Positions 1 through 64,000 of a DNA stretch of 64,000 bases are shown one piece after another (the first letter of the stretch is position 1; each line of letters starts with the position of its first letter). The notes beneath the pieces were generated by a model. The model saw only the letters and a list, made by a program, of their open reading frames with translations, searched no databases and was not told the origin of the DNA. A program made the position numbers and the translations under genes. Origin of the DNA: Asticcacaulis tiandongensis (GTDB lineage Bacteria; Pseudomonadota; Alphaproteobacteria; Caulobacterales; Caulobacteraceae); assembly GCF_006475605.1 (NCBI RefSeq), contig NZ_SSBC01000019.1, forward strand, positions 186,001 to 250,000, written 5' to 3'.

Positions 1-775
1 CGGACTGACTGCGCCATTCGGCGGCGCGTTCCATGACCACCTTTGTCCAGTTGTAGTCGTCAGTATCGGGGCCAACCGCAATCAGATAGGGGCGCGTTGG
101 GCCGGACGCGTTTTTCAGATAGGCCGAATAGTGACGTAGCAGGTCGGAATAGTATTCCGGTGTCATATTGCCGCCGCAGCCCCATGTTTCGTTGCCGACA
201 CCGACAAACGGCACGCTCCACGGTTCGGTACGGCCATTTTTAGCGCGTTCGCTGCCCGGGCCGGTTGAGGCGGGTGCGGTCATATATTGCAGCCAGGCCT
301 GACTGTCGCGCACACTGCCCGAGCCCATGTTGAGCGAGATATAGGCTTCGGCCCCGACCTGTTCGACCAGATCGAAGAATTCATGCGTGCCGAACTGGTT
401 GGATTCGGGTTGGCGTGACCAGCTTGAATTGATCGTGCCTTTGCGTTGATCGCGTGGGCCTATGCCGTCGCGCCAGTGGTAGTCATCGGCGAAGCAGCCG
501 CCCGGCCAGCGGATCAGCGGCACCCTGATGTGTTTCAGGGCAGAAACGACGTCAGAGCGGATGCCGCGCACATTGGGGATAGAACTGTCTTCGCCGACCC
601 AGATGCCTTCATAGACGCCGCGCCCCAGATGTTCGACAAACTGCCCGTGCAGATGGCGGGAAATGGTCGGGCCTTCGGCCGATGTGTCAAGCGTGGCTGA
701 GGTCTGGGCTGACGCGATATACGGGCTTGTGGCAAGCACTATTGCGGTCATAAGGCCGATAACAAGCTGTCGCAT
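1..775 (-). CDS. GH51 alpha-L-arabinofuranosidase, N-terminal part (cut by window edge)
   Basis: Removes terminal alpha-L-arabinofuranosyl groups from arabinoxylan or arabinan. Reading the minus strand from the ATG at 775 gives 258 residues with no stop before the edge, so the C-terminal half is missing. Residues 1-23 are a Sec signal peptide ending ASA. GH51 hallmarks are RWPGGCFADDYHWRDGIGPR (about 89-108) and GVGNETWGCGG, in which E196 is the expected acid/base. The nucleophile Glu lies beyond the window. GGGGAA seven bases before the ATG supports this start. It faces away from the window and is followed upstream by GH127, which acts on the opposite anomer, so the two may act on the same side chains. 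Family assignment is confident; exact substrate is inference. Confidence 0.93.
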   Translation of the reverse strand, partial: MRQLVIGLMTAIVLATSPYIASAQTSATLDTSAEGPTISRHLHGQFVEHLGRGVYEGIWVGEDSSIPNVRGIRSDVVSALKHIRVPLIRWPGGCFADDYHWRDGIGPRDQRKGTINSSWSRQPESNQFGTHEFFDLVEQVGAEAYISLNMGSGSVRDSQAWLQYMTAPASTGPGSERAKNGRTEPWSVPFVGVGNETWGCGGNMTPEYYSDLLRHYSAYLKNASGPTRPYLIAVGPDTDDYNWTKVVMERAAEWRSQS

Positions 776-873
776 CAAGCGATTCCCCAATGGTTGTTGT
801 TTGTTGCGGGCAGGCTATATAGTCGGACAAATTCTGTAAAGGGAAGTGTCTGATATATTTTGGCGGTTGATTA

Positions 874-950
874 CCCCTTCCACCGCTTCGCGGTCCCCCT
901 TCCCCGTAAACGGGGAGATTTAAGCACTTTGGCTCCGTAAACGGGAGAGG
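874..950. repeat. Bipartite intergenic palindromic repeat, copy 1
   Basis: First of 12 related elements. The first hairpin is accgc-ttc-gcggt, followed by a second, CCCCGT...ACGGGG-type stem and a partly repeated second unit. It lies between the GH51 start and the GH127 stop. Confidence 0.7.
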
Positions 951-960
951 AATTTAAACG

Positions 961-3315
961 TCAGGCTATGGTCTGGCGGAACAGTCGGCATTCATAGACC
1001 GAGGTCCAGTTGTTCTGATCACTCTCGAAACGCACGCTCAGGGTGGATTTGCCGCGTGTCAGTTCAGGCGGCAGGGCGTAGGTGACGACATTGGCGGTGA
1101 CGGTTGGCTCACCGGTCAGGCGTTCACGCACCAGAAGCGTGCCATTGATCAGTATGCGGAAGTCTTTGTTGCGGTCACGTCCGGCATAGGTCACCTGAAG
1201 GGCCAGATTTGTTTCGCCGGAGGCGGAGAGATCGAATTGCAGGTAGCCCTTATTGAGCATCCGTCCGCGTTCGGCAATGTGGGTGATGGTGCCGGTGGAC
1301 GGTGTGCCTGAGAAATTGTGGTCGCGTTCGGGCTGCATTTCGCCCAAGCGAATGACATCGAGCGTGGCGGCGCGGATAGCGGCGGTTTCCGCTGCGGCTT
1401 TACGGTATTCGACTTCGGTTTCCACCCATTCTGCCGTGCCGAAGCGGCGGAAATAGACGGCGGTACGATTATGGTGCTGCTCAAAGAACGGGCGCAGGGT
1501 CAGGGGTTGCGGGGCACCTTTTTCCGCAGGGGTAAAGACGTGCGGGCTGTTCAGGGCCGGTTGCAGAATGTTGTCGGGCGCATCCGAAATAATCACCGGA
1601 TCGAAGCCTTCCCACGGGGCATTGACCGGGCCAAGATCGGCGGCAAGCACCAGCGGGCCATTAAGGAAGGCGGTCAGGCGGTCGTCGTCCGGCATGGTCT
1701 CAAAGTGAACGGATTTGGGCAGGGTGAGCGTCAGGCGGTCGCCTGATTTCAGGCCGGTTAGGGTGGCGTAGCCGTCCTTGACATGAAGCGGGACGGCTTT
1801 GTTGTTGCGGCTTAAGGAGGGGTTTTGGGCCCATTTGGGGATGCGCAAGGCCAGCGCCTGTTTGGCAGGCCATTGGCGCAGGGTGATCGTGGTCTCATCG
1901 CCATAGGGGAAGGCGGTGTCGAGGTCAGCGACAATGCCCTTGTCGGGCCAGTTGAGTTGTGACGCATAATAGAGGTTGACGATCAGGCGACCATCGCCGC
2001 GATTATCATGCCACCAGATGCTTTCGCCATGTTTGGAATGGCTTTCCATGCCTGAACCGACGCAGCACCAGAAGTCGTTGAACGGGTCGGAGTGGACACG
2101 GCCAAAGCCTGAGGCCAGAGGGGTAAAATAGGTGAACATGCCCGATTTCGGGTCTTGTTGGCTCATGATGTGGTTGAGGTGGGCGCGTTCGTAATAATCG
2201 AAATAGGACGCATCTCCTGACCAGCCATAGAGGTGGCGCGTGAGGCGCAGCATATTATAGGTGTTGCAGGCTTCGCAGGTTTGCTGATCCAGACGGGTGG
2301 CGAGCTTTTTTGGCGCACCGAAATGTTCGTGGTCGGAATTGCCGCCAATAACGTATGAGTGGTCCTTGGTGACGGTTTCCCAGAAGAACAGGGCGGTTTT
2401 AGCGTTTTGCGGCTGCTGATTGAGTTCATAGAGGCGGGCGAGGCCGACAACCTTGGGGATCTGGGTGTTGGCGTGCTTGCCGTCGAGTTCGTCACGGCCT
2501 TCGGCCAGCGGGGTCAGGACGCCCTTGTGGTACAGCCGCTCGGCCAGTTTCAGCCAGCGGGTGTCCTTGGTGCGGCTATAGAGTTCGGCATAGGCTTCGT
2601 TGATGCCGCCATGTTCGGCGTGCAGGAAGTTCTGAAGCTGGGTGTCATCAAGGCCTTCGATGATGGTGCCAAGATAGTCCGCCAGACCGATCGCGACCTT
2701 AAGGGCATCGGCGTCACCGGTGTGTTTGTGGGCGTCGAGCGCACCGGCAAACACCTTATGGTAGGTATAGACCGGCACCCAGCCGCCGTTGAGGTCAAAG
2801 CCGCCGGAGCGGATATCGCCCTTGCGCACTTCTTCATAGACGATCTTGCCGTCAATGGTTTTACCGTCACGGTCCACCGTGGTGCCGCCGGCATAGCCGT
2901 CGCCGTGGGCGGCCTGAATTTTCATCAGTTGTTCGGTGACGTAGCGGGCGCGGTCTTTGAAACGCTCATCGCCGGTCTGGGCGTAGATGAGTGATACGGC
3001 AGAATGGTAATGCCCGAGGCTGTGGCCGGCGATGCCGCGCGATTCCCAGCCGCCATAGACCTCACCTTTGGTCGGCAGGCCTGCGCCTGCGTAGAAATTG
3101 TGCAGCAGGCGGTCGGCATCGAGTGACAGGAGGTAGCGCTGGTTGGCCTCAATGGAGGTGAGAAATACCGAGGGTTTCAGCCTGACGGTGTTCAGGGGGA
3201 CAGGGGTGACGGTTCCGGCAGAGGGCGCGGCGCGGGTCTGGGCCAATGTAGCGCTTGAGATGAGCGTGCTGCCAAGGGCAGCGGCTTTGAGCGTGGCGCG
3301 GCGAGATATCTGCAT
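961..3315 (-). CDS. GH127 (DUF1680) beta-L-arabinofuranosidase
   Basis: A 784-residue secreted hydrolase predicted to release beta-L-arabinofuranose, as in arabinogalactan, extensin or pectin side chains. The N-terminus has a Tat-type signal (SRRATLKAAALGS). The family's metal-thiolate site is visible: CEACNTYNMLR (E348, C350) and WCCVGSGMES (C417, C418). In characterised GH127 enzymes the first Cys of the CC pair is the nucleophile, and the Glu and other Cys residues bind zinc. The C-terminal about 250 residues look like beta-sandwich domains. AGGGA lies 10 bases before the ATG. It is oriented with GH51 (gap 185 bp containing repeat copy 1), so the two may be co-transcribed. Catalytic residues are intact. 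Confidence 0.92.
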   Translation of the reverse strand: MQISRRATLKAAALGSTLISSATLAQTRAAPSAGTVTPVPLNTVRLKPSVFLTSIEANQRYLLSLDADRLLHNFYAGAGLPTKGEVYGGWESRGIAGHSLGHYHSAVSLIYAQTGDERFKDRARYVTEQLMKIQAAHGDGYAGGTTVDRDGKTIDGKIVYEEVRKGDIRSGGFDLNGGWVPVYTYHKVFAGALDAHKHTGDADALKVAIGLADYLGTIIEGLDDTQLQNFLHAEHGGINEAYAELYSRTKDTRWLKLAERLYHKGVLTPLAEGRDELDGKHANTQIPKVVGLARLYELNQQPQNAKTALFFWETVTKDHSYVIGGNSDHEHFGAPKKLATRLDQQTCEACNTYNMLRLTRHLYGWSGDASYFDYYERAHLNHIMSQQDPKSGMFTYFTPLASGFGRVHSDPFNDFWCCVGSGMESHSKHGESIWWHDNRGDGRLIVNLYYASQLNWPDKGIVADLDTAFPYGDETTITLRQWPAKQALALRIPKWAQNPSLSRNNKAVPLHVKDGYATLTGLKSGDRLTLTLPKSVHFETMPDDDRLTAFLNGPLVLAADLGPVNAPWEGFDPVIISDAPDNILQPALNSPHVFTPAEKGAPQPLTLRPFFEQHHNRTAVYFRRFGTAEWVETEVEYRKAAAETAAIRAATLDVIRLGEMQPERDHNFSGTPSTGTITHIAERGRMLNKGYLQFDLSASGETNLALQVTYAGRDRNKDFRILINGTLLVRERLTGEPTVTANVVTYALPPELTRGKSTLSVRFESDQNNWTSVYECRLFRQTIA

Positions 3316-3382
3316 AGTGGCATTTCCCTGTTATTGTCGGAGTTATTATAACGGGGGATCGCCAGAGGTTAAGGGGGAAAAT

Positions 3383-3449
3383 GACCCCTCCGTCTTTTTT
3401 AGCTGACGCTAAAAAATCCACCTCCCCATCGTTTCACGATAGGGAGGAG
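3383..3449. repeat. Bipartite intergenic palindromic repeat, copy 2
   Basis: CCCCTCCGTC box, first hairpin ttttttagc-tgac-gctaaaaaa, CACCTCCCC box, then a second stem closing with AGGGAGGAG. It sits between azoR and GH127. Confidence 0.8.
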
Positions 3450-3472
3450 AAAGGGGGCAGGATGAAAAAGGG

Positions 3473-4084
3473 TCAGGCGGCGGCGAGGGCGCTCAGGTCA
3501 TTGGCCGCGCCTTCGATGGCGGCGGTTTTGGCTTCGGGGCCAAAAGCCATCTTTTCGGCGCGGACGAAGGTTACATCGGTCACGCCCATAAAGCCCAGAA
3601 GCGTGCGGATATGGCCTTCCTGAAAGTCGACCGCCGTGCCGTCGCCTTCGGAATAGAAACCGTCGCGGGTTTCGATGACGATGGCCGATTTGCCGGTCAC
3701 CAGACCTTCGGGGCCTGCCTCACTGTAGCGGAAGGTGCGGCCTGATTTCAGTACATAGTCGAACCATGTCTTGAGCAGGGCTGACATGCCGAAATTATAC
3801 ATCGGCGCACCGATGATGATCTTGTCGGCGGCTTCCAGCGCTGTGATCAGCTCTTCGCGTTTGGCCGCCAGTGCCGCGCCTTCGCTTTCGGGTTCGGCGG
3901 TGCCGAAAAAGCCTGAGATATTGCTGGCCGACAGGGCAGGCAAAGGGTTCAGGCCGAGGTCATATTCGGTGAAGGTGACGGACGGGTCAGCCTTTTTCAG
4001 ATCGGATTTATAGGACTCGGTCAGGACGCGGGATACTGAGCCTTCGGATTTGACGGTAGAGTGAATGATGAGGGTGTTGGACAT
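3473..4084 (-). CDS. azoR: FMN-dependent NADH-azoreductase / NAD(P)H quinone reductase
   Basis: A cytosolic flavodoxin-fold reductase that transfers two electrons from NADH to quinones or azo compounds. The start MSNTLIIHSTVKSEGSVSR gives 203 residues, the usual AzoR length; a longer in-frame start at 4153 would add an unlikely tail. The FMN phosphate loop (STVKSEGSVSR, residues 8-18) and PMYNFGMSALLKTWFDYV, typical of AzoR around the flavin, are present. No strong ribosome site is visible. It shares orientation with the pirin gene upstream, and a LysR gene is divergent. Pirin, azoreductase and LysR are often neighbours, so LysR is the likely regulator. Confidence 0.92.
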   Translation of the reverse strand: MSNTLIIHSTVKSEGSVSRVLTESYKSDLKKADPSVTFTEYDLGLNPLPALSASNISGFFGTAEPESEGAALAAKREELITALEAADKIIIGAPMYNFGMSALLKTWFDYVLKSGRTFRYSEAGPEGLVTGKSAIVIETRDGFYSEGDGTAVDFQEGHIRTLLGFMGVTDVTFVRAEKMAFGPEAKTAAIEGAANDLSALAAA

Positions 4085-4157
4085 GGGAGGGTTCCGTAAT
4101 TTGTAATTATGATGGTTGCATATTGGGGTTTGCCCCTTTAAGGACGGAGGCATTTTG

Positions 4158-4229
4158 CCCCCTCCACCCCTTCGGGATCCCCCTTCCCCGTAAACGGGGA
4201 AGGATTTAAAGGGTCTGGCCCCCGCTACG
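4158..4229. repeat. Bipartite intergenic palindromic repeat, copy 3
   Basis: CCCCCTCCACCCCTTCGGGATCC followed by CCCCGTAAACGGGG and a terminal CTACGCAGGGGAGG. It resembles copy 1 most closely. Located between pirin and azoR. Confidence 0.7.
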
Positions 4230-4246
4230 CAGGGGAGGATGACGTT

Positions 4247-5080
4247 TTAGAATTTGCCGGCGCGGAAGTCGGCGAAGGCCTGATAGATTTCTTCGGGCGT
4301 GTTCATGACGAACGGGCCGTGGCGGGCGATGGGTTCACCGAGCGGCTTACCCAGAACCACCAGCACCTTCGCCCCATCAAGACCGGCAATGAGGGGTAAC
4401 TGATCGCCATTCGTCAGGACGGCGGCCTGACCGCGTTCGACGACCACCTGACCGATATTGACCGCGCCGTCATGCACATAGATGAAACCGGCATGGTCGG
4501 CAGGGACGGGGATCGCGATATCGGCGTCCTGTTCGAGTGTTACATCGGCGATGAACGGCTTTGTGGTTGGTGAGGCAATCGGGCCTGACTGGCCCTGATA
4601 CTGACCGGCCAGAAGCTTGACGGAGACATCCGTATGACGGATGACCGGAATAGTATCGGCGGGGACATCCTTATAGGCCGGATCAAACATCTTTTCGGAG
4701 GCGGGCAGGTTGAGCCATAACTGGAAGCCCTGCATCAGGCCGTCTTCCTGTTCCGGCATTTCCGAATGGACAAGGCCGCGGGCGGTGGTCATCCATTGTA
4801 CGTCGCCGGGGCCAAGCAGGCCTTCGTTGCCTTTGGAGTCGCGGTGGCGCATGCGACCGGCCAGCATATAGGTAATGGTCTCAAACCCCCGATGCGGATG
4901 GTCAGGAAAACCGGCAATATAGGCGGTCGGATCATCCGAGCGGAATTCATCGAGCATCAGGAACGGATCGACTTCGGGCAGGGCCTGTGTGCCCAGAACG
5001 CGATTGAGCTTTACGCCTGCACCATCGGTGGCGGGCTGGCCGCGCACGATGCGCGTGACGCTGCGGGGGGTGGTAGACAT
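4247..5080 (-). CDS. Pirin family protein
   Basis: A 277-residue bicupin of the pirin family. Some members act as quercetin 2,3-dioxygenases and others as iron-dependent modulators. The N-terminal cupin carries the metal-binding motif FPDHPHRGFETITYML (around residues 57-72), with the later His and Glu in RGLVHSEMPEQ. The start at 5080 (MSTTPRSV) is chosen because AAAGGA lies 8-9 bases upstream; an earlier in-frame ATG lacks such a site. The divergent LysR gene starts 228 bp away. The physiological substrate cannot be told from sequence. Confidence 0.9.
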   Translation of the reverse strand: MSTTPRSVTRIVRGQPATDGAGVKLNRVLGTQALPEVDPFLMLDEFRSDDPTAYIAGFPDHPHRGFETITYMLAGRMRHRDSKGNEGLLGPGDVQWMTTARGLVHSEMPEQEDGLMQGFQLWLNLPASEKMFDPAYKDVPADTIPVIRHTDVSVKLLAGQYQGQSGPIASPTTKPFIADVTLEQDADIAIPVPADHAGFIYVHDGAVNIGQVVVERGQAAVLTNGDQLPLIAGLDGAKVLVVLGKPLGEPIARHGPFVMNTPEEIYQAFADFRAGKF

Positions 5081-5193
5081 GATCTGTGTCCTTTCTGTTG
5101 AGGCGAATATAGCGGGCACAAGGTGTTGCCAGAAGATCGGGATTCGTGATTATAGTGTTGCGAAAAGTGGAACGGGTGGGGCTTTTCACTTTT

Positions 5194-5289
5194 GCCCCTC
5201 ACCCCGACCCTCTCCCCGGAGGGGAGAGGGAGCGGAAAGAGACCACTCCGACGGCTTCGCCGCCACCTCTCCCACAAGAGGCAGGGAGG
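5194..5289. repeat. Bipartite intergenic palindromic repeat, copy 4
   Basis: CCCCTCACCCCGACCCTCTCC opens an extended element with a CTCTCCCC/GGGGAGAG hairpin, then cggc-ttc-gccg and a CACCTCTCCCAC...AGGGAGG stem. It fills the pirin-LysR divergent region, so the regulator's binding site must be outside or overlap it. Confidence 0.7.
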
Positions 5290-5308
5290 CGTGAAGAAAG
5301 GACAAACG

Positions 5309-6196
5309 ATGATCTGTGATGTGTCTTTAGAGGATTTGCAGGCGTTTTTTCTGGTGGTCGAAACGGGTTCGTTTGCGCGGGCAGCGGATCGCATGGGGGT
5401 GGCGAAGTCAATCGTCAGTCGGCGGGTGTCGTCGCTAGAGACGGCGTTGAAGGCACGGCTTCTGACGCGGACGGCGCGGGGGACGCAGGCGACCGATGTC
5501 GGGCTGATCTATTATGAGAAGGCGCGTGAGGCACTGGCGCAGCTTGAGGCGGCGCAGGAGGCGGTGGCCGAGGCTGTCTATGAGGTGGCGGGGCCGATAA
5601 GGCTGAGTGCGCCCTTGAGTTTCGGGGTGACGCACCTGTCGAAGGTATTGGCGGAATTTGCCGCGACCTATCCGCGGGTCGAACTGGATATCGGCTTTGA
5701 TGACCGGCGCGTCGATGTGCTGGGGGGCGGGTATGATCTGGTGGTGCGGATCGGGGAGATGGGCGATTCCGCGCTGGTGGCGCGGCGTATCGGCCTGATC
5801 AATGCCGTGCTGGTGGCGTCACCGGAATATCTGGCGCGGACCGGCCGGCCGGAAAATCTGGCGGCGCTCAATGGGCGGGAGGGGCTGATCTATACCAATG
5901 TCAGTCAGGGCGATATCTGGCGCTTTGGGGAGACGAGCGTGAAAATGCGCTCACGGTTGCGCAGTGACAGTGGTGAGATGCTGCTCTGTGCGGCGGTGGC
6001 GGGGCTGGGGATTGCCATCCTGCCGGGCTTTATTGCCGCAAAGGCGATTGCAGACGGGACACTGGAGGTGCTGCTGCCTGAGCAGGCTATGACCTCGCCC
6101 TTGCAGGCGGTGATGCCGCCCGGACGGGCCAAGACGGCGCGGGTCAGGGCGCTGGTCGATTATCTGGCGCTGAGGTTTTCCGGTGAAGTGTTGTAA
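5309..6196 (+). CDS. LysR family transcriptional regulator
   Basis: A 295-residue DNA-binding regulator. The N-terminal winged helix (LEDLQAFFLVVETGSFARAA, then SIVSRRVSSLETALKARLL) is typical LysR, and residues 90-290 form the periplasmic-binding-like effector domain (PIRLSAPLSFG...). The ATG at 5309 follows AAAGGA at 7 bases. A longer in-frame start at 5192 would be translated out of repeat copy 4 and is rejected. Its divergence from pirin/azoR suggests it controls them in response to a small, probably aromatic or quinone-like, effector; the effector is inference. Confidence 0.93.
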   Translation: MICDVSLEDLQAFFLVVETGSFARAADRMGVAKSIVSRRVSSLETALKARLLTRTARGTQATDVGLIYYEKAREALAQLEAAQEAVAEAVYEVAGPIRLSAPLSFGVTHLSKVLAEFAATYPRVELDIGFDDRRVDVLGGGYDLVVRIGEMGDSALVARRIGLINAVLVASPEYLARTGRPENLAALNGREGLIYTNVSQGDIWRFGETSVKMRSRLRSDSGEMLLCAAVAGLGIAILPGFIAAKAIADGTLEVLLPEQAMTSPLQAVMPPGRAKTARVRALVDYLALRFSGEVL

Positions 6197-6213
6197 GAGA
6201 CGGTTTCAAAAGA

Positions 6214-6277
6214 GACCCCTCCGTCTTTTTGCCTTATGGCAAAAATCCACCTCCCCATGCTGTCACATAGGGAGGAG
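6214..6277. repeat. Bipartite intergenic palindromic repeat, copy 5
   Basis: GACCCCTCCGTC, first hairpin tttttgcc-ttat-ggcaaaaa, CCACCTCCCC, then GGGAGGAG. Located between convergent LysR and the 77-residue membrane protein gene. Confidence 0.8.
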
Positions 6278-6301
6278 AAGTTTTCAGCAGGGAGGAACGG
6301 G

Positions 6302-6535
6302 TTAGTTGGTGGCGTTTTCGGCCTTGTCGGCGGCTTTTTCGAGAGGGCTCTTGTCTTCGAACTGACCGGCGGCTTCGTCTACGCCCTGAGGCAGGGATTC
6401 GAGCGCGTCAACGGTGCGTTCGCCCGTTGTGCGGTTGTCCGGTGCCAGAGTCAGGAAGGCAATGACGGCGATGACAATCACCGCAATCAGGCCCCCGATG
6501 ACGAGTCCCTTATTTGATCCGCTGGCTGTGGCCAT
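6302..6535 (-). CDS. Small single-pass membrane protein, unknown function
   Basis: A 77-residue protein. Residues 10-31 form one strongly hydrophobic helix (GLVIGGLIAVIVIAVIAFLT). A charged C-terminal tail (about residues 32-77), acidic with Lys, probably faces the periplasm. GGGGA lies 8 bases before the ATG. I recognise no family. It is monocistronic, between a LysR gene and the polysaccharide locus. Confidence 0.7.
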   Translation of the reverse strand: MATASGSNKGLVIGGLIAVIVIAVIAFLTLAPDNRTTGERTVDALESLPQGVDEAAGQFEDKSPLEKAADKAENATN

Positions 6536-6663
6536 GACTTAGTCCCCTTCAGTTGAATAAAGGCTCAGGCTGACAGGGAAAAGACAAAGGGTCAGTGCGG
6601 GAGGCGGCAGAAGACGTAAGGAAGGGGTAAGTAAGAAAAATCCTCAGCCTGACCGATTTCAGG

Positions 6664-7242
6664 TCAGTTTTGGCCAATGCCAGCCTGGGACAGGCTGAGG
6701 TCAAGCGCCGTTGCCGCCGGCGGGGACAGGGTCGGGCGCAACTCGTTCAGGAAGATGCGGCCGCTGTAACGCTGGGCATAGGTGCGTGCCTCGGCATTGG
6801 CCAGACGGCGCAGATCAAGCGGCATGTGGGGCCAGTAGCCATAGATCAGGCTGAGGCGTGTTTTGTGGGCCTTGGGCGAAAGCGGGGATTTGAGGTAGGA
6901 AGTGCGCAGGGCTTCTATTGTTGCCGGAGTTAGGGCCGGAGTCAGAGATCGTGACTGTTCTATCAGCAGGCGGGCTTTCAGAACCTCAAGTTCGCCACGG
7001 GCCGGGGCGGCTTCGATGGCCTGATCGGCCAGAGCGATGGCCGTTTCGGAATCTGCCGCCAGAGCCTGACTGTGGAAGGTTTCGGCAAAGGGCAGTATCG
7101 CCGGCATGGCCAGAGGGCGCAGATACTGAATGGCACCGGTGAGGGCAAAGCCCGCCGTAATAAGGCACAGGCCGACAATGGCAAAGCGGGCGCTCAGACC
7201 GGTGAACTGGGTCGCGGGCTGGGCGCTAAACCTGTTGGACAT
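6664..7242 (-). CDS. Hypothetical membrane-anchored protein at the edge of the polysaccharide locus
   Basis: A 192-residue protein with one hydrophobic segment (FAIVGLCLITAGFALTGAI, about residues 21-39). The rest is predicted helical and probably periplasmic (ADQAIEAAPARGELEVLKAR has a TPR-like flavour). A GAGGGGG box sits 9 bases before the ATG. It is divergent from the sugar transferase gene, so shared regulation with polysaccharide synthesis is possible. No recognised domain; function unknown. Confidence 0.72.
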   Translation of the reverse strand: MSNRFSAQPATQFTGLSARFAIVGLCLITAGFALTGAIQYLRPLAMPAILPFAETFHSQALAADSETAIALADQAIEAAPARGELEVLKARLLIEQSRSLTPALTPATIEALRTSYLKSPLSPKAHKTRLSLIYGYWPHMPLDLRRLANAEARTYAQRYSGRIFLNELRPTLSPPAATALDLSLSQAGIGQN

Positions 7243-7611
7243 AATGCAAGGCCCCCTCAGAACGGCGTGCGTATAATTTCTGAAAACAGTACCTGTGGCA
7301 AGGGGGTAAACAGGGTTAATGAAAGGTAACTAACCTGACAGGTGTATCTGGTTGCGGGGGGAACATGACTGACGTAGCCATTAACCATACAGGTCGGCCT
7401 ATCGCTGTAAAATCCTGTTCGGCATTGCCTCATGGGTGCTGTTCTGGCGGGCTCTCTTAGGTAAAGCGTCGGATAACGGGCTGGGCATTTTGTGGCATAG
7501 ATGTTGCAGATGCTGAGGGAAATGGGTCGCCGCAATTGTTGTGGTGGGTTGGCAAGCTGAATCGTCGTAAGGTGCTGTGATATGGGCGCGGGGCGATGAG
7601 GGGAATGCATA
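7243..7611. other. Divergent intergenic region upstream of the polysaccharide genes
   Basis: This 369-bp stretch has no credible gene. It must carry promoters for the divergent 192-residue protein and the sugar transferase. A near-palindrome ACCTG-a-CAGGT at 7333-7343, with related ACCTGT or ACAGGT fragments near 7290 and 7388, may be a regulator site. I cannot place a confident promoter. Confidence 0.4.
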
Positions 7612-8364
7612 ATGGTTAATACAGTCGTGGAAACCCTTAGTCGTAAGGGGACGCCCTTCTGGGCGGAGACGCTGCGTCTTGATGATGCACGTGAGAGGGT
7701 GCGCCCGCCGCATAACACGGATGACCAGGCTTCACCTGATCCGCACCCGTTTTTTTCCGGCGGCTTTATTCGCCTGATTGATGTGATCGTCAGTCTTGTG
7801 GCGCTTGTGTTCCTGTTGCCGGCCATGGTGCTGGTGGGCCTGTGGGTGCGTCTGAATGATGGCGGGCCAGCCTTTTATGCCCAGCCACGCATCGGTCGCG
7901 GGGGGAAGCTGTTTAAATGCTACAAGTTCAGAAGCATGCGGGTGAATGCCGATGCGCTTTTGACTGAGTATCTTTTGTCTAATGAGGTGGCGCGTCTGGA
8001 ATGGGAAAAAGAACACAAGCTGAAGAATGATCCGCGGATCACAGGTCTGGGTCACTTCATCCGCAAGACCAGTCTGGATGAGTTGCCGCAATTGTGGAAC
8101 GTGTTGCGTGGCGATATGAGCCTTGTCGGACCGCGCCCCATTGTGGCGGCAGAGGTTGTGAAATACGGGCACAGCTTCCCTGCCTATGCCTCGGTCACGC
8201 CGGGCATCACCGGGTTGTGGCAGGTCATGGGCCGTAATGATGTCTGCTATCATCGTCGCGTGGCCATGGACCGGCTGTTTGCGCGCCGCCGTAACCTGAG
8301 GCTTTATGTGTTTATTCTGCTGGCGACCATACCGGCTGTGTTGTTGCAAAAAGGGTCATACTGA
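7612..8364 (+). CDS. Undecaprenyl-phosphate sugar-phosphate transferase (initiating glycosyltransferase)
   Basis: Transfers a sugar 1-phosphate from a nucleotide sugar to undecaprenyl phosphate at the inner membrane, the first step of a Wzx/Wzy polysaccharide. The 250-residue protein has a single N-terminal membrane segment ([20 protein letters not shown], about 44-63) followed by the bacterial sugar transferase domain. Conserved parts are [34 protein letters not shown] and the C-terminal PGITGLWQV. The short form (PssY/HfsE/WcaJ-core style) is complete for catalysis. GAGGGG precedes the ATG. Its stop overlaps the convergent protease gene by 9 bases. The sugar used is unknown. Confidence 0.93.
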
Positions 8365-9168
8365 TCCGGCGTGTTTGCGCGGCTTCTGGTCGAGCGATTG
8401 CCACATCAGGGGGTCGCTTGCGGATTGTCGCGATATCCAGCGGTATTTGACCTCTGTCCATGGGCGAATACTGTTGCGCAGATTATCCAGAATAAAATCG
8501 CCCGAGTCAGTGGTCAGAATGAGAACGGCGTGGGTTTCACGTCGTCTTGTCTCTACGATGGCAATGCTTAAGGTGTCCGGCGCAAAGCCGTTTTCAATCA
8601 GAAGCCTGCGTTTGAGCAGCACATAGTCTTCGCAGTCGCCATAGGCGTCAGCGTTCAGATCTGGCACAAACCAGTAGTCGTCGCGACCGAACTGGCTCAG
8701 ATCGCTACGCGAACGCAGGCGCCGGTTAACGTCGTGATTAACCTGTCGGGCGGTTTGCCACATCTCATCCGTCATCAGGGTTTTCGGGCGGGTATCGGAC
8801 GGTGTCAGGGAAATCGGCGATGGTGAGCCGTTCAAACCCGTATCGTCCGACGCCTCAACTCTGTTGTCCGGTGTAATACTGGCGGGCAAAAGCTCACGAC
8901 CGGAGCCTATGCCTAGACGGTGTAGCAGCCGGTCGCGTAAACGTGCCTGAAAGAGGGCGTCATCGGTTGCCGGTCCATGCTGACAATCCGCAGGGTTACG
9001 GGCGCAAAAGGACAGGAAGGCGGTCGGTGTGAGAACCGGGGGGCCAGGGTTTAGCCAGGCTGTGTTCAGGCTGTTGCGGTCTTTTGTTTGCGCATGCAGT
9101 GGCGCAGGTGCGCCTGCCAGCAGGATCAGGCTTGCCGAGGATATGAAAAGGGTAAGTAACCTGCGCAA
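8356..9168 (-). CDS. LapG-like transglutaminase-fold cysteine protease (BTLCP, peptidase C93)
   Basis: A 270-residue periplasmic protein with a signal peptide (cleavage near PLHA, residue 26). The catalytic triad of the LapG/BTLCP family is visible: C179 in YGDCEDYVLLKRR, H213 in ETHAVLIL and D228 in FILDNLRN. In Pseudomonas, LapG clips a giant adhesin at a di-alanine site to release biofilms. The start is a TTG at 9168; AGGAGAG lies 6 bases before it and no other start fits. It is convergent with the sugar transferase and sits inside a matrix-polysaccharide locus, so a role in remodelling surface proteins is plausible. Its substrate is unknown. Confidence 0.85.
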   Translation of the reverse strand: MRRLLTLFISSASLILLAGAPAPLHAQTKDRNSLNTAWLNPGPPVLTPTAFLSFCARNPADCQHGPATDDALFQARLRDRLLHRLGIGSGRELLPASITPDNRVEASDDTGLNGSPSPISLTPSDTRPKTLMTDEMWQTARQVNHDVNRRLRSRSDLSQFGRDDYWFVPDLNADAYGDCEDYVLLKRRLLIENGFAPDTLSIAIVETRRRETHAVLILTTDSGDFILDNLRNSIRPWTEVKYRWISRQSASDPLMWQSLDQKPRKHAGSV

Positions 9169-9253
9169 TGGTTTCTCTCCTGAACCGGCGCATTCTGTGC
9201 CGACAGAGGGGAGCTTACGTAGAAAATATCAAATAACGGATAAGACTAATGGT

Positions 9254-9265
9254 TAATAATTATTA
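9254..9265. promoter_or_regulatory. 12-bp perfect AT palindrome between protease and phosphatase genes
   Basis: TAATAATTATTA is self-complementary and lies in an AT-rich stretch midway between the two divergent starts. It could be a regulator or nucleoid-protein site. Nothing further can be said. Confidence 0.35.
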
Positions 9266-9290
9266 GCCGTTTTAGAGCCTTAGACGGCTG

Positions 9291-9357
9291 TGCCCTTATG
9301 CGTCTGGCAGAATATATGCATAGGGGCAGCTAGCGGTAGCCATCTGGGGTGCCGCTA
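9291..9357 (+). promoter_or_regulatory. Structured leader with a sigma-54-like promoter motif upstream of the phosphatase
   Basis: Two adjacent stem-loops: TGCCCTTATGC (9291-9301) pairs with GCATAGGGGCA (9318-9328) with one wobble or mismatch, and TAGCGG (9331-9336) pairs with CCGCTA (9352-9357). In the first lies TGGCAGAATATATGCA (9305-9320), with GG and GC exactly 10 bases apart as in -24/-12 promoters. The two readings (RNA leader or RpoN promoter) are alternatives. Confidence 0.3.
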
Positions 9358-9402
9358 TGTATATAAGCGCTCATTAACCTTTCGGAAAACTGTCGCCTGC
9401 TG

Positions 9403-10218
9403 ATGCTGAACCGCGTACAAACCCTATTGAACTTTCTGAGGGGGGGCGAATTAGCCGAACAGGCCGTGCCTGTGTCGTCTATCGACATGCCGACCTATGC
9501 GGTGGGGGATGTGCATGGGCGGTTCGATCTGTTTGAACAAATGATCGCCCGCCTGTGGGCCGATGCCATGAAACTGAAGACCCCTTCGCGCCTTGTGCTG
9601 CTGGGGGACTATGTTGATCGCGGGCCGGAGTCTCAGGATGTGCTGGCGCTGATCTGTGCCTTGCAGGATACGGTAGCTTTTCGGGAAATATGGCCGGAGA
9701 TTATCGTCCTGCGCGGTAATCACGAAGCCACGCTGCTGGGGTTTCTGGAAGATGCTTCGGTGGGGCCGGTGTGGGTGGCGCATGGCGGGCACTCGACCCT
9801 TGTCTCCTATGGCATTCACCCGCCCGTGAACCGTACGGACAGCGAGGCCTGGGAAGAGGTCAGGCTGGCCTTCAGGGATGTGTTTCCGGCGCGGCATCTT
9901 GAGCTGCTGCAATCTTCCAGACTGACCTATCAGGCGGGAGACTATCTGTTTGTGCATGCCGGTATAAGGCCCGGTCAGGCGCTTGAGTTGCAGAACGAAG
10001 ATACCTTCCTGTGGATCCGGAACGCGTTTCTCAAGGCTGAACGGGCGGGCGAACATGTTGTGGTGCATGGTCACACGCCTGCCGAAGAGGTGCATAATGG
10101 TGCGTGGCGTATTGGTCTGGATACCGGGGCCTATGCGACCGGTGTGCTGAGTGCCGTGTATCTTAATGAGACGGAGCGGCGTGTGGTGCAGATTGGCACC
10201 GATGTTGCAGGATCATAG
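9403..10218 (+). CDS. PPP-family metallophosphatase (serine/threonine protein phosphatase type)
   Basis: A 271-residue cytosolic phosphoesterase with the three signature motifs of PPP phosphatases: GDVHGRFD (about residue 33), GDYVDRGPES (about 68) and RGNHEATLLG (about 105), plus HAGIRPGQ and VVHGHTPAE, which supply the later metal-binding histidines. All metal ligands appear present. It lies just before the polysaccharide export genes. No low-molecular-weight tyrosine phosphatase (Wzb) is encoded nearby, so this enzyme might serve the Wzc-like autokinase or another phosphoprotein; that link is inference. Confidence 0.9.
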   Translation: MLNRVQTLLNFLRGGELAEQAVPVSSIDMPTYAVGDVHGRFDLFEQMIARLWADAMKLKTPSRLVLLGDYVDRGPESQDVLALICALQDTVAFREIWPEIIVLRGNHEATLLGFLEDASVGPVWVAHGGHSTLVSYGIHPPVNRTDSEAWEEVRLAFRDVFPARHLELLQSSRLTYQAGDYLFVHAGIRPGQALELQNEDTFLWIRNAFLKAERAGEHVVVHGHTPAEEVHNGAWRIGLDTGAYATGVLSAVYLNETERRVVQIGTDVAGS

Positions 10219-10301
10219 GTCGTCTGGGGCGGTTAGGGCCGTATCAGGCCCTTGATCCGGTTGACTCTGACGAGGCTTTTTCACCATAATCCACAGTGGT
10301 G

Positions 10302-10316
10302 GTCCGTCGTACGGAC
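10302..10316. promoter_or_regulatory. Inverted repeat upstream of the export gene
   Basis: GTCCGT-cgt-ACGGAC is a perfect 6-bp inverted repeat 34 bases before the Wza-like start. It could be an operator or a small hairpin in the leader. No T-run follows, so a terminator is unlikely. Confidence 0.35.
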
Positions 10317-10349
10317 GGCGGCTGTCTTTTATAAGAATATGAGGGGTCT

Positions 10350-10928
10350 ATGACGTTTCGCGTCTCCTTGCTGGCCATTCTGGCGATGATTACTGCGGCT
10401 GTGGTCACTCTGGCGCCGTTTCAGGCGGCACCGGCTATGGCTCAAACGACCGCATCTGAAGACGGGGTCTACCAGTATCAGTTGGGCTCCGGTGATAAGG
10501 TGCGCCTGATCGTGTTTGGTGAAAAAGACCTGAGCGGTGAGTTTGTCGTCAATGGTGCAGGGATTATTTCGCTGCCTCTGATTGGTGATGTTCAGGCGCG
10601 TGGCCTGACGGCCAGTGAACTTCAGACCCGCATCGCTACCGCCTATGCGCAGGGCTATCTGATCGATCCCAAGGTCAATATTGAAGTAATGAACTTCCGC
10701 CCCTTCTATATTCTGGGGGAAGTGAACAAGCCCGGTGAATATCCGTACAGTGACGGATTGACGGTGGTTAACGCGGTGGCGCGTGCCGAGGGCTATACCT
10801 ATCGGGCCGATACCCGCCGCGTCTATATAAAGCACGCCAATCAGGAGAAAGAGGTGGCCGTACCTCTCACATCTACGGTAATGGTGGCGCCAGGTGACAC
10901 AATCCGTATCGGCGAACGTTTCTTTTGA
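10350..10928 (+). CDS. Wza-like polysaccharide export outer-membrane protein
   Basis: Forms the periplasmic and outer-membrane export channel for exopolysaccharide. The 192-residue protein has a Sec signal (cleavage near PAMA, about residue 32). The poly-export domain follows (YQLGSGDKVRLIVFGEKDLS, then GIISLPLIGDVQARGLT), and then an SLBB-type beta-grasp domain (PFYILGEVNKPGEYPYSDG). No lipobox is seen, unlike E. coli Wza, and the protein is about half Wza length, as in HfsD/GumB-like short members. GAGGGG precedes the ATG. It belongs with the Wzc-like kinase downstream. Confidence 0.92.
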   Translation: MTFRVSLLAILAMITAAVVTLAPFQAAPAMAQTTASEDGVYQYQLGSGDKVRLIVFGEKDLSGEFVVNGAGIISLPLIGDVQARGLTASELQTRIATAYAQGYLIDPKVNIEVMNFRPFYILGEVNKPGEYPYSDGLTVVNAVARAEGYTYRADTRRVYIKHANQEKEVAVPLTSTVMVAPGDTIRIGERFF

Positions 10929-11043
10929 GACACGCTGACCGGATTTAAGCCTGTTTGGCGCTATTTCGCATAGCATTGTTCTTGATGAGGCCTTTTATTT
11001 GTGCGCATGCTAACGGGCATGGGCGAGGCTTGAGGGTGGCGAT

Positions 11044-11505
11044 ATGATCAGTTTTAAAAAAGGCGTGGCGTTGGCCGCAGGCATGCTTATGTGTGCCGGA
11101 ATGACCTATGCCGTAGCCAGCACGCAAGCTAGCGATGTTGTGGTTACGGGACTGAGCGGCCAGCAACTCGATCTCAAAACAAAGATCAGCATTCTTGTAC
11201 GCGAAAAGGAAGAGGCGCTAAGCAAGGGCGATATGGCTCTGGCGGAGCAGAAGCAGATTGAAATCGATAAGTTGCTGCGTCAGGCGGCCATAGACGGTCT
11301 TACGGATATTGAACTGAACGCGGTGCTTCTGGCGGTACAGGAAGAGCGGTCTTCGGATCGCGCGACCTTTGCGACGGATGGCGCGGGCGACTGGCGGGGG
11401 GCAACCTCAACGGGGGCGCAACCGAATGATCCCGGAAACGGGTATCGCGGGCCGGGTGAGGGGGATCAGCCCGAAACCCCCGGCAGCGGTTATCGCGAAG
11501 CCTGA
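11044..11505 (+). CDS. Small secreted protein of unknown function in the export cluster
   Basis: A 153-residue protein with a Sec signal peptide (cleavage near YAVAS, about residue 25). A helical, charged middle (about 45-95, LVREKEEALSKGDMALAEQK) is likely a coiled coil. The Gly/Pro-rich tail carries two similar short units (DPGNGYRGPG and ETPGSGYREA). GAGGGTGG lies well placed before the ATG. No family is recognised. Its position between the Wza-like protein and the outer-membrane barrel suggests a periplasmic partner of polysaccharide export. Confidence 0.78.
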   Translation: MISFKKGVALAAGMLMCAGMTYAVASTQASDVVVTGLSGQQLDLKTKISILVREKEEALSKGDMALAEQKQIEIDKLLRQAAIDGLTDIELNAVLLAVQEERSSDRATFATDGAGDWRGATSTGAQPNDPGNGYRGPGEGDQPETPGSGYREA

Positions 11506-11778
11506 TCTCTGTCTGTCATAATCTGTGGAACTGCACGTCTTTTCAGATGTGTGACGGTATGACGTGCCTGAGGTGTAAGTCGGTGTCCGACGGGGGAGAC
11601 GTTTCTTTTTGTAACGTTTCAGAGTGGTACGCTTTTTGCTGATCTGAGTGAAATTATCCGGAGTGACACAGGGCGTACAGGAAACGGGCCCTGATGACAG
11701 TCCGATCGGCAATCATGCGCCTCTGGGGTACGATAGGGTACGGCTCAGGGCGGACAGTTTTATTTTAAGGGGTTTACG

Positions 11779-13065
11779 ATGGCGCGGTTGGTGAAAACGC
11801 TTTTGGCAGGTTTGGCGCTTAGTGCTGTCATTCAGGGAGCTTCTCTGGGGACGGCCATGGCGCAGGATGAGGCCGCTCCCGGCGGTTCGGAGTTTCGCCG
11901 TGACCGCAATCTGTCGGTGCAGCAGCGTGTGCCGGAAGCCTATCGCTCACTCGGCGTGAAGTGGGGCGGGTTCACCGCCTGGCCGCGTGTGCAGGTTGAT
12001 CTGGAGTCAACCGACAACGTATTTTACACCCCGAGCAACAAGCAGAGTGACCTTATTGTGCGGGTGCGTCCCGAACTGGGACTGAAGTCAAACTGGAGCC
12101 GTCACCGCCTTGGGGCGCTGGCCCGTGTGGGCGCTTCCTACTATGCCGACCATAATGATGAGAGCAACACCGAGTGGTTGCTGAACGGTTCGGGACGGTA
12201 CGACATTGTCGGCGCGACCAATCTGTTCGGCAGCTATACGGTCAATCAGGGCTATGACCAGCGCGGCGAGGAGCCGTCTCTGGCGCGGGCAGTGGAGCCG
12301 GTGAAGTATTTCGGCCAGTCCGGCGACCTTGGGGTCGATGTGGTGGGTAACCGTCTGCGTGTCATAGGCAAGGCCAGCTTCCAGAAGCTCGATTATGACA
12401 ATGTCAGAGATTTTGACGGCAACATCATCGATCAGAATCATCGTGACCGTACCGAAACACGCGGTCTGGTGCGCGGTGAATATGCGGTCAGTCCGGACAC
12501 ATCGGTTTATCTTTATTATGAAGCCAACCAGCGTGAATATGACCGGTTTGGTGCCTTGCGTGACTCGGATGGCTATGATGCCGGTATCGGGGCGAGCTTT
12601 GACCTGTCGCGTCTGGTGCGCGGTGAGGTTCAGGTCGGTCAGTACAAGCAGTCCTATGAAAACGGCAGCTACAGCGATGCCAAGGGCAGCTCCTATCGCG
12701 GTAAGGTCGAATGGTTCCCGACGCAGTTGACGACCGTGGGTTTCCATGGCTCACGCGCGGTTTATGAAACGCCGGAAATCGGGTCTTCGGGCTATGTGTC
12801 ATCGGTTCTGGGGGTCAGTGTCGATCATGAGTTGCGCCGGAATATCATCCTGTCGGCGGCCTATAGCCGTGCAGATAATGAATATAACGAATTCGACCGT
12901 GAAGACGAGCGTGCGCGCGTCGATCTGGCGGTCAGGTACCGTATGAACCGTAAGGTGGCGATTGTCGGTGGTTATACCTATAACGATCTGTCGTCTTCGG
13001 GTGCCCAGCAGGTGCCGTCGTACAAGAATAATACGCTTAAGCTGAGCCTCACAGTAGCTTACTAA
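11779..13065 (+). CDS. Outer-membrane beta-barrel protein of the polysaccharide locus (BBP2-like)
   Basis: A 428-residue protein with a Sec signal (cleavage near AMAQ, about residue 29). After a short N-terminal region the whole chain alternates amphipathic strands (VQVDLESTDNVFYTPSN, RHRLGALARVGASYYADHND) and ends NNTLKLSLTVAY, a classic barrel C-terminus ending in an aromatic residue. This pattern matches the putative beta-barrel porin 2 family found in alphaproteobacterial exopolysaccharide loci. It may act in the passage or anchoring of polysaccharide at the outer membrane. AAGGGG precedes the ATG. Confidence 0.85.
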   Translation: MARLVKTLLAGLALSAVIQGASLGTAMAQDEAAPGGSEFRRDRNLSVQQRVPEAYRSLGVKWGGFTAWPRVQVDLESTDNVFYTPSNKQSDLIVRVRPELGLKSNWSRHRLGALARVGASYYADHNDESNTEWLLNGSGRYDIVGATNLFGSYTVNQGYDQRGEEPSLARAVEPVKYFGQSGDLGVDVVGNRLRVIGKASFQKLDYDNVRDFDGNIIDQNHRDRTETRGLVRGEYAVSPDTSVYLYYEANQREYDRFGALRDSDGYDAGIGASFDLSRLVRGEVQVGQYKQSYENGSYSDAKGSSYRGKVEWFPTQLTTVGFHGSRAVYETPEIGSSGYVSSVLGVSVDHELRRNIILSAAYSRADNEYNEFDREDERARVDLAVRYRMNRKVAIVGGYTYNDLSSSGAQQVPSYKNNTLKLSLTVAY

Positions 13066-13145
13066 GCAGGCCCTGAATCAGCCGGATATGGTGTGGGGGT
13101 GAACCTGTTGTTCCCCCCGCGTAATCCTATGAAAAGTTATGCAAA

Positions 13146-15341
13146 ATGAAGTCCGTTGACAATATGTCGAGTGAAGCCGGTGTGCCCGCTTTGCCAAGCT
13201 TTGACCTGAGAGCGGTAATCAGTGATTTCCGCCGGTTTGCGCGTTTTTTTATTGCCGTGTTCGTGCTTGTGACGCTGGCGATATTTATTCCCATACTCAT
13301 GCAGACGCCGACCTATACGTCGTTCTCAAACGTCATGATCGACCCGCGGACGATGAATACGTCACCGGTAGAGGACGTCTTGTCAGGCTTGCCGGCTGAT
13401 GCGGCGACGATTGATACCGAGGTTGAGATCATCAGCTCGCGTGCGCTTGCGCAACGTGTGGTCACGTCACTGAAGCTCGCGGAAGATGCAGAATTCAATC
13501 CGGATGTGCGCGAGAAAAAAGGCCTGTTTGGGGCTGCGAAAGCGGATAAGGCAAAGGCACTGACGCCGCTGCAGACGCAGTACCGTGATCAGGCGATTAT
13601 TGATCGTGTGCTGGCAGGGCTCAAGGTCAGCCGTCAGGGCATGACCCGGATCATTACGATCAGCTATACCAGCCAGTCAGCGGAAAAATCCACGCAGATC
13701 GCCAATGAGTGGGCGAGGCTTTATCTTACGCAACAGATTGAGGCCAAGTTCGAGGCGACCAAGGAGGCCAACAGCTGGCTGAATGATCAACTGGATGAGT
13801 TGCGTGTCGAGGTGCTGGAAAAAGAGGCGGCGGTTCAGAACTATATGATCGTTAACAACCTGATGAGTGCGCAGGGCGCGACCCTGACCGAGCAGGAAAT
13901 TTCCAATCTCAATCAGACCCATGCGAGCGTTAAGGTCGATCTGGCTGAGGCTGAGGCGCGTCTGGCGACGGCCAAGCGCCAGCTGGCGGCGGGGTCAACC
14001 GGTGAAGATGTCGGTGAAGCGCTGGATTCGCAGGTCATCAAGGATCTGCGCCAGCAGCGGACACAGGTGACGCGTCGGATTGCTGAAATGGAAAGTCGCT
14101 ATGGGCCTTTGCATCCTGAAATTATCAAGGCCAAGCGCGAATTGCAGGACATAGATTCGCAGATCAAATCCGAGATCCAGCGCATTATCTCCAATCTTGA
14201 AGCACAGGCTTCGGTGCAGCGTCAGCGGTCGGCTTCGGTTGCGGGCAGTGTGGGCCAGGCCCGGGGCAAGCTTGTGGGGAATAACCGGGCTATGGTGCGG
14301 TTGAATGAGCTGCAACGCGAAGCTGAGGCCTCACGCACACTTTATGAGTCCTATCTGGATCGCTTCAAGCAGACAGCGGCTTCGGGGGGCATTGAGAAAA
14401 CCGATGCGCGTATTGTGTCGCGGGCCAGTTTGCCAACCGGGCCAAGTGCGCCGCAACTCAAGCTTTCGTTCATACTGGCCATGATGTGTGGACTAGGGGC
14501 GGCTGTGGCAGCGGTGCTGGTGCGCCGGGCGCTCGATAGCGGGCTGGTCACCGGTACAGATGTCGAAACCTTGCTGGACCAATCCTATCTGGCCGGTATT
14601 CCGGCACTGGCTTCGACCGCAGAGTCGGGCACCAAGATTACCAGCCCGCCGCTGGAATTCATTCAGCAAAGGCCTCTGTCGGTCTTTGCTGAAGGGTTCC
14701 GCAGCCTCAGGGCTTCGCTGCTCTATTCGCGACTGGGTGAATCCGTGAAAGTTATTGCGGTTACCTCGTCCCTGCCCGGGGAAGGCAAGACCACGACCTC
14801 GGTATGTCTGGCGCAGGTTATGGTGCAGGCGGGGCAGTCGGTTGTGGTGGTTGACTGTGACCTGCGTCGCCGCTCGGTTAAGGATGTGCTGGGCTTTGAG
14901 GTCAAGAGCGGGTTGCTTGAGGTGCTCGCGGGAACAGCTACGCTTGATGAGGTTATCGTCAAGGATGCGCATGGCGTTCAGTATGTGCCGCTGGCCGACA
15001 ACACTTATACGCCGAAAGAGGTGTTTGGCAGCGATGCCATGGACCGTTTGCTGGCAGAGCTGCGTGAGCGGTTTGATACGGTTATTCTCGATACGGCACC
15101 GGTGCTGCCGGTTGTGGATACGCGTATTCTGGCGCGTAAGGCGGATGCCACGATCATGTTGCTGCGCTGGCGCAAGACGCCGCGCAATGCGGTCACCGGT
15201 GCGCTTTCGCTGCTTGAGACCGCAGGCGCAAAGGTAACGGGTGTCGTGCTTACGCAGGTCGATATGAAAGAGCAGGCCCGTTACGGTTACGGAGACTCCG
15301 GCTATTATTATAACGCTTATAAGAAATACTATACCGAGTAA
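13146..15341 (+). CDS. Wzc-like polysaccharide co-polymerase with bacterial tyrosine autokinase domain
   Basis: An inner-membrane protein of 731 residues that sets chain length and drives export through phosphorylation cycles. The N-terminal Wzz domain has a first membrane helix (about 30-55), a long periplasmic coiled coil (about 200-400) with a GNVR-type segment, and a second helix near 440-460. The BY-kinase domain follows: Walker A SSLPGEGKTTTS (K548), Walker A' VVVVDCDLRRRS and Walker B DTVILDTAPVLP. The tail has a tyrosine cluster, GYGDSGYYYNAYKKYYTE, the autophosphorylation sites. It is a single chain, unlike Caulobacter HfsA/HfsB, which are split. It is closed by a terminator just after the stop. 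Confidence 0.95.
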   Translation: MKSVDNMSSEAGVPALPSFDLRAVISDFRRFARFFIAVFVLVTLAIFIPILMQTPTYTSFSNVMIDPRTMNTSPVEDVLSGLPADAATIDTEVEIISSRALAQRVVTSLKLAEDAEFNPDVREKKGLFGAAKADKAKALTPLQTQYRDQAIIDRVLAGLKVSRQGMTRIITISYTSQSAEKSTQIANEWARLYLTQQIEAKFEATKEANSWLNDQLDELRVEVLEKEAAVQNYMIVNNLMSAQGATLTEQEISNLNQTHASVKVDLAEAEARLATAKRQLAAGSTGEDVGEALDSQVIKDLRQQRTQVTRRIAEMESRYGPLHPEIIKAKRELQDIDSQIKSEIQRIISNLEAQASVQRQRSASVAGSVGQARGKLVGNNRAMVRLNELQREAEASRTLYESYLDRFKQTAASGGIEKTDARIVSRASLPTGPSAPQLKLSFILAMMCGLGAAVAAVLVRRALDSGLVTGTDVETLLDQSYLAGIPALASTAESGTKITSPPLEFIQQRPLSVFAEGFRSLRASLLYSRLGESVKVIAVTSSLPGEGKTTTSVCLAQVMVQAGQSVVVVDCDLRRRSVKDVLGFEVKSGLLEVLAGTATLDEVIVKDAHGVQYVPLADNTYTPKEVFGSDAMDRLLAELRERFDTVILDTAPVLPVVDTRILARKADATIMLLRWRKTPRNAVTGALSLLETAGAKVTGVVLTQVDMKEQARYGYGDSGYYYNAYKKYYTE

Positions 15342-15355
15342 TTCCTAACTCTCCG

Positions 15356-15387
15356 CCGCCCCTGTTTTCAGAAGCAGGGGCGGTTTT
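15356..15387 (+). terminator. Rho-independent terminator after the Wzc-like gene
   Basis: CCGCCCCTG (15356-15364) pairs perfectly with CAGGGGCGG (15375-15383), loop of 10, then TTTT. It ends only 3 bases before the next gene's ATG, so it may also mask that gene's ribosome site. Confidence 0.75.
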
Positions 15388-15390
15388 GTC

Positions 15391-16545
15391 ATGTCCCCCA
15401 AGTTGAAGAAGAGTGCTGTAAGGATGGGCCGTGTGCGTCCGGTTATCTTGAACGGGAAATTCCTGACCATGTCCGCAACCGGTGTGAGCCGGGTGGCGGA
15501 GGAGCTGACGCGCGCAATAGGCGACATTCTGGCGAACGAGCCGGATATACTGCGCGGGCGTGAGATCAGGGTTCTGGCACCAGATGAGGCAGATGCGGCG
15601 AGGCGGGAAGGCGTGCAGGCCCTGAATGGTATCCCTGTATACAGGGGGGGATGGTTCAGCGGAAAATTCAGGAACCTGATTTGGGAGCAATGCAGCCTGC
15701 CGTTTATGGCGCGTAGGGGTCTGCTGGTGAATCTGTGCAATTCCGGCCCGATTTGGCACAGTCATTCCATTAGCCTGATACATGATGCACAGGTGTATCT
15801 GACGCCGCAGTCCTATGGGCGGGGATTTCGCCAGTGGTACAGGTTCATGTTGCCGATTTTAGGGCGGCGGTCGGCGCGTATCCTGACCGTGTCGCAGTAC
15901 TCAAAGACGCAGCTGGTTGCGCACGGGGTGGCGTCTGCCGACAAAATTACCGTTATCCATAATGGCTGCGATCAGGTCTTGCGTATGGCGCCGGATACGG
16001 ATTTTCCTCAACGTCTGGGCCTGACGACGGGGGGCTATGTTGTGGCGCTGGCCAATACGCAGGCGCACAAGAACATTCAGGTTCTGCTGCGGGCATTCAT
16101 GCGGCCTGAACTACAGGATATGACACTGGTGCTGTTTGGTGCAGACGGCAGGCAGGATTTTGAAAATAAAGGCCTTGAAGTGCCTGATAATGTTGTCTTT
16201 GCCGGAAGGGTCAGTGACCCGGAACTGGCAGGGCTTATACAAGGGGCCTGCGCCATGGCGTGCCCATCCCTGACCGAAGGCTTTGGTCTGCCGCCGCTTG
16301 AGGCCATGCGGCTCGGCTGTCCGGCGATTATTGCGCCCTGCGGTGCCTTGCCGGAAGTGTGTGGCGAGGCGGCTTTATGGGCCGATCCTCACGCGCCGGC
16401 GCAATGGGCAGCCCATATAAGACGTCTTAGGGATGATCAGCCGTTTTCGCTTGAAATGCGTTCGCGCGGGGTGGTGCAGGCTTCAGACTTTACCTGGGCG
16501 CGGGCGGCACGGCGCTTGCTGGATGTAGTGGTGAGTGTGCCGTAA
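15391..16545 (+). CDS. Family 4 glycosyltransferase
   Basis: A 384-residue GT-B fold retaining glycosyltransferase that adds a sugar to the lipid-linked repeat unit. The C-terminal donor-binding domain has the EX7E-type motif SLTEGFGLPPLEAMRLG (about 291-307). The acceptor domain contains SATGVSRVAEEL and HDAQVYLTPQSYG. The ATG at 15391 is used; an internal ATG at 15424 (MGRVRP) is possible, since a terminator hairpin lies directly before 15391 and neither start has a clear ribosome site. Confidence 0.9.
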   Translation: MSPKLKKSAVRMGRVRPVILNGKFLTMSATGVSRVAEELTRAIGDILANEPDILRGREIRVLAPDEADAARREGVQALNGIPVYRGGWFSGKFRNLIWEQCSLPFMARRGLLVNLCNSGPIWHSHSISLIHDAQVYLTPQSYGRGFRQWYRFMLPILGRRSARILTVSQYSKTQLVAHGVASADKITVIHNGCDQVLRMAPDTDFPQRLGLTTGGYVVALANTQAHKNIQVLLRAFMRPELQDMTLVLFGADGRQDFENKGLEVPDNVVFAGRVSDPELAGLIQGACAMACPSLTEGFGLPPLEAMRLGCPAIIAPCGALPEVCGEAALWADPHAPAQWAAHIRRLRDDQPFSLEMRSRGVVQASDFTWARAARRLLDVVVSVP

Positions 16546-16570
16546 CGGTTCGGAATGGGACGCTTGATCT

Positions 16571-16645
16571 GAACAAACCCTTGGTTTGCATCAGGTGACG
16601 CAAATTCCCCTTAGGGGTGAAGGCGCAAGACGCTTCGGTTTGTTC
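16571..16645 (+). terminator. Long stem-loop between glycosyltransferase and curli operon
   Basis: GAACAAACC (16571-16579) pairs perfectly with GGTTTGTTC (16637-16645), and CCCC-tta-GGGG nests inside (16607-16617). No T-run follows, so it may be a Rho-type or processing structure, or part of the curli control region. Confidence 0.4.
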
Positions 16646-16681
16646 GGACTAAGGTATGGTTATTGAATCGTTAATTGTAAC

Positions 16682-16709
16682 TTGCTTGTCACGAACATGG
16701 TTGTAATAT
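16682..16709 (+). promoter_or_regulatory. Candidate promoter of the curli operon
   Basis: TTGCTT (16682-16687), a 16-base spacer and TAATAT (16704-16709) resemble a housekeeping promoter placed about 38 bases before the csgF start. Weak but well placed. Confidence 0.35.
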
Positions 16710-16747
16710 TCGCGGGTTACGATTCGCGGGGTTGAGGGGTATTTTTC

Positions 16748-17206
16748 ATGATTACGGTGCCTTATTTTTTAGGCAAAAAGAGTGCTGGTGTGCGCAAGGT
16801 TATTTTGGCGGGCGCATTTGGCATGCTGATGGCGGGTTCGGCCACGGCTCAGGATCTCACCTACAAGCCTATCAGTCCAACATTTGGTGGCAATCCGTTT
16901 AATTCCGCACACCTTCTGGGTGTGGCGGGTGCGCAAAACGATTACAAAGACCCAAGCGTCAGCAACAGCAACAGTCAGGGCGACCTGTTCTCACGCCAGT
17001 TGCAGTCGCGCCTGTTGTCGGCGTTTTCTTCGCAGATCACCAACGCTATCTTCGGGGAAAACCCTCAGGAAAGCGGTACGTTTACTTTGGGGGATCAGAC
17101 GGTCAGTTTTAACCGCGATCTCGAAAACGTGAACATCTCGATTATCAATAATGCGACCGGTGAGATCACCAACATCGTCGTGCCTCTGTTTCTAGAGGTA
17201 TACTGA
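16748..17206 (+). CDS. csgF: Curli assembly factor CsgF
   Basis: CsgF caps the CsgG pore at the cell surface and helps place the nucleator. The 152-residue precursor has a signal peptide after a charged stretch (cleavage near ATAQ, about residue 35). The mature N-terminus contains the family hallmark TFGGNPFNSAHLLGVAGAQN, which in E. coli CsgF inserts into the CsgG constriction. A linker and a C-terminal beta-rich part (FTLGDQTVSFNRDLENVNIS) follow as usual. GAGGGG lies 8 bases before the ATG. The stop overlaps the csgG start (TGATG), so translation is coupled. Confidence 0.95.
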   Translation: MITVPYFLGKKSAGVRKVILAGAFGMLMAGSATAQDLTYKPISPTFGGNPFNSAHLLGVAGAQNDYKDPSVSNSNSQGDLFSRQLQSRLLSAFSSQITNAIFGENPQESGTFTLGDQTVSFNRDLENVNISIINNATGEITNIVVPLFLEVY

Positions 17207-18243
17207 TGCGCAGGATTGCTATGTCTTTGGCCGCTGCCCTTATGGTCAGCGCGTGCACAACGGTGCCTCAAGGCGGCGTGGAGCGTAATCGTCTTCATGC
17301 CCTGCCGACCTTTCAGCAAACCACCCCCAGCCAACAGGCTTTGTTTGAGTTGCCCGGGCCTGCGCGCCCTGTGGCCGTCGCGGTTTACGGCTTTACTGAC
17401 CAGACCGGTCAGTTTCGTCCTTCCGAGACCGGACAGACCCTGTCGCGAGCGGTCAGTCAGGGCGGTTCGTCCATCCTGATGAAGGCGCTTCAGGATGCAG
17501 GACGCCGGAGCTGGTTCACCATTGTTGAGCGTGAGCAGATCGGTCACCTGCTCAATGAGCGGCAGATCATCCGCGAAATGCGCGAGCGCTATCTCGGTGA
17601 GCGCAATATCAACCCCGAAGCCTTGCCGTCACTCCTGTTTGCGGGTGTGATTCTGGAGGGCGGGATTATTGGTTACGATACCAACACCATTACCGGCGGA
17701 GCCGGTGCGGGTTTCCTCGGGATCAGTGGACGTACGGAATATCGTCAGGATGTGGTGACGGTTTATCTTCGTGCCGTTTCGGTACGTACGGGTGAAGTGC
17801 TCACGACCGTAACGGCCAGCAAGACGATTGCCTCCTATGCCCTGGGTGGCGGGGCTTTCCGTTATGTTGGTTACAAAGAATTGCTTGAGGCCGAGGTCGG
17901 TATGACGACCAATGAGCCTGATCTGCTGGCCTTGCAGCAGGCGACCGAAAAGGCCGTCTATGCGCTGGTGATGGAAGGGGTTGATCTGAACCTTTGGGGG
18001 TTCAGTGATCCGGATGCCGGATGGCCCTATCTGTGGCGCTACCGTTCCGAACGGGATGGTGTGTTCACAGCGGATCAGGTGGCGGCTGCCAATGCGCGCA
18101 TACAGGATGCGCAGCGTCAACCACCAAGCAAAAAAGATAAGCCTCAGATTGATACGCCGCCGCCTGCGGGTAACCGCGTGGGTGCTGTCAATCGTCTGTT
18201 GCCGTCGGCCGTTACCGGCGCGCGGCCTCAGGCAGGTGGTTAA
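17206..18243 (+). CDS. csgG: Curli secretion channel lipoprotein CsgG
   Basis: Nonameric outer-membrane channel for curlins. The 345-residue precursor has a lipoprotein signal with lipobox VSAC (Cys17). The conserved CsgG core runs from about 55 to 275: VYGFTDQTGQFRP, FTIVEREQIGHLLNERQIIR, EGGIIGYDTN and YKELLEAEVGMTTNEP. Two oddities appear. The loop after TGQF, which in E. coli carries the Tyr-Asn-Phe constriction residues, here reads RPSETGQTLSRAVSQ without those aromatics. There is also a Pro-rich C-terminal extension of about 60 residues beyond the E. coli end. It starts on the csgF stop codon. Confidence 0.96.
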   Translation: MRRIAMSLAAALMVSACTTVPQGGVERNRLHALPTFQQTTPSQQALFELPGPARPVAVAVYGFTDQTGQFRPSETGQTLSRAVSQGGSSILMKALQDAGRRSWFTIVEREQIGHLLNERQIIREMRERYLGERNINPEALPSLLFAGVILEGGIIGYDTNTITGGAGAGFLGISGRTEYRQDVVTVYLRAVSVRTGEVLTTVTASKTIASYALGGGAFRYVGYKELLEAEVGMTTNEPDLLALQQATEKAVYALVMEGVDLNLWGFSDPDAGWPYLWRYRSERDGVFTADQVAAANARIQDAQRQPPSKKDKPQIDTPPPAGNRVGAVNRLLPSAVTGARPQAGG

Positions 18244-18394
18244 GGGTTCGTCTTTGCAGGTTGTGCGCTTGTTGCGCGGCCAGAGTGAAGTCGGAAGTAT
18301 AAGTAGAGTTCGAGTAAAGCGTTGAGGGGGACGTAAACGAACCAAGCTATTGCGTAAGCGTTCGTTGTCAGAGTTTGCCAATTGATCTGTTCTT

Positions 18395-18427
18395 TTGGCG
18401 TCAACTGTATTTCGTTGTGAAATACAG
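18395..18427 (+). promoter_or_regulatory. Candidate promoter and overlapping operator of the giant curlin gene
   Basis: TTGGCG (18395-18400), a 17-base spacer and TGAAAT (18418-18423) form a plausible promoter. A perfect 9-bp inverted repeat CTGTATTTC-gttgt-GAAATACAG (18405-18427) covers the spacer and the -10, as expected for a repressor site. It could instead fold as a stem-loop if transcription starts upstream. Confidence 0.45.
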
Positions 18428-18466
18428 ATCAGGATTTCTTTGTCTAAAACATTGGGAGCTATCTTT

Positions 18467-21463
18467 ATGAAACGTACAATCTTAGCCACGGTTTCCGTGG
18501 CGGCGCTTCTGGCGGCTGGTGCCGCTTCGGCGCAGAGCACGAACAGCGTATCGCTGGTTAATCAGACCGGTACGGGCGCAGAGGCTACGGTTACTCAGAC
18601 CGGTAACGATCAGGATTCTAAAATCCAGCAAGCCGGTAACCGTAACATTGCCAATGTAACCCAGGCGAACGACGGTAACACGTCGTTTGTTGAACAAAGC
18701 AACGCTAATGGTTCAGCGATCAACAACAGCGCCATTGTCAACCAGCAGGGTGCTAACAGCAGCTCTACGGTTGAACAGACGGGCCGTACCGGTCGTGCCA
18801 ACGTACAGCAGCTAGCTACGGCGGCCGGTGCTGAGAGCACTGTGACCCAATCGGGTCGTGATGAGCGCGCCAGCGTTCGCCAACTGGGCGGCGCGGCTGA
18901 ATCCACCATCACTCAGGCCACCACTGGGCCGCAAGCGGCCAATGCGGCGGTTTATCAGGATGGCGCCAGCTACTCTGAGATCAATCAAACCGGCAGCCAT
19001 AACGAAGCCAGCGTTCGTCAGGAAGGCGAAGGCAACACGTCTTTGGTTAATCAGTCCGGTCACAATGGTGCCGTGGGTGATCCGAACAACAACTATGGTG
19101 ATGTTGAGCCTATTTCTCAGCTTGGCGTTTATCAGGTTGGTAATGACAACGACTCGACGATCAATCAGTCGGCTCGTGACAATACGGCTGATGTGGTCCA
19201 GACGGGTGATTTCAACTTCTCGGATATCAATCAGTCCGGTGACCGCGCTGAAGCGGAACTGACGCAAACTGGTAACGACAACGACTCGTGGATCCAGCAA
19301 AGCGGTGCAGATGCCGACGCTTCTGTACTTCAGGCGGGTAACGCCAACGCTTCGACCGTAACGCAAACGGGCGCGAATGCTGAGGCGGTTGTTGCACAAA
19401 CCAGCAACAGCAACACTTCGGTCGTTCTGCAACAGTCCGGCGCTTCTGCCAATGTTTCGCAGACCGGCAACAACTCGCTGGGTTCGCGTACCTGGAACGG
19501 CACCGACCTGCCGACTCACCCCGTCGTGGGTACGGCTGCGGGCACGTCCTATGCTAACAACGTATCTTTGATCACGCAGGACGTAAATGCTGATGGTGCT
19601 TCGGCTACTGTGGATCAGAATGGGGCGCTGAACCGTTCGAACATTGTTCAAAGCGCAGCGGCTGAAGCCGATGTGACGCAAACCGGCACCTACAACACCT
19701 CAGTTGTGGATCAGGATGCGGATGGTCAATACGCTGAAGTAAACCAAGGTGGTTCTTTCGGTCGTAACGCTTCGCGTATCGAGCAGAATGCGGGCGCAGC
19801 CGGTGCTGAGGCCTATGTCTCACAAACCGGTCAGCAAATCCGCGATCCGAATGCGCCGACCAACACCTCGCTGATTGAGCAAAATGCTACGGCCTTTGCT
19901 TCGGTGAACCAAACCGGTGACCAGAACCACTCGAACATCGCTCAGCACAATGTTTCGGAAGCTTTCGTAACGCAAAACGGTGCAGGTAACGATTCCGACG
20001 TGTTCCAGGGCCCCGGTGGCGCTCTGGTCAGCGCGACGGTTGATCAGAACGGTAATGACAACAAATCAGACGTCTGGCAATCAGGTAACGGTGCGCTGGC
20101 CGATATAGACCAGACCGGTAATGACAACCTTTCGGCTATCCACAGACAAACCGGCAATGGCGTAGTCGCCAATGTTGATCAGACCGGCGACGACAACCGT
20201 TCAAACATTGATCAAACCGGTAATCTGGCGGCTTTCTCGGTTGAACAGACCGGTGATAACAACCAGTCTTACACCACGCAATCCGGTAACGCTGTAGCCG
20301 CTTCGGTTGAACAAACCGGTGACGACAACGAGTCTTATGTTGATCAGCTCGTTCCGGCTAACGGTGCGCTGGCCTCTGTTACGCAGAATGGTGACGACAA
20401 CTATTCCAAGGTCACGCAGCAGGGTAACCTGACGGCAGCTGCCGTTTCACAAACCGGCACCGACAATGGTTCGACTGTGACGCAAACCGGCAATCTCGCT
20501 GACGCTGAAGTTACGCAAAACGGTGACAACAACGGTTCGACTGTGACGCAATCGGGAACGGGTGTGGTAGCAACCGTTGATCAAAGCGGTTCGCTGCATA
20601 CTTCGGACGTTCTGCAAACCTCGGCAACCAATGTCGCTTCGGTTACCCAGTCGGGTACTGACAACGACTCGAAGGTTGACCAGGGTGGCGGTCTGTTCGG
20701 TGTTGGTTTGCACAATGCGACGGTAGAGCAGCACGGTGATGCGGGTATGTCCCAGATCACGCAACGGGGTTCGGCTCAGACGGCCTTTGTTACCCAGCTT
20801 GCAGGGGGTTCGGCTAACGAATCCGTCATCAATCAGGGTGCAAACGGAACGGGCTTCCTTGGCATGAGCGGTCTCGGCAGTGCACAGGAAGCGATTGTGT
20901 CGCAAGGTGGTGTCAGCGATTATTCGTCGATCACACAACGTGGCACCAACCAGTATGCTGATGTCACCCAAAACGGCAGCGACAACGAGTCGTTCATCTC
21001 ACAAGGTAACAACTCAGGTCGTGATCATGACGCGGTGGTTGTACAGACGGGCGCTAACGGCAAGTCCGACATTGAGCAACTGGGTCGTAACCAGTATGCC
21101 AGCCTGACCCAGGGTGGTACGTCCAATGACTCGACCATTGATCAGAATGGCCGTGACCACAGCGCTACTGTAACGCAAGGCGGCGCAGACAATGTTTCGC
21201 TTGTCAGCCAACTTGGCACGGGTAACACGGTTCTGGCTTCGCAAACCGGTAACGGAAATAACAATACCGGTGTTGCCGGTGCAGGTATCTTCCAGAACGG
21301 TGTAAGCCTGTCGGCAACGCTGAACCAGGAAGGCAGCAGCAACTGGTCGCTGATCTCTCAGACCGGTACAGGCAACAGTGCTACCAACAACCAGCTGGGT
21401 AATGGCAATACGTCTACCATTACTCAAGGTGGTTCGGCTAACACCGCACTGGTTAACCAGTAA
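18467..21463 (+). CDS. csgA: Giant curlin-repeat protein, probable major curli subunit
   Basis: A 998-residue secreted amyloid-type protein. The signal peptide ends near AASAQ (residue 23). Nearly the whole mature chain is built of 11-residue curlin half-repeats of the form AxVxQTGxxNx alternating with SxIxQxGxxNx; I count about 80 by eye, that is about 40 strand-turn-strand units. E. coli CsgA has five such units in 151 residues. Non-repeat inserts occur near residues 205-220 and 340-365. The chain is rich in Gln, Asn, Gly, Ser and Thr, with few charged residues and no Cys after the signal. The ATG follows GGGAG at 8 bases; an earlier TTG in frame is rejected. It lies between csgG and csgB. 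Confidence 0.92.
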   Translation: MKRTILATVSVAALLAAGAASAQSTNSVSLVNQTGTGAEATVTQTGNDQDSKIQQAGNRNIANVTQANDGNTSFVEQSNANGSAINNSAIVNQQGANSSSTVEQTGRTGRANVQQLATAAGAESTVTQSGRDERASVRQLGGAAESTITQATTGPQAANAAVYQDGASYSEINQTGSHNEASVRQEGEGNTSLVNQSGHNGAVGDPNNNYGDVEPISQLGVYQVGNDNDSTINQSARDNTADVVQTGDFNFSDINQSGDRAEAELTQTGNDNDSWIQQSGADADASVLQAGNANASTVTQTGANAEAVVAQTSNSNTSVVLQQSGASANVSQTGNNSLGSRTWNGTDLPTHPVVGTAAGTSYANNVSLITQDVNADGASATVDQNGALNRSNIVQSAAAEADVTQTGTYNTSVVDQDADGQYAEVNQGGSFGRNASRIEQNAGAAGAEAYVSQTGQQIRDPNAPTNTSLIEQNATAFASVNQTGDQNHSNIAQHNVSEAFVTQNGAGNDSDVFQGPGGALVSATVDQNGNDNKSDVWQSGNGALADIDQTGNDNLSAIHRQTGNGVVANVDQTGDDNRSNIDQTGNLAAFSVEQTGDNNQSYTTQSGNAVAASVEQTGDDNESYVDQLVPANGALASVTQNGDDNYSKVTQQGNLTAAAVSQTGTDNGSTVTQTGNLADAEVTQNGDNNGSTVTQSGTGVVATVDQSGSLHTSDVLQTSATNVASVTQSGTDNDSKVDQGGGLFGVGLHNATVEQHGDAGMSQITQRGSAQTAFVTQLAGGSANESVINQGANGTGFLGMSGLGSAQEAIVSQGGVSDYSSITQRGTNQYADVTQNGSDNESFISQGNNSGRDHDAVVVQTGANGKSDIEQLGRNQYASLTQGGTSNDSTIDQNGRDHSATVTQGGADNVSLVSQLGTGNTVLASQTGNGNNNTGVAGAGIFQNGVSLSATLNQEGSSNWSLISQTGTGNSATNNQLGNGNTSTITQGGSANTALVNQ

Positions 21464-21470
21464 GTGTAAA

Positions 21471-21510
21471 GGGCCGGTATGTCAGGGGCTTGCCTCTGGA
21501 CTATCGGCCC
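21471..21510 (+). terminator. Hairpin between the two curlin genes
   Basis: GGGCCG (21471-21476) pairs with CGGCCC (21505-21510), enclosing CAGGGG/CCTCTG near-complements. There is no T-run. It may stabilise or attenuate the message between the major and minor curlin genes. Confidence 0.4.
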
Positions 21511-21646
21511 GGACTATCGGGGGCGCTGGCCGATGCGGCTGGCGTTCCCTCTTTTCATTTTCAGATACTTGTATGTCACCATGTTCACGCTGGCCGGTTT
21601 GTGGTAAACCGGATAGGGTGTGGGCATACGAACAAAGAGAATTATA

Positions 21647-22219
21647 ATGCGACACAGGTTGATCATGACCGCGGCCTTACTGCTGATGCCTTTGGGCACG
21701 CAGGTCGCCGCCGCCGATAACGGGGTTTATATCACTCAGGTTGGAGACGCCGTGGCGGCGTCACCCGCGGGTGGAAGCGCTTCGGTTGTCACACAAGCGG
21801 GTGAGCGTAATTATGGACAGGTGGATCAGAAATCTGCCGGTCAGATTGGTGTGGTGGCGCAGGCCGGTATTGAAAACTATGCCAGCCTGAGCCAGTCGGG
21901 CGGGGTTGAGGGCAACCTCGCGCTGGTTTTGCAGAATGGCGTGGGTAATCAGACGACGCTTGAGCAGAACGCCAGTACCTTGAGCAACAACGCAACGATT
22001 GTGCAGAATGGTGCGGGCAATGTGGCCTCGCTGGCGCAGAATGGCGATCAGAATTCGGCGCTTATGGTGCAGAACGGCGACAACAACCTGATGCAGGTCG
22101 CGCAAAACGGCGATAATAATAATATCGTATGGACCCAGACGGGGTCCAATCTGGCGCAGCCCAAGGTCGAAATGGTTGGAAACCAGACGCTTTCAATTCA
22201 TCAGTTAGGCTTCAAATGA
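21647..22219 (+). CDS. csgB: CsgB-like minor curlin (probable nucleator)
   Basis: A 190-residue secreted protein. The signal peptide ends near VAAAD (about residue 23). About 12 curlin half-repeats follow (ASVVTQAGERNY, ASLAQNGDQNS, LMQVAQNGDNN), less regular than the giant curlin, with an early Lys (QVDQKSAGQ) and a C-terminus ending HQLGFK, whose basic residue recalls CsgB. Nucleator function is inferred from size, divergence and position. The start at 21647 (MRHRLIMTAALLLM) has AAAGAGA before it. Its stop overlaps the next start (ATGA), so the two are coupled. Confidence 0.85.
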   Translation: MRHRLIMTAALLLMPLGTQVAAADNGVYITQVGDAVAASPAGGSASVVTQAGERNYGQVDQKSAGQIGVVAQAGIENYASLSQSGGVEGNLALVLQNGVGNQTTLEQNASTLSNNATIVQNGAGNVASLAQNGDQNSALMVQNGDNNLMQVAQNGDNNNIVWTQTGSNLAQPKVEMVGNQTLSIHQLGFK

Positions 22220-22902
22220 CCGGTTCTGCCTCTCTTTTACTGCTGATGCTGCTGAGCGCGCAACAAGGGGGGGCGGTGTCTGGGAATGCCGGTGCCGAAA
22301 GGGTTGGCGTCGAGCAACTGGGTACGGGGCAGCGAACGGATGTGGTCGGTTCCGAGCAGATCACGACGCGATCACGTGAGGTTCCAGCGGCGCCTGTGGT
22401 TATTCGCAGCAGCGCCTCCAGTCAGTTAACCGAGGGTAAGCCACAGGTGAACACCTCACAGTTAACCTCAGATAAGCCGACGGCTGATGCGCCGGTTTCG
22501 GGATCTACGACCAAACAGGGACGTAATGTGCGCGCAGAGATTCTGCGTGGGGACGACCGGTGTGATCCGCAAAACAGCGCAGAACGTGACGAGGCCTGTG
22601 ATCGGGTAATCGAGACGCGTTCGGCTGAGTTTTCCGCGCCGGATGTTCAGCCGCTTTCGCCGGAGCAGAACCTTATGGTCAGGCAGCAATCGCTGGCGGA
22701 TTCCGGACGCGATCTGAATTCGGCTACGCGACGACTGGCCAATGGCGAGATTGATTCCTCCAATGCGCATCTGGCGGTTTCGGCCATGGCGCTGGTGCCG
22801 CCCAAGCCTGCGGAAGAGGAAAAGCCGGGGCAGGATATGTCGGCGAATGACGCTATCGTTTCGGCCATAGTCAGTGGCATGCAGGGCACGCCCTATCAGT
22901 AA
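22216..22902 (+). CDS. Unknown secreted protein of the curli operon
   Basis: A 228-residue protein starting at the ATGA overlap with csgB. Residues 4-20 form a short hydrophobic signal (ASLLLLMLLSAQQGGA), followed by one curlin-like motif (RVGVEQLGTGQRTDVVGSEQ). A polar Ser/Thr-rich linker leads to a two-Cys module, DRCDPQNSAERDEACDRVIE (about residues 114-133), that could form one disulphide in the periplasm. A helical tail follows. I do not recognise a family. Its translational coupling to csgB, its place before csgH and its curlin-like element point to an accessory role in curli assembly, perhaps an adaptor or a third subunit; this is inference. Confidence 0.8.
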   Translation: MTGSASLLLLMLLSAQQGGAVSGNAGAERVGVEQLGTGQRTDVVGSEQITTRSREVPAAPVVIRSSASSQLTEGKPQVNTSQLTSDKPTADAPVSGSTTKQGRNVRAEILRGDDRCDPQNSAERDEACDRVIETRSAEFSAPDVQPLSPEQNLMVRQQSLADSGRDLNSATRRLANGEIDSSNAHLAVSAMALVPPKPAEEEKPGQDMSANDAIVSAIVSGMQGTPYQ

Positions 22903-22919
22903 TCTAAGTGGAGACGCGG

Positions 22920-23222
22920 ATGGATGCGAATGTCAATGCCCATCTGGAGATGGTGCAGGCCGAGCGGGGCGTGGCTGTAAGCGCCTATGTGGCGTCACCT
23001 GAAACCAGGCCGGTGCGCTGGAAGCTGGAACTGAAGTCGCAGAGTGCCGGCGGCAGCAATAATATCGCGCAGGGCGGTGTGGTGGCAGGCGAAAAGACTA
23101 GCCCCGTCAGCTCCGTTGTGGTGACGCAAGGCAGCCGTGGAACCGTGACGCTGCTGGTTTACGAGGGTGAGCAGGTCGTGGCGCGTGATGAAATCGTATT
23201 TGGTGAGCCGTCGGGCGGTTAG
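22920..23222 (+). CDS. csgH: Curli assembly inhibitor/chaperone CsgH (alphaproteobacterial CsgC equivalent)
   Basis: CsgH is a small immunoglobulin-like beta-sandwich that keeps curlins from fibrillating in the periplasm. The 100-residue product has the family pattern: VRWKLELKSQSAGGSNNIAQ, then GGVVAGEKTSPVSSVVV, then TVTLLVYEGEQVVARDEIVF. The ATG at 22920 has GGAG 6 bases before it; a GTG at 22908 would add four residues. The oddity is that no signal peptide is present, and a TAA at 22905-22907 in this frame rules out a longer N-terminus, although CsgH should act in the periplasm. It ends 2 bp from a convergent glycosyltransferase. Confidence 0.82.
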   Translation: MDANVNAHLEMVQAERGVAVSAYVASPETRPVRWKLELKSQSAGGSNNIAQGGVVAGEKTSPVSSVVVTQGSRGTVTLLVYEGEQVVARDEIVFGEPSGG

Positions 23223-23224
23223 TC

Positions 23225-24118
23225 TTACAGCTTCAGGATATTATCCGGTCGGATGGTGCCCCTGATCCAGTCCTTAATGGCCAGCAGGTTGCCACTGAGC
23301 CGGCCTTTGCGGTCAACCCACGGTTCGGGTTTGAGTGAACGAGCCAGATTGGCCGCAATATTCTTAGCCATGTGCTTGTAGCCGATTGTTGGCCTTAAGG
23401 TACCCTTGCGCATCATATAGAGCGGATTGGCGATCTGGGAATAGCCCAGTTTTCTGCCTGGTGTACGACCGGAGCGTTTGGTCCCCATATGCACACCACG
23501 CAGGCGTGAACTTTTGACGATGCGTCCCGCCGGGGCCAGTTGACGCGAAAAATCGACATCTTCAAGCCAGGCATACAGGGGCAGGTTTTCATCAAAACAT
23601 TGACCATTCTGACGTACCGGCGCCATGCGAATAACCATGTTGCAGCCGTATCCATTATAGGTATCGGACAGGATATGGTCTGCGGTTTGCGGGGGTAAAT
23701 TCTGTATGATATTCAGAGCCTCGTTGTGAGACAGACCCGGGCCACAAATGCCATCCGCAGCGACTTCGCCGGTGGCAATGACGATAGAGGGGTCTTTTTC
23801 GAACAGGGCCTCGGTTTCAGCCAGAAAGTCCGGCGCAGGCAGGAAATCGTCATCGAAAAAAATGATGAGGTCAGCATCTGTTGCCGCCATAATCGTATTA
23901 CGTTGAGCGGGCAGACCTCTGGGGCCGTAAAGCACTTGTGACGGGCCGCGATAGAGGCGCAGGGCATCTTCGTCAATATCGTCGAGCTGCGCCGGACAGA
24001 CGAGAAGTGTGTTGGCCATGCGGGTCTGATTATTCAGGGAGCTAATTGTATCCGTGAGCACCTCACGTCGGCCAGCCGTGGCGATACCAATAACGATATT
24101 GAGCTTGGGGGAGGTCAT
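23225..24118 (-). CDS. Family 2 glycosyltransferase
   Basis: A 297-residue inverting GT-A enzyme. The nucleotide-sugar binding region starts IVIGIATAGRREVLTDTISS, the metal-binding motif is FFDDDFLPAPDF (about residues 93-104), and the ED acceptor motif is WLEDVDFSRQLAPAG (about 188-202). It is the last gene of a minus-strand run (glycosyltransferase 4, polymerase, flippase, this gene), 39 bp after the flippase. It probably adds one sugar of the repeat unit at the cytosolic face. Sugar specificity cannot be told. Confidence 0.9.
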   Translation of the reverse strand: MTSPKLNIVIGIATAGRREVLTDTISSLNNQTRMANTLLVCPAQLDDIDEDALRLYRGPSQVLYGPRGLPAQRNTIMAATDADLIIFFDDDFLPAPDFLAETEALFEKDPSIVIATGEVAADGICGPGLSHNEALNIIQNLPPQTADHILSDTYNGYGCNMVIRMAPVRQNGQCFDENLPLYAWLEDVDFSRQLAPAGRIVKSSRLRGVHMGTKRSGRTPGRKLGYSQIANPLYMMRKGTLRPTIGYKHMAKNIAANLARSLKPEPWVDRKGRLSGNLLAIKDWIRGTIRPDNILKL

Positions 24119-24157
24119 GAGGATTTGCGGTTTCTCAGGCGGATATACGGATAACAG

Positions 24158-25660
24158 TTATTTGCGGTTTTGAGCAGACAGCCATGGTTTCACTATATTC
24201 AAGGCTTTTATCATAATATCCTCCTCAAGACCTGCGGGTTTGCCAAGGACCAACCAGATAAGGCACGAGAATAAAACGGACAGACACAGGTATGCAATTC
24301 CTGCGCCGAAAATCAGTACCCCCAGAAGGGGAATGGAGGACGTACTGTTTATAAACGGAAGCATCAGGTAAAGTATTGTCGTACCGGGCAGCAACAGGAT
24401 CAGCGGGCGAACCAAGGTTTTCAGCTGTACGCGCAGAGACAGAGCTGTCATCAGGCGGACGGCTGAGAAGCTTGAGAACAGAATGGCTATGGACGCCACA
24501 GCCTTGGCAGCAAGCGCACCGGCGATGCCAAAGGCCATGACCCCGCCGATGGTCAGGGGAAACCTGATGATAAATTCAATGAATGTACGCAAGGCGACCA
24601 GACGTGTTCGGTTAAGGCTCATGGCCAGTGGTGCCATAGGGATCACCGGCAAGGCGATCAGGCTGATCCATGCGAGTGCGCTCAGGACAGGGGCCGCAGC
24701 GACCCAGTCTTCGCCCAATAGCAGGCGGATCACCGGCAAGGCCATAACGCCCATAAAGGCAAAAACAGGCGCCATGATCCAGACAAGGGCCTGACTGGAT
24801 TTCAGATAGGTTTCTTTGAGTGTGCCGTTCTGGTGCGCATCGCTGAAGGCGACCAGAAGCGGGCGGGCTATGGGGGCGGCAATGGCCTGATAGGGCAGGG
24901 CCGACAGGTCATTGGCGGTGGCATAGCGGCCAAAGGTGCTGATATCGACAAAGCGGGGCAGCAGAATACGGTCTATTTGCCAGTTTATGGCCGAGAATAT
25001 CTGGGCGAGCATGTTCCAGCTGACCATGTCAGCGAAAACCGGCCAGTCCTTTAAGGTGAAACCCGGGCGCATAGGGGCCATCATATAGGACAGGATAAGC
25101 ATCACCGCCGGCCCACCGACCGTAGCTATCACTATCGCCCAGTAACTCTCTGTGGCAACGGCGATCCAGATGGCGGCGCTCAGGGCCATGATTTTGCCTG
25201 TCAGCTCCATAATGGCTTCACGGCGAAAATCCATGCGTTTGGCAAATATCACCATGCGTGGACTGAACAGGCCGCGAAGAATCGGAGCGAAGGCCAATGC
25301 ACAGACCAGCGGGATCAGTTTGTCCTCGGAATAAAGATGCGCCATAGGCACGGCAAGTCCGCCCAGTAAGGCGGCAATGGCCAGACCCCGCAGGATACCC
25401 AGTGTAAAGGCCGTGTGAAACATACGCCGGGTCGGCTCATTTATGCGCACCAGCGCCGCGCTCAGGGGCAGTTCCAGAATGGCTTCAACAATGAACACAG
25501 CGGTCATGGCCATGGCCACCAACCCGAAATCGGCCGGGCCGAGAAAACGTGCCAGTAGCAGAAGCGCAAGAAAGTCGATGATCTTGGCACCCAGACGCGC
25601 ACCCACGGTCCATAGACCGGCCTGAAGGGTTTTCCGCGATGGTGACGGTTCAGGGGTCAT
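24158..25660 (-). CDS. Wzx-type polysaccharide flippase (MOP superfamily)
   Basis: A 500-residue integral membrane protein with about 12-14 predicted helices. It flips the undecaprenyl-linked repeat unit across the inner membrane. The N-terminus (LQAGLWTVGARLGAKIIDFL, LLLARFLGPADFGLVAM) is typical of the polysaccharide synthesis protein family (RfbX/ExoT-like). The C-terminal half has the second MATE-like bundle. Its ATG overlaps the stop of the polymerase gene by 4 bases, so the pair is coupled. Confidence 0.92.
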   Translation of the reverse strand: MTPEPSPSRKTLQAGLWTVGARLGAKIIDFLALLLLARFLGPADFGLVAMAMTAVFIVEAILELPLSAALVRINEPTRRMFHTAFTLGILRGLAIAALLGGLAVPMAHLYSEDKLIPLVCALAFAPILRGLFSPRMVIFAKRMDFRREAIMELTGKIMALSAAIWIAVATESYWAIVIATVGGPAVMLILSYMMAPMRPGFTLKDWPVFADMVSWNMLAQIFSAINWQIDRILLPRFVDISTFGRYATANDLSALPYQAIAAPIARPLLVAFSDAHQNGTLKETYLKSSQALVWIMAPVFAFMGVMALPVIRLLLGEDWVAAAPVLSALAWISLIALPVIPMAPLAMSLNRTRLVALRTFIEFIIRFPLTIGGVMAFGIAGALAAKAVASIAILFSSFSAVRLMTALSLRVQLKTLVRPLILLLPGTTILYLMLPFINSTSSIPLLGVLIFGAGIAYLCLSVLFSCLIWLVLGKPAGLEEDIMIKALNIVKPWLSAQNRK

Positions 25661-27090
25661 TTTTTCGGGCGGAAGCCGGTTTTAGGGCTGAGGCCGGGGC
25701 GTACCCCGTAGGCGGCAAAGGCTGCGGCTGCGGCCAGACCATAAAGCCAGGCATTGAAAGCGCCAAAATCTGCCGTGGTGCCAATCAGCAGACCGGTCAC
25801 CAGACCCGGCAGCAGGCTCCAGCGCACGGCATTAAGGAGCGCAGCCCCTGTGTCATCATTGCTTGCGGCGCGACGAAGGATGGTTTGCAGGACAAAGCCG
25901 TAATAGCACAGACCACCGAGAAATCCGGTACTGCTGAAAACGGCAACCACGCTGTTGGAGGCGCGTGTGCCACCCATGCCAACGCCCAGACCATAGGTAT
26001 CCAGCAGAGCCTGCCATGAGATAGCCGTCCACATACTGCGCTCTTCAAAAGAACTGGTGCTGCTTTTTTTCAGTACCATTTCATTGAAAAGTGCGATTAT
26101 CGGATCGAAAAGCCTGGGGCTGAACAAAAAGATCAGGCAAAGCCCTATGATGACCGCGAAGGCTATGGCCATTTCCAGGCCGAGGTCACGCTTAAGGCCC
26201 CTGTGACGTTTCTGTATGGCCCGCCATAACCATTCTGCGCCCATAGCGCCGCCCAGAACGACCAGTGCGACATAGGCGGCCGAAGAGGTGGACAACCACG
26301 TAAAGATCAGCAACAGGCCCAGAAGTGCAGGCACCAGAAACTGCCGAAGGCGCTCGCTGATCATCGCCCGACGGAAGAAGTATATGCCTGTAAGGAAGGA
26401 AATGCACAGCGCGCCATAGGCCGAGGCTTCCGGCATCAGGCCCACCACGCGTTTAGTGCCTCCGGCTATGTCTACCTCGGTCAGAAGGGCATAGGTTGCG
26501 GTCCTGAAGGGGGCCAGTACCGGTTTGAGGGGCATATATTGTGACAGGAAATCAAGCAGACCTGTGCCAATGACGATGGCACCGCCAAAGCACAAGGCCT
26601 TCAGGGTCTGCTGGCGCATGGCTTCGGTGGACATCAGGCGGGCAAAGGCGGGTACGGCGGCAATCGAGATGGTCAGATAGGCCAGTTGGGATATGTTTTG
26701 CGTTGTCGGCTGAAGCATGTCGGTGCGCATGAACAGGGTCAGTCGCATGGGAATGATTTCAACTTCGCCGGCAAATAATCGGGGCATGAACAGGGTGACA
26801 ATTACGGCAATAACCCAGAACAGGCATAACAACAGGAAGCCACGTGGTGCGAGCAGGGTCTGGTAGAGATAGGCGAAACCCTTGTCGTTGCCGAGCGTGC
26901 GCGCAATAATCAGAAGGGCCACCATGGGGGTCGCGGTAAAGGTCAGGCCGCCTGTGAGATTGGTCGGTATGACGGCGAACGCACCGAACGACATGGAGGC
27001 AAAGAACAGATAGAGCAGAAACTGGGGTTTACGGGAGAAAAGACCGATCAGCGCCAGAAGCCAGAATATGGCTATGGGGAGGAAATCCAT
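25657..27090 (-). CDS. Wzy-like polysaccharide polymerase
   Basis: A 477-residue membrane protein with about 11-12 hydrophobic segments and a sizeable periplasmic loop between them (LKKSSTSSFEERSMWTAISW, about residues 340-360), as in Wzy/ExoQ and O-antigen ligase families. It is the probable polymerase of the repeat unit because it is coupled to Wzx by a 4-base overlap and follows a GT4 gene by 6 bases. Wzy and ligase proteins share a fold and cannot be separated on sequence alone, so the role rests on context. Confidence 0.82.
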   Translation of the reverse strand: MDFLPIAIFWLLALIGLFSRKPQFLLYLFFASMSFGAFAVIPTNLTGGLTFTATPMVALLIIARTLGNDKGFAYLYQTLLAPRGFLLLCLFWVIAVIVTLFMPRLFAGEVEIIPMRLTLFMRTDMLQPTTQNISQLAYLTISIAAVPAFARLMSTEAMRQQTLKALCFGGAIVIGTGLLDFLSQYMPLKPVLAPFRTATYALLTEVDIAGGTKRVVGLMPEASAYGALCISFLTGIYFFRRAMISERLRQFLVPALLGLLLIFTWLSTSSAAYVALVVLGGAMGAEWLWRAIQKRHRGLKRDLGLEMAIAFAVIIGLCLIFLFSPRLFDPIIALFNEMVLKKSSTSSFEERSMWTAISWQALLDTYGLGVGMGGTRASNSVVAVFSSTGFLGGLCYYGFVLQTILRRAASNDDTGAALLNAVRWSLLPGLVTGLLIGTTADFGAFNAWLYGLAAAAAFAAYGVRPGLSPKTGFRPKK

Positions 27091-27096
27091 CTGAGC

Positions 27097-28185
27097 CTAT
27101 CCTTTCTGTGCCAGAGCGCGGGTGATAAAGCTGTGCAGGGCTTCGCGAAACACCGGTGTGCGATAAGCCGCTGCATGGGCCTGTAGCGCTTGCGGATGAT
27201 ACTGCGTTTCGGTGGTTTCAAAACGGATGAGGGCGTCGGTCAGGGCCTCAGGGGTTTGTTCGTGGAAGAACAGGCCGGTTTTACCTTCGACGACTGTTTC
27301 CGTTGCCCCGCCACGGGCAAAGGCAATAACCGGACGCCCGCTGGCCATGACCTCGAGGGGGACTATACCAAAATCCTCAACGCCCGGGAAAATGAGGGCG
27401 CGGCAGGTGCGGAAATAATGCGCCATGGTCTCATTCTCGACCGCGCCTAAAAAGGTGACGCTGGGGCCGGCGCGGCGCTTAAGGGCCGCATCTGCGCCGG
27501 AGCCTATAACCACCAGTGGCCGGTTCAGGCGTGTGCAGGCGTCAACGGCAATTTCGATTTTCTTGTAGGGTGTGATCTGACCGGCGCACAGATAATAGTC
27601 GCCTGTGTCAGTCGCGGCGGTGAAGCGTGAGGTATCGACGGGAGGGTTGATAACATGAGCGTCCCGACGGTAATATTTCTTTATGCGTTGCGCGACATAG
27701 GCGGAATTGGCGATGAAGTGATCCACACGTGCGGCGGTTGTCACATCCCATGTTCTGAGGGCCGGGCTGGTCAGGCTTAAAGCCAGACGGGTCAGAAAGC
27801 CTGCGTTGCGGTAATATTGCGGATAGAGGTCCCAGATGTAACGCATCGGGGAGTGACAATAACAGATATGTAAGGCATCAGGGCGGGTAATTACCCCCTT
27901 GGCCGGGCCAGCCTCGCTGGAGATGATCAGGTCGTAGTCGCTCAGATCGAAAGATTCGAGCGCCATCGGCATCAGGGGCAGCATCTTCTGATAGTGTTTT
28001 ACGCCGCCAAGTTTTTGCAGAAACGAGGTCTTTATGTTGTGACGCAAAAGGGTGGGCGATAGTTTTGCCGGATCGGCAACCAGCGTAAAAATATCGGCAT
28101 CAGGATACAGATCACAAAGTGTTTCCAGCACTTTTTCGCCGCCGCGCATGCCGACCAGCCAGTAATGAACCAAGGCTACTTTCAT
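27097..28185 (-). CDS. Family 4 glycosyltransferase (WbaZ/mannosyltransferase-like)
   Basis: A 362-residue GT-B enzyme. The N-terminal acceptor domain carries HYWLVGMRGGEKVLETLCDL, CYCHSPMRYIWDLYPQYYRN and FIANSAYVAQRIKKYYRRDA, phrases common in WbaZ-like enzymes. The donor domain has YYLCAGQITPYKKIEIAVDA and the EX7E motif FPGVEDFGIVPLEVMASGRP. It is the first gene of the minus-strand run with Wzy, Wzx and GT2. The sugar is not determinable. Confidence 0.9.
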   Translation of the reverse strand: MKVALVHYWLVGMRGGEKVLETLCDLYPDADIFTLVADPAKLSPTLLRHNIKTSFLQKLGGVKHYQKMLPLMPMALESFDLSDYDLIISSEAGPAKGVITRPDALHICYCHSPMRYIWDLYPQYYRNAGFLTRLALSLTSPALRTWDVTTAARVDHFIANSAYVAQRIKKYYRRDAHVINPPVDTSRFTAATDTGDYYLCAGQITPYKKIEIAVDACTRLNRPLVVIGSGADAALKRRAGPSVTFLGAVENETMAHYFRTCRALIFPGVEDFGIVPLEVMASGRPVIAFARGGATETVVEGKTGLFFHEQTPEALTDALIRFETTETQYHPQALQAHAAAYRTPVFREALHSFITRALAQKG

Positions 28186-28417
28186 ATGTCATCTTAAAAT
28201 AAGGCACAAATCCTGAATACTCTGTTTGTGCGGCCCCCGCGCCTGTTCCATTACAAAACGAAATCAGGTCAGAACATGCTTGTGCGCACAACACAGCGGA
28301 TAAAGCAATATTTGTGCCGTGTCAGAAGCGGTGCAATAAGAATATAAGCCTGAGCATATGGACAAATGCGGTGCCGCCTGTTTCATATCCGGTGCCGGGT
28401 CAATCATTGAGGGGGCT

Positions 28418-29758
28418 ATGAGAATGCAGGATATCAAAATCCGCCCTTCGGGCAGGGTAGTTGGGGGCTGGGCCGTCGCTGGTGCCCTTACGGTATTTTA
28501 CGGATTTGTATTGCCGGGTTCGGACACGGCCGCTGGGGCGCTTAGTCTCTTTGTTCTTGTGGCTGTGGTCGCCGCCGCCGCCTGGACATGGCCTATACCG
28601 GAACAACCGGCACTGTTGAACCGCGGAGCGGTCAGGTGGGTACTGGTTGCCGCACTGTTAATGGCCGCCATCCTGTCCGTATTGCCCCTGATGAGTTTCG
28701 TTACCGGTAAGGCGGGCGGATATGGCGGGCTTTATGATCCGTCCTCGGCGTGGCTTGAGTATATAAAACTGGCGGGGGTGTGCTGTGCGTTTTGTCTCGG
28801 GTTCCGTATTGCCATGAGTTATGATGCGGCGCGAAAGGCGTTGGATGCCTTGCTGATCATGGGCGGCGTCTGGGCTTTTGTCTGCATCGTCATGCATATA
28901 CTTGATCCCAACGGTATCTATGGCGTGATGAAGATGGGGGCCGGGCGGCTGACGGGGGCTTTCAGTTCGCCAAATAGTGCAGGAACACTATTTGGGGCCT
29001 TATCTGTATTAGCGCTTGGGCGCACGCTGGGGCGGTTCAGGGCACTTAAGGGGCGGCCCCTTATTGAACGCATTGATCTGCTTTTTGTCACCATCTGGCT
29101 TTTGTCACTGGCTGCGCTGATACTCAGTCTGTCACGCGGCGCTATTGCGGCTACCCTTTTGGCGACCGCAATAATGTTATTTCTGTTGTTCCTGAGCGGA
29201 CGCCGCCGCCGCTTTTCAGTGCGGGCGGCGGGTATAACGGGGATAGGTGTGGGCGTTCTGTTAGTGGGCGTGTTTGCGACCCCGTTGAGTGCCGTTATGG
29301 ATCGGATGTATCAACTGGAAACCGATTTTGCCGCACGTGCACAGATCTTCAGCAGTCATTATGAGGTGGCCATCAGGCAGCCCTTTTTCGGTTTCGGGCT
29401 GGGCTCATTTAACGCCGTCAATGAAACGATTATTTCCGAGGCCAATTATCGCGACCTATCGGTTATTCGCGCGGCGCATAACGTCTATTTACAATGGCTG
29501 GAAGAAACCGGTCTTATGGGTCTTGCCGGTCTGATATTGCTCAATCTGAGTATATTGGTGCCGATGCTGCGGGCCATATGGCGTCAGGACAGGGCGGGGG
29601 CGCATCTAACCGCCATAGTCGGGGCCTATCTGGTATTTATACTGCATGGCCTGACCGATTATGCCTTTCAGGAAAGCGCATTGACGGTCTTTGTTGCCCT
29701 GATGTTGGGGTGTGGTTTGGCAATAGCCAGCAACCAGAATACAACACGCCCGCATTAG
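28418..29758 (+). CDS. O-antigen ligase/polymerase family membrane protein
   Basis: A 446-residue protein with about 11 membrane helices. The Wzy_C/ligase core is clear: LILSLSRGAIAATLLATAIM, then FGFGLGSFNAVNE and AHNVYLQWLEETGLMGLAGL, in which the conserved Arg, His and Gly pattern of the ligase family is seen. The ATG at 28418 has GAGGGGG just upstream; an earlier in-frame start lacks one. It may be a second polymerase or a ligase that transfers the polymer to an acceptor. It is divergent from the GT4/Wzy/Wzx run. Confidence 0.85.
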   Translation: MRMQDIKIRPSGRVVGGWAVAGALTVFYGFVLPGSDTAAGALSLFVLVAVVAAAAWTWPIPEQPALLNRGAVRWVLVAALLMAAILSVLPLMSFVTGKAGGYGGLYDPSSAWLEYIKLAGVCCAFCLGFRIAMSYDAARKALDALLIMGGVWAFVCIVMHILDPNGIYGVMKMGAGRLTGAFSSPNSAGTLFGALSVLALGRTLGRFRALKGRPLIERIDLLFVTIWLLSLAALILSLSRGAIAATLLATAIMLFLLFLSGRRRRFSVRAAGITGIGVGVLLVGVFATPLSAVMDRMYQLETDFAARAQIFSSHYEVAIRQPFFGFGLGSFNAVNETIISEANYRDLSVIRAAHNVYLQWLEETGLMGLAGLILLNLSILVPMLRAIWRQDRAGAHLTAIVGAYLVFILHGLTDYAFQESALTVFVALMLGCGLAIASNQNTTRPH

Positions 29759-29790
29759 GCCCTAAATCAGGCCCCCAAGTCAGGCCCAAG

Positions 29791-30063
29791 TCAGGAAAAG
29801 ATCAGCCAGCCTATGGCCATCCAGAAGGCCGAGCAGACAATCAGCAGTCCCAGAACGGTCCATTTGAACGGATATTTATCAGACCTACGGGGGCTGTGCT
29901 GATCAGATATATGCTTTTTCGGGCGAAATAAATTCAGACGCAAGGCTATGCCCGTGTGGAGGCCCGCTTCGAGATCGGGCGACAGTGACGCAGGACTGGC
30001 TACAGCGTGAGTCACCAGAGCGGGGCGTAGGGCCGCTTCGTTTAAAGATGACTCAGGCAACAT
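29791..30063 (-). CDS. Small protein with a C-terminal membrane anchor, unknown
   Basis: A 90-residue product. Residues 1-65 are polar with basic patches (RPKKHISDQHSPRRSDKYPF), and the last 23 form one membrane helix (KWTVLGLLIVCSAFWMAIGW). GGAG lies 8 bases before the ATG, which supports translation. No family is recognised. It is monocistronic between polysaccharide genes. Confidence 0.5.
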   Translation of the reverse strand: MLPESSLNEAALRPALVTHAVASPASLSPDLEAGLHTGIALRLNLFRPKKHISDQHSPRRSDKYPFKWTVLGLLIVCSAFWMAIGWLIFS

Positions 30064-30168
30064 TCACGGACTCCGCTGACAGCATTTCGTAATGAGAGTA
30101 TGCAGCGGATTTGGTTAAATTATTGTCGATAAAGAAGCTTAACAAAGTCGGTTTTATGGCCGTATTTT

Positions 30169-31110
30169 TTAAGTCTTGGTTGCTTCTGAGCGGATAAGAT
30201 CTATGGCCGAACCGGGGCGAACCTTAAGGGTTTCGGGCTTGTATTTTGCGTGCGTAAAGATACGCAAAAACATCACCAGCGCTGCTCTCAGGATAAAGAT
30301 GGGGCAGTGTGTCCTGAATGCCAGTTTTACGAGATTAAGCACAAAGCGCAGTCGGGTTTCTGTGGCATTGATGTGTCGTCCGTTTTTCAGAACGCCGCCG
30401 TAGATATGCATACCCTTAGGCAGGTTGGTGAAGCTCTGGGTCAGAATGATCAGCTCCTGCCGCGGGTCGATGCCTTGTGAATAGGACTTATACAGCGGCC
30501 CCGTATAAAGCGGGCGCGTATGAACCATACGGACTTCGTCAATAATGGCGGCCTTATAGGCCGGAGCATCCATCAACATCGTCCATATCTGATCCGTACC
30601 CCAGCCAGTATAATGGCGTTCAAACATCGGTATCAGTGTCCTGAAATAGGAGGACTTCATACAGCAGGCCATGGATTCAATATAGCTGGTGTAGCGATAG
30701 GAAAACTGCGGGTCGCTCAGCAGAACCGGAAAGGTGAAATAGCAGTCATGGGTCAGGGATGGCTGAGCCATGGTCAGGCCGCAGGTCGAGGTGATCTCAA
30801 ACACGCGGTTGATATCTGCGGCATTCATCAGCACGTCGTCGTCGGGAAACATGACGTAGTCATATTGATCAAACAGGTGCGGATTAGCCTTGAAATAGCG
30901 GACAATGGAATCCCACTTTGTGCCGTAATCGAACACCGTCGGCAGGTCGCCGTCCTGAACCCGTTCGCTGTCCTTGCCAAAGGCGTTCAGCACCAGATCC
31001 CATGTACGGTCAGAGGCGGCGAGCCCCTCAAGCCAGTGTTTGTGCAGAGAACTGTCGCCAACGCGTCCGAGTACCAGAAACCGGCGGCTGCTTTTTGTTA
31101 CTGAACGCAT
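30169..31110 (-). CDS. DUF707-like putative glycosyltransferase
   Basis: A 313-residue protein matching the pattern of DUF707 proteins known from plants and bacteria. Conserved features are DLVLNAFGKDSERVQ, YDYVMFPDDDVLMN (a DDD/DxD-like metal motif near residue 100), LTMAQPSLTHD, HYTGWGTDQIW and the late IDEVRMVHTRPLYTGPLY. The fold is thought to be GT-A-like, but no reaction is established for the family. It follows the epimerase gene by 28 bp, so it is the last gene of the nucleotide-sugar operon and probably uses its product or decorates the polymer. Confidence 0.75.
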   Translation of the reverse strand: MRSVTKSSRRFLVLGRVGDSSLHKHWLEGLAASDRTWDLVLNAFGKDSERVQDGDLPTVFDYGTKWDSIVRYFKANPHLFDQYDYVMFPDDDVLMNAADINRVFEITSTCGLTMAQPSLTHDCYFTFPVLLSDPQFSYRYTSYIESMACCMKSSYFRTLIPMFERHYTGWGTDQIWTMLMDAPAYKAAIIDEVRMVHTRPLYTGPLYKSYSQGIDPRQELIILTQSFTNLPKGMHIYGGVLKNGRHINATETRLRFVLNLVKLAFRTHCPIFILRAALVMFLRIFTHAKYKPETLKVRPGSAIDLIRSEATKT

Positions 31111-31138
31111 AGCGGATTATTCCTTGAAGTATACGGCG

Positions 31139-31687
31139 TCAGAAAACCGGTTCGGCGTCGGATTGAAGATAGGGCCATTGCGCGTCCTTGTCAGAAATGA
31201 CAGTGACGGGCAGGGGCCAGTTAAGGGCGAGTAAGGGGTCGTCATAGCGTAAGCCGCCTTCGGCGGCGGGCGTGTAGGGCGATGACACCAGATAGCTGAC
31301 CTCGACATCGTCGGTCAGGGTCTGGAAGCTGTGGGCGAACCCAGGCGGTACATAGAGATGGTGGCGGTTGTCGGCGCTCAGTTCAAAGGCTTCGGATTTG
31401 AGATAGGTCGGCGAGGCCCCGCGCAGGTCAACAATCACATCAAGAATAGTGCCACTCAGGCAGCGGATCAGTTTAGCCTCAGCCGCCGCGCCGCGCTGGA
31501 AATGCAGGCCGCGCAGGGTGCCTTTATGGCGGGAAAAGGATGTGTTCTGCTGCACATAGGTGGTGATGAGGCCCTGAGCGGCAAATTCATCGGTGCAGAA
31601 GGTGCGGGCAAAGAAGCCGCGCTCATCGCCGCGTTTTTCGGGTTCAATCAGGCAGGCGTCCTGAAGGGTGGTTTTATGGAAAATCAT
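31139..31687 (-). CDS. NDP-4-keto-sugar 3,5-epimerase (RfbC family)
   Basis: A 182-residue cupin-fold epimerase. Hallmarks are RGFFARTFCTDEFAAQGL, LRGLHFQRGAAAEAKLIRCL (catalytic His in LHFQ) and HHLYVPPGFAHSFQTLTDD. The dTDP label is usual for the family, but here the neighbours make CDP-glucose, so a CDP-linked 4-keto sugar is the likelier substrate. It overlaps the oxidoreductase gene upstream by 4 bases. Confidence 0.9.
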   Translation of the reverse strand: MIFHKTTLQDACLIEPEKRGDERGFFARTFCTDEFAAQGLITTYVQQNTSFSRHKGTLRGLHFQRGAAAEAKLIRCLSGTILDVIVDLRGASPTYLKSEAFELSADNRHHLYVPPGFAHSFQTLTDDVEVSYLVSSPYTPAAEGGLRYDDPLLALNWPLPVTVISDKDAQWPYLQSDAEPVF

Positions 31688-33021
31688 GCGGATATGTCCT
31701 GCAGGGCAAACAGCTGTTCCTGTTCGGCATAGAGCTGGTCGATCAGGCGGCCTTCGGGGCGATATATATCGGCAAAGGTCAGAGGCGTGTCTTTGGGGAC
31801 GTCGTGGCGCAGGGTACAGCCGATAGCCAGCCCGATCGGGATCAGGTTTTCGCTGCGCATGGTATCGATATTTTCCGCGACGCCATAGACTTCAAAGCCG
31901 CCCAGTTCATCAAGGGTCTGGCCTGCCTTGAGGTCAGTCTTGGTGACCGCAATAACGCCTACGACCGGCCCGTTTTGTGGTGTCAGCACGGCGTCATGAA
32001 ACAGTACCGCACGGGCTACTGAAGTCGGAACCTCAAAGTGGCACAGGTGATAGGGTGTATAGAAGCAGTAATAGGGGCCAGTGCCGAGTTTGTAGAGGTT
32101 AAGGTAATGCTTTTGTCGCGCATCCTCGATGGTGCCGAGGACAAAGACGCCCGGGCCGGGACGGGCGCCGACAACATAATCCACCAGTCCCTTGCCGCCG
32201 GACTGAAGGTTGACGCTGAGGGATTCGGCAAAGGCCGGAACCGTATCTTCGAGAGGTGTCAGGGGGGCGGTTGGATCGCCGCCGGAAAAATCCGGCCCCA
32301 GCATGCCGCGACGGGCGACGCCGAAGCCGGTGGCATTGGCGACTATGGCCTGCTCAAAGGAAATCTTGGTACCATCGGCAAAGGAGGCGACCATGGCCGG
32401 TTTCTGGCCCCATTTTTCCGCAAAGGCTTTCTGCGTTGCCGGATTACGGTAGGGGTCATGCAGGCCTTTGATATTGCCGCATAGAACTGGCGTGACGCCC
32501 AGACCTTCGACGAAGCGGTACAGGTTCATCTGTACACCCGGCTGGTCACCGTCGGAGAAGCTGTAGATGACGTCTTTGGCGGCGGCCTTGTGTTTAAGGA
32601 TCGGGCCGATAGTGCCGTCCAGTTCGGCATTCATCTGCACGACATGTTTGCCCGCTTCTATGGCCGCCAGAACCACATGGGCGGCATATTCCAGAGAACC
32701 GGTAACTTCGATTACCGCGTCAACACCCTCAGCCTGTGCCAGAGCCAGAGCGTTTGTCGTGACGACGGGCTGACCTTGCGCGATCAGGGTATTGATCTCG
32801 CTTTGCGTGGTGGCCTCAAGCGGTGTGACGCCTGCCTCGGTATAGGCGGCGATGGCCGGAGCAAGGTTTCGGTTGGCAATGCCTGCCAGCACCATGCCCG
32901 GTGTTGACTGAATAATCTTAAGGGCAATGCCGCGCCCCTGAAAGCCCGCGCCGATAAGGGCGACGCGGATCGGATTATTGTCGGCATGACGTTTTTTGAG
33001 GGCGCTATCAACAAGGATCAT
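31684..33021 (-). CDS. NAD(P)-dependent oxidoreductase with C-terminal SAF domain
   Basis: A 445-residue protein of the homoserine-dehydrogenase-like NAD-binding type. The Rossmann motif RVALIGAGFQGRGIALKIIQ lies at about 19-38, with a second conserved stretch GVDAVIEVTGSLEYAAHVVL. A middle domain follows, and a SAF-type C-terminus (VIAVTKTDLKAGQTLDELGG, about 355-374). Such proteins recur next to glucose-1-phosphate cytidylyltransferase in O-antigen loci, but the reaction is not established to my knowledge. It lies 1 bp after rfbF and overlaps the epimerase by 4 bases, so all three are co-translated. Confidence 0.82.
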   Translation of the reverse strand: MILVDSALKKRHADNNPIRVALIGAGFQGRGIALKIIQSTPGMVLAGIANRNLAPAIAAYTEAGVTPLEATTQSEINTLIAQGQPVVTTNALALAQAEGVDAVIEVTGSLEYAAHVVLAAIEAGKHVVQMNAELDGTIGPILKHKAAAKDVIYSFSDGDQPGVQMNLYRFVEGLGVTPVLCGNIKGLHDPYRNPATQKAFAEKWGQKPAMVASFADGTKISFEQAIVANATGFGVARRGMLGPDFSGGDPTAPLTPLEDTVPAFAESLSVNLQSGGKGLVDYVVGARPGPGVFVLGTIEDARQKHYLNLYKLGTGPYYCFYTPYHLCHFEVPTSVARAVLFHDAVLTPQNGPVVGVIAVTKTDLKAGQTLDELGGFEVYGVAENIDTMRSENLIPIGLAIGCTLRHDVPKDTPLTFADIYRPEGRLIDQLYAEQEQLFALQDISA

Positions 33022-33022
33022 G

Positions 33023-33805
33023 TCAGTCGTTCCACACCTTCCATGGAGCCTTGCCTGAGGCCCAGATGTTTTCGAGGATCATCCGGTCGCGCAGGGAATC
33101 CATGCTCTGCCAGTAGCCATCGTGGTGGTAGCTTGAAAGCTGATCGGCTTCGATAATACGCCGCATGGGGTCTTCTTCCCACATCTGATGGTCGCCATCT
33201 ATGACATCGAACACCTCGGGTTCGCAGACAAAAAAACCGCCATTGATCAGGCCGCCATCCATCGCCCCCTTTTCGCGAAAGCCGTGAACCTTCTGACCGT
33301 CTTCAGACAGGTGCAATGCGCCAAAACGGCCCGGCTGGGTCACGGCGGTTAGGGTGCACCAGCGTTTGTGGGCCTTATGAAAATCCATCAGGTGCGCAAT
33401 ATTCACATCGGCGACACCGTCGCCATAGGTCAGGCAGAAGCGCTCGTTTTCCAGATATTTCTGCGCGCGTTTCAGGCGACCTGCGGTCAGGGTTTCCTGA
33501 CCGGTATCCAGTACGGTGATGCGCCAGTCTTCGGTTTTGGCTTCGAGCCAGTCCACCTGACCGGTCCCGAGGTCGATAGTGAAATCGCTGACGCTTTCGC
33601 GGTAGCGGAGGAAATAGTCACGGATGAATTCGACGCGATAGCCGCCCAGAATGACAAAATCTTTCAGGCCGTAATGGGCATAGATCTTCATGATGTGCCA
33701 CATAATCGGACGCCCGCCGATCTCGACCATCGGTTTGGGCCGGATACTTGTTTCTTCGCTCAGGCGCGTACCGAAGCCGCCTGCCAGCAATGCTACCTTA
33801 ACCAC
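33023..33805 (-). CDS. rfbF: Glucose-1-phosphate cytidylyltransferase
   Basis: Makes CDP-glucose from CTP and glucose 1-phosphate, the entry to CDP-deoxysugars. At 260 residues it has the expected length. Signature sequences are LAGGFGTRLSEETSIRPKPM (about 6-25), IGGRPIMWHIMKIYAHYGLK and FCLTYGDGVADVN (sugar/metal site). It is in a tight run with the SAF oxidoreductase and epimerase. The usual next enzyme, CDP-glucose 4,6-dehydratase, is not obviously present in the window. Confidence 0.95.
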   Translation of the reverse strand: MVKVALLAGGFGTRLSEETSIRPKPMVEIGGRPIMWHIMKIYAHYGLKDFVILGGYRVEFIRDYFLRYRESVSDFTIDLGTGQVDWLEAKTEDWRITVLDTGQETLTAGRLKRAQKYLENERFCLTYGDGVADVNIAHLMDFHKAHKRWCTLTAVTQPGRFGALHLSEDGQKVHGFREKGAMDGGLINGGFFVCEPEVFDVIDGDHQMWEEDPMRRIIEADQLSSYHHDGYWQSMDSLRDRMILENIWASGKAPWKVWND

Positions 33806-33895
33806 TATGTCCCCCTTGGAACCACTCGCGTTTTGCCGTGTCCCAACGCGTATGAATATTAAAACGTTCTTGTCTGTAAAGGAAAAAGAACGCCG

Positions 33896-34936
33896 TTACT
33901 GCCATTGCAGGGCGCTGTTAAGGCGACCTTCGGTAATATGGCCCTGAAGTACCTTAAGGCGCATGAAGTCTGACTGACGGAAGTTGGTGTCGCTAAAGTT
34001 CATGCGTGTCAGGCCGTCGATCAGATTATCAATCGATTGCCGCAGGCTCAGGCGTGGCTGATGGGCGGGCGCCAGTGTGCGGTAAAGGCTGAAATCGACC
34101 TGATAGGAGCGACTGTCGGCGGGGGCATCTGTGTTAATCGAGACGCGTGTATCGCCGACGGCTTCGGCCACGGCGCGCGCCAGATCACGCACCTGATAGT
34201 TGGCACTGTCGGTACCGGCATTAATCGCCAGATACCGGCCGCCATTGTCTGCCTTGCGCTGTGTGGCCCAATCGATGGCGCGGGCCATGTCGGCCACGTC
34301 GATCAGGGGCCGCCAGGGTGAGCCGTCGGACAGGACGGTGATTTCCCTTTGCGACAGGGCGCAGGCGACGAAATCGTTGAGCACCAGATCAAGCCGCAAG
34401 CGATCGGACATGCCGCAGGCGGTGGCAAAACGCAGGCTGGTGATCACCATATCCCCCTGAAGCGTTTCCAGTTCGCGTTCGGCACCGATTTTCGAGCGGG
34501 CATAGGCGGTGACCGGATTGAGCGGATCGCTTTCCTTGCGCGGGCCACCTGAGGCGACGCCATAGACGCTGCAGCTTGAGGCAAAGACAAAGTTTTTAAC
34601 GCCACCTGCGGCGGCGGCCTTTGCGGCAGCGACCACGCAGGCCTGATTGATATCAAGCGTCACGGCTTCAAACTGGTTGCCCATCGGGTCGTTGGAAACG
34701 GCGGCCAGAGCGACTACGGCGTCGTAGTCCTTGAAAAAATCGGGTGAAAGGCTACGGACATCGCCGTAGAACTGAGTGTCCAGCCGACTTTCGGGCAGAA
34801 GCGGGCTGCCGGTCAGGCAGTGGGCGAAATAGGCAGTGTCAAAACCATGCAGGCGCGCCTTAGGGTGAACGCTGCGCAGGTGGCGGACAAGAACGGGGCC
34901 GACGTAGCCCATATTGCCCAGAATAAGTATGTTCAT
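33896..34936 (-). CDS. NAD-dependent epimerase/dehydratase (extended SDR)
   Basis: A 346-residue nucleotide-sugar enzyme. The Rossmann motif ILILGNMGYVGPVLVRHL (GxxGxxG) opens the protein. The catalytic Ser region is FASSCSVYGVAS and the YxxxK motif is AYARSKIGAERELE. The second half binds the sugar nucleotide (WRPLIDVADMARAIDWATQ). It could act as a 4,6-dehydratase, epimerase or reductase on the CDP-sugar; sequence does not decide. It is 90 bp upstream of rfbF and 15 bp downstream of the FAD oxidoreductase. Confidence 0.9.
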   Translation of the reverse strand: MNILILGNMGYVGPVLVRHLRSVHPKARLHGFDTAYFAHCLTGSPLLPESRLDTQFYGDVRSLSPDFFKDYDAVVALAAVSNDPMGNQFEAVTLDINQACVVAAAKAAAAGGVKNFVFASSCSVYGVASGGPRKESDPLNPVTAYARSKIGAERELETLQGDMVITSLRFATACGMSDRLRLDLVLNDFVACALSQREITVLSDGSPWRPLIDVADMARAIDWATQRKADNGGRYLAINAGTDSANYQVRDLARAVAEAVGDTRVSINTDAPADSRSYQVDFSLYRTLAPAHQPRLSLRQSIDNLIDGLTRMNFSDTNFRQSDFMRLKVLQGHITEGRLNSALQWQ

Positions 34937-34951
34937 GGTCAGACCTGATGT

Positions 34952-36106
34952 TCAGAAAAGAGAAACATTAACGCGGTTATGCAGATTGCGGGCCGCGCCG
35001 GGGTTTGAAGCCTGATCGAGGCGATTGCGGATGAGGGCGGCAATGGCCAGTGCCGAGGTCAGGCCCGGACTTTCGATACCCAGAAGATTGATCAGGCCCT
35101 GAATGTCGTGGGTTTCAGGCCCCTCAATGGCGAAATCCGGCATGGGTTCTGAAGCGCTATGCAGCTTGGGCCGGATACCGGCATAGTCAGGGATCAGGGC
35201 GTCTTCAGGCAGGGCGGGCCAGTAGGTGCGGATGGCCTGAGCGAAGGCGTCGGCGCGGGCCGGATCGACATACAGGTCGTCGGGATTATCGATCCATTCT
35301 ATGTCCGGCCCGAAGCGAACGCGTCCGGCGAGATCAAGCGTGGCATGTACCCCAAGACTGCCTGTGCCGGGCATGGGATAGACCAGATGGGTAAAAGGCG
35401 TGCGGCCCTGAAGGCTGAAGTAGTTGCCCTTGGCGAAATAGCCCTGACGCAGATGCGCGGACGGGTAGGCCGTTAAGGCTTGCAGCAGGGGCAGGGCCTT
35501 ATGACCGGCGCTGTTAATGACATTGCGGGCCTTTATGGGCGTGTCTCCGGTATCGATCAGAAAGCTGTCGCCGTCATGCTGCCAGCCGGTTACCGGAGAC
35601 TGACAGACGATCAGGCCACCGGCATTTTCGATATCCCCCGCCAGAGCCAGCATCAGTTCATGCACGTCGATGATGCCGGTGGAGGGCGACAGACAGGCGG
35701 CCAGGCAATGGACTTCGGGTTCAAGGGCGCGGGCCTCATCGGCAGACAGGCGGATCAGGTCAGTGACGCCGTTTTGTGCCGCATTGGCCATCAGGGCGTC
35801 GAGTTTCGTCAGTTCAGGGGCAGCGCAGGCAACCAGCAGCTTGCCGCATTTTTGGTGCGCTATGCCACGGCTGGAGACGTAGTCATAAAGGCGGTCACGG
35901 CCTTCGTGGCACAGGCGGGCCTTGAGGGAGCCGGGCGGGTAATAGAGGCCGGCATGGATGACGCCGCTGTTGCGCGACGAAGTCTGCGTGCCGAAGGTTT
36001 TTTCGGCTTCGAGCACAAGCACCTCGCGACCACTCAGGGCGAGCTCACGGCCTGTGGCCAGACCGACCACACCTGCACCGATTATAACTGTATCAACCTG
36101 ATACAT
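34952..36106 (-). CDS. FAD-dependent oxidoreductase of the L-2-hydroxyglutarate oxidase (LhgO) type
   Basis: A 384-residue DAO-family flavoprotein. The FAD dinucleotide motif VIIGAGVVGLATGRELALSG is at 5-24, followed by the LhgO phrase SSRNSGVIHAGLYYPPGSLK (about 41-60) and ALCHEGRDRLY-like sequence. The C-terminal GIRPKL and LLGIESPGLTSALAIA complete the FAD site. LhgO relatives oxidise 2-hydroxy acids. Being the first gene of the nucleotide-sugar operon, it might supply a sugar-acid intermediate or be unrelated metabolism. GGGGTGAA precedes the ATG at 36106; a longer frame to 36142 is less likely. Confidence 0.85.
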   Translation of the reverse strand: MYQVDTVIIGAGVVGLATGRELALSGREVLVLEAEKTFGTQTSSRNSGVIHAGLYYPPGSLKARLCHEGRDRLYDYVSSRGIAHQKCGKLLVACAAPELTKLDALMANAAQNGVTDLIRLSADEARALEPEVHCLAACLSPSTGIIDVHELMLALAGDIENAGGLIVCQSPVTGWQHDGDSFLIDTGDTPIKARNVINSAGHKALPLLQALTAYPSAHLRQGYFAKGNYFSLQGRTPFTHLVYPMPGTGSLGVHATLDLAGRVRFGPDIEWIDNPDDLYVDPARADAFAQAIRTYWPALPEDALIPDYAGIRPKLHSASEPMPDFAIEGPETHDIQGLINLLGIESPGLTSALAIAALIRNRLDQASNPGAARNLHNRVNVSLF

Positions 36107-36199
36107 TTTTTCACCCCTGCCCGACATATGCTTATACGCCACGTCCGGCTTCGGGAAAAGCGGATAAGGCGGTCGTGCGAAGCAAGATTGAGGCCGGTT

Positions 36200-38362
36200 T
36201 TAACGGCCCGGATCGCCGGGGGCGTAAGGGAAGCGCAGGCTCTGGTAATGTTCTAACGAATGGGCCGGTTCGGGGGCGCCTGCAGGCAGGGGACGGTGTG
36301 AGACGCTGCGAAAATAGGCGAGGGACGCATCGCGCCACCAGACGGCTTCGGTTTCCTGAATTTTCAGGTTCTGGGCGACGGCCTGATGGCGGCGGGCATC
36401 AACAAAGGGGCGCAAACTGTCCCATGTCCGGCGCATGTCAGTGACCTTAGAGGTGCCGCGCGTATAGGTCAGGGCCAGTTCGTCCCATAGCGGACGGCCT
36501 GAGCGGGTTTTATGGTCCCATGACAGGTGGTGGAACCACAGGAGATAACGCTCATCTGTGGTTTTCGGATTAGCCCATTTGGCGGCGGCGCGGGGGGCAT
36601 ATTGCGACAGGGCGTCCGAGCCGGTTTGGGTACGGTCAAAGCCGATGCCGTCACGGTCGGCCTTATGGTAATAGACGGGATTCCATTCGGGCTGCGGCAG
36701 GTCATTGATCCACGGGGCGGGGCCATAATGGTGGCTGGTGCCCATCAGGTGATGCAGGCCGAGGGGTGTCATGTAATCGGCAACGGTTTCGCGTGAGCTC
36801 ATCAGCAGATCGGTGACAGGGGTGACGAAACGGTCGTCACGGGAAAAGGTCAGTTTCGCCCAGTCGGCGGCAATGGCGCGGGCCGAGTCGTGCGGATTCC
36901 ATGCCAGACGTCCGAAGGCGTACCAGTTGGCCTGTTCAAAGTCTGACCCTGACCAGTTGCGATCTGTGCCGATATTGGCGACACCGGCAATGCCGGTGAG
37001 TGTATAGCCATGCAGGGAGCCATCAAGCACATGGGCGACGGTGGCAGCGCCTATCTTACCGTGGCCGGTATCGGCGCGCAGGGTTTCTTCGAAATATTCG
37101 CCCATATAGGCGATGTGAGTGGCGAAACCGAGATACTCCTTGGTGATCTGAAACTCCATCATCAGAGGCGTCTTCGGCATGGCCCCGAACAAGGGGTGGA
37201 AGGGCTCACGCGGCTGGAAGTCGATGGCCCCGTTTTTCACCTGAACAAGCACATTGTCGGCAAAGGTGCCGTCCAGAGGGACAAATTCGTCATAGGCCTG
37301 TTTGGCGCGGTCAGCGGGGTTGTCATGGCTATAGACAAAGGCGCGCCACATGACGATTCCGCCGTGGGATTTAAGCGCAGCGGCGAGCATATTGGCCCCG
37401 TCGGCATGGGTGCGGCCAAAGTCCTGCGGGCCGGGCTGGCCTTCGGAATTGGCCTTGACGAGGAAGCCGCCGAAGTCGGGGATAATGGCGTAGATTTCAG
37501 CGGTTTTATCCTGCCACCACTTCTGTACGGCGGGGTCGAGCGGGTCGGAGGTTGGCAGACCGCCCAGTTCAATGGGCGCGGAAAAACGGGCGGAGAGATA
37601 GACCTTTATGCCGTAGGGGCGGAGGATGTCGGCAACGGCGGCGGCCTTATGGAGATAGGGAAGCGTGAGGCTGTCGGCTTTTGAATTGACGTTGTTCAGC
37701 ACGGTGCCGTTAATGCCAATCGAGGCATTGGCGCGGGCATAGTCGGTGTAGCGCGGGTCCTTCAGGTCAGGCAGCCGCCACCAGTCCCAGATCGACGCGC
37801 CGGAATAACCGCGCTCAACGAAGCCGTCGAGATTGTCCCAGTGGTTCAGCACGCGCAATTTTACGCGCGGGGCATCGGTCACATCGGTAAGGCGTGCGCC
37901 GGTTTGCAGGGTTTTGAGATAGGCGAAGGCACCATATAGCACACCCTGATCGCTGTGGCCGGTGATGAGGGTGACGGACTTGCCGTTGAGGGTCACCTTG
38001 CGGATGGCATAGGCTTCGGGATTATCGGGCAGGGTGATATTCAGTGTAGGGATGGGGGCTTGTGCAATTGTGCCGATAACAATGGCCCCATCGGTCAGTG
38101 TGGAGGCAGGTGTCTGACCGAGCAGACCTTTCAGGCCGCGATGCAACTCATCTGAGGCGGCTTTCAGGGTCGGACTGTCGCCATAGGTGACAAGGGCGGT
38201 GGCCTGAGGGCGGTAGGTATCGGCGAGCGGTTGTTCGAGGGGGATATAACGCAGCCACAGATCATAGCCGTCTTCGTCAGCAAGCGTGGCGGCAGGTGCC
38301 AGAGCCGGTAACAGACAGGCCATGAGACTAATCAGAAGACGCGTAAGTACGGGGCGCAACAT
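36200..38362 (-). CDS. aguA: GH67 alpha-glucuronidase
   Basis: Removes (4-O-methyl)glucuronic acid from the ends of xylo-oligosaccharides. The 720-residue precursor has a Sec signal (cleavage near APAA, about residue 25), so it is periplasmic. Active-site residues by family position are E307 (KANSEGQPGPQDFG, acid), D381 (KNGAIDFQPREP) and E409 (QITKEYLGF), the last two 28 residues apart as in characterised GH67. Length is normal. GAGGAAA is 6 bases before the ATG. Upstream at 38491-38504 lies a LacI-type palindrome. It is divergent from the sigma factor gene. Confidence 0.95.
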   Translation of the reverse strand: MLRPVLTRLLISLMACLLPALAPAATLADEDGYDLWLRYIPLEQPLADTYRPQATALVTYGDSPTLKAASDELHRGLKGLLGQTPASTLTDGAIVIGTIAQAPIPTLNITLPDNPEAYAIRKVTLNGKSVTLITGHSDQGVLYGAFAYLKTLQTGARLTDVTDAPRVKLRVLNHWDNLDGFVERGYSGASIWDWWRLPDLKDPRYTDYARANASIGINGTVLNNVNSKADSLTLPYLHKAAAVADILRPYGIKVYLSARFSAPIELGGLPTSDPLDPAVQKWWQDKTAEIYAIIPDFGGFLVKANSEGQPGPQDFGRTHADGANMLAAALKSHGGIVMWRAFVYSHDNPADRAKQAYDEFVPLDGTFADNVLVQVKNGAIDFQPREPFHPLFGAMPKTPLMMEFQITKEYLGFATHIAYMGEYFEETLRADTGHGKIGAATVAHVLDGSLHGYTLTGIAGVANIGTDRNWSGSDFEQANWYAFGRLAWNPHDSARAIAADWAKLTFSRDDRFVTPVTDLLMSSRETVADYMTPLGLHHLMGTSHHYGPAPWINDLPQPEWNPVYYHKADRDGIGFDRTQTGSDALSQYAPRAAAKWANPKTTDERYLLWFHHLSWDHKTRSGRPLWDELALTYTRGTSKVTDMRRTWDSLRPFVDARRHQAVAQNLKIQETEAVWWRDASLAYFRSVSHRPLPAGAPEPAHSLEHYQSLRFPYAPGDPGR

Positions 38363-38390
38363 GGTGGTTTCCTCGGATCTTTTTTATTGG

Positions 38391-38457
38391 GAGGGGGCGG
38401 CTGCTACCTCTGTGGCTCGACTTCGCCTGCCACCTCTCCTGTTGTATAGGGGAGGGT
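38391..38457. repeat. Bipartite intergenic palindromic repeat, copy 6
   Basis: A more degenerate copy: GGCTCGACTTCGCCTGCCACC then CTCTCCTgttgtataGGGGAG. It lies within 100 bp upstream of the GH67 start, in its leader. It occupies part of the 317-bp divergent region 38363-38679. Confidence 0.55.
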
Positions 38458-38490
38458 AACCAAGACGGGATTGCCACACAAGGAAAATAG

Positions 38491-38504
38491 TGTTAGCGGT
38501 ATCA
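38491..38504. promoter_or_regulatory. LacI-family type operator between GH67 and the sigma factor gene
   Basis: TGTTAGCGGTATCA fits the palindromic pattern TGnTAnCGnTAnCA with a central CG, as bound by LacI-family regulators such as XylR in xylan-using proteobacteria. It is 129 bp before GH67 and 176 bp before the sigma gene. The regulator gene is not in this window. The rest of the 317-bp region shows repeat copy 6 and no gene. Confidence 0.55.
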
Positions 38505-38679
38505 TAAGTGCGGGACTCAAAGCCTCATTCGGGGCGGGGCCATGTCACATAAAATAAAAAATAATGCCTACAGCGAGATGTGTAACCGTATCCTTGAGTG
38601 CCTGCGTTTAGCCCGTAACGGGTTATGCTTTCGGGCCGTGACGGCAAGATTCGCGCTGTGACTGAACAGGGAATGAAAT

Positions 38680-39291
38680 ATGGCGCGGGTATCCGACGAA
38701 CGGGCGCTCTGGTTGTCCCGATATGTGCTGCCGCACGAACCGGCCTTACGCAACTGGCTGGGGCGACGGCGGATGGCGGGGCTTGAGATTGACGATATTG
38801 TGCAGGAAACCTATGCGCGGCTGATTGTGCTTGAGCAGGTCAGTGGCATCAGCAATGTGCGCAACTATCTGTTTCAGACGGCCTATTCTGTGTTGTTGAC
38901 CCATGTGCGCCGTTCAAAGATCGTCTCGTTCCAGACGGTCAGTGATCTGGATCAGTTAGGGGCGCGGGCGCAGGACTGTTCACCGGAAGAACAGGTCATT
39001 GACCGCGATGAATTGCAGAAACTGGCAGAAGCTATCGCCGGTTTGCCCGGCAAAATCCGGGAGGTGTTTATTCTTCGTCGCGTCAATGGCTTATCGCAGA
39101 AAGATGTGGCGCAAAAACTGCGTCTTTCGGAGAGTACCGTCGAAAAACATATGAGCCGGAGCATTTATTTATTGATGAATCTCATTTCGCATGGCGGAAA
39201 TGAGGAGTCTCGTGCGTCTAGGGCATGGGGTAGTAAAGCGCATAAGGGCCTTAAACCAAGTGACAGTAAGAGAAACCGCTCAGGAGATTGA
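38680..39291 (+). CDS. ECF-type RNA polymerase sigma factor (FecI-like)
   Basis: A 203-residue group IV sigma factor. Region 2 is visible at about 30-90 (GLEIDDIVQETYARLIVLEQ), region 4 at about 115-165 (LPGKIREVFILRRVNGLSQK, then LRLSESTVEKHMSRSIYLLM). A basic C-terminal tail follows. It directs polymerase to a promoter, normally that of its own receptor or neighbouring genes. The next genes, FecR and an STN-receptor, complete a cell-surface signalling trio. Its 3' end overlaps fecR. Confidence 0.93.
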   Translation: MARVSDERALWLSRYVLPHEPALRNWLGRRRMAGLEIDDIVQETYARLIVLEQVSGISNVRNYLFQTAYSVLLTHVRRSKIVSFQTVSDLDQLGARAQDCSPEEQVIDRDELQKLAEAIAGLPGKIREVFILRRVNGLSQKDVAQKLRLSESTVEKHMSRSIYLLMNLISHGGNEESRASRAWGSKAHKGLKPSDSKRNRSGD

Positions 39292-40294
39292 TGTCGTTGC
39301 GGCCGATTGGGCCGCAAGGCTGGATCGCGGTGACCTGTCGCCCGAAGAGGATCAGGCGCTTGAGGCCTGGCTTTCAGATGATCCGCGCCGGATCGGGGCC
39401 TTTGCACGGGCGCGGGCTGTGTCTTTGTCGTCCGAACGGGCGCGGGCGCTTGGGCCTCAATTCTGTCCGGATGATTTTCTGAAGCCTCAGGTCACGGAAG
39501 CCCCTACGCATCGTTATGATCCGATGAGTGGCAGGAAGATTGCGCGCAAACCGGATGTGGATCGCCGCCGCTTTTTGTGGGGCGGGGCGCTGGCGGCCGG
39601 TTTTGGCGGTCTGACCCTTGCGGGTCTGGGGGTACCATCCTACGGCAAGGAATATCTCACCCATCTGGGCGAGGTGAAGGTCATACCGATGGCGGATGGG
39701 TCGGTCATCAGTATGAATACGGATTCGCGCATCAGGGTGCGCTATAGTCAGGGTCAGCGGCTGGTGCATCTGGAGCGGGGCGAGGTTTTGTTCGAGGTGG
39801 CGCATGACGCGGCGCGCCCGTTTATCGTCAAGGCGCTGGGGACGGAAGTTCTGGCGGTGGGCACAAGTTTTACCGTGCGCAAGCTGGGTGATGCCGGTGT
39901 TCAGGTGCTGGTGCGTGAAGGTCTGGTGAAAATCAATCGTCACAATCAGGACGCCGTCAGGGTCGGGGCCAGCCGTCGGGCCATTGTGCAGACAACCGAT
40001 GCCGCAGAAGCCTTGCCGGCGCGTGTCGAGGCCTACCCGGTTGAACGGGAACTGGCCTGGCGGGAAGGGCGCATTGCCTTTGAAGGTGAGACCCTGCGGT
40101 CGGCAGCGGCGGAGTTCCGGCGCTATAGTGAGACGCGCATCCTGATTGATGATCCTGTGGTCGCCAATGAGACCATTACCGGCCTGTTCCAGTCGAATGA
40201 TCCGGTGGGCTTTGCCCGTGCGGTGGCGGCCAGTTTCGGCTTGCAGGCCGAGGTCAGCGAGAAGCAGGTGCGGCTGTACCGGCAGGCGGTTTAA
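39260..40294 (+). CDS. FecR-type sigma regulator (anti-sigma/transducer)
   Basis: A 344-residue inner-membrane protein from the GTG at 39260, overlapping the sigma gene by 32 bases; an ATG at 39191 in frame would add 23 residues, and the start is uncertain. The N-terminal DUF4880-like cytosolic domain (DWAARLDRGDLSPEEDQALE) binds the sigma factor. At about 100-125 comes RRRFLWGGALAAGFGGLTLA, a membrane segment that looks like a Tat signal, as reported for FecR proteins. The periplasmic FecR domain follows (HLGEVKVIPMADGSVISMNT...), and then a short STN-interacting C-terminal domain. It senses receptor occupancy and controls sigma activity. Confidence 0.9.
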   Translation: MTVRETAQEIDVVAADWAARLDRGDLSPEEDQALEAWLSDDPRRIGAFARARAVSLSSERARALGPQFCPDDFLKPQVTEAPTHRYDPMSGRKIARKPDVDRRRFLWGGALAAGFGGLTLAGLGVPSYGKEYLTHLGEVKVIPMADGSVISMNTDSRIRVRYSQGQRLVHLERGEVLFEVAHDAARPFIVKALGTEVLAVGTSFTVRKLGDAGVQVLVREGLVKINRHNQDAVRVGASRRAIVQTTDAAEALPARVEAYPVERELAWREGRIAFEGETLRSAAAEFRRYSETRILIDDPVVANETITGLFQSNDPVGFARAVAASFGLQAEVSEKQVRLYRQAV

Positions 40295-40320
40295 CCTGTT
40301 TGGGCAGGTGAGGTAAGATT

Positions 40321-40377
40321 CCCCCTCCGGCTGTTCGCTTTGCTCACATCCACCTCCCCCGGCATAGCCAGGGGAGT
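40321..40377. repeat. Bipartite intergenic palindromic repeat, copy 7
   Basis: CCCCCTCCGGCTGTTCGCTT...CACCTCCCCC-ggcatagcca-GGGGAG. The first stem is weak, the second good. Located between fecR and the receptor gene, so it may modulate their relative expression. Confidence 0.7.
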
Positions 40378-40522
40378 ATGAAATCGCGGATGCAAAAAAC
40401 GTCCCTGAAAGATTTTTTGATAATTTTTACATTTGCCATAGCGGAAGTTTCAAAGCCCATGCGTCTAAGCCGGTAAGAAGTTCGCAAAACCTTCATAAAA
40501 GCGGCTTCATGGAGGACGGGAA

Positions 40523-43500
40523 ATGCACAATTCACGAAAATCAGTTCTGTTCGCAGGCGCGGCCCTTATGGGGCTGGTGCTGGCGAGCGGCGCATGGGCG
40601 CAGGTAAAAAGTTTTAATGTCGCCCCTGCCGAGGCGGTCAAGACCATACCGGAATTTGCCTCACAGGCGGGCATCCAGATCATTGCACCGGCCGGACAGC
40701 TTAAGGGCATCCGCACCCAGGCGGTCAGGGGTAATCTCGATACGCGTGCGGCACTGGCGCAACTGCTTGAGGGGACCAATCTTGAGATCGCCTCGGACAA
40801 TGGTTCGGTAATTTCGCTACGGGTTAAGAATACAGCGCCTGCCGCAATTACGCCCATGGCGGATGAGGCCGTGGAAACGGTCGTGGTCACCGGTTCGCGT
40901 CTGGCGTCACGCGGGTTCAAGGCGCCTACGCCGGTTTCAGTACATGATGCGCAGGAATTCAAATTGTCGGGGACGCAGAATGTTGAGCAGTTGCTCAATG
41001 ACTCGCCGCAATTTGCCGGTAACCAGCTGAACAGCCCGACCGCCAACACGGTTCAGGCCGGTCAGCCGATCGGTACGGCGACGCTGAACATGCGTAACTT
41101 TGGTGCTACGCGTAACCTCGTGCTGGTCAATGGCCGTCGCTTTGCCATTACCGGACCTGATTTTACGGCCGATATCAACACTATTCCGGCGGCGCTGATC
41201 AAGCGCACGGAAGTGGTGACCGGCGGGTCTTCGGCAGTTTACGGATCGGACGCCATTACCGGTGTCGTCAACTTTGTCATGAAGGACGATTTCGAGGGCG
41301 TTGAGGCCAATTATCAGCGTAGCTGGGATCAGCCAACGGGGACGCCAACCCACAGTCTTGATCTGACGGCGGGCGGGAATTTTGCCGATGGTCGCGGTAA
41401 TATTGTGGTGTCGCTCAACTATCTCAGCCGCGAAGGCTATACACGCGGTGAGCGCGGTGACTGGGCCGGTCTGTCGCTGACCGATGGCTGCGTTACGGCG
41501 GCGTCTTATAACAAAAAAGGCCCAGGAACGCCTCTGGCGGTGCCATCGGGTCAGACCTGTGCCGAGGCCGGTGGCCGTCAGGGCCTGATCTATAGCGGGT
41601 CGTCCAATGTGCCGAACGGGCGTATTGCCAACTTCCCCGTGGTTGGGTCATCAGGCTCCAATCCGGCGTTGGATGCGGCGCTTATTGCGGCGGGTCTTGG
41701 CGGGATGACCAGTCAGGGGGCCATTTTCAGCGAAGATGGCCGCTCGATCCGTCCCTATGATCCGGGTTCGGACAGTTTCGATCTTAGCCCTGACTCCTAT
41801 ATGGTGACGCCTCAGACGCGGTGGATGGGTAACGTCTTTTCGCATTATGACTTCACCGACAAGGTCACCGGCTATATGGAACTGCATTACAGTTCCAACC
41901 GTACCGATGTGCAGATCGCCCCGACTAATATCGGTGGCAATCTTCTGGTGGATGTCGATAATCCCTATGTCAGCGCCGAAATGCGCGAGGTCTTCAATCA
42001 GCTTGATCTGAGAGAAACCGGCACGACGACAGTGACGCAGGGCACCTCGACCATGACCACAACAGCCGGTGATGGTCTGGCGGTCATCAACCTCAATCGC
42101 CGCCTGTCGGATATGGGGCCGCGCTTTGCCACTTCGGACCATAATGTGTTTCGGGCGGCTTTCGGGTTTCGCGGAAATCTGGGGGACGTGTCACCGAACC
42201 TCCTGCGTAACCTGAACTACGACATCTATTATTCCTATGCCCGCACCTCGGAAGCCGCCACGCAGCTTAATTCGCTGTCGCGCAGCCGCTTCCAGCGGTC
42301 GATGCTGTCGGTTGGCGGCGCGGATCCGGTACTTAATCCGTTCGGCCAGAATCTGACGGAAGCCTCGATCAACGCCATTTCCATTACCTCTAATTCGTCG
42401 ATGTATGCCGAGCAGCAGGTATTTGCCGGTAACCTGACCGGTGAGGCCTTTGATCTGCCTGCGGGGCCGGTAGATTTCTCGACCGGTTTTGAATGGCGCT
42501 ATGCCTATGCCAAATATACGCCGGATTCCTATCTGGCGTCGGGCGATGTGTCCGGCTGGAACGGCGCACGCGCCACCAGCGGGTCTTCGACGGTGAAGGA
42601 AATCTACGGTGAAGTGCGGGTGCCGATACTGGCGGATGTGCCTTTTGCCCGCCGTCTGAGCCTCAATGGCGCGTTCCGCTATTCTGATTATGAACTGCCC
42701 GGCGTCGGCGGGGTGTGGACACACTCGCTGGGTGCGGAATGGGCGATCAACACTGACCTGACGCTGCGGGCGCAAACGCAGCACGCTATCCGCGCGCCGA
42801 ACGTCGGTGAGCTTTATGGCGGTCAGGGCACGGATGGCCCGACGGCGAACGATCCGTGTTCGTCACGCGCGCCGGCGTCGCAGCAGACGCAGGCCGTGCG
42901 GGATCTGTGTATTGCCACCGGTGTGCCCGCCGACCGCGTGTTTGATGTTTCGGTGCAGCCGGGCATCTATATGACGCAGGTTATCGGCGGTAACCCGAAC
43001 CTCAGCCCCGAAGAATCCGATACGGTGACCGTGGGTCTGGTGTGGACGCCGCAGTTCCTGCGTGGTTTTGGCCTGAGCCTTGACTATTTCAAGATCGAAC
43101 TGGATGACGCCATTTCGACCCTTGGGGGCGGCGGGCTTCAGAACGTGCTGAACCTGTGTTATTATACCATACAGAGCGCCAGCAGCGTCTATTGTCAGGC
43201 AATCAACCGCGACAGCCAGACCGGTGAAGTGGCGGCGCCAAACTATGTCACCACGACCATGGCGAATATTGGTGGTATCAAGACCTCAGGTATCGATCTT
43301 GAGGCGCGTTACGGCTTCCGTACGGACTGGGGCCTTATGGGCGACAGCCGCTGGGATATCAGCAGCCAGTGGACCTACACCGAAGAGTTCACTCTGACGC
43401 CGATTCAGGAAATGCCGGATGTGACCAATGAATGCCTTGGGGCGTTTGGCGGCACCTGTGGTCAGCCGACTCCGCGCTGGAAAGGGTCTACACGTGTAAC

Positions 43501-43831
43501 CTGGCGTACCGGCCCGCTGACGCTTTCGGCACGGGCGCGTTACATCGGGCAATTGACGGCGGATGCCCATCTGGTGCCGTTGCGTCGCGGCGAAACCCCA
43601 CGCGCTCTGGAAAGCATGACCCATCCAGTCATCAGTCCGCGCACCTATATCGATCTGTCGAGCAGCTATGAGCTTAGCAACTCGGTGACCTTATCGGGTG
43701 GTATCCGCAATCTGCTGGATAAGGATCCGCCGATCCTTGGTTCGCTTCAGCAAAGTTCCCACAACACGATTCCGGCGACCTATGATGTGCAGGGACGCGT
43801 GTTCTTTGTTGGCGCGAATATGAGGTTCTGA
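40523..43831 (+). CDS. TonB-dependent receptor with N-terminal STN signalling domain
   Basis: A 1102-residue outer-membrane transducer. The signal peptide ends near AWAQ (about residue 27). Residues 28-95 form an STN domain (FNVAPAEAVKTIPEFASQAG, then GIRTQAVRGNLDTRAALAQL), which contacts FecR in the periplasm. The TonB box region reads ETVVVTGSR, then the plug (SVHDAQEFKLSGTQNVEQLL, RNLVLVNGRRFA, GSSAVYGSDAITGVVNF), and a 22-strand barrel ends VFFVGANMRF. With the sigma and FecR genes it makes a FecA-like relay. Because the following genes digest pectin and xylan, the ligand is probably an oligosaccharide rather than an iron carrier; that is inference. GGAGGACGGGAA precedes the ATG. Confidence 0.95.
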   Translation: MHNSRKSVLFAGAALMGLVLASGAWAQVKSFNVAPAEAVKTIPEFASQAGIQIIAPAGQLKGIRTQAVRGNLDTRAALAQLLEGTNLEIASDNGSVISLRVKNTAPAAITPMADEAVETVVVTGSRLASRGFKAPTPVSVHDAQEFKLSGTQNVEQLLNDSPQFAGNQLNSPTANTVQAGQPIGTATLNMRNFGATRNLVLVNGRRFAITGPDFTADINTIPAALIKRTEVVTGGSSAVYGSDAITGVVNFVMKDDFEGVEANYQRSWDQPTGTPTHSLDLTAGGNFADGRGNIVVSLNYLSREGYTRGERGDWAGLSLTDGCVTAASYNKKGPGTPLAVPSGQTCAEAGGRQGLIYSGSSNVPNGRIANFPVVGSSGSNPALDAALIAAGLGGMTSQGAIFSEDGRSIRPYDPGSDSFDLSPDSYMVTPQTRWMGNVFSHYDFTDKVTGYMELHYSSNRTDVQIAPTNIGGNLLVDVDNPYVSAEMREVFNQLDLRETGTTTVTQGTSTMTTTAGDGLAVINLNRRLSDMGPRFATSDHNVFRAAFGFRGNLGDVSPNLLRNLNYDIYYSYARTSEAATQLNSLSRSRFQRSMLSVGGADPVLNPFGQNLTEASINAISITSNSSMYAEQQVFAGNLTGEAFDLPAGPVDFSTGFEWRYAYAKYTPDSYLASGDVSGWNGARATSGSSTVKEIYGEVRVPILADVPFARRLSLNGAFRYSDYELPGVGGVWTHSLGAEWAINTDLTLRAQTQHAIRAPNVGELYGGQGTDGPTANDPCSSRAPASQQTQAVRDLCIATGVPADRVFDVSVQPGIYMTQVIGGNPNLSPEESDTVTVGLVWTPQFLRGFGLSLDYFKIELDDAISTLGGGGLQNVLNLCYYTIQSASSVYCQAINRDSQTGEVAAPNYVTTTMANIGGIKTSGIDLEARYGFRTDWGLMGDSRWDISSQWTYTEEFTLTPIQEMPDVTNECLGAFGGTCGQPTPRWKGSTRVTWRTGPLTLSARARYIGQLTADAHLVPLRRGETPRALESMTHPVISPRTYIDLSSSYELSNSVTLSGGIRNLLDKDPPILGSLQQSSHNTIPATYDVQGRVFFVGANMRF

Positions 43832-43838
43832 TGAAATT

Positions 43839-43913
43839 GCCTTCCCGGCAGCGGTTCTTCCCCCGACTGTTTTACGTCACCACAACATCCCCGTGGTGAC
43901 GCTCCGGGAAGGC
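43839..43913 (+). other. Nested inverted repeats after the receptor gene
   Basis: GCCTTCCCGG (43839-43848) pairs with CCGGGAAGGC (43904-43913), and GTCACCAC (43876-43883) pairs with GTGGTGAC (43893-43900) inside. This long cruciform-like structure sits 8 bases after the stop and before a true terminator. It may protect the 3' end of the receptor mRNA. Confidence 0.55.
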
Positions 43914-43988
43914 GATATCAGACCCTTAAGTGTGCGTTTGTAAGCGTAATCGAGGGATTGTAACTCCCCGCAGTCCCTTTTCTTTCAG

Positions 43989-44020
43989 GTCCGGCGGTTC
44001 CAAGCCGCCGGACTTTTTTT
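43989..44020 (+). terminator. Rho-independent terminator between receptor and hydrolase genes
   Basis: GTCCGGCGG (43989-43997) pairs with CCGCCGGAC (44005-44013), with a short loop, followed by seven or more T. A strong terminator, so the hydrolase genes downstream either depend on read-through or have their own promoter within the short gap before 44062. Confidence 0.88.
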
Positions 44021-44061
44021 ACGAAATTAAGTGCATTCCGAAAACTGTGCAGGAGATAATG

Positions 44062-45579
44062 ATGTCAGGTATTTCACGGCGAGGCTTTGGAGCAGGTATG
44101 ACAGCATTAGGTATGATGGCCGCTGCGGGAACAGGGCGCAGTGAAACGCTTGGCGGTTCAGGCGTAACCTGTGGCGGGTTGCCGGACTGGGTCGCGCCCC
44201 TGAGGGCTGATCTTTTGCGTATGGCTGATGACCTGACGGCGCGGCTTAAGGGCTGGCGCGGGCCGGACCTTGTCGTGACGCCTGAGCAGCACGGATATAC
44301 CGGTCAGGGGCTGGCGACCAGGGCCATTCAGGCGGCGATTGATGCGGCGGCGGCGCAAGGCGGCGGTACGGTCAGGCTGACCAAGGGCGATTATATCTCC
44401 GGTACGATTGACCTTAAGAGCCATATCCGTTTTGAGGTCGCCAAGGGTGCGCGGTTGCTGGGGAGTCTTGATCTCAAGGACTATCCTGAGCGGGTGGCGA
44501 AGCGCCTGACGGTGCAGGACACCAATATGGGCATGAACCAGTCGATCATCTTTGCCGAGGGCTGCACGGATATCTCTATCTGTGGCGAAGGCGAGATCAA
44601 CGGGCGCGGCTCAAAGGCCAATTTCCCCGGTGAAGAAACCATTCATGGCACGCCGGGACGTCCGTTTGTTATCCGTGTGATTGATTGTGAGCGCGTGCAT
44701 GTGCGCGACATTACGATGAAGGATTCGCCGTGCTGGATGCAGAACTATCTCAACTGCGAAGACCTGCTGTTCGAGCATATGAAAGTTGAGAACCAGTCGA
44801 ATTTTAACAATGACGGGCTGGATCTGGATGGTTGTCGTCGCGCGATTGTGCGTAACTGCTATATCAGCGCCGGTGATGACGCCATGTGCTTCAAGGGCGC
44901 ATCGCAGCGTACGGGCGAGCATATCCTCATTGAGAACAACACGTTTTTTACCTCATGCAATGCCATCAAGTTTGGTACGGATTCGCAGGGTAATTTCAGA
45001 AATATCCTGATCCGTAACTGCCTGATCGGCGGGGTGTCCGAGGACATGCGCCGCGTGAAAAACGTCAATGCCGATTCCGGTTTTTCGTGGGAGTCGGTCG
45101 ATGGCGGCATCGTCGAAAATATTCTGGCGACCGATATAAAAATCATTCGCGCCTGGTCGCCGTTTTTCCTCAGGCTGGAGAAGCGCGGACGGGTCAAGCC
45201 CGGTGATGCGCCAGCCTATCTGGGGACGATCCGGCGCATTGTCTTTGAGCGGATCACCGGTGAGGAGAATGGCCCGCGCGGTTCCTATTTCCTGGGCATC
45301 CCCGAAAAACGCATCAGTGACATTGTGCTGAATGATATCGACCTCAAAAGCCGTGTCACACAGAAGCCTGTGGTGCGCGAAGACCAGATTGGCGAGATGT
45401 ATGGCGTCTATCCCGATGCGCATATGATCGACGATATCGGTGATGCGCCGGCCTATGGGCTGTGGGCGCGGCATGTCGATAATCTGACGCTGGTGAATTA
45501 TCGCGTGACGCCGAATGTTGCCGATCCGAGGCCGTTTTTGATGCTGAAGACGCAGACCTCGGGCGTGTGCGTCGTCTGA
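44062..45579 (+). CDS. GH28-related beta-helix protein with altered active site
   Basis: A 505-residue exported protein with Tat signal SRRGFGAGMTALGMMAA. The pectin-lyase-like beta-helix begins near 70 (DAAAAQGGGTVRLTKGDYIS). The three Asp residues of GH28 are retained: D251 (NNDGLDLDG), D272 and D273 (SAGDDAMCFKG), with the normal 21-residue spacing. The GHG motif that gives the catalytic His of polygalacturonases is absent; the place reads TSCNAIKFGTDSQG. It may have a different specificity or reaction. AGGAG lies 6 bases before the ATG at 44062. It is the first gene of a run of six hydrolases. Confidence 0.82.
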   Translation: MSGISRRGFGAGMTALGMMAAAGTGRSETLGGSGVTCGGLPDWVAPLRADLLRMADDLTARLKGWRGPDLVVTPEQHGYTGQGLATRAIQAAIDAAAAQGGGTVRLTKGDYISGTIDLKSHIRFEVAKGARLLGSLDLKDYPERVAKRLTVQDTNMGMNQSIIFAEGCTDISICGEGEINGRGSKANFPGEETIHGTPGRPFVIRVIDCERVHVRDITMKDSPCWMQNYLNCEDLLFEHMKVENQSNFNNDGLDLDGCRRAIVRNCYISAGDDAMCFKGASQRTGEHILIENNTFFTSCNAIKFGTDSQGNFRNILIRNCLIGGVSEDMRRVKNVNADSGFSWESVDGGIVENILATDIKIIRAWSPFFLRLEKRGRVKPGDAPAYLGTIRRIVFERITGEENGPRGSYFLGIPEKRISDIVLNDIDLKSRVTQKPVVREDQIGEMYGVYPDAHMIDDIGDAPAYGLWARHVDNLTLVNYRVTPNVADPRPFLMLKTQTSGVCVV

Positions 45580-45587
45580 TTGGAATG

Positions 45588-45640
45588 CCCCCTCCGTCAG
45601 CGACTTCGCGCTGACACCTCCCCCGCCTTGCAGGGGAGGA
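45588..45640. repeat. Bipartite intergenic palindromic repeat, copy 8
   Basis: CCCCCTCCGTCAGCG-acttcg-CGCTGACACC then CTCCCCC-gccttgca-GGGGAGG. Both stems are perfect or nearly so. It fills the gap between the GH28-like and GH65-like genes. Confidence 0.85.
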
Positions 45641-45657
45641 TATTGTAGGAGAATGTG

Positions 45658-47889
45658 ATGCGGATTTTGATGGTTTTTCTGGTCGGGCTGTGGGCGACTG
45701 TGGCTGTGGCGCAGCCCATTGATCGTCAGGCCTTGGTCAGCCGTCACAATCCGCATCTGAGTGCCGTCGATCCGCATGCGCCATTGATGCTTGGTAATGG
45801 GGAACTGGGGTTCACGGCGGATATTACCGGTCTTCAGACCTTCCCTGAGGCCTATTCGCATCTATCGCCGATGATGGTCATGGCGCAGTGGGGCTGGCAC
45901 AGTTTCCCCAATCCGCAAGGATTTGTTGAGGCCGACGGTCAGGAAAAGGTGCCGGTGCATGGCCGTGAGCCGCAGGCCTATGACTATTTCAAGAGTTTTG
46001 ATGAGATGACGGCGCGTCCCGCCTTGGGCTGGTTGCGGGATAATCCGCACCGCTTTGCGCTGGGGCGGGTCGGGCTGGTGTTGATTAAAGCCGATGGCCA
46101 GAAGGCGGTATTGGGCGATCTGACGGGTACGGAACAAGTGCTTGATATGTGGAGCGGCACATTGACGAGCCGGTTCATATTTGACGGTCAGCCGGTAACG
46201 GTCGAGACGCGGGTCACGGCGGATAAGGATGTGGTGCTGGTGCGTATTGTCTCGCCTTTGGTAGCGGCGGGACGTATCGGGGCAGAGGTGCGCTATAGCG
46301 GTGTGGCCAAGGCTTTAAGTCCTGATCCGCAGGACTGGGAAAATCCTGAGGCGCATAAAACCGAGGTCGTTGCGGGCGATGGGCGGCAATGGGTGCTGAA
46401 GCGGACACTGGATGATACGGTATATTACGGGTCGTTTGGTGTCTCTACAGGGACGATCAGACAGGCTGAGGCGCATCGGTTTGAGGTGTTGGGCGCGGGA
46501 TCGGATGAGCTGATTGTGCAGGTCGGTTTCGGGCGTGAAGCGGCGGATGTCGCAGCGGTGGATTATCCGCAGGCAGTGGCGGCGGTGGCTGATCACTGGC
46601 GTGCCTACTGGATGGAGGGCGGGGTAATTGATTTCACTGGCTCGACCGATCCGCGGGCGCACGAGCTTGAACGGCGGGTGGTGCTGTCGCAGTATCTTAT
46701 GAAGGTCAACGGATCGGGTGAATTGCCGCCGCAGGAAGAAGGGCTTTATTCGGTTAGCTGGGCCGGCAAGTTCCATCTGGAAATGCATATGTGGCATGCG
46801 GCGCATTTCGCGCAGTGGCAGCGGCCGGAACTGCTTGAGCGTAGCCTTGCGTGGTATGTGGCGCATTTGCCGGAAGCGCGCAAAGCGGGCGCAGGGCATG
46901 GGATAAACGGCGCCTGGTGGCCGAAAATGGCCGGGCCTGAAGGCCGCAACAGCCCAAGCCCTATCGGCCCGTTCATCATGTGGCAGCAGCCGCATCCGAT
47001 CTATATGGCCGAACTGGTCTATCGCGCAAATCCGTCGCCGGAGGTGATCAGCCGCTATGGTGAACTGGTTGAGGCAACGGCAGGGTTACTGGCGGAATGG
47101 CCGGTATGGGATGAGGCGACGGGACGTTATGTGCTGGGGCCGCCGATCATTCCGGTGCAGGAAAACTATGATCCGTTCACCACCTTTAATCCGATATTCG
47201 AGATCGAATATTTCCGCATGGGACTTGAGATGGCCCAAAGCTGGCGCGAACGTCAGGGGCTGGCGCGTAATCCGCAATGGGATCAGGTAATTGGCAAGCT
47301 GGCGAAGCCGGTGGCGAAGGACGGGCTTTATATTCCGGTCGAGAACAAGCCTGAGTTCTGGGCGCAGGCCGCATCGGCTGAGTGCAGCGGCCATGCGCCG
47401 GAACACTGCGATAATCGCGATCATCCGTCGTTCCTGATGGCCTACGGTCTGATTGGCGGGGCGCACACCGATCCGGCGATCATGAAAGCGACTCTCAGGG
47501 CGACCGAAGCGCACTGGGATATGCGTCAGACATGGGGTTGGGATTTTCCGGTTGCGGCCATGAGTGCGGCGCGGGTCGGCGACGCGCAAGCGGCGATCGA
47601 CTGGCTGTTTAAAGACCTGCGCAATAATCAGTGGGGCGTATCGGGCATGACACCGCGCGTGCACATCGATAGCGCAGGCGATTCCATGGTGGCGGAATCC
47701 GCGCGTAAGGTCGGGCCGGATGGCGTTGGATACCGGCGGGCGGCGGAAACCTATTTTCCGTCGAACGGGTCTTTGTTGCTGGCGGTCGGGATGATGGCGG
47801 CGGGCTGGGACGGGTCACAGGGGCATGCGCCCGGTTTCCCGAAAGACGGCTGGGTGGTGCGTTATGAGAATATCCGGCCATTGCCTTAA
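45658..47889 (+). CDS. Putative six-hairpin glycosidase (GH65-like), unknown specificity
   Basis: A 743-residue secreted protein with a Sec signal (cleavage near AVAQ, about residue 19). The N-terminal half is a beta-sandwich (PLMLGNGELGFTADITGLQT). The C-terminal half looks like an (alpha/alpha)6 barrel: VLSQYLMKVNGSGELPPQEE, KFHLEMHMWHAAHFAQWQRP and MAYGLIGGAHTD. E375 in FHLEMHMWHA is the best acid candidate by analogy with GH65/GH95-type enzymes. I cannot assign it to a numbered family with confidence. AGGAG is 7 bases before the ATG at 45658; a GTG three bases earlier is less likely. It lies among pectin and xylan hydrolases. Confidence 0.7.
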   Translation: MRILMVFLVGLWATVAVAQPIDRQALVSRHNPHLSAVDPHAPLMLGNGELGFTADITGLQTFPEAYSHLSPMMVMAQWGWHSFPNPQGFVEADGQEKVPVHGREPQAYDYFKSFDEMTARPALGWLRDNPHRFALGRVGLVLIKADGQKAVLGDLTGTEQVLDMWSGTLTSRFIFDGQPVTVETRVTADKDVVLVRIVSPLVAAGRIGAEVRYSGVAKALSPDPQDWENPEAHKTEVVAGDGRQWVLKRTLDDTVYYGSFGVSTGTIRQAEAHRFEVLGAGSDELIVQVGFGREAADVAAVDYPQAVAAVADHWRAYWMEGGVIDFTGSTDPRAHELERRVVLSQYLMKVNGSGELPPQEEGLYSVSWAGKFHLEMHMWHAAHFAQWQRPELLERSLAWYVAHLPEARKAGAGHGINGAWWPKMAGPEGRNSPSPIGPFIMWQQPHPIYMAELVYRANPSPEVISRYGELVEATAGLLAEWPVWDEATGRYVLGPPIIPVQENYDPFTTFNPIFEIEYFRMGLEMAQSWRERQGLARNPQWDQVIGKLAKPVAKDGLYIPVENKPEFWAQAASAECSGHAPEHCDNRDHPSFLMAYGLIGGAHTDPAIMKATLRATEAHWDMRQTWGWDFPVAAMSAARVGDAQAAIDWLFKDLRNNQWGVSGMTPRVHIDSAGDSMVAESARKVGPDGVGYRRAAETYFPSNGSLLLAVGMMAAGWDGSQGHAPGFPKDGWVVRYENIRPLP

Positions 47890-47895
47890 AAAAGA

Positions 47896-47943
47896 GACCC
47901 CTCCGTCAGCTTCGCTGACACCTCCCCGCAAAGCAGGGAGGAG
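47896..47943. repeat. Bipartite intergenic palindromic repeat, copy 9
   Basis: The cleanest copy: CCCCTCCGTCAGC-ttc-GCTGACACC then CTCCCCgcaaagcagGGAGGAG. It is followed directly by copy 10. Confidence 0.88.
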
Positions 47944-47956
47944 GGAGAAAGTAAGA

Positions 47957-48014
47957 GACCCCACCACCATGCCCTTTCAGGGCGCGGTCCCCCTCCCCGG
48001 CAAGCTGGGGAGGT
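47957..48014. repeat. Bipartite intergenic palindromic repeat, copy 10
   Basis: CCCCACCACCATGCCC-tttca-GGGCGCGGTC then CCCTCCCC-ggcaagct-GGGGAGG. Tandem with copy 9 between the GH65-like and GH43 genes. Confidence 0.8.
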
Positions 48015-48034
48015 ATGCGAAAGAAGGAGGCGAT

Positions 48035-49624
48035 ATGTTCAGGGTTTTGATGCTGGCGGCGGTGATTGGTCAGGCGGGGGCTGCGGAAGCGCGGGAATAT
48101 ACCAATCCGGTGATCTATGCCGACTATTCCGACCCTGATGTTATTCGGGTGGGAGACACCTATTATCATGTGTCCTCCAGCTTTCATTTTACGCCGGGGA
48201 TTCCGGTTCTGAAGTCAAAAGACCTCGTCAACTGGGAGATTATTGGTCACGTCCTGCCGAAGCTTGACGGCGCGCCAGAATATGACATGCCGGGGCCTTA
48301 TGAGCTTGATGACACCAGGTCGAAGCCGACGCGTCCGGGTCTGCGCTATATGGGCGGGGTGTGGGCACCGGCCATCCGGCATCATAACGGCCTGTTCTAC
48401 GTCTATTGGGCGACGCCGGAAGAAGGCGTGTTCATGTCTCAGGCCAAAGACCCTGCGGGGCCGTGGTCGAAGCCGGTGGCGCTGAAAACCGGTGCCGGTT
48501 ACGAAGACCCGTGCCCGTTCTGGGATGAAGACGGTCAGGCCTGGCTGATCCACGGTAAGGTCGGGGCGGGGCCTCTGGTGCTGCATCGCATGAGTGCCGA
48601 CGGCAAGCGGTTGCTCGATGAAGGCACGGTTGTTGCCTATGATCCGGTAAAATTGCCGGTGCTTGAGGGGCCGAAATTCCATAAGCGCAATGGCTGGTAC
48701 TATATTTTTGCGCCTATTGGAGGTGTCGGTGAGGGGCCGCAGGCCGTAGGTCGGGCGCGCGATATTCGCGGGCCTTATGAATGGCGCGTGGTGCTTGAGG
48801 GCGGGGCGACAAAAGTTCAGGCACCGCATCAGGGCGGCTATGTTGAGACGCCGTCGGGGCAGGGCTGGTTTTTACATTTCAATTCGACGCAGGCCTTTGG
48901 GCGCATCAACCACTTGCAGCCGGTAAAGTGGGTCGATGACTGGCCGGTCATGGGTGAGCCGATTGCCGGATCGGTGGCCGGACAGCCGGTGATGCGTCAT
49001 GCCTATCCCGATACGGGGGTGACCGACGCGACCGAGCGATTGCAGGATTCGGATGAATTTGATGCGCTGAAACTGGGGCTGCAATGGCAGTGGAACCATA
49101 ATCCCGACAACAGCCGATGGAGCCTGACGGAGCGGGCCGGTTTCATGCGGCTTAAACCCTCGTCCAGTGAGCATCTGGTGGGAGCGCGTAACACCCTGAC
49201 GCAGATGCTGACCGGCCCCGAAAGCCGGATCACCACGCGCCTTGAGGTCGGGCAGATGATCGACGGGCAGCGGGCCGGACTGGTGCTGTTCGGGGTGCGT
49301 CCGTTGTGGATCGGGGCGGTGCGTGAAAACGGTGTCACGCGGGTGGCCTATGCCTCTGCGGGGGTTGAGGCACTGGGGCCGGTAATCAGTAATGGCGTGA
49401 TTGAGCTTCGGGCTGAGATCACTGAGGATCAGATGGTGCGTATGACCTATCGCACAGGTGACGGGGCATTTGCACCAATGGGGGAAGCGGAAAAGCTGTG
49501 GCATTTTTCATGGTGGAAGGGGTCACGACCGGGGCTGTTTACCTATGTGAAAGGCAAGCATGGTGCAGCGGTCAGCGGCGGTGAGGTGGATGCCGACTGG
49601 TTTAGGGTGGAGACCAAAAAATAA
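48035..49624 (+). CDS. GH43 glycosidase (beta-xylosidase / arabinofuranosidase type)
   Basis: A 529-residue secreted enzyme with a Sec signal (cleavage near AEA, about residue 20). The five-bladed propeller has the GH43 triad: D33 in YSDPDVIRVGDTYY (base), D158 in GYEDPCPFWDEDG (pKa modulator) and E211 in LEGPKFHKRNGWY (acid). The C-terminal about 200 residues form a beta-sandwich (DUF1349/GH43-C2-like) that often completes the active site. The start at 48035 follows AAGGAGG; a longer frame would read through repeat copies 9 and 10. Substrate is likely xylo- or arabino-oligosaccharide. Confidence 0.92.
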   Translation: MFRVLMLAAVIGQAGAAEAREYTNPVIYADYSDPDVIRVGDTYYHVSSSFHFTPGIPVLKSKDLVNWEIIGHVLPKLDGAPEYDMPGPYELDDTRSKPTRPGLRYMGGVWAPAIRHHNGLFYVYWATPEEGVFMSQAKDPAGPWSKPVALKTGAGYEDPCPFWDEDGQAWLIHGKVGAGPLVLHRMSADGKRLLDEGTVVAYDPVKLPVLEGPKFHKRNGWYYIFAPIGGVGEGPQAVGRARDIRGPYEWRVVLEGGATKVQAPHQGGYVETPSGQGWFLHFNSTQAFGRINHLQPVKWVDDWPVMGEPIAGSVAGQPVMRHAYPDTGVTDATERLQDSDEFDALKLGLQWQWNHNPDNSRWSLTERAGFMRLKPSSSEHLVGARNTLTQMLTGPESRITTRLEVGQMIDGQRAGLVLFGVRPLWIGAVRENGVTRVAYASAGVEALGPVISNGVIELRAEITEDQMVRMTYRTGDGAFAPMGEAEKLWHFSWWKGSRPGLFTYVKGKHGAAVSGGEVDADWFRVETKK

Positions 49625-49648
49625 GACGGGAGACGGTTTTGAAAAAGT

Positions 49649-49706
49649 GACCCCTCCGTCTGGCCTTTGGCCAGCCACCTCCCCATGCTGACGCATAGGG
49701 AGGAGA
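49649..49706. repeat. Bipartite intergenic palindromic repeat, copy 11
   Basis: CCCCTCCGTCTGGC-ctttg-GCCAGCCACC then CTCCCCatgctgacgcatAGGGAGGAG. Between GH43 and GH10. Confidence 0.85.
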
Positions 49707-49735
49707 GGGGAGGATGTAAAACAGGGAGTAAGATA

Positions 49736-50869
49736 ATGATTTCACGCAGAGCAATGATGGCCATGACGGCTGCAGGCATGGTAGCGGCACCGTCGGTACT
49801 GAGGGCGCAGACACTTTCGACAGGCCCGTCTTTGGGCGAGATAGCGGCAACGAAAGGTATCCGTTTCGGGTCGGCGATCGGCAATAAGCGCGGTGATCTG
49901 GAGTCGCCTGAGGTTAAGGCCATCATCCTGCGTGAGTGCAAGGTGCTGGTGGCGACCAATGAAATGAAGATGTACACCATCCGCAATCAGCCGGAGCCGA
50001 TCTATGATTTTGTGCCGGGTGATAAGGTGCTCACATTCGCGGATGATCATGGTCTGCCGTTGCGCGGGCACACCCTTATGTGGGCCAAGGACGAGTTCCT
50101 GCCGAAGTGGTTGTTGACGCATGATTTCGGACCGAAGCCGAAAGTGGCCGCCGAAGCTTTGCTGCGCGAATATATCGGCACAGTGGCCGGCCATTACGGG
50201 CGGCGCATCACCTCATGGGATGTGATCAACGAAGCCATTGACGAAAAGACCGGTGAGGTACGCGCCAATGTCTTTACGCGGATATTGGGCGATGATGTGT
50301 TCCGTATCTGCTTTGAGGCGGCGCGGGAGCATCTGCCGCAGTGTGAACTTGTGTATAACGACTATATGAGCTGGCGGCCCAAGGATGCCCTGCATCGTGA
50401 GGCCGTGCTAAAGCGGCTGCGGTTGTTCCGTGATCAGAAGATACCGGTCGATACGCTGGGGATACAGGGCCATATTGGGACGGATCAGTCGGGCCTTCAG
50501 CATGGGGCCGATGATACGAAGCCGGATTATGCGGCCTGGACGGCGTTTCTCAATGAGGTGTCCGGTATGGGTTATGACATGCTGGTGACGGAATTTGATG
50601 TCAATGACCGGCTGGTGGTCGGGGATATTGCGCGGCGTGATGCGGTCGTGGCGGAAACGGCAAAGACCTATTTCGATCTGACGCTCGCCAATACCCGCGT
50701 CAAGGACGTGCTGTGCTGGGGCATGGACGACAAGCATAGCTGGCTGCAATCGACCACACCGCGTGAAGACCGTTTGCCCTTGCGACCGACGCCCTATGAT
50801 GATCAGTTCAGGGTGAAGCCGTTGCGTGAGGCGCTGGCGGCGGCGTTCCGTGCCGCGCCTGCGCGATAG
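49736..50869 (+). CDS. GH10 endo-1,4-beta-xylanase
   Basis: A 377-residue exported xylanase that cuts the xylan backbone. It has a Tat-type signal (SRRAMMAMTAAGMVAA). The (beta/alpha)8 barrel shows GH10 signatures: RGHTLMWAKDEFLPKW, WDVINEAIDEKTGEV (E166, acid/base) and MLVTEFDVNDR (E286, nucleophile), with WGMDDKHSWL near the end. GGGAG lies 8 bases before the ATG; a longer frame comes from repeat copy 11 and is rejected. The next gene starts 6 bp after its stop. Confidence 0.95.
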   Translation: MISRRAMMAMTAAGMVAAPSVLRAQTLSTGPSLGEIAATKGIRFGSAIGNKRGDLESPEVKAIILRECKVLVATNEMKMYTIRNQPEPIYDFVPGDKVLTFADDHGLPLRGHTLMWAKDEFLPKWLLTHDFGPKPKVAAEALLREYIGTVAGHYGRRITSWDVINEAIDEKTGEVRANVFTRILGDDVFRICFEAAREHLPQCELVYNDYMSWRPKDALHREAVLKRLRLFRDQKIPVDTLGIQGHIGTDQSGLQHGADDTKPDYAAWTAFLNEVSGMGYDMLVTEFDVNDRLVVGDIARRDAVVAETAKTYFDLTLANTRVKDVLCWGMDDKHSWLQSTTPREDRLPLRPTPYDDQFRVKPLREALAAAFRAAPAR

Positions 50870-50875
50870 GGTGTG

Positions 50876-52096
50876 ATGATGGGACTGGATCGCCGGTTAT
50901 TTTTGTGGGGCGGGCTTTCTCTGGCGGCGGCATCGTCCGTCACGGCAAAGCCGCGGGTGGCGGTCAATGTGCAGACCGCGCCTGCGCTCAGGGTGGTGAA
51001 GATCGCGCCTGAGACCCGTGAGGGGCTTGATCGGGTATCGCCTGTGATGGCGGATTTTGTCGTCCGCTATCTCAATACGCGTGAGGCCAATCCGGCGATC
51101 TGGAACTATGAGGATGGTCTGATCTGGAAGGGGGCGCTTGATTTACATAGCGTGACCGGAGATCAGGCCTTTGTGGGCTATGTGCAGTCTGATCTGGAAA
51201 CGCGGGTCTTGGCCGACGGGGCTTTGGCGATCTTCCGGCCGGCGGATTTTAACATCGACGGTATTAATTCCGGCAAGGTGCTTGCGCCGATGTGGCGACT
51301 GACGGGACAGGAGCGGTATCGTCGGGCCATGGATGTGCAATTTGCGCAATTGGTGACCCACCCGCGCACAAAAGACGGCAATTACTGGCACAAGCAGATC
51401 TATCCGCATCAGGTGTGGCTGGATGGCATCTATATGGCCCATCCGTTTCAGGTTACCTATGGGCAGGTAACGGGGCGGCCGGAACTGTTTGCCGATACGG
51501 TGGCGCAGGTTTTAAGCGTTGAACGCCGCATGAAGCGGGCCGATGGGCTCTATGTGCATGGCTATGACGAAAGCCGTGAGGAACGCTGGGCCGACAAAGA
51601 TACAGGCCATTCGCCGCATGTCTGGGGACGGGCCATGGGCTGGTGGTGTGCGGCACTGGTCGATATCTATGAGGCCTCTGACGGTATGGATGCGGACGGA
51701 CGGGCGGCGATAGCGCGGGTAACGCGTGAGACGCTTGAGGCTCTGCTGCGATTCCGGTCAGACAATGGTCTGTGGTATCAGGTGGTCGATCAAGGTTGGC
51801 GTGAAGGTAATTACGAGGAGGCATCGGCGTCTTTGATGATTGCCTATGCGCTTATGAAGGCCGGACGTTTGGGCATTGGTGATTTTGCGGATGACGGGCA
51901 GGCGGCGTATCAGGCCTGTGTCGATCAGTTTCTGACACCTCAGGCGCTGAACGGGATTTGCGGGGTAGCGGGGTTAGGCAATCGTCCCTATCGCGATGGG
52001 TCGTATGATTATTATATTTCTGAACCGATTACGCCTAATGACCCCAAGGGCGTAGGGCCTTTGATGTGGGCAACCGCCGAAAGGATAAGGGCATGA
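50876..52096 (+). CDS. GH105 unsaturated rhamnogalacturonyl hydrolase
   Basis: A 406-residue (alpha/alpha)6-barrel enzyme acting on the unsaturated galacturonyl end left by pectin lyases. The family phrase GHSPHVWGRAMGWWCAALVD is present (about residues 241-260), with KQIYPHQVWLDGIYMAHPF earlier. The N-terminus carries a Tat-like signal (DRRLFLWGGLSLAAASS). ATG codons at 50876 and 50879 are both possible; ATAGGG just upstream fits 50876. Its stop overlaps the GH28 start by 4 bases (ATGA). Confidence 0.92.
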   Translation: MMGLDRRLFLWGGLSLAAASSVTAKPRVAVNVQTAPALRVVKIAPETREGLDRVSPVMADFVVRYLNTREANPAIWNYEDGLIWKGALDLHSVTGDQAFVGYVQSDLETRVLADGALAIFRPADFNIDGINSGKVLAPMWRLTGQERYRRAMDVQFAQLVTHPRTKDGNYWHKQIYPHQVWLDGIYMAHPFQVTYGQVTGRPELFADTVAQVLSVERRMKRADGLYVHGYDESREERWADKDTGHSPHVWGRAMGWWCAALVDIYEASDGMDADGRAAIARVTRETLEALLRFRSDNGLWYQVVDQGWREGNYEEASASLMIAYALMKAGRLGIGDFADDGQAAYQACVDQFLTPQALNGICGVAGLGNRPYRDGSYDYYISEPITPNDPKGVGPLMWATAERIRA

Positions 52097-53490
52097 CAGT
52101 TTCACGCAGGCAATGGTTAGGTGGCGTAGCTTCGGCGGCGGTTGTAGGCAGCGTACCGGTATCGGTGTGGGCGGCGTCCGATCCGTGGGCGAAGGCGCGG
52201 GCCATTGTGGCGGCCATATCTGCGCCGGTTATTCCGGATTATCGGGTCGATATTACCGACTTCGGGGCGGTCGGCGATGGCGTGACGAAGAACACCGACG
52301 CCATTGCGCGGGCCATTGCCGCCTGTGTGGCGGCGGGCGGCGGGCAGGTGCGCGTGCCAAAGGGACGGTTTCTAACGGGGGCTATACATCTTGCGGCGCG
52401 GATTGATCTGCACCTTGAGGAAAGCGCGACGCTTTTGTTTTCCACCGATACGGCGGACTATCCGCCGGTATTTACGCGCTGGGAAGGGGTGGAACTGGTC
52501 AACTATTCGCCGCTGATCTACGCCAAGGGTGTGTCCCATGTCTCGGTGACGGGCAAAGGGGTGCTGGATGGTCAGGGGGCCAATGAACGCTGGTGGTCCT
52601 GGTCGAGCGGCAAGCGGTTTGGCTGGAAAGAGGGTATGCCAACCCAGCATCCGGCGCGTAATCGCCTGTTTCAGATGGCCGAGGATGGGGTGCCGCCGCA
52701 ACAACGCATATTTGGCGACGGCGATTATCTCAGGCCGTGTTTTATACAGTTTTACGGCTGCGATACGGTGAGGGTCGAGGGCGTAACGCTTAAGGATGCG
52801 CCTTTCTGGAATATTCATCCGGTCTTAAGTCGCAATGTGATTGTCAGCGGGGTCACGGTCACAGGCCACGGGCCGAACAATGACGGCTGTAATCCGGAAT
52901 CGGTCGATCACATGCTGATCGAGAACTGTCTGTTTGATACGGGGGATGACTGCATTGCCATTAAGTCCGGACGCAATGCCGACGGGCGACGGATCAATGT
53001 GCCGTCACAGAATATCGTCATCCGTAACTGCGAAATGAAGGACGGGCATGGCGGGGTGGTGATCGGCAGTGAAATCTCAGGCGGGGTGCATCATGTGTTT
53101 GCTGAAAACTGCCGGATGGACAGTCCTGAGTTATGGTACGCGTTTCGTTTCAAGACCAATGCGCGACGGGGTGGGGTGCTTGAGCACTTTCATTTCCGCG
53201 ATATCACCATCGGGGAGGTCGAACGCTCGGTGCTGATCTGTGATTTCAACTATGAGGAAGGGGCGAAGGGTGAATTCACGCCGGTCGTCAGGGATATCAC
53301 GATTGAACGGGTCACGGCGCGAAAGGCGGTCCGGGTCATGGATATTCAGGGGCTGCCGCATGCGCCGGTGCGCAATGTGACTCTGCGCGATTGCCGGTTT
53401 GACGGTGTGACCGAGGCCGATATCGTCAGACATGCCTCGGGCATCAGGCTTAAAAGCGTTACTGTAAATGGTAAGCGCCACCGATTGTGA
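52093..53490 (+). CDS. GH28 polygalacturonase / exo-polygalacturonosidase
   Basis: A 465-residue exported hydrolase of homogalacturonan or rhamnogalacturonan. It has a Tat signal (SRRQWLGGVASAAVVGS). The beta-helix domain begins DITDFGAVGDGVTKNTDAIA. All GH28 catalytic elements are present: D264 (NNDGCNPES), D285 and D286 (DTGDDCIAIKSGRNADGR), H319 (DGHGGVVIGSE) and the RxK element RFKTNARRG. Its intact site contrasts with the GH28-like protein at the head of the run. Translation is coupled to GH105. It ends 9 bp from the convergent TetR gene. Confidence 0.95.
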   Translation: MTVSRRQWLGGVASAAVVGSVPVSVWAASDPWAKARAIVAAISAPVIPDYRVDITDFGAVGDGVTKNTDAIARAIAACVAAGGGQVRVPKGRFLTGAIHLAARIDLHLEESATLLFSTDTADYPPVFTRWEGVELVNYSPLIYAKGVSHVSVTGKGVLDGQGANERWWSWSSGKRFGWKEGMPTQHPARNRLFQMAEDGVPPQQRIFGDGDYLRPCFIQFYGCDTVRVEGVTLKDAPFWNIHPVLSRNVIVSGVTVTGHGPNNDGCNPESVDHMLIENCLFDTGDDCIAIKSGRNADGRRINVPSQNIVIRNCEMKDGHGGVVIGSEISGGVHHVFAENCRMDSPELWYAFRFKTNARRGGVLEHFHFRDITIGEVERSVLICDFNYEEGAKGEFTPVVRDITIERVTARKAVRVMDIQGLPHAPVRNVTLRDCRFDGVTEADIVRHASGIRLKSVTVNGKRHRL

Positions 53491-53499
53491 CGCTAAGCC

Positions 53500-54141
53500 C
53501 TAGTTTTTGGATGGTTGAGGGTCGGGCAGGGTGAACAGGAAGGTCATGACCTCGCGCAGGACCGGCAACAGGGCCTCGCGGTCGATGTTCGGATTGGCGA
53601 TGAAGCGTGACATCATGCCGTCAAAGATCATGCTGATGATCTCGCCCCGCGCGGTCAGACGACCGGAATTGCCCGGACAGCCAGCCAGACGCTCACACAG
53701 GTTGCGGCTCAGTTCGCGTTCCTGAATATCGGCCTTTTGCACAATATTGGCGACATTGGGGTTACGGGCGGCTTCGGCCAGCACTTCGAGGGCCAGAGCG
53801 CTGTTGTCGGCATTGAATTTGTGGTCGAGTGCGTATTCGATGGTATCGAGAATGGTATCCAACAGGGCTTCGTCCGGCGTCATGTCCCATTCGGCAAATT
53901 TCGCACGCATCTGGGCCAGATCATTGGCGACGAGCGCTTCAATAATCGCTTCCTTATTGGCGAAATAGCGGTAGATTACACCGACGCTAAGGCCCGCCTC
54001 ATGGGCGATATCAGCCATGCTGGCCCCATGAAAGCCTGATTTGCGGACACATTTTACCGTTGCATCCAGTATCTGCTGGCGACGGATTTCACGGTTCTGT
54101 TGCGTTTTGCTAATAGGTTCGGGCGTCGTGTTGTTGTTCAT
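53500..54141 (-). CDS. TetR/AcrR family transcriptional repressor
   Basis: A 213-residue regulator. The N-terminal helix-turn-helix (RRQQILDATVKCVRKSGFHG, then ADIAHEAGLSVGVIYRYFAN) is typical. The C-terminal half is an all-helical ligand-binding domain. The ATG at 54141 is preferred over a TTG three codons upstream. It is divergent from the RND efflux operon, and a near-perfect palindrome lies between them, so it very likely represses that operon and perhaps itself. Confidence 0.93.
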   Translation of the reverse strand: MNNNTTPEPISKTQQNREIRRQQILDATVKCVRKSGFHGASMADIAHEAGLSVGVIYRYFANKEAIIEALVANDLAQMRAKFAEWDMTPDEALLDTILDTIEYALDHKFNADNSALALEVLAEAARNPNVANIVQKADIQERELSRNLCERLAGCPGNSGRLTARGEIISMIFDGMMSRFIANPNIDREALLPVLREVMTFLFTLPDPQPSKN

Positions 54142-54239
54142 GTCGCGCAAAGCGGTTCCATTGATTCCATAGGATTAGCGTGGTTTTTTATACAGGGTTC
54201 ACCGGTAAACAATGAACGTTTTTTAATCCACTGTGGTGC

Positions 54240-54299
54240 TTGACATATACGATAAAGACGCATAAATCCACAAAAAATGAGAATGATCGTTCATTCTCA
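54240..54299 (+). promoter_or_regulatory. Efflux operon promoter with TetR operator
   Basis: TTGACA (54240-54245), a 17-base spacer and TAAATC (54263-54268) give a promoter. Directly after it lies TGAGAATGA-tcgt-TCATTCTCA (54278-54299), a perfect 9-bp inverted repeat placed at the expected transcription start, ideal for repression by the divergent TetR protein. A half-site-like ATGAACG occurs near 54211. Confidence 0.7.
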
Positions 54300-54432
54300 C
54301 TATTAGTTGTAAGGTTTTAACCTGGTGTTTTCTGTTTTTCGCGCAAAAAGTGTCGCGGGGGACAATTAATACGCGAATGTTTCTTTTTTTGCCGGTGTTG
54401 TGCTGGCCCGATCTATCTCCCGGAGAGTTTTC

Positions 54433-55608
54433 ATGTCGATTTCGTTTATGCCCATCCGTCAGCGGCGGCGTCTTTCGGTGACGGCGGGCCTGATCGGTGC
54501 CGGAGCCATGCTGTTTCTGAGTGCCTGTGGTGACAAGGCCCCTGATCAGGGACAGGGCATGGGCCCGTCTGAAGTCGGCGTGGTTGTGGTTCAGACCGAA
54601 GCGGTCAACCTGACGACGGAACTTTCGGGGCGCACCTCGGCGTTTTTGGTGTCTGATGTGCGTCCGCAGGTCGGCGGCATCATCAAGTCGCGGCTTTTCA
54701 CCGAAGGGGCCTATGTGAACGCGGGTCAGTCGCTTTATCAGATTGATCCGGCTCCATTCGCGGCGGCGCATGCTGCGGCTCAGGCGCAACTGGCGCAGGC
54801 CGAAGCGACGCTTACCTCATCGCGCCTCAAGGCCGAACGTTTCGCTGAACTGGTGAAGGTCAACGCCATCAGCAAGCAGGAAAATGATGATGCGCAAGCC
54901 GCACTCAAGCAGGCAGAGGCTACGGTAGCCTCGGCCAAGGCCAACCTTCAGGCCGCCGCCATCAACCTGAACTATACCAAGGTTCAGGCCCCGATTTCCG
55001 GTCGTATCGGCAAATCGACGGTAACGCCCGGTGCGTTGGTGACCGCGTCTCAGGCGACGGAACTGGCGCGCATTCAGAACATCAGCAGCATCTATCTGGA
55101 TATCAACCAGTCGGTGAACGAAGTGCTGGCCCTGCGTAAAGCCGTTGCTGAAGGCACGATCGGTCAGTCGGGCAGCGCCGATGTGGAACTGATCCTCGAA
55201 GACGGCTCGGTCTATCCGATCAAGGGCAAGCTCCAGTTCTCGGACGTTTCGGTGGATGAAGCAACCGGTACGGTTACGCTGCGCGCCCTGTTCCCCAATC
55301 CCAAGGGTGATCTGTTGCCCGGCATGTATGCCCGTGCACGTGTGTCTTCGGGTGTGATCGGCAGTGGCATTCTGGTGCCGCAACCGGCCGTGACGCGTGA
55401 TCCGAAAGGCAATGCCATGGTCTATGTTGTGACCAAGGAAAACAAGGCGGCCATCCGTCCGATTCAGGTTCGCCAGACCGTTGGCGACAAGTGGCTGGTG
55501 ACCGGCGGACTTCAGGCGGGTGACAAGGTGATCGTTGAAGGTCTGCAAAAGGTACGTCCTGATGCGCCTGTCAAGGCATCGGTCATTGGTCAACAACCGG
55601 AAAAGTAA
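54433..55608 (+). CDS. RND efflux periplasmic adaptor (AcrA/MexA type)
   Basis: A 391-residue membrane-fusion lipoprotein. The lipobox LSAC is near residue 32. The lipoyl halves and hairpin are visible: VRPQVGGIIKSRLFTEGAYV (about 76-95), a coiled-coil hairpin from about 110 to 190, and VQAPISGRIGKSTVTPGALV. Barrel and membrane-proximal domains follow to about 385. GGAGAG precedes the ATG at 54433. It is the first gene of adaptor, pump, outer channel. Confidence 0.94.
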   Translation: MSISFMPIRQRRRLSVTAGLIGAGAMLFLSACGDKAPDQGQGMGPSEVGVVVVQTEAVNLTTELSGRTSAFLVSDVRPQVGGIIKSRLFTEGAYVNAGQSLYQIDPAPFAAAHAAAQAQLAQAEATLTSSRLKAERFAELVKVNAISKQENDDAQAALKQAEATVASAKANLQAAAINLNYTKVQAPISGRIGKSTVTPGALVTASQATELARIQNISSIYLDINQSVNEVLALRKAVAEGTIGQSGSADVELILEDGSVYPIKGKLQFSDVSVDEATGTVTLRALFPNPKGDLLPGMYARARVSSGVIGSGILVPQPAVTRDPKGNAMVYVVTKENKAAIRPIQVRQTVGDKWLVTGGLQAGDKVIVEGLQKVRPDAPVKASVIGQQPEK

Positions 55609-55626
55609 GCCGCTGAATGCGGCTTA
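55606..55626 (+). other. Intercistronic hairpin after the adaptor gene
   Basis: TAAGCCGC-tgaat-GCGGCTTA is a perfect 8-bp stem that includes the stop codon. No T-run follows, so it probably tunes mRNA stability or pump/adaptor ratio. Confidence 0.5.
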
Positions 55627-55684
55627 TGATTCTGTATTATATGTGTTTTTTAAGTAAGACCGTTTCCCCCAAAGGACTTACACT

Positions 55685-58600
55685 ATGATCTCGCGCTTTT
55701 TCGTTCATCGCCCCATTTTTGCGTGGGTGGTGGCTATCGTCATCATGCTTGCGGGCATCCTGTCGATCCGTAACCTGCCGGTTGCTCAATATCCTGAAAT
55801 CGCCCTGCCTCAGGTCGGTGTCGCCGCCTTCTATCCGGGGGCCTCGGCCAAGACGGTTGAAGACTCGGTGACGCAGATTATCGAGCAGAAGATGAAGGGG
55901 CTTGATGGCCTTTTGTACATCAACTCCTCGTCTGATGCGACCGGTGCGGCCAGCATTACCCTGACTTTCGATGCCGGAACCGACATCGATATTGCGCAGG
56001 TGCAGGTGCAGAACAAGCTTCAGTCGGCGATTCCGTCGCTGCCGCAGGAAGTTCAGGCGCAAGGCGTTCAGGTCAACAAGACCGCGCGTAACTTCCTGAT
56101 GGTGGTCGGGCTTTATTCCGATAAGGAAGGCGTAACCAATGCCGACCTGTCGGACTATATCGCCTCAAGCCTTCAGGATGAACTGGCACGGGTGGACGGT
56201 ATCGGGGAAACCATGCTGTTCGGCGGTCAGTACGCCATGCGTATCTGGCTCGATCCGGCCAAGCTGACGAGCTATAATATGACGCCTACGGACGTCATTG
56301 CGGCGATCCGTGCCCAGAATACGCAGGTGTCGGCCGGCCAGGTCGGGGGATTGCCTGCGGTGGAAGGTACAGCGCTGAATGCCACCATCACGGCGCAGTC
56401 ACGCCTGAATACGGTTGAGCAATTTGAGAAAATCGTCCTGAGAAACGTTTCGGGCGGTGCGATTGTGCATCTGTCGGATGTGGCCCGTGTCGAATTGGGT
56501 GCGGAAACCTATGACGGGGAAGCCTATTTCAACGGCAAGCCCGCTTCGGGTCTGGCGCTGCGTCTGGCACCGGGGGCCAATGCGCTTGATACGGCCAAGG
56601 CCGTCAAGGCGCGCATGGATGTGCTGCAGGAGAATTTCCCCGAAGGCTATAACTACGTCATTCCGTTTGATACCTCGCCGTTTATCGAGCTGTCGATCCA
56701 TGAGGTCGTGAAGACCCTGGTCGAAGCCGTGGTGCTGGTGTTCCTTATTATGTACCTGTTCCTGCAAAACTGGCGGGCGACCATCATTCCGACCATTGCG
56801 GTTCCGGTGGTTCTGCTGGGGACGTTTGCGGTGCTGGGGGCGTTTGGTTATTCGATCAATACCCTGACCATGTTCGGGCTTATTCTCGCCATCGGTCTGT
56901 TGGTGGATGACGCCATCGTCGTGGTTGAAAACGTCGAGCGCGTGATCGTCGAAGAGGGCTTGCCGCCTTTGGCTGCGACCATACGTTCGATGAACGAAAT
57001 TACCGGCGCGCTGATTGGTATTGCGCTGGTTCTGGCGGCCGTGTTCGTGCCTATGGCCTTCTTCGGCGGGTCACAGGGCGTGATCTATCGTCAGTTCTCG
57101 GTCACTCTGGTAACGGCCATGGCGCTGTCGGTTGTTGTGGCGCTTGTATTGACACCTGCGCTGTGTGCGACCCTGCTTAAGCCGCATACCGGTGGCGACC
57201 ATGAGCAGAAGAAGGGTTTCTTCGGCTGGTTCAACCGCAACTTCAACCGTGCTTCTAACGGTTATCAGGGTTCGGTGCGTAAGATCATCAACCGTCCGGT
57301 GCGCTTTATGGCGATCTATGGCGCACTGGGTCTGGTTATGGTGCTGCTGTTCATGCGCGTGCCGACCTCCTTCCTGCCGGACGAAGATCAGGGCATTGTC
57401 TTTACGATCGTGCAATTGCCACCCGGTGCGACCGCTGAGCGTACGCAAGGCGTAATGGATCAGGTATCTGCGCACTTCCAGAAGGACGAAGCTGTTGCGT
57501 CTGCCTTTACTGTCACGGGTTTTTCGTTCGCTGGTTCCGGTCAGAATGCCGGTATGGCCTTCGTCAAGCTCAAGGATTTCAAAGAGCGTGGTGCGGCTGA
57601 TATGAAGGCGCCGGCTGTGGCCGGACGGGCGATGGGCACCTTCTCGCAGATCCGTGACGCCATGGTGTTTGCGATCATCCCGCCGGCTGTGGCTGAACTG
57701 GGTACGTCTTCGGGCTTTGACCTTCAGCTTAAGGATACGGGTGGTCTGGGTCATGACGCTCTGATTGCCGCGCGTAATCAGGTGCTGGGTATGGCGGCGC
57801 AGAATTCGGCTCTGGCGGGCGTGCGTCCGAACGGGCAGGAAGATACGCCGCAGCTCAAGATCGATATCGACAACGAAAAAGCCGGTGCCATGGGCGTGAG
57901 CCTTGCCGACATCAATTCGACGATGTCTGCGGCGCTCGGTGGGGCCTATGTCAACGATTTCATTGACCGCAACCGCGTCAAGAAGGTCTATCTGCAAGCT
58001 GATGCGCCTTTCCGTATGAAGCCGGAGGACATCAACCACTGGTATGTGCGTAATAACGAAGGCCAGATGGTGCCATTCTCGGCCTTTGCCACGACACGCT
58101 GGGAATATGGTTCGCCACGTCTGGAGCGTTATAACGGTTCGCCGTCGGTGAACATTCAAGGGGCTGCGGCTCCGGGAAGTTCGTCGGGTCAGGCCATGAC
58201 GGAGATGGAAAACATCATCGCCACCCTGCCTCCGGGTATCAGCTATGAGTGGACGGGTCTGTCCTTGCAGGAACGCGCTTCGGGTGCTCAGGCACCGATG
58301 CTCTATGCGATCTCTATTCTGGTCGTGTTCATCCTGCTGGCGGCCCTTTATGAAAGCTGGTCTATCCCTCTGGCCATTATCATGGTCATTCCGCTGGGTG
58401 TGGTCGGTGCGCTTCTGGCGACCATGACACGCGGTCTGTCGAACGATATCTACTTCCAGGTGGCCTTGCTGACCATTATTGGGCTTAGCTCGAAAAACGC
58501 CATTCTGATCGTGGAATTTGCCAAGCAGAACCATGAAAACGGTATGAGCCTTATTGATGCCACGCTTGAGGCCGTTCGTGTCCGCCTGCGTCCGATCATC

Positions 58601-58879
58601 ATGACGTCTCTGGCCTTCACCGCCGGTATCTCGCCGCTGTTCTTCGCCAATGGTGCGGGGTCAGGCAGCCAGAACGCCATCGGTACGGGTCTGGTTGGCG
58701 GCATGATCTCGGCTACCTTCCTTGCCATCTTCTTTATCCCGCTGTTCTTCTTTATAATCGAGAAGGCCTTTAAGGCGGACGAGAAGCACATCAAAAAGCT
58801 GGCGGTTGAGCGTGAAGCGCTGGAACGTCTGGCCGAGTTTGAAAAGAAGAACCCCAATGACCACACGGGAGCCCACTAA
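55685..58879 (+). CDS. RND multidrug efflux pump (AcrB/MexB, HAE1 type)
   Basis: A 1064-residue proton-driven inner-membrane transporter with 12 helices and two large periplasmic loops. N-terminal [20 protein letters not shown] is typical. The proton relay Asp pair D408-D409 lies in [20 protein letters not shown], and the fourth-helix partner region [20 protein letters not shown] (Lys) is present in the second half. Length and motifs match hydrophobe/amphiphile exporters. AAAGGA is 8 bases before the ATG. The substrate is unknown; plant phenolics would fit the surroundings. Confidence 0.95.
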
Positions 58880-58880
58880 T

Positions 58881-60296
58881 ATGACCTCTCTGGTTAAACT
58901 GACACTCATGGGGGCGGCGAGCGCGGTTGTTTTAAGCGCCTGTTCGCTGGCTCCGCATTACGAGCGCGGGGTTTTGCCCACCTCTCAGGCCTGGCCGGTG
59001 GCGACCGAGATTTCGGCGCAATCGGCGGACAGCCTTGGCTGGCGCGAGGTCTTCCTCGATCCGCGTCTGCAAAAGACGATTGAGCTGGCGCTCGACTATA
59101 ACCGCGACCTCAGGGTGGCGGTGCTGAATGTCGAGCAGGCCCGCGCCCAGTATCGCATCCAGCGTTCGGCGCTGGTGCCTAATCTGGATGGGACGATTTC
59201 GGCAACGAAGACGGAAGCGCCTGTGCCTGCGGCTAATGGCGTGGACGGTGAAATTGATTTTGCCAAAAGTGAGAACTTTTCGGCTAATTTCGGGGTCACG
59301 GCCTATGAGCTTGATCTGTTCGGGCGGGTGCGCAGCCTCAATCAGGCAGCACTGAACGATTTCTTCTCACGTGAGGAAAACCGCAAGGCCGTGCAGATTT
59401 CGATCGTTGCGGCAACGGCTCAGGCCTGGCTGGGGCTGGCGGCAGATCAGGAGCTGTTGAGCCTGTCGCGTCAGACCCTGCAAACGCGTGAAGAAGGCTT
59501 GTCTCTGACGCAACGCCGGTTTGATGTAGGGGCGGCGTCGCAGCTTGAGCTTAGCCAGCAAACCATTCTGGCGGAACAGGCGCGTAATGATGTCGCGACC
59601 TATGAGGCGCTGGTGCAGCAGGATCTGAATGCCCTGCGTTTGCTGGTGGGGACAGAGTTGCCGATCAATATCATCCCGCGCGCCTTCCCTGAGAATGCGA
59701 TTCTCAGTGCGATTCCGGTCGGTGTGCCTTCCGAGGTTCTGCTCAACCGTCCGGACGTTATGGCGGCGGAATATAACCTCAAAGGGCGTAACGCCAATAT
59801 CGGTGCGGCGCGGGCGGCCTTCTTCCCGAGCATCAGCCTGACCGGTTCGGCGGGCTACAGTTCGACGGATTTTGATCAGCTGTTTGATGGCGGTTCGACC
59901 TGGACCTTCAGGCCCAGCATCAATATTCCGATCTTTGATGCGGGTGCGCGTATTGCCGGTGCTCAATCGGCCGTAGCCGGTCGGGATATTGCTCTGGCGC
60001 AATATGAGCGCTCGATCCAGACCGCTTTCCGTGAAGTTTCGGATGCGCTGGCGGTGCGTTCGACAATTGATCGTCGTCTGGCGGCGCAGACCTCAGTGCT
60101 GGGGGCGGCGCAGTCAACGGTCGATCTGTCTCAGGCGCGGTTTGATGCCGGTATCGATTCCTATCTCTCGCTCTATGATGCGCAGCGTACCTATTATACG
60201 GCGCAGCAGGGCCTGATTAACACGCGTCTGCTGCGTGAGATCAATCTGGTGTCGTTGTACAGCGCCCTTGGGGGCGGGTTCGACGCGGCGGAATAG
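58881..60296 (+). CDS. RND efflux outer-membrane channel (OprM/NodT type lipoprotein)
   Basis: A 471-residue TolC-family lipoprotein with lipobox LSAC (about residue 20). It has two repeats of the outer-membrane efflux domain (ALDYNRDLRVAVLNVEQARA, then RPDVMAAEYNLKGRNANIGA and AAFFPSISLTGSAGYSS). The start at 58881 is one base after the pump's stop, with GGGAG about 9 bases upstream. It completes the tripartite pump and is followed by a strong terminator. Confidence 0.95.
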   Translation: MTSLVKLTLMGAASAVVLSACSLAPHYERGVLPTSQAWPVATEISAQSADSLGWREVFLDPRLQKTIELALDYNRDLRVAVLNVEQARAQYRIQRSALVPNLDGTISATKTEAPVPAANGVDGEIDFAKSENFSANFGVTAYELDLFGRVRSLNQAALNDFFSREENRKAVQISIVAATAQAWLGLAADQELLSLSRQTLQTREEGLSLTQRRFDVGAASQLELSQQTILAEQARNDVATYEALVQQDLNALRLLVGTELPINIIPRAFPENAILSAIPVGVPSEVLLNRPDVMAAEYNLKGRNANIGAARAAFFPSISLTGSAGYSSTDFDQLFDGGSTWTFRPSINIPIFDAGARIAGAQSAVAGRDIALAQYERSIQTAFREVSDALAVRSTIDRRLAAQTSVLGAAQSTVDLSQARFDAGIDSYLSLYDAQRTYYTAQQGLINTRLLREINLVSLYSALGGGFDAAE

Positions 60297-60319
60297 GCTG
60301 TGAGATAAGGTGACATAAC

Positions 60320-60352
60320 GCCCTGATGGTTAGCGCCATCGGGGCTTTTTTT
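60320..60352 (+). terminator. Rho-independent terminator of the efflux operon
   Basis: GCCCTGATGG (60320-60329) pairs with CCATCGGGGC (60336-60345) with one G-T pair, then seven T. Confidence 0.9.
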
Positions 60353-60378
60353 GTGCTCGTATCTCTGAGAGGAAAGAA

Positions 60379-60434
60379 ACCCTCCCGTCACTTTGCGGTT
60401 CGCAAAGCGCCACCCTCCCGCATAGCAGGAGGGA
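60379..60434. repeat. Bipartite intergenic palindromic repeat, copy 12
   Basis: ACCCTCCCGTCACTTTGCG-gtt-CGCAAAGCGCC then ACCCTCCCgcatagcaGGAGGG. Located between two convergent terminators. Confidence 0.8.
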
Positions 60435-60453
60435 GAAGAATCAAGCTCAAACC

Positions 60454-60485
60454 TAAAAAAACGCACCGTCACAGGGACGGTGCGT
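60454..60485 (-). terminator. Rho-independent terminator of the TonB receptor gene
   Basis: On the minus strand ACGCACCGTC pairs perfectly with GACGGTGCGT (10 bp, 5-base loop), followed by seven T. It lies 50 bases after the stop. Confidence 0.92.
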
Positions 60486-60534
60486 AAGGGAGGGGAGACA
60501 GATCGGAACCGGAGCGGATAACCGCTCCGGAAGT

Positions 60535-63258
60535 TTAGTAACGGTAGCGCAGACCGAACGACACGCGCTTGCCGGTTGTGCGGAACTCTTTGGTGCGGTC
60601 TTCGCTGACGGAATAGAGGAACTCTTCTTCGTCCGTCAGGTTCAGGCCGTCGACAAAGACGGTGAAGTTACGGGTCACGTCGTAGGACAGGCTGGCATCG
60701 AGTTGACCGTAAGCGTCAAAGTATTCCGGTTCACCGTTACGTCCGAAAGCCGTTTGCAGGAAGTTGTCGCGCCATGTGTAGGCCATACGCGCCTGAACGC
60801 CGTATTTTTCATAGAAACCTACAAGACTGTAGGAGGTCTTTGATAACCCTTCGAGGCTGTGGGTATTGCCGGTAACTGCATTGACGTAGTTGGCATTTGA
60901 GTCAGCGTATGTGTAGCTGGCCTGAGCACCCAGACCATCCCACGGTGAAGGCAGTTGGCTAAAGACCTGACGGTAGAGGATTTCGTAACCCTTAACTGTC
61001 GCGCCATTGCCGTTGACCGGGACGGTTACCTGGAAGGTGATTTCGTCAACAAGCTGTGGCGTGGTGGCTGTCGTCACAAAGGAGTGAATCTCTTTGTGGA
61101 AGGCAGCAAAGGACAGTAGTGAGGTATCAGCAAAGTACCATTCAGCGCCGATTTCGTATTGGTTAGCTCGGAAAGGTTGAAGGTCCGGGTTACCCATGCG
61201 CAGGGTTTCGTTTCCGGGGTTGGTCTGAATGCTCTGTGCCGGTGACAGGTCGGTCATTGTCGGGCGGGTCAATACCTTGGCGGCACCGAAGCGCAGTACG
61301 ATTTCCGGTGTTACTGCCAGCTTGGCGTTAAACGATGGCAAGACATCACTATATTCACCACGGAAACCAACAGGCACTACACCAGACACAACGATATCAT
61401 TCTGGCCGCCGCCTGTTGGCTTGGCGCTCAGGATGGTACGTGAAGCGCCTGTCGAGGTGTAGGTCGTGCTTTCAACACGGACACCAAAGTTAAGATCGAG
61501 CGCCATGTCTCTGATCCAGGTGCTGTAATTACCCATGATGTAGCCCGTAGCCACTTTTTCATCAACGACAGATGAACCCGCGGGGTGTGCGCCGCCCGGA
61601 GCAAACGCTTTGCCGTCTAAGTCAGCCTGAGCCTTTACAGCAGCGATAACCGCTGTCGTGTCATAGATCAGCCAGTCACGCAGAACGTTTCCATTATGGC
61701 TGTCAAAGAAATTACGGTTGGTGTTCTGGAACAGCGAAGGTGACAGGACAAAGTTTGAATCACAGTAAGCGCATTGCTGGCCAAAAGGCATTTCTGCGGC
61801 GACGACAGTCTTAGTGCGCTCCTGTAAGCCCATGCCTGCGAAGATCGACCATTTGCTGTCAGGCGTCCAGCGTGCATCAATCTTGTATTCGCTGATTTCA
61901 TCATCAACGTCTGATCCACCGCCCCAGATATAATAGTGTGCGGTAATGCCTTGTGGGTTTGTGGCCGCGTCAGCGTAGTTCGGGCTAGTGAAACCGTAAT
62001 CATAGATCGGGTGCCCGCCACGGCGATCCCACCACAGGTCAACGTCCTTACGTCGAATAGTGGTGAAGTTGTTGTCTTCCTTACCGCGGCGCTCGGCCTT
62101 AGAGGTCGAGGCGTCAAAAGTCAGGGTCAGGCTTGGGGACACGCGCCAGTTGGCATTAAGGCCCAGCATTGTGGTGGTGACTTCGCGTCGATCAAATTGA
62201 ATGATCTGATCGACGAAACCGCCTTCATAGCGTTGGTAAACGGCCTCATTGCCTTCGACGACCTGCTCAACCAGCGTGCCGCCCGCAAAATCGTAGGCGA
62301 GGCCCGTTTGCTGGTCTGTAATCTCTGCCTTCGAATAAAGTCCGTCCAGCGTAAGTGTGAGATTATCAACAGGCTTCCATTGGCCAGAGGCATTCAGGCC
62401 TGTCATTTTCTTTTCGCGTTCATAGAAGAAAGGCGAGAGGTTAGACGGCATGGAAATGCCTGTGAACGGAGCAACGTTCGGGCCGATGCGCCCGCCGGGA
62501 ACTACGGTTCCATTAACTGTGCGATTATAATAGGTGCTGTTGGATGAGCGCTTAACGTGACCGGCACCAATGGTGAATTCGTCAGTGCGCGCTTCCTGCT
62601 CCGCATGGGAGGCGGCTACAGCCAGACCTAATGTCCGGTCAGAGTTACGCCAGCTAATGACACCTGAAGCTTTTGGGGTGGTTTTGTCTGCCAAAGAAGC
62701 GTGCACGCCACCAATTGAGGCAGCTGCAGCGAAAGTATTCTGATCCAGCGGACGCATGGTGCGAACGTCAACGGTTGCGCCAATCGATGCGCCAACAATA
62801 TTTGCCTGAGGTGTTTTATAAACATCGGCACCGGAAATGATCTCGGACGGCAGGACGTCGAAGGAAAATTCACGGCCCTTATGCTCGGTAGCCAGTGTGC
62901 GGCCGTTTACAGTGACGGCATTAAATTTTGGGCCAAAGCCGCGCACCGAGATGAATGACCCTTCGCCACGGTTACGCTCGATGGTGACACCGGCGATGCG
63001 TTGCAGGGATTCCGCGACGTTTTGATCCGGCAGCTTGCCGAGATCTTCGGCGGCGATGGAGTCAACCACGCCAATGGCGGATTTCTTGATGTCGATGGAG
63101 GCCTTAATTCCGCGGCGGATGCCGCGCACAACGACTTCTTCGACTTCGTCCGAAGCTTCGGGGGTGTTAACGGCCTGTGCGGCTGCCCATTGCGGTGTGA
63201 TCAGGGCAACAGACAGAGCGGTAGCGGCCATCATGATGGATTTTCTGGACATAAACAT
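60535..63258 (-). CDS. TonB-dependent receptor, probably for oligosaccharides
   Basis: A 907-residue outer-membrane receptor. The signal peptide ends near WAAAQ (about residue 28). After a TonB box-like EEVVVRGIRRGIKASIDIKK comes the plug (EDLGKLPDQNVAESLQRIAG, RGEGSFISVRGFGPKFNAVT, VNGRTLATEH) and a barrel ending RVSFGLRYRY. It has no STN domain, so it only transports. The plug type is common among carbohydrate receptors of Caulobacterales, Xanthomonadales and sphingomonads. An MFS sugar-type permease follows upstream on the same strand, and hydrolases are nearby. Either ATG (63258 or 63252) could be the start. Confidence 0.92.
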   Translation of the reverse strand: MFMSRKSIMMAATALSVALITPQWAAAQAVNTPEASDEVEEVVVRGIRRGIKASIDIKKSAIGVVDSIAAEDLGKLPDQNVAESLQRIAGVTIERNRGEGSFISVRGFGPKFNAVTVNGRTLATEHKGREFSFDVLPSEIISGADVYKTPQANIVGASIGATVDVRTMRPLDQNTFAAAASIGGVHASLADKTTPKASGVISWRNSDRTLGLAVAASHAEQEARTDEFTIGAGHVKRSSNSTYYNRTVNGTVVPGGRIGPNVAPFTGISMPSNLSPFFYEREKKMTGLNASGQWKPVDNLTLTLDGLYSKAEITDQQTGLAYDFAGGTLVEQVVEGNEAVYQRYEGGFVDQIIQFDRREVTTTMLGLNANWRVSPSLTLTFDASTSKAERRGKEDNNFTTIRRKDVDLWWDRRGGHPIYDYGFTSPNYADAATNPQGITAHYYIWGGGSDVDDEISEYKIDARWTPDSKWSIFAGMGLQERTKTVVAAEMPFGQQCAYCDSNFVLSPSLFQNTNRNFFDSHNGNVLRDWLIYDTTAVIAAVKAQADLDGKAFAPGGAHPAGSSVVDEKVATGYIMGNYSTWIRDMALDLNFGVRVESTTYTSTGASRTILSAKPTGGGQNDIVVSGVVPVGFRGEYSDVLPSFNAKLAVTPEIVLRFGAAKVLTRPTMTDLSPAQSIQTNPGNETLRMGNPDLQPFRANQYEIGAEWYFADTSLLSFAAFHKEIHSFVTTATTPQLVDEITFQVTVPVNGNGATVKGYEILYRQVFSQLPSPWDGLGAQASYTYADSNANYVNAVTGNTHSLEGLSKTSYSLVGFYEKYGVQARMAYTWRDNFLQTAFGRNGEPEYFDAYGQLDASLSYDVTRNFTVFVDGLNLTDEEEFLYSVSEDRTKEFRTTGKRVSFGLRYRY

Positions 63259-63761
63259 TTCATCCCGTGGTTATGCGTGGCTCTTTGGGTTCCACGCTGC
63301 TTATGAGGAGAGGCTATGTTAACATCATACATATGTCAAATTATGATATTATGTCTGACTATATTTTGGGCGGGCTGCGTCCCCTCAGTGGGTCGGGGCT
63401 GGATTAACGTATGTGATCAGGTTTAGTCCCTGATATATCGAAGGGTTTGGTTAATCCTGAAGGGCTTTGCTGTATAGAAGTTTATGCAAAAGCGCTGGCT
63501 GTCCATTGAACACGGTAATGATCCGCGTTTGTCCTATTTGATTGATAATATGTCATTTTGTGTTCCGCCTCTGGTGTGCCAACCCTATGTGTTGGTTGCC
63601 CCTTAGGGGCTTGTTTGTGGTCATTTTAACACAATTCTGAGGGTTTCACACTTCTTTATCATCAAATATCTGATGTAAAATGATGTAATAATAAGATTTA
63701 CTCAGACTAAAAAAGCCCCGCTTTCGCAGGGCTTTGAGGGTAAAGGATTAAAATTGGCGTT
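63259..63761. promoter_or_regulatory. 503-bp intergenic region upstream of the receptor
   Basis: No gene is seen. It holds a perfect 10-bp palindrome ATGTTAACAT (63316-63325) and ACATATGT (63329-63336) about 60-80 bases before the receptor start, an AT-rich run consistent with the receptor promoter, and a tight hairpin GCCCC-tta-GGGGC (63598-63610). The palindromes are candidate operators for a sugar-responsive regulator. Confidence 0.5.
63709..63735 (-). terminator. Rho-independent terminator of the MFS gene
   Basis: On the minus strand AAAGCCC pairs with GGGCTTT around a 10-base loop, followed by a T-run (A-run 63709-63714 on the plus strand). It lies 27 bases after the MFS stop. Confidence 0.8.
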
Positions 63762-64000
63762 TTATCTGACCGAGCGGATCGGCAAAACACACAAGGACGA
63801 GCCAAAAACAAAGATGATGGCGGCGATGAAAAGCACCGCATAGTTATGTCCGAACATATTGAGCAATATGGCAGCCATGACGGGGCTGAGGATTTGCGGG
63901 ATATTAACGGCGGTTGTCAGTATGCCGAGGTCCTTGCCTTCGTCACCGTCTTCGGTTTTCGGCAAAACCTGTGTCATCAGGGCCATGTCAATCGACATAA
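63762..64000 (-). CDS. MFS sugar transporter, C-terminal end (cut by window edge)
   Basis: The last about 79 residues of a major facilitator permease. SIDMALMTQVLPKTEDGDEG, then KDLGILTTAVNIPQILSPVM match the conserved loop between helices 10 and 11 of the SLC45/sucrose-type and related sugar permeases. The final helix is AVLFIAAIIFVFGSSLCVLP. The rest of the gene lies beyond the right edge; the ATG at 63998 is internal. It is likely the inner-membrane partner of the adjacent TonB receptor. Confidence 0.85.
   Translation of the reverse strand, partial: MSIDMALMTQVLPKTEDGDEGKDLGILTTAVNIPQILSPVMAAILLNMFGHNYAVLFIAAIIFVFGSSLCVLPIRSVR

Follow-up and report, generated by a model that had tools for sequence, protein, structure and literature searches.

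The 64,000-nucleotide stretch of Asticcacaulis tiandongensis DNA analysed here (the window) carries a real, intact and very long curlin gene, an ATG-initiated plus-strand open reading frame of 998 residues, located in a complete and otherwise ordinary alphaproteobacterial curli operon. The order of genes is csgF, csgG, giant curlin, small curlin, an unnamed gene for a 228-aa protein and csgH (Table 1), and this is the single curli locus of the genome, with no other PF07012 locus. From its sequence and context the giant is quite probably a CsgA-type elongating subunit of curli, which would be secreted unfolded and form one solenoid outside the cell.

Table 1 Features of the curli operon and of the giant curlin (window coordinates; residue numbers refer to the giant curlin)
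Feature	Position	Strand	Basis
csgF homologue, 152 aa	16748..17206	+	PF10614, E 4e-31; PDB chains of E. coli CsgF
csgG homologue, lipoprotein of the outer-membrane secretion pore, 345 aa	17206..18243	+	PF03783, E 7e-55
Giant curlin, 998 aa, ~80 half-repeats	18467..21463	+	PF07012; motif count vs shuffles; AlphaFold model
Putative Sec signal peptide of giant curlin, MKRTILATVSVAALLAAGAASA	18467..18532	+	Read from sequence; N-terminus conserved in relatives
Insert 1 (non-repeat), residues 197-218	19055..19120	+	Motif gap, low pLDDT
Conserved block (insert 2 and following repeats), residues 316-463	19412..19855	+	Profile, alignment
Insert 2, residues 333-364	19463..19558	+	Alignment; loop in continuous solenoid model
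Insert 3, Pro-containing arc, residues 454-467	19826..19867	+	Alignment
14-pair terminator-like stem-loop separating the two curlin genes	21519..21549	+	Consensus match only
Small terminal curlin, 190 aa	21647..22219	+	PF07012, E 1e-10; divergent WTQxG tail
228-aa operon protein, signal peptide, two conserved Cys	22216..22902	+	~30 operon-linked homologues
csgH homologue, curli chaperone	22908..23222	+	NF041112, 40.6 bits (cut-off 35)

The Pfam profile PF07012 aligned to the giant curlin in 24 separate stretches (E = 3e-70). A non-overlapping count of the strict half-repeat motif, defined as [ASVTGL]x[VILFYAT]xQ, gave 77 occurrences, with 52 neighbouring pairs spaced at exactly 11 residues, while 2000 shuffles of the same protein produced a mean of 20.8 motifs (maximum 32) and 0.44 such spacings (maximum 5). 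Visual inspection added three imperfect strands, at about residues 556, 590 and 972, for a total of 80. Of the 66 pairs of close neighbours, 63 alternated between the two strand types, A-x-V-x-Q and S-x-I-x-Q; the alternation was maintained over both large inserts, and the C-terminus of the protein is itself a repeat strand. The sequence-only reading had claimed about 40 repeats, or some 80 half-repeats, in strict alternation; the curlin profile, the excess of motifs over shuffled sequences, the alternation of close pairs and the strand number of the structural model described below all bear this out. The N-terminus, as read directly from the sequence, is a plain Sec signal, MKRTILATVSVAALLAAGAASA-QS, with a basic start, a hydrophobic core and ASA-Q. 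In the mature N-terminus, QSTNSVSLVNQTG, no targeting sequence of the E. coli N22 type could be recognised by eye; according to PMC10192328, an N22-like sequence is the outlier and not the rule.

An AlphaFold model of the whole chain contained 78 strands (mean pLDDT 70.7, pTM 0.57), was weak at the inserts and had pLDDT below 50 over most of the last 70 residues. Its breaks (residues 197–219 and 334–364) were non-strand and of low confidence, so that interruptions anticipated from the sequence near residues 205–220 and 340–365 were recovered at approximately 197–219 and 333–364. A fragment model of residues 220–500 (281 residues; pLDDT 85.1, pTM 0.85) placed 11 strands on either side of a low-confidence insert. 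A structural aligner, run on chains preselected by Foldseek, returned the curlin 8c50 as the top match of this fragment (Z 27.5, 241 residues, rmsd 8.0 Å), the second-best match reaching Z 14.7. Foldseek itself gave nothing significant for the whole model or the fragment, and whole-model matches to other beta-helices were taken as generic. At the sequence level, giant curlin and 8c50 matched with E = 1.6e-19. The predicted fold, based on the fragment model and its match to 8c50 and more weakly on the whole-chain model, is a two-strand beta-solenoid, and the fragment model supports a solenoid that is continuous across the main insert. From this model and the A/S alternation we infer continuity over all 80 strands; the earlier idea of one very long beta-solenoid is thus supported by the number of repeats, by their alternation beyond the inserts and by the fragment model. 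With a rise of 4.8 Å per rung, the giant chain corresponds to ~19 nm and E. coli CsgA to ~2.4 nm.

Assignment of roles to the two curlins could not be made from family models, as both the CsgA and the CsgB model of NCBIfam scored above cut-off on the giant owing to its curlin repeats; it was read as CsgA-type from its size, its position and the lack of the tail found in the small curlin. This tail is a degenerate repeat, xWTQxGxxLxxLxIxQxGG...ITQ. A W-x-Q-x-G motif near the end was present in 36 of 45 terminal curlins vs 2 of 121 upstream curlins, which end in clean strands (e.g. NTATVTQG); our reading of the table is that for the two upstream exceptions (L051 and L079) the wrong gene had been picked automatically as the last one. 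The last repeat of E. coli CsgB is likewise degenerate and has been linked to CsgF binding (PMC10192328), and on the strength of a degenerate last repeat like CsgB repeat 5 the small curlin is likely a CsgB-type nucleator.

In the proposed mechanism, the giant curlin would cross the inner membrane via its Sec signal peptide, would be kept from folding in the periplasm with the help of the chaperone CsgH, and would leave, still unfolded, via the CsgG pore capped by CsgF. The small curlin would nucleate it at the cell surface, the chain would fold strand by strand into one solenoid of ~40 rungs, and the conserved loops would protrude from it. With each added subunit, the fibre could then reasonably be expected to lengthen by the full ~19 nm at once. 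The terminator-like stem between the two curlin genes could set an excess of the giant.

The CsgG of the window aligned to the E. coli CsgG chain with E = 2e-54. Its constriction loop reads RPSETGQTLSRAV in place of KPYPASNFSTAV, and the aromatic ring residues of the E. coli pore (Tyr51 and Phe56) are therefore absent. A non-E. coli loop was seen in all alphaproteobacterial loci examined, including those of Rhizobiales and Rhodobacterales, where curlins are less regular and mostly smaller; the loop thus tracks lineage and not curlin size, and a special adaptation of the pore to giants was rejected. Nor did we find reason to retain the suggestion that subunit size alters handling by CsgG, CsgF and the nucleator, since both CsgF and CsgG are ordinary members of their families and giants in two orders are served by the same operon. 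To describe the giant as a pre-assembled fibre segment would be misleading, because the narrow pore of E. coli CsgG, which limits the passage of folded proteins (PMC6957492), implies export in the unfolded state. No PF10627 (CsgE) match was found in the whole genome, and absence of csgE is usual in Alphaproteobacteria (PMC3521004); the long chain tests the passage of a ~976-residue unfolded substrate via CsgG without CsgE. Elsewhere in the same genome, a second CsgG-like lipoprotein gene (L091:8526-9539; C10:1325639-1326280; PF03783, E = 1.5e-52) has no curlin, csgF or csgH alongside.

A CsgF search of named genomes yielded 49 loci. In Caulobacterales and Sphingomonadales, csgF and csgG are usually followed by between one and four large curlins (mostly 26–67 strict strands), a small curlin of ~200 residues and a member of the 228-aa family, and in some cases by csgH. 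Large curlins are thus common in relatives, and a giant limited to its own genome was rejected; among 177 different curlins, the most strict strands were counted in a congener (79) and in the window protein (77). The 228-aa family shares the core GxDxC...C...ExRxxEF...LSPEQ, in which both cysteines are invariant, and a strand-like V-x-Q-x-G at the N-terminus; the window member had no match in Pfam, NCBIfam or PDB.

The inserts of the giant recur at fixed places in related proteins. An insert that contains GD is present in the consensus of relatives at insert 1, insert 3 lies at the same position in their alignment, and insert 2 carries the aligned motif LGxRxWxGxxLPxxx...YANNVSLI (also as LGxRxWxGxxLPP), modelled as a loop with pLDDT of ~45–56 inside the continuous solenoid. 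Around insert 2, the window giant has a ~150-residue Pro/Trp insert block in common with giants from Sphingosinicella, Sphingopyxis, Blastomonas and Erythrobacteraceae. The profile of this block scored 185 in the window giant and 140–224 in 12 other members, values that are high by construction, as members are the twelve sequences building the profile plus one close copy; the evidence for the block is consequently the gap to other curlins (71–119 in six more divergent relatives, mostly or all below 60 in the remainder) together with the position-specific motif. In two congener giants the insert position is kept and the inserts are shortened. Almost no match to the block was obtained in 289 sampled alphaproteobacterial genomes, which points to a restricted distribution, and its status as a class-wide feature was rejected. 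We propose that the insert block and operon order are fixed, while repeat number drifts as diverged units are gained and lost.

It is conceivable, if on balance rather unlikely, that these giants form a distinct subclass whose fixed loops display a binding site read by the 228-aa operon protein; if true, the amyloid would be a decorated scaffold rather than a plain polymer. Unlikely, in our judgement, is a role of the giant as a decorated structural adhesin, a stiff solenoid rod whose conserved Pro/Trp inserts would serve as functional binding loops for a polysaccharide, the 228-aa protein or a surface, with fibre polymerisation being secondary. Conservation of the insert block across two orders while repeat number varies would fit such a function, as would the location of the operon inside an exopolysaccharide cluster in this genome. 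However, congener operons sit elsewhere without those flanking genes, no adhesin domain is recognisable in the giant chain, and its end in ordinary repeats suits head-to-tail growth.

In a CsgG tree, the window sequence and those of two same-genus carriers formed one group (support 100/96), which joined Hyphomonadaceae and Aquidulcibacter at 99/97. Within the genus, csgF was present in just 3 of 25 genomes, and the operons of these three had no flanking genes in common; the operon therefore appears to be acquired, lost or relocated as a whole. The three same-genus giants were 39–47% identical, with large gaps in the alignment and different repeat numbers. This patchy carriage, together with congener repeats that are not collinear in number or order, might be taken as the mark of a curli operon that is silent or in decay and survives in few species, the size of the giant then resulting from relaxed selection on repeat number. 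We hold this to be very improbable, as every gene of the operon is intact, the 80 strands retain both the motif residues and the A/S alternation, and CsgG, CsgF and the 228-aa gene are conserved between congeners. As a separate observation, csgG homologues were found on Sphingomonas and Sphingobium plasmids (L108, NZ_CP101724.1 and L109, AP027335.1; 67.5% and 55.5% identity), the first of them next to a gene annotated as csgF, and plasmids may thus serve as vehicles for curli operons.

Tandem Repeats Finder detected no DNA tandem arrays in the giant-curlin gene, the longest exact repeat within its 3 kb was 18 bp, and its regular 66-bp units had mean identities of 47% (DNA) and 39% (protein). 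Ordinary reads would neither collapse nor inflate repeats so short and diverged, and an independent congener genome has its 79-strand curlin in the corresponding place of the operon; an assembly artefact, to which a repetitive protein in a draft genome of 22 contigs might have given rise, was accordingly rejected as having next to no probability, and the repeat count read from the sequence withstands this objection.

The operon shares with the E. coli CsgA/CsgB system the curlin repeats, CsgG, CsgF, two unequal curlins and a degenerate last repeat in the putative nucleator. It differs in the lack of CsgE, in having CsgH instead of CsgC, in the position of the small curlin downstream of the giant, and in ~40 repeats compared to five in CsgA. 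With the operons of Dueholm 2012 (PMC3521004) it has in common csgF, csgG, curlins and csgH, and the absence of csgC and csgE; the longest curlins in that survey had 22 repeats, and CsgA and CsgB were separable in Gammaproteobacteria only. The best match in both sequence and structure, Pontibacter korlensis R15.5 (PDB 8c50), is described in PMC10192328 as a long curlin whose 15.5 regular repeats form an untwisted left-handed solenoid, whereas the window giant has ~40 and conserved inserts. In published surveys, CsgA homologues range from 4 to 62 repeats (PMC10192328) or from 3 to 52 (PMC12822426), and since ~40 repeats fall inside both ranges the giant is long yet not unprecedented. Neither the insert block nor the tail marker of nucleators nor the 228-aa protein is described in the portions of these surveys consulted here.

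Length is hence the tail of a known continuum; what is newer is the insert block, together with the marker of nucleators and the operon family that lacks annotation. Among functional amyloid subunits, the giant stands at the upper end of the sizes found in nature, and the tail marker, the insert block and the operon protein provide three testable handles for alphaproteobacterial curli, in which major subunit and nucleator were indistinguishable before.

Two further observations were made alongside. In contig C15 of the same genome, an operon (L092:1783-4446) reads as hfaA-hfaB-hfaD, holdfast anchor genes, probably indicating a holdfast-bearing relative of Caulobacter. Finally, loci from metagenome-assembled genomes labelled Flavobacteriaceae and Microbacterium (L080 and L081) have a curli operon that hardly differs from the one in Qipengyuania flava, and on account of this near-identity they look misbinned or mislabelled.
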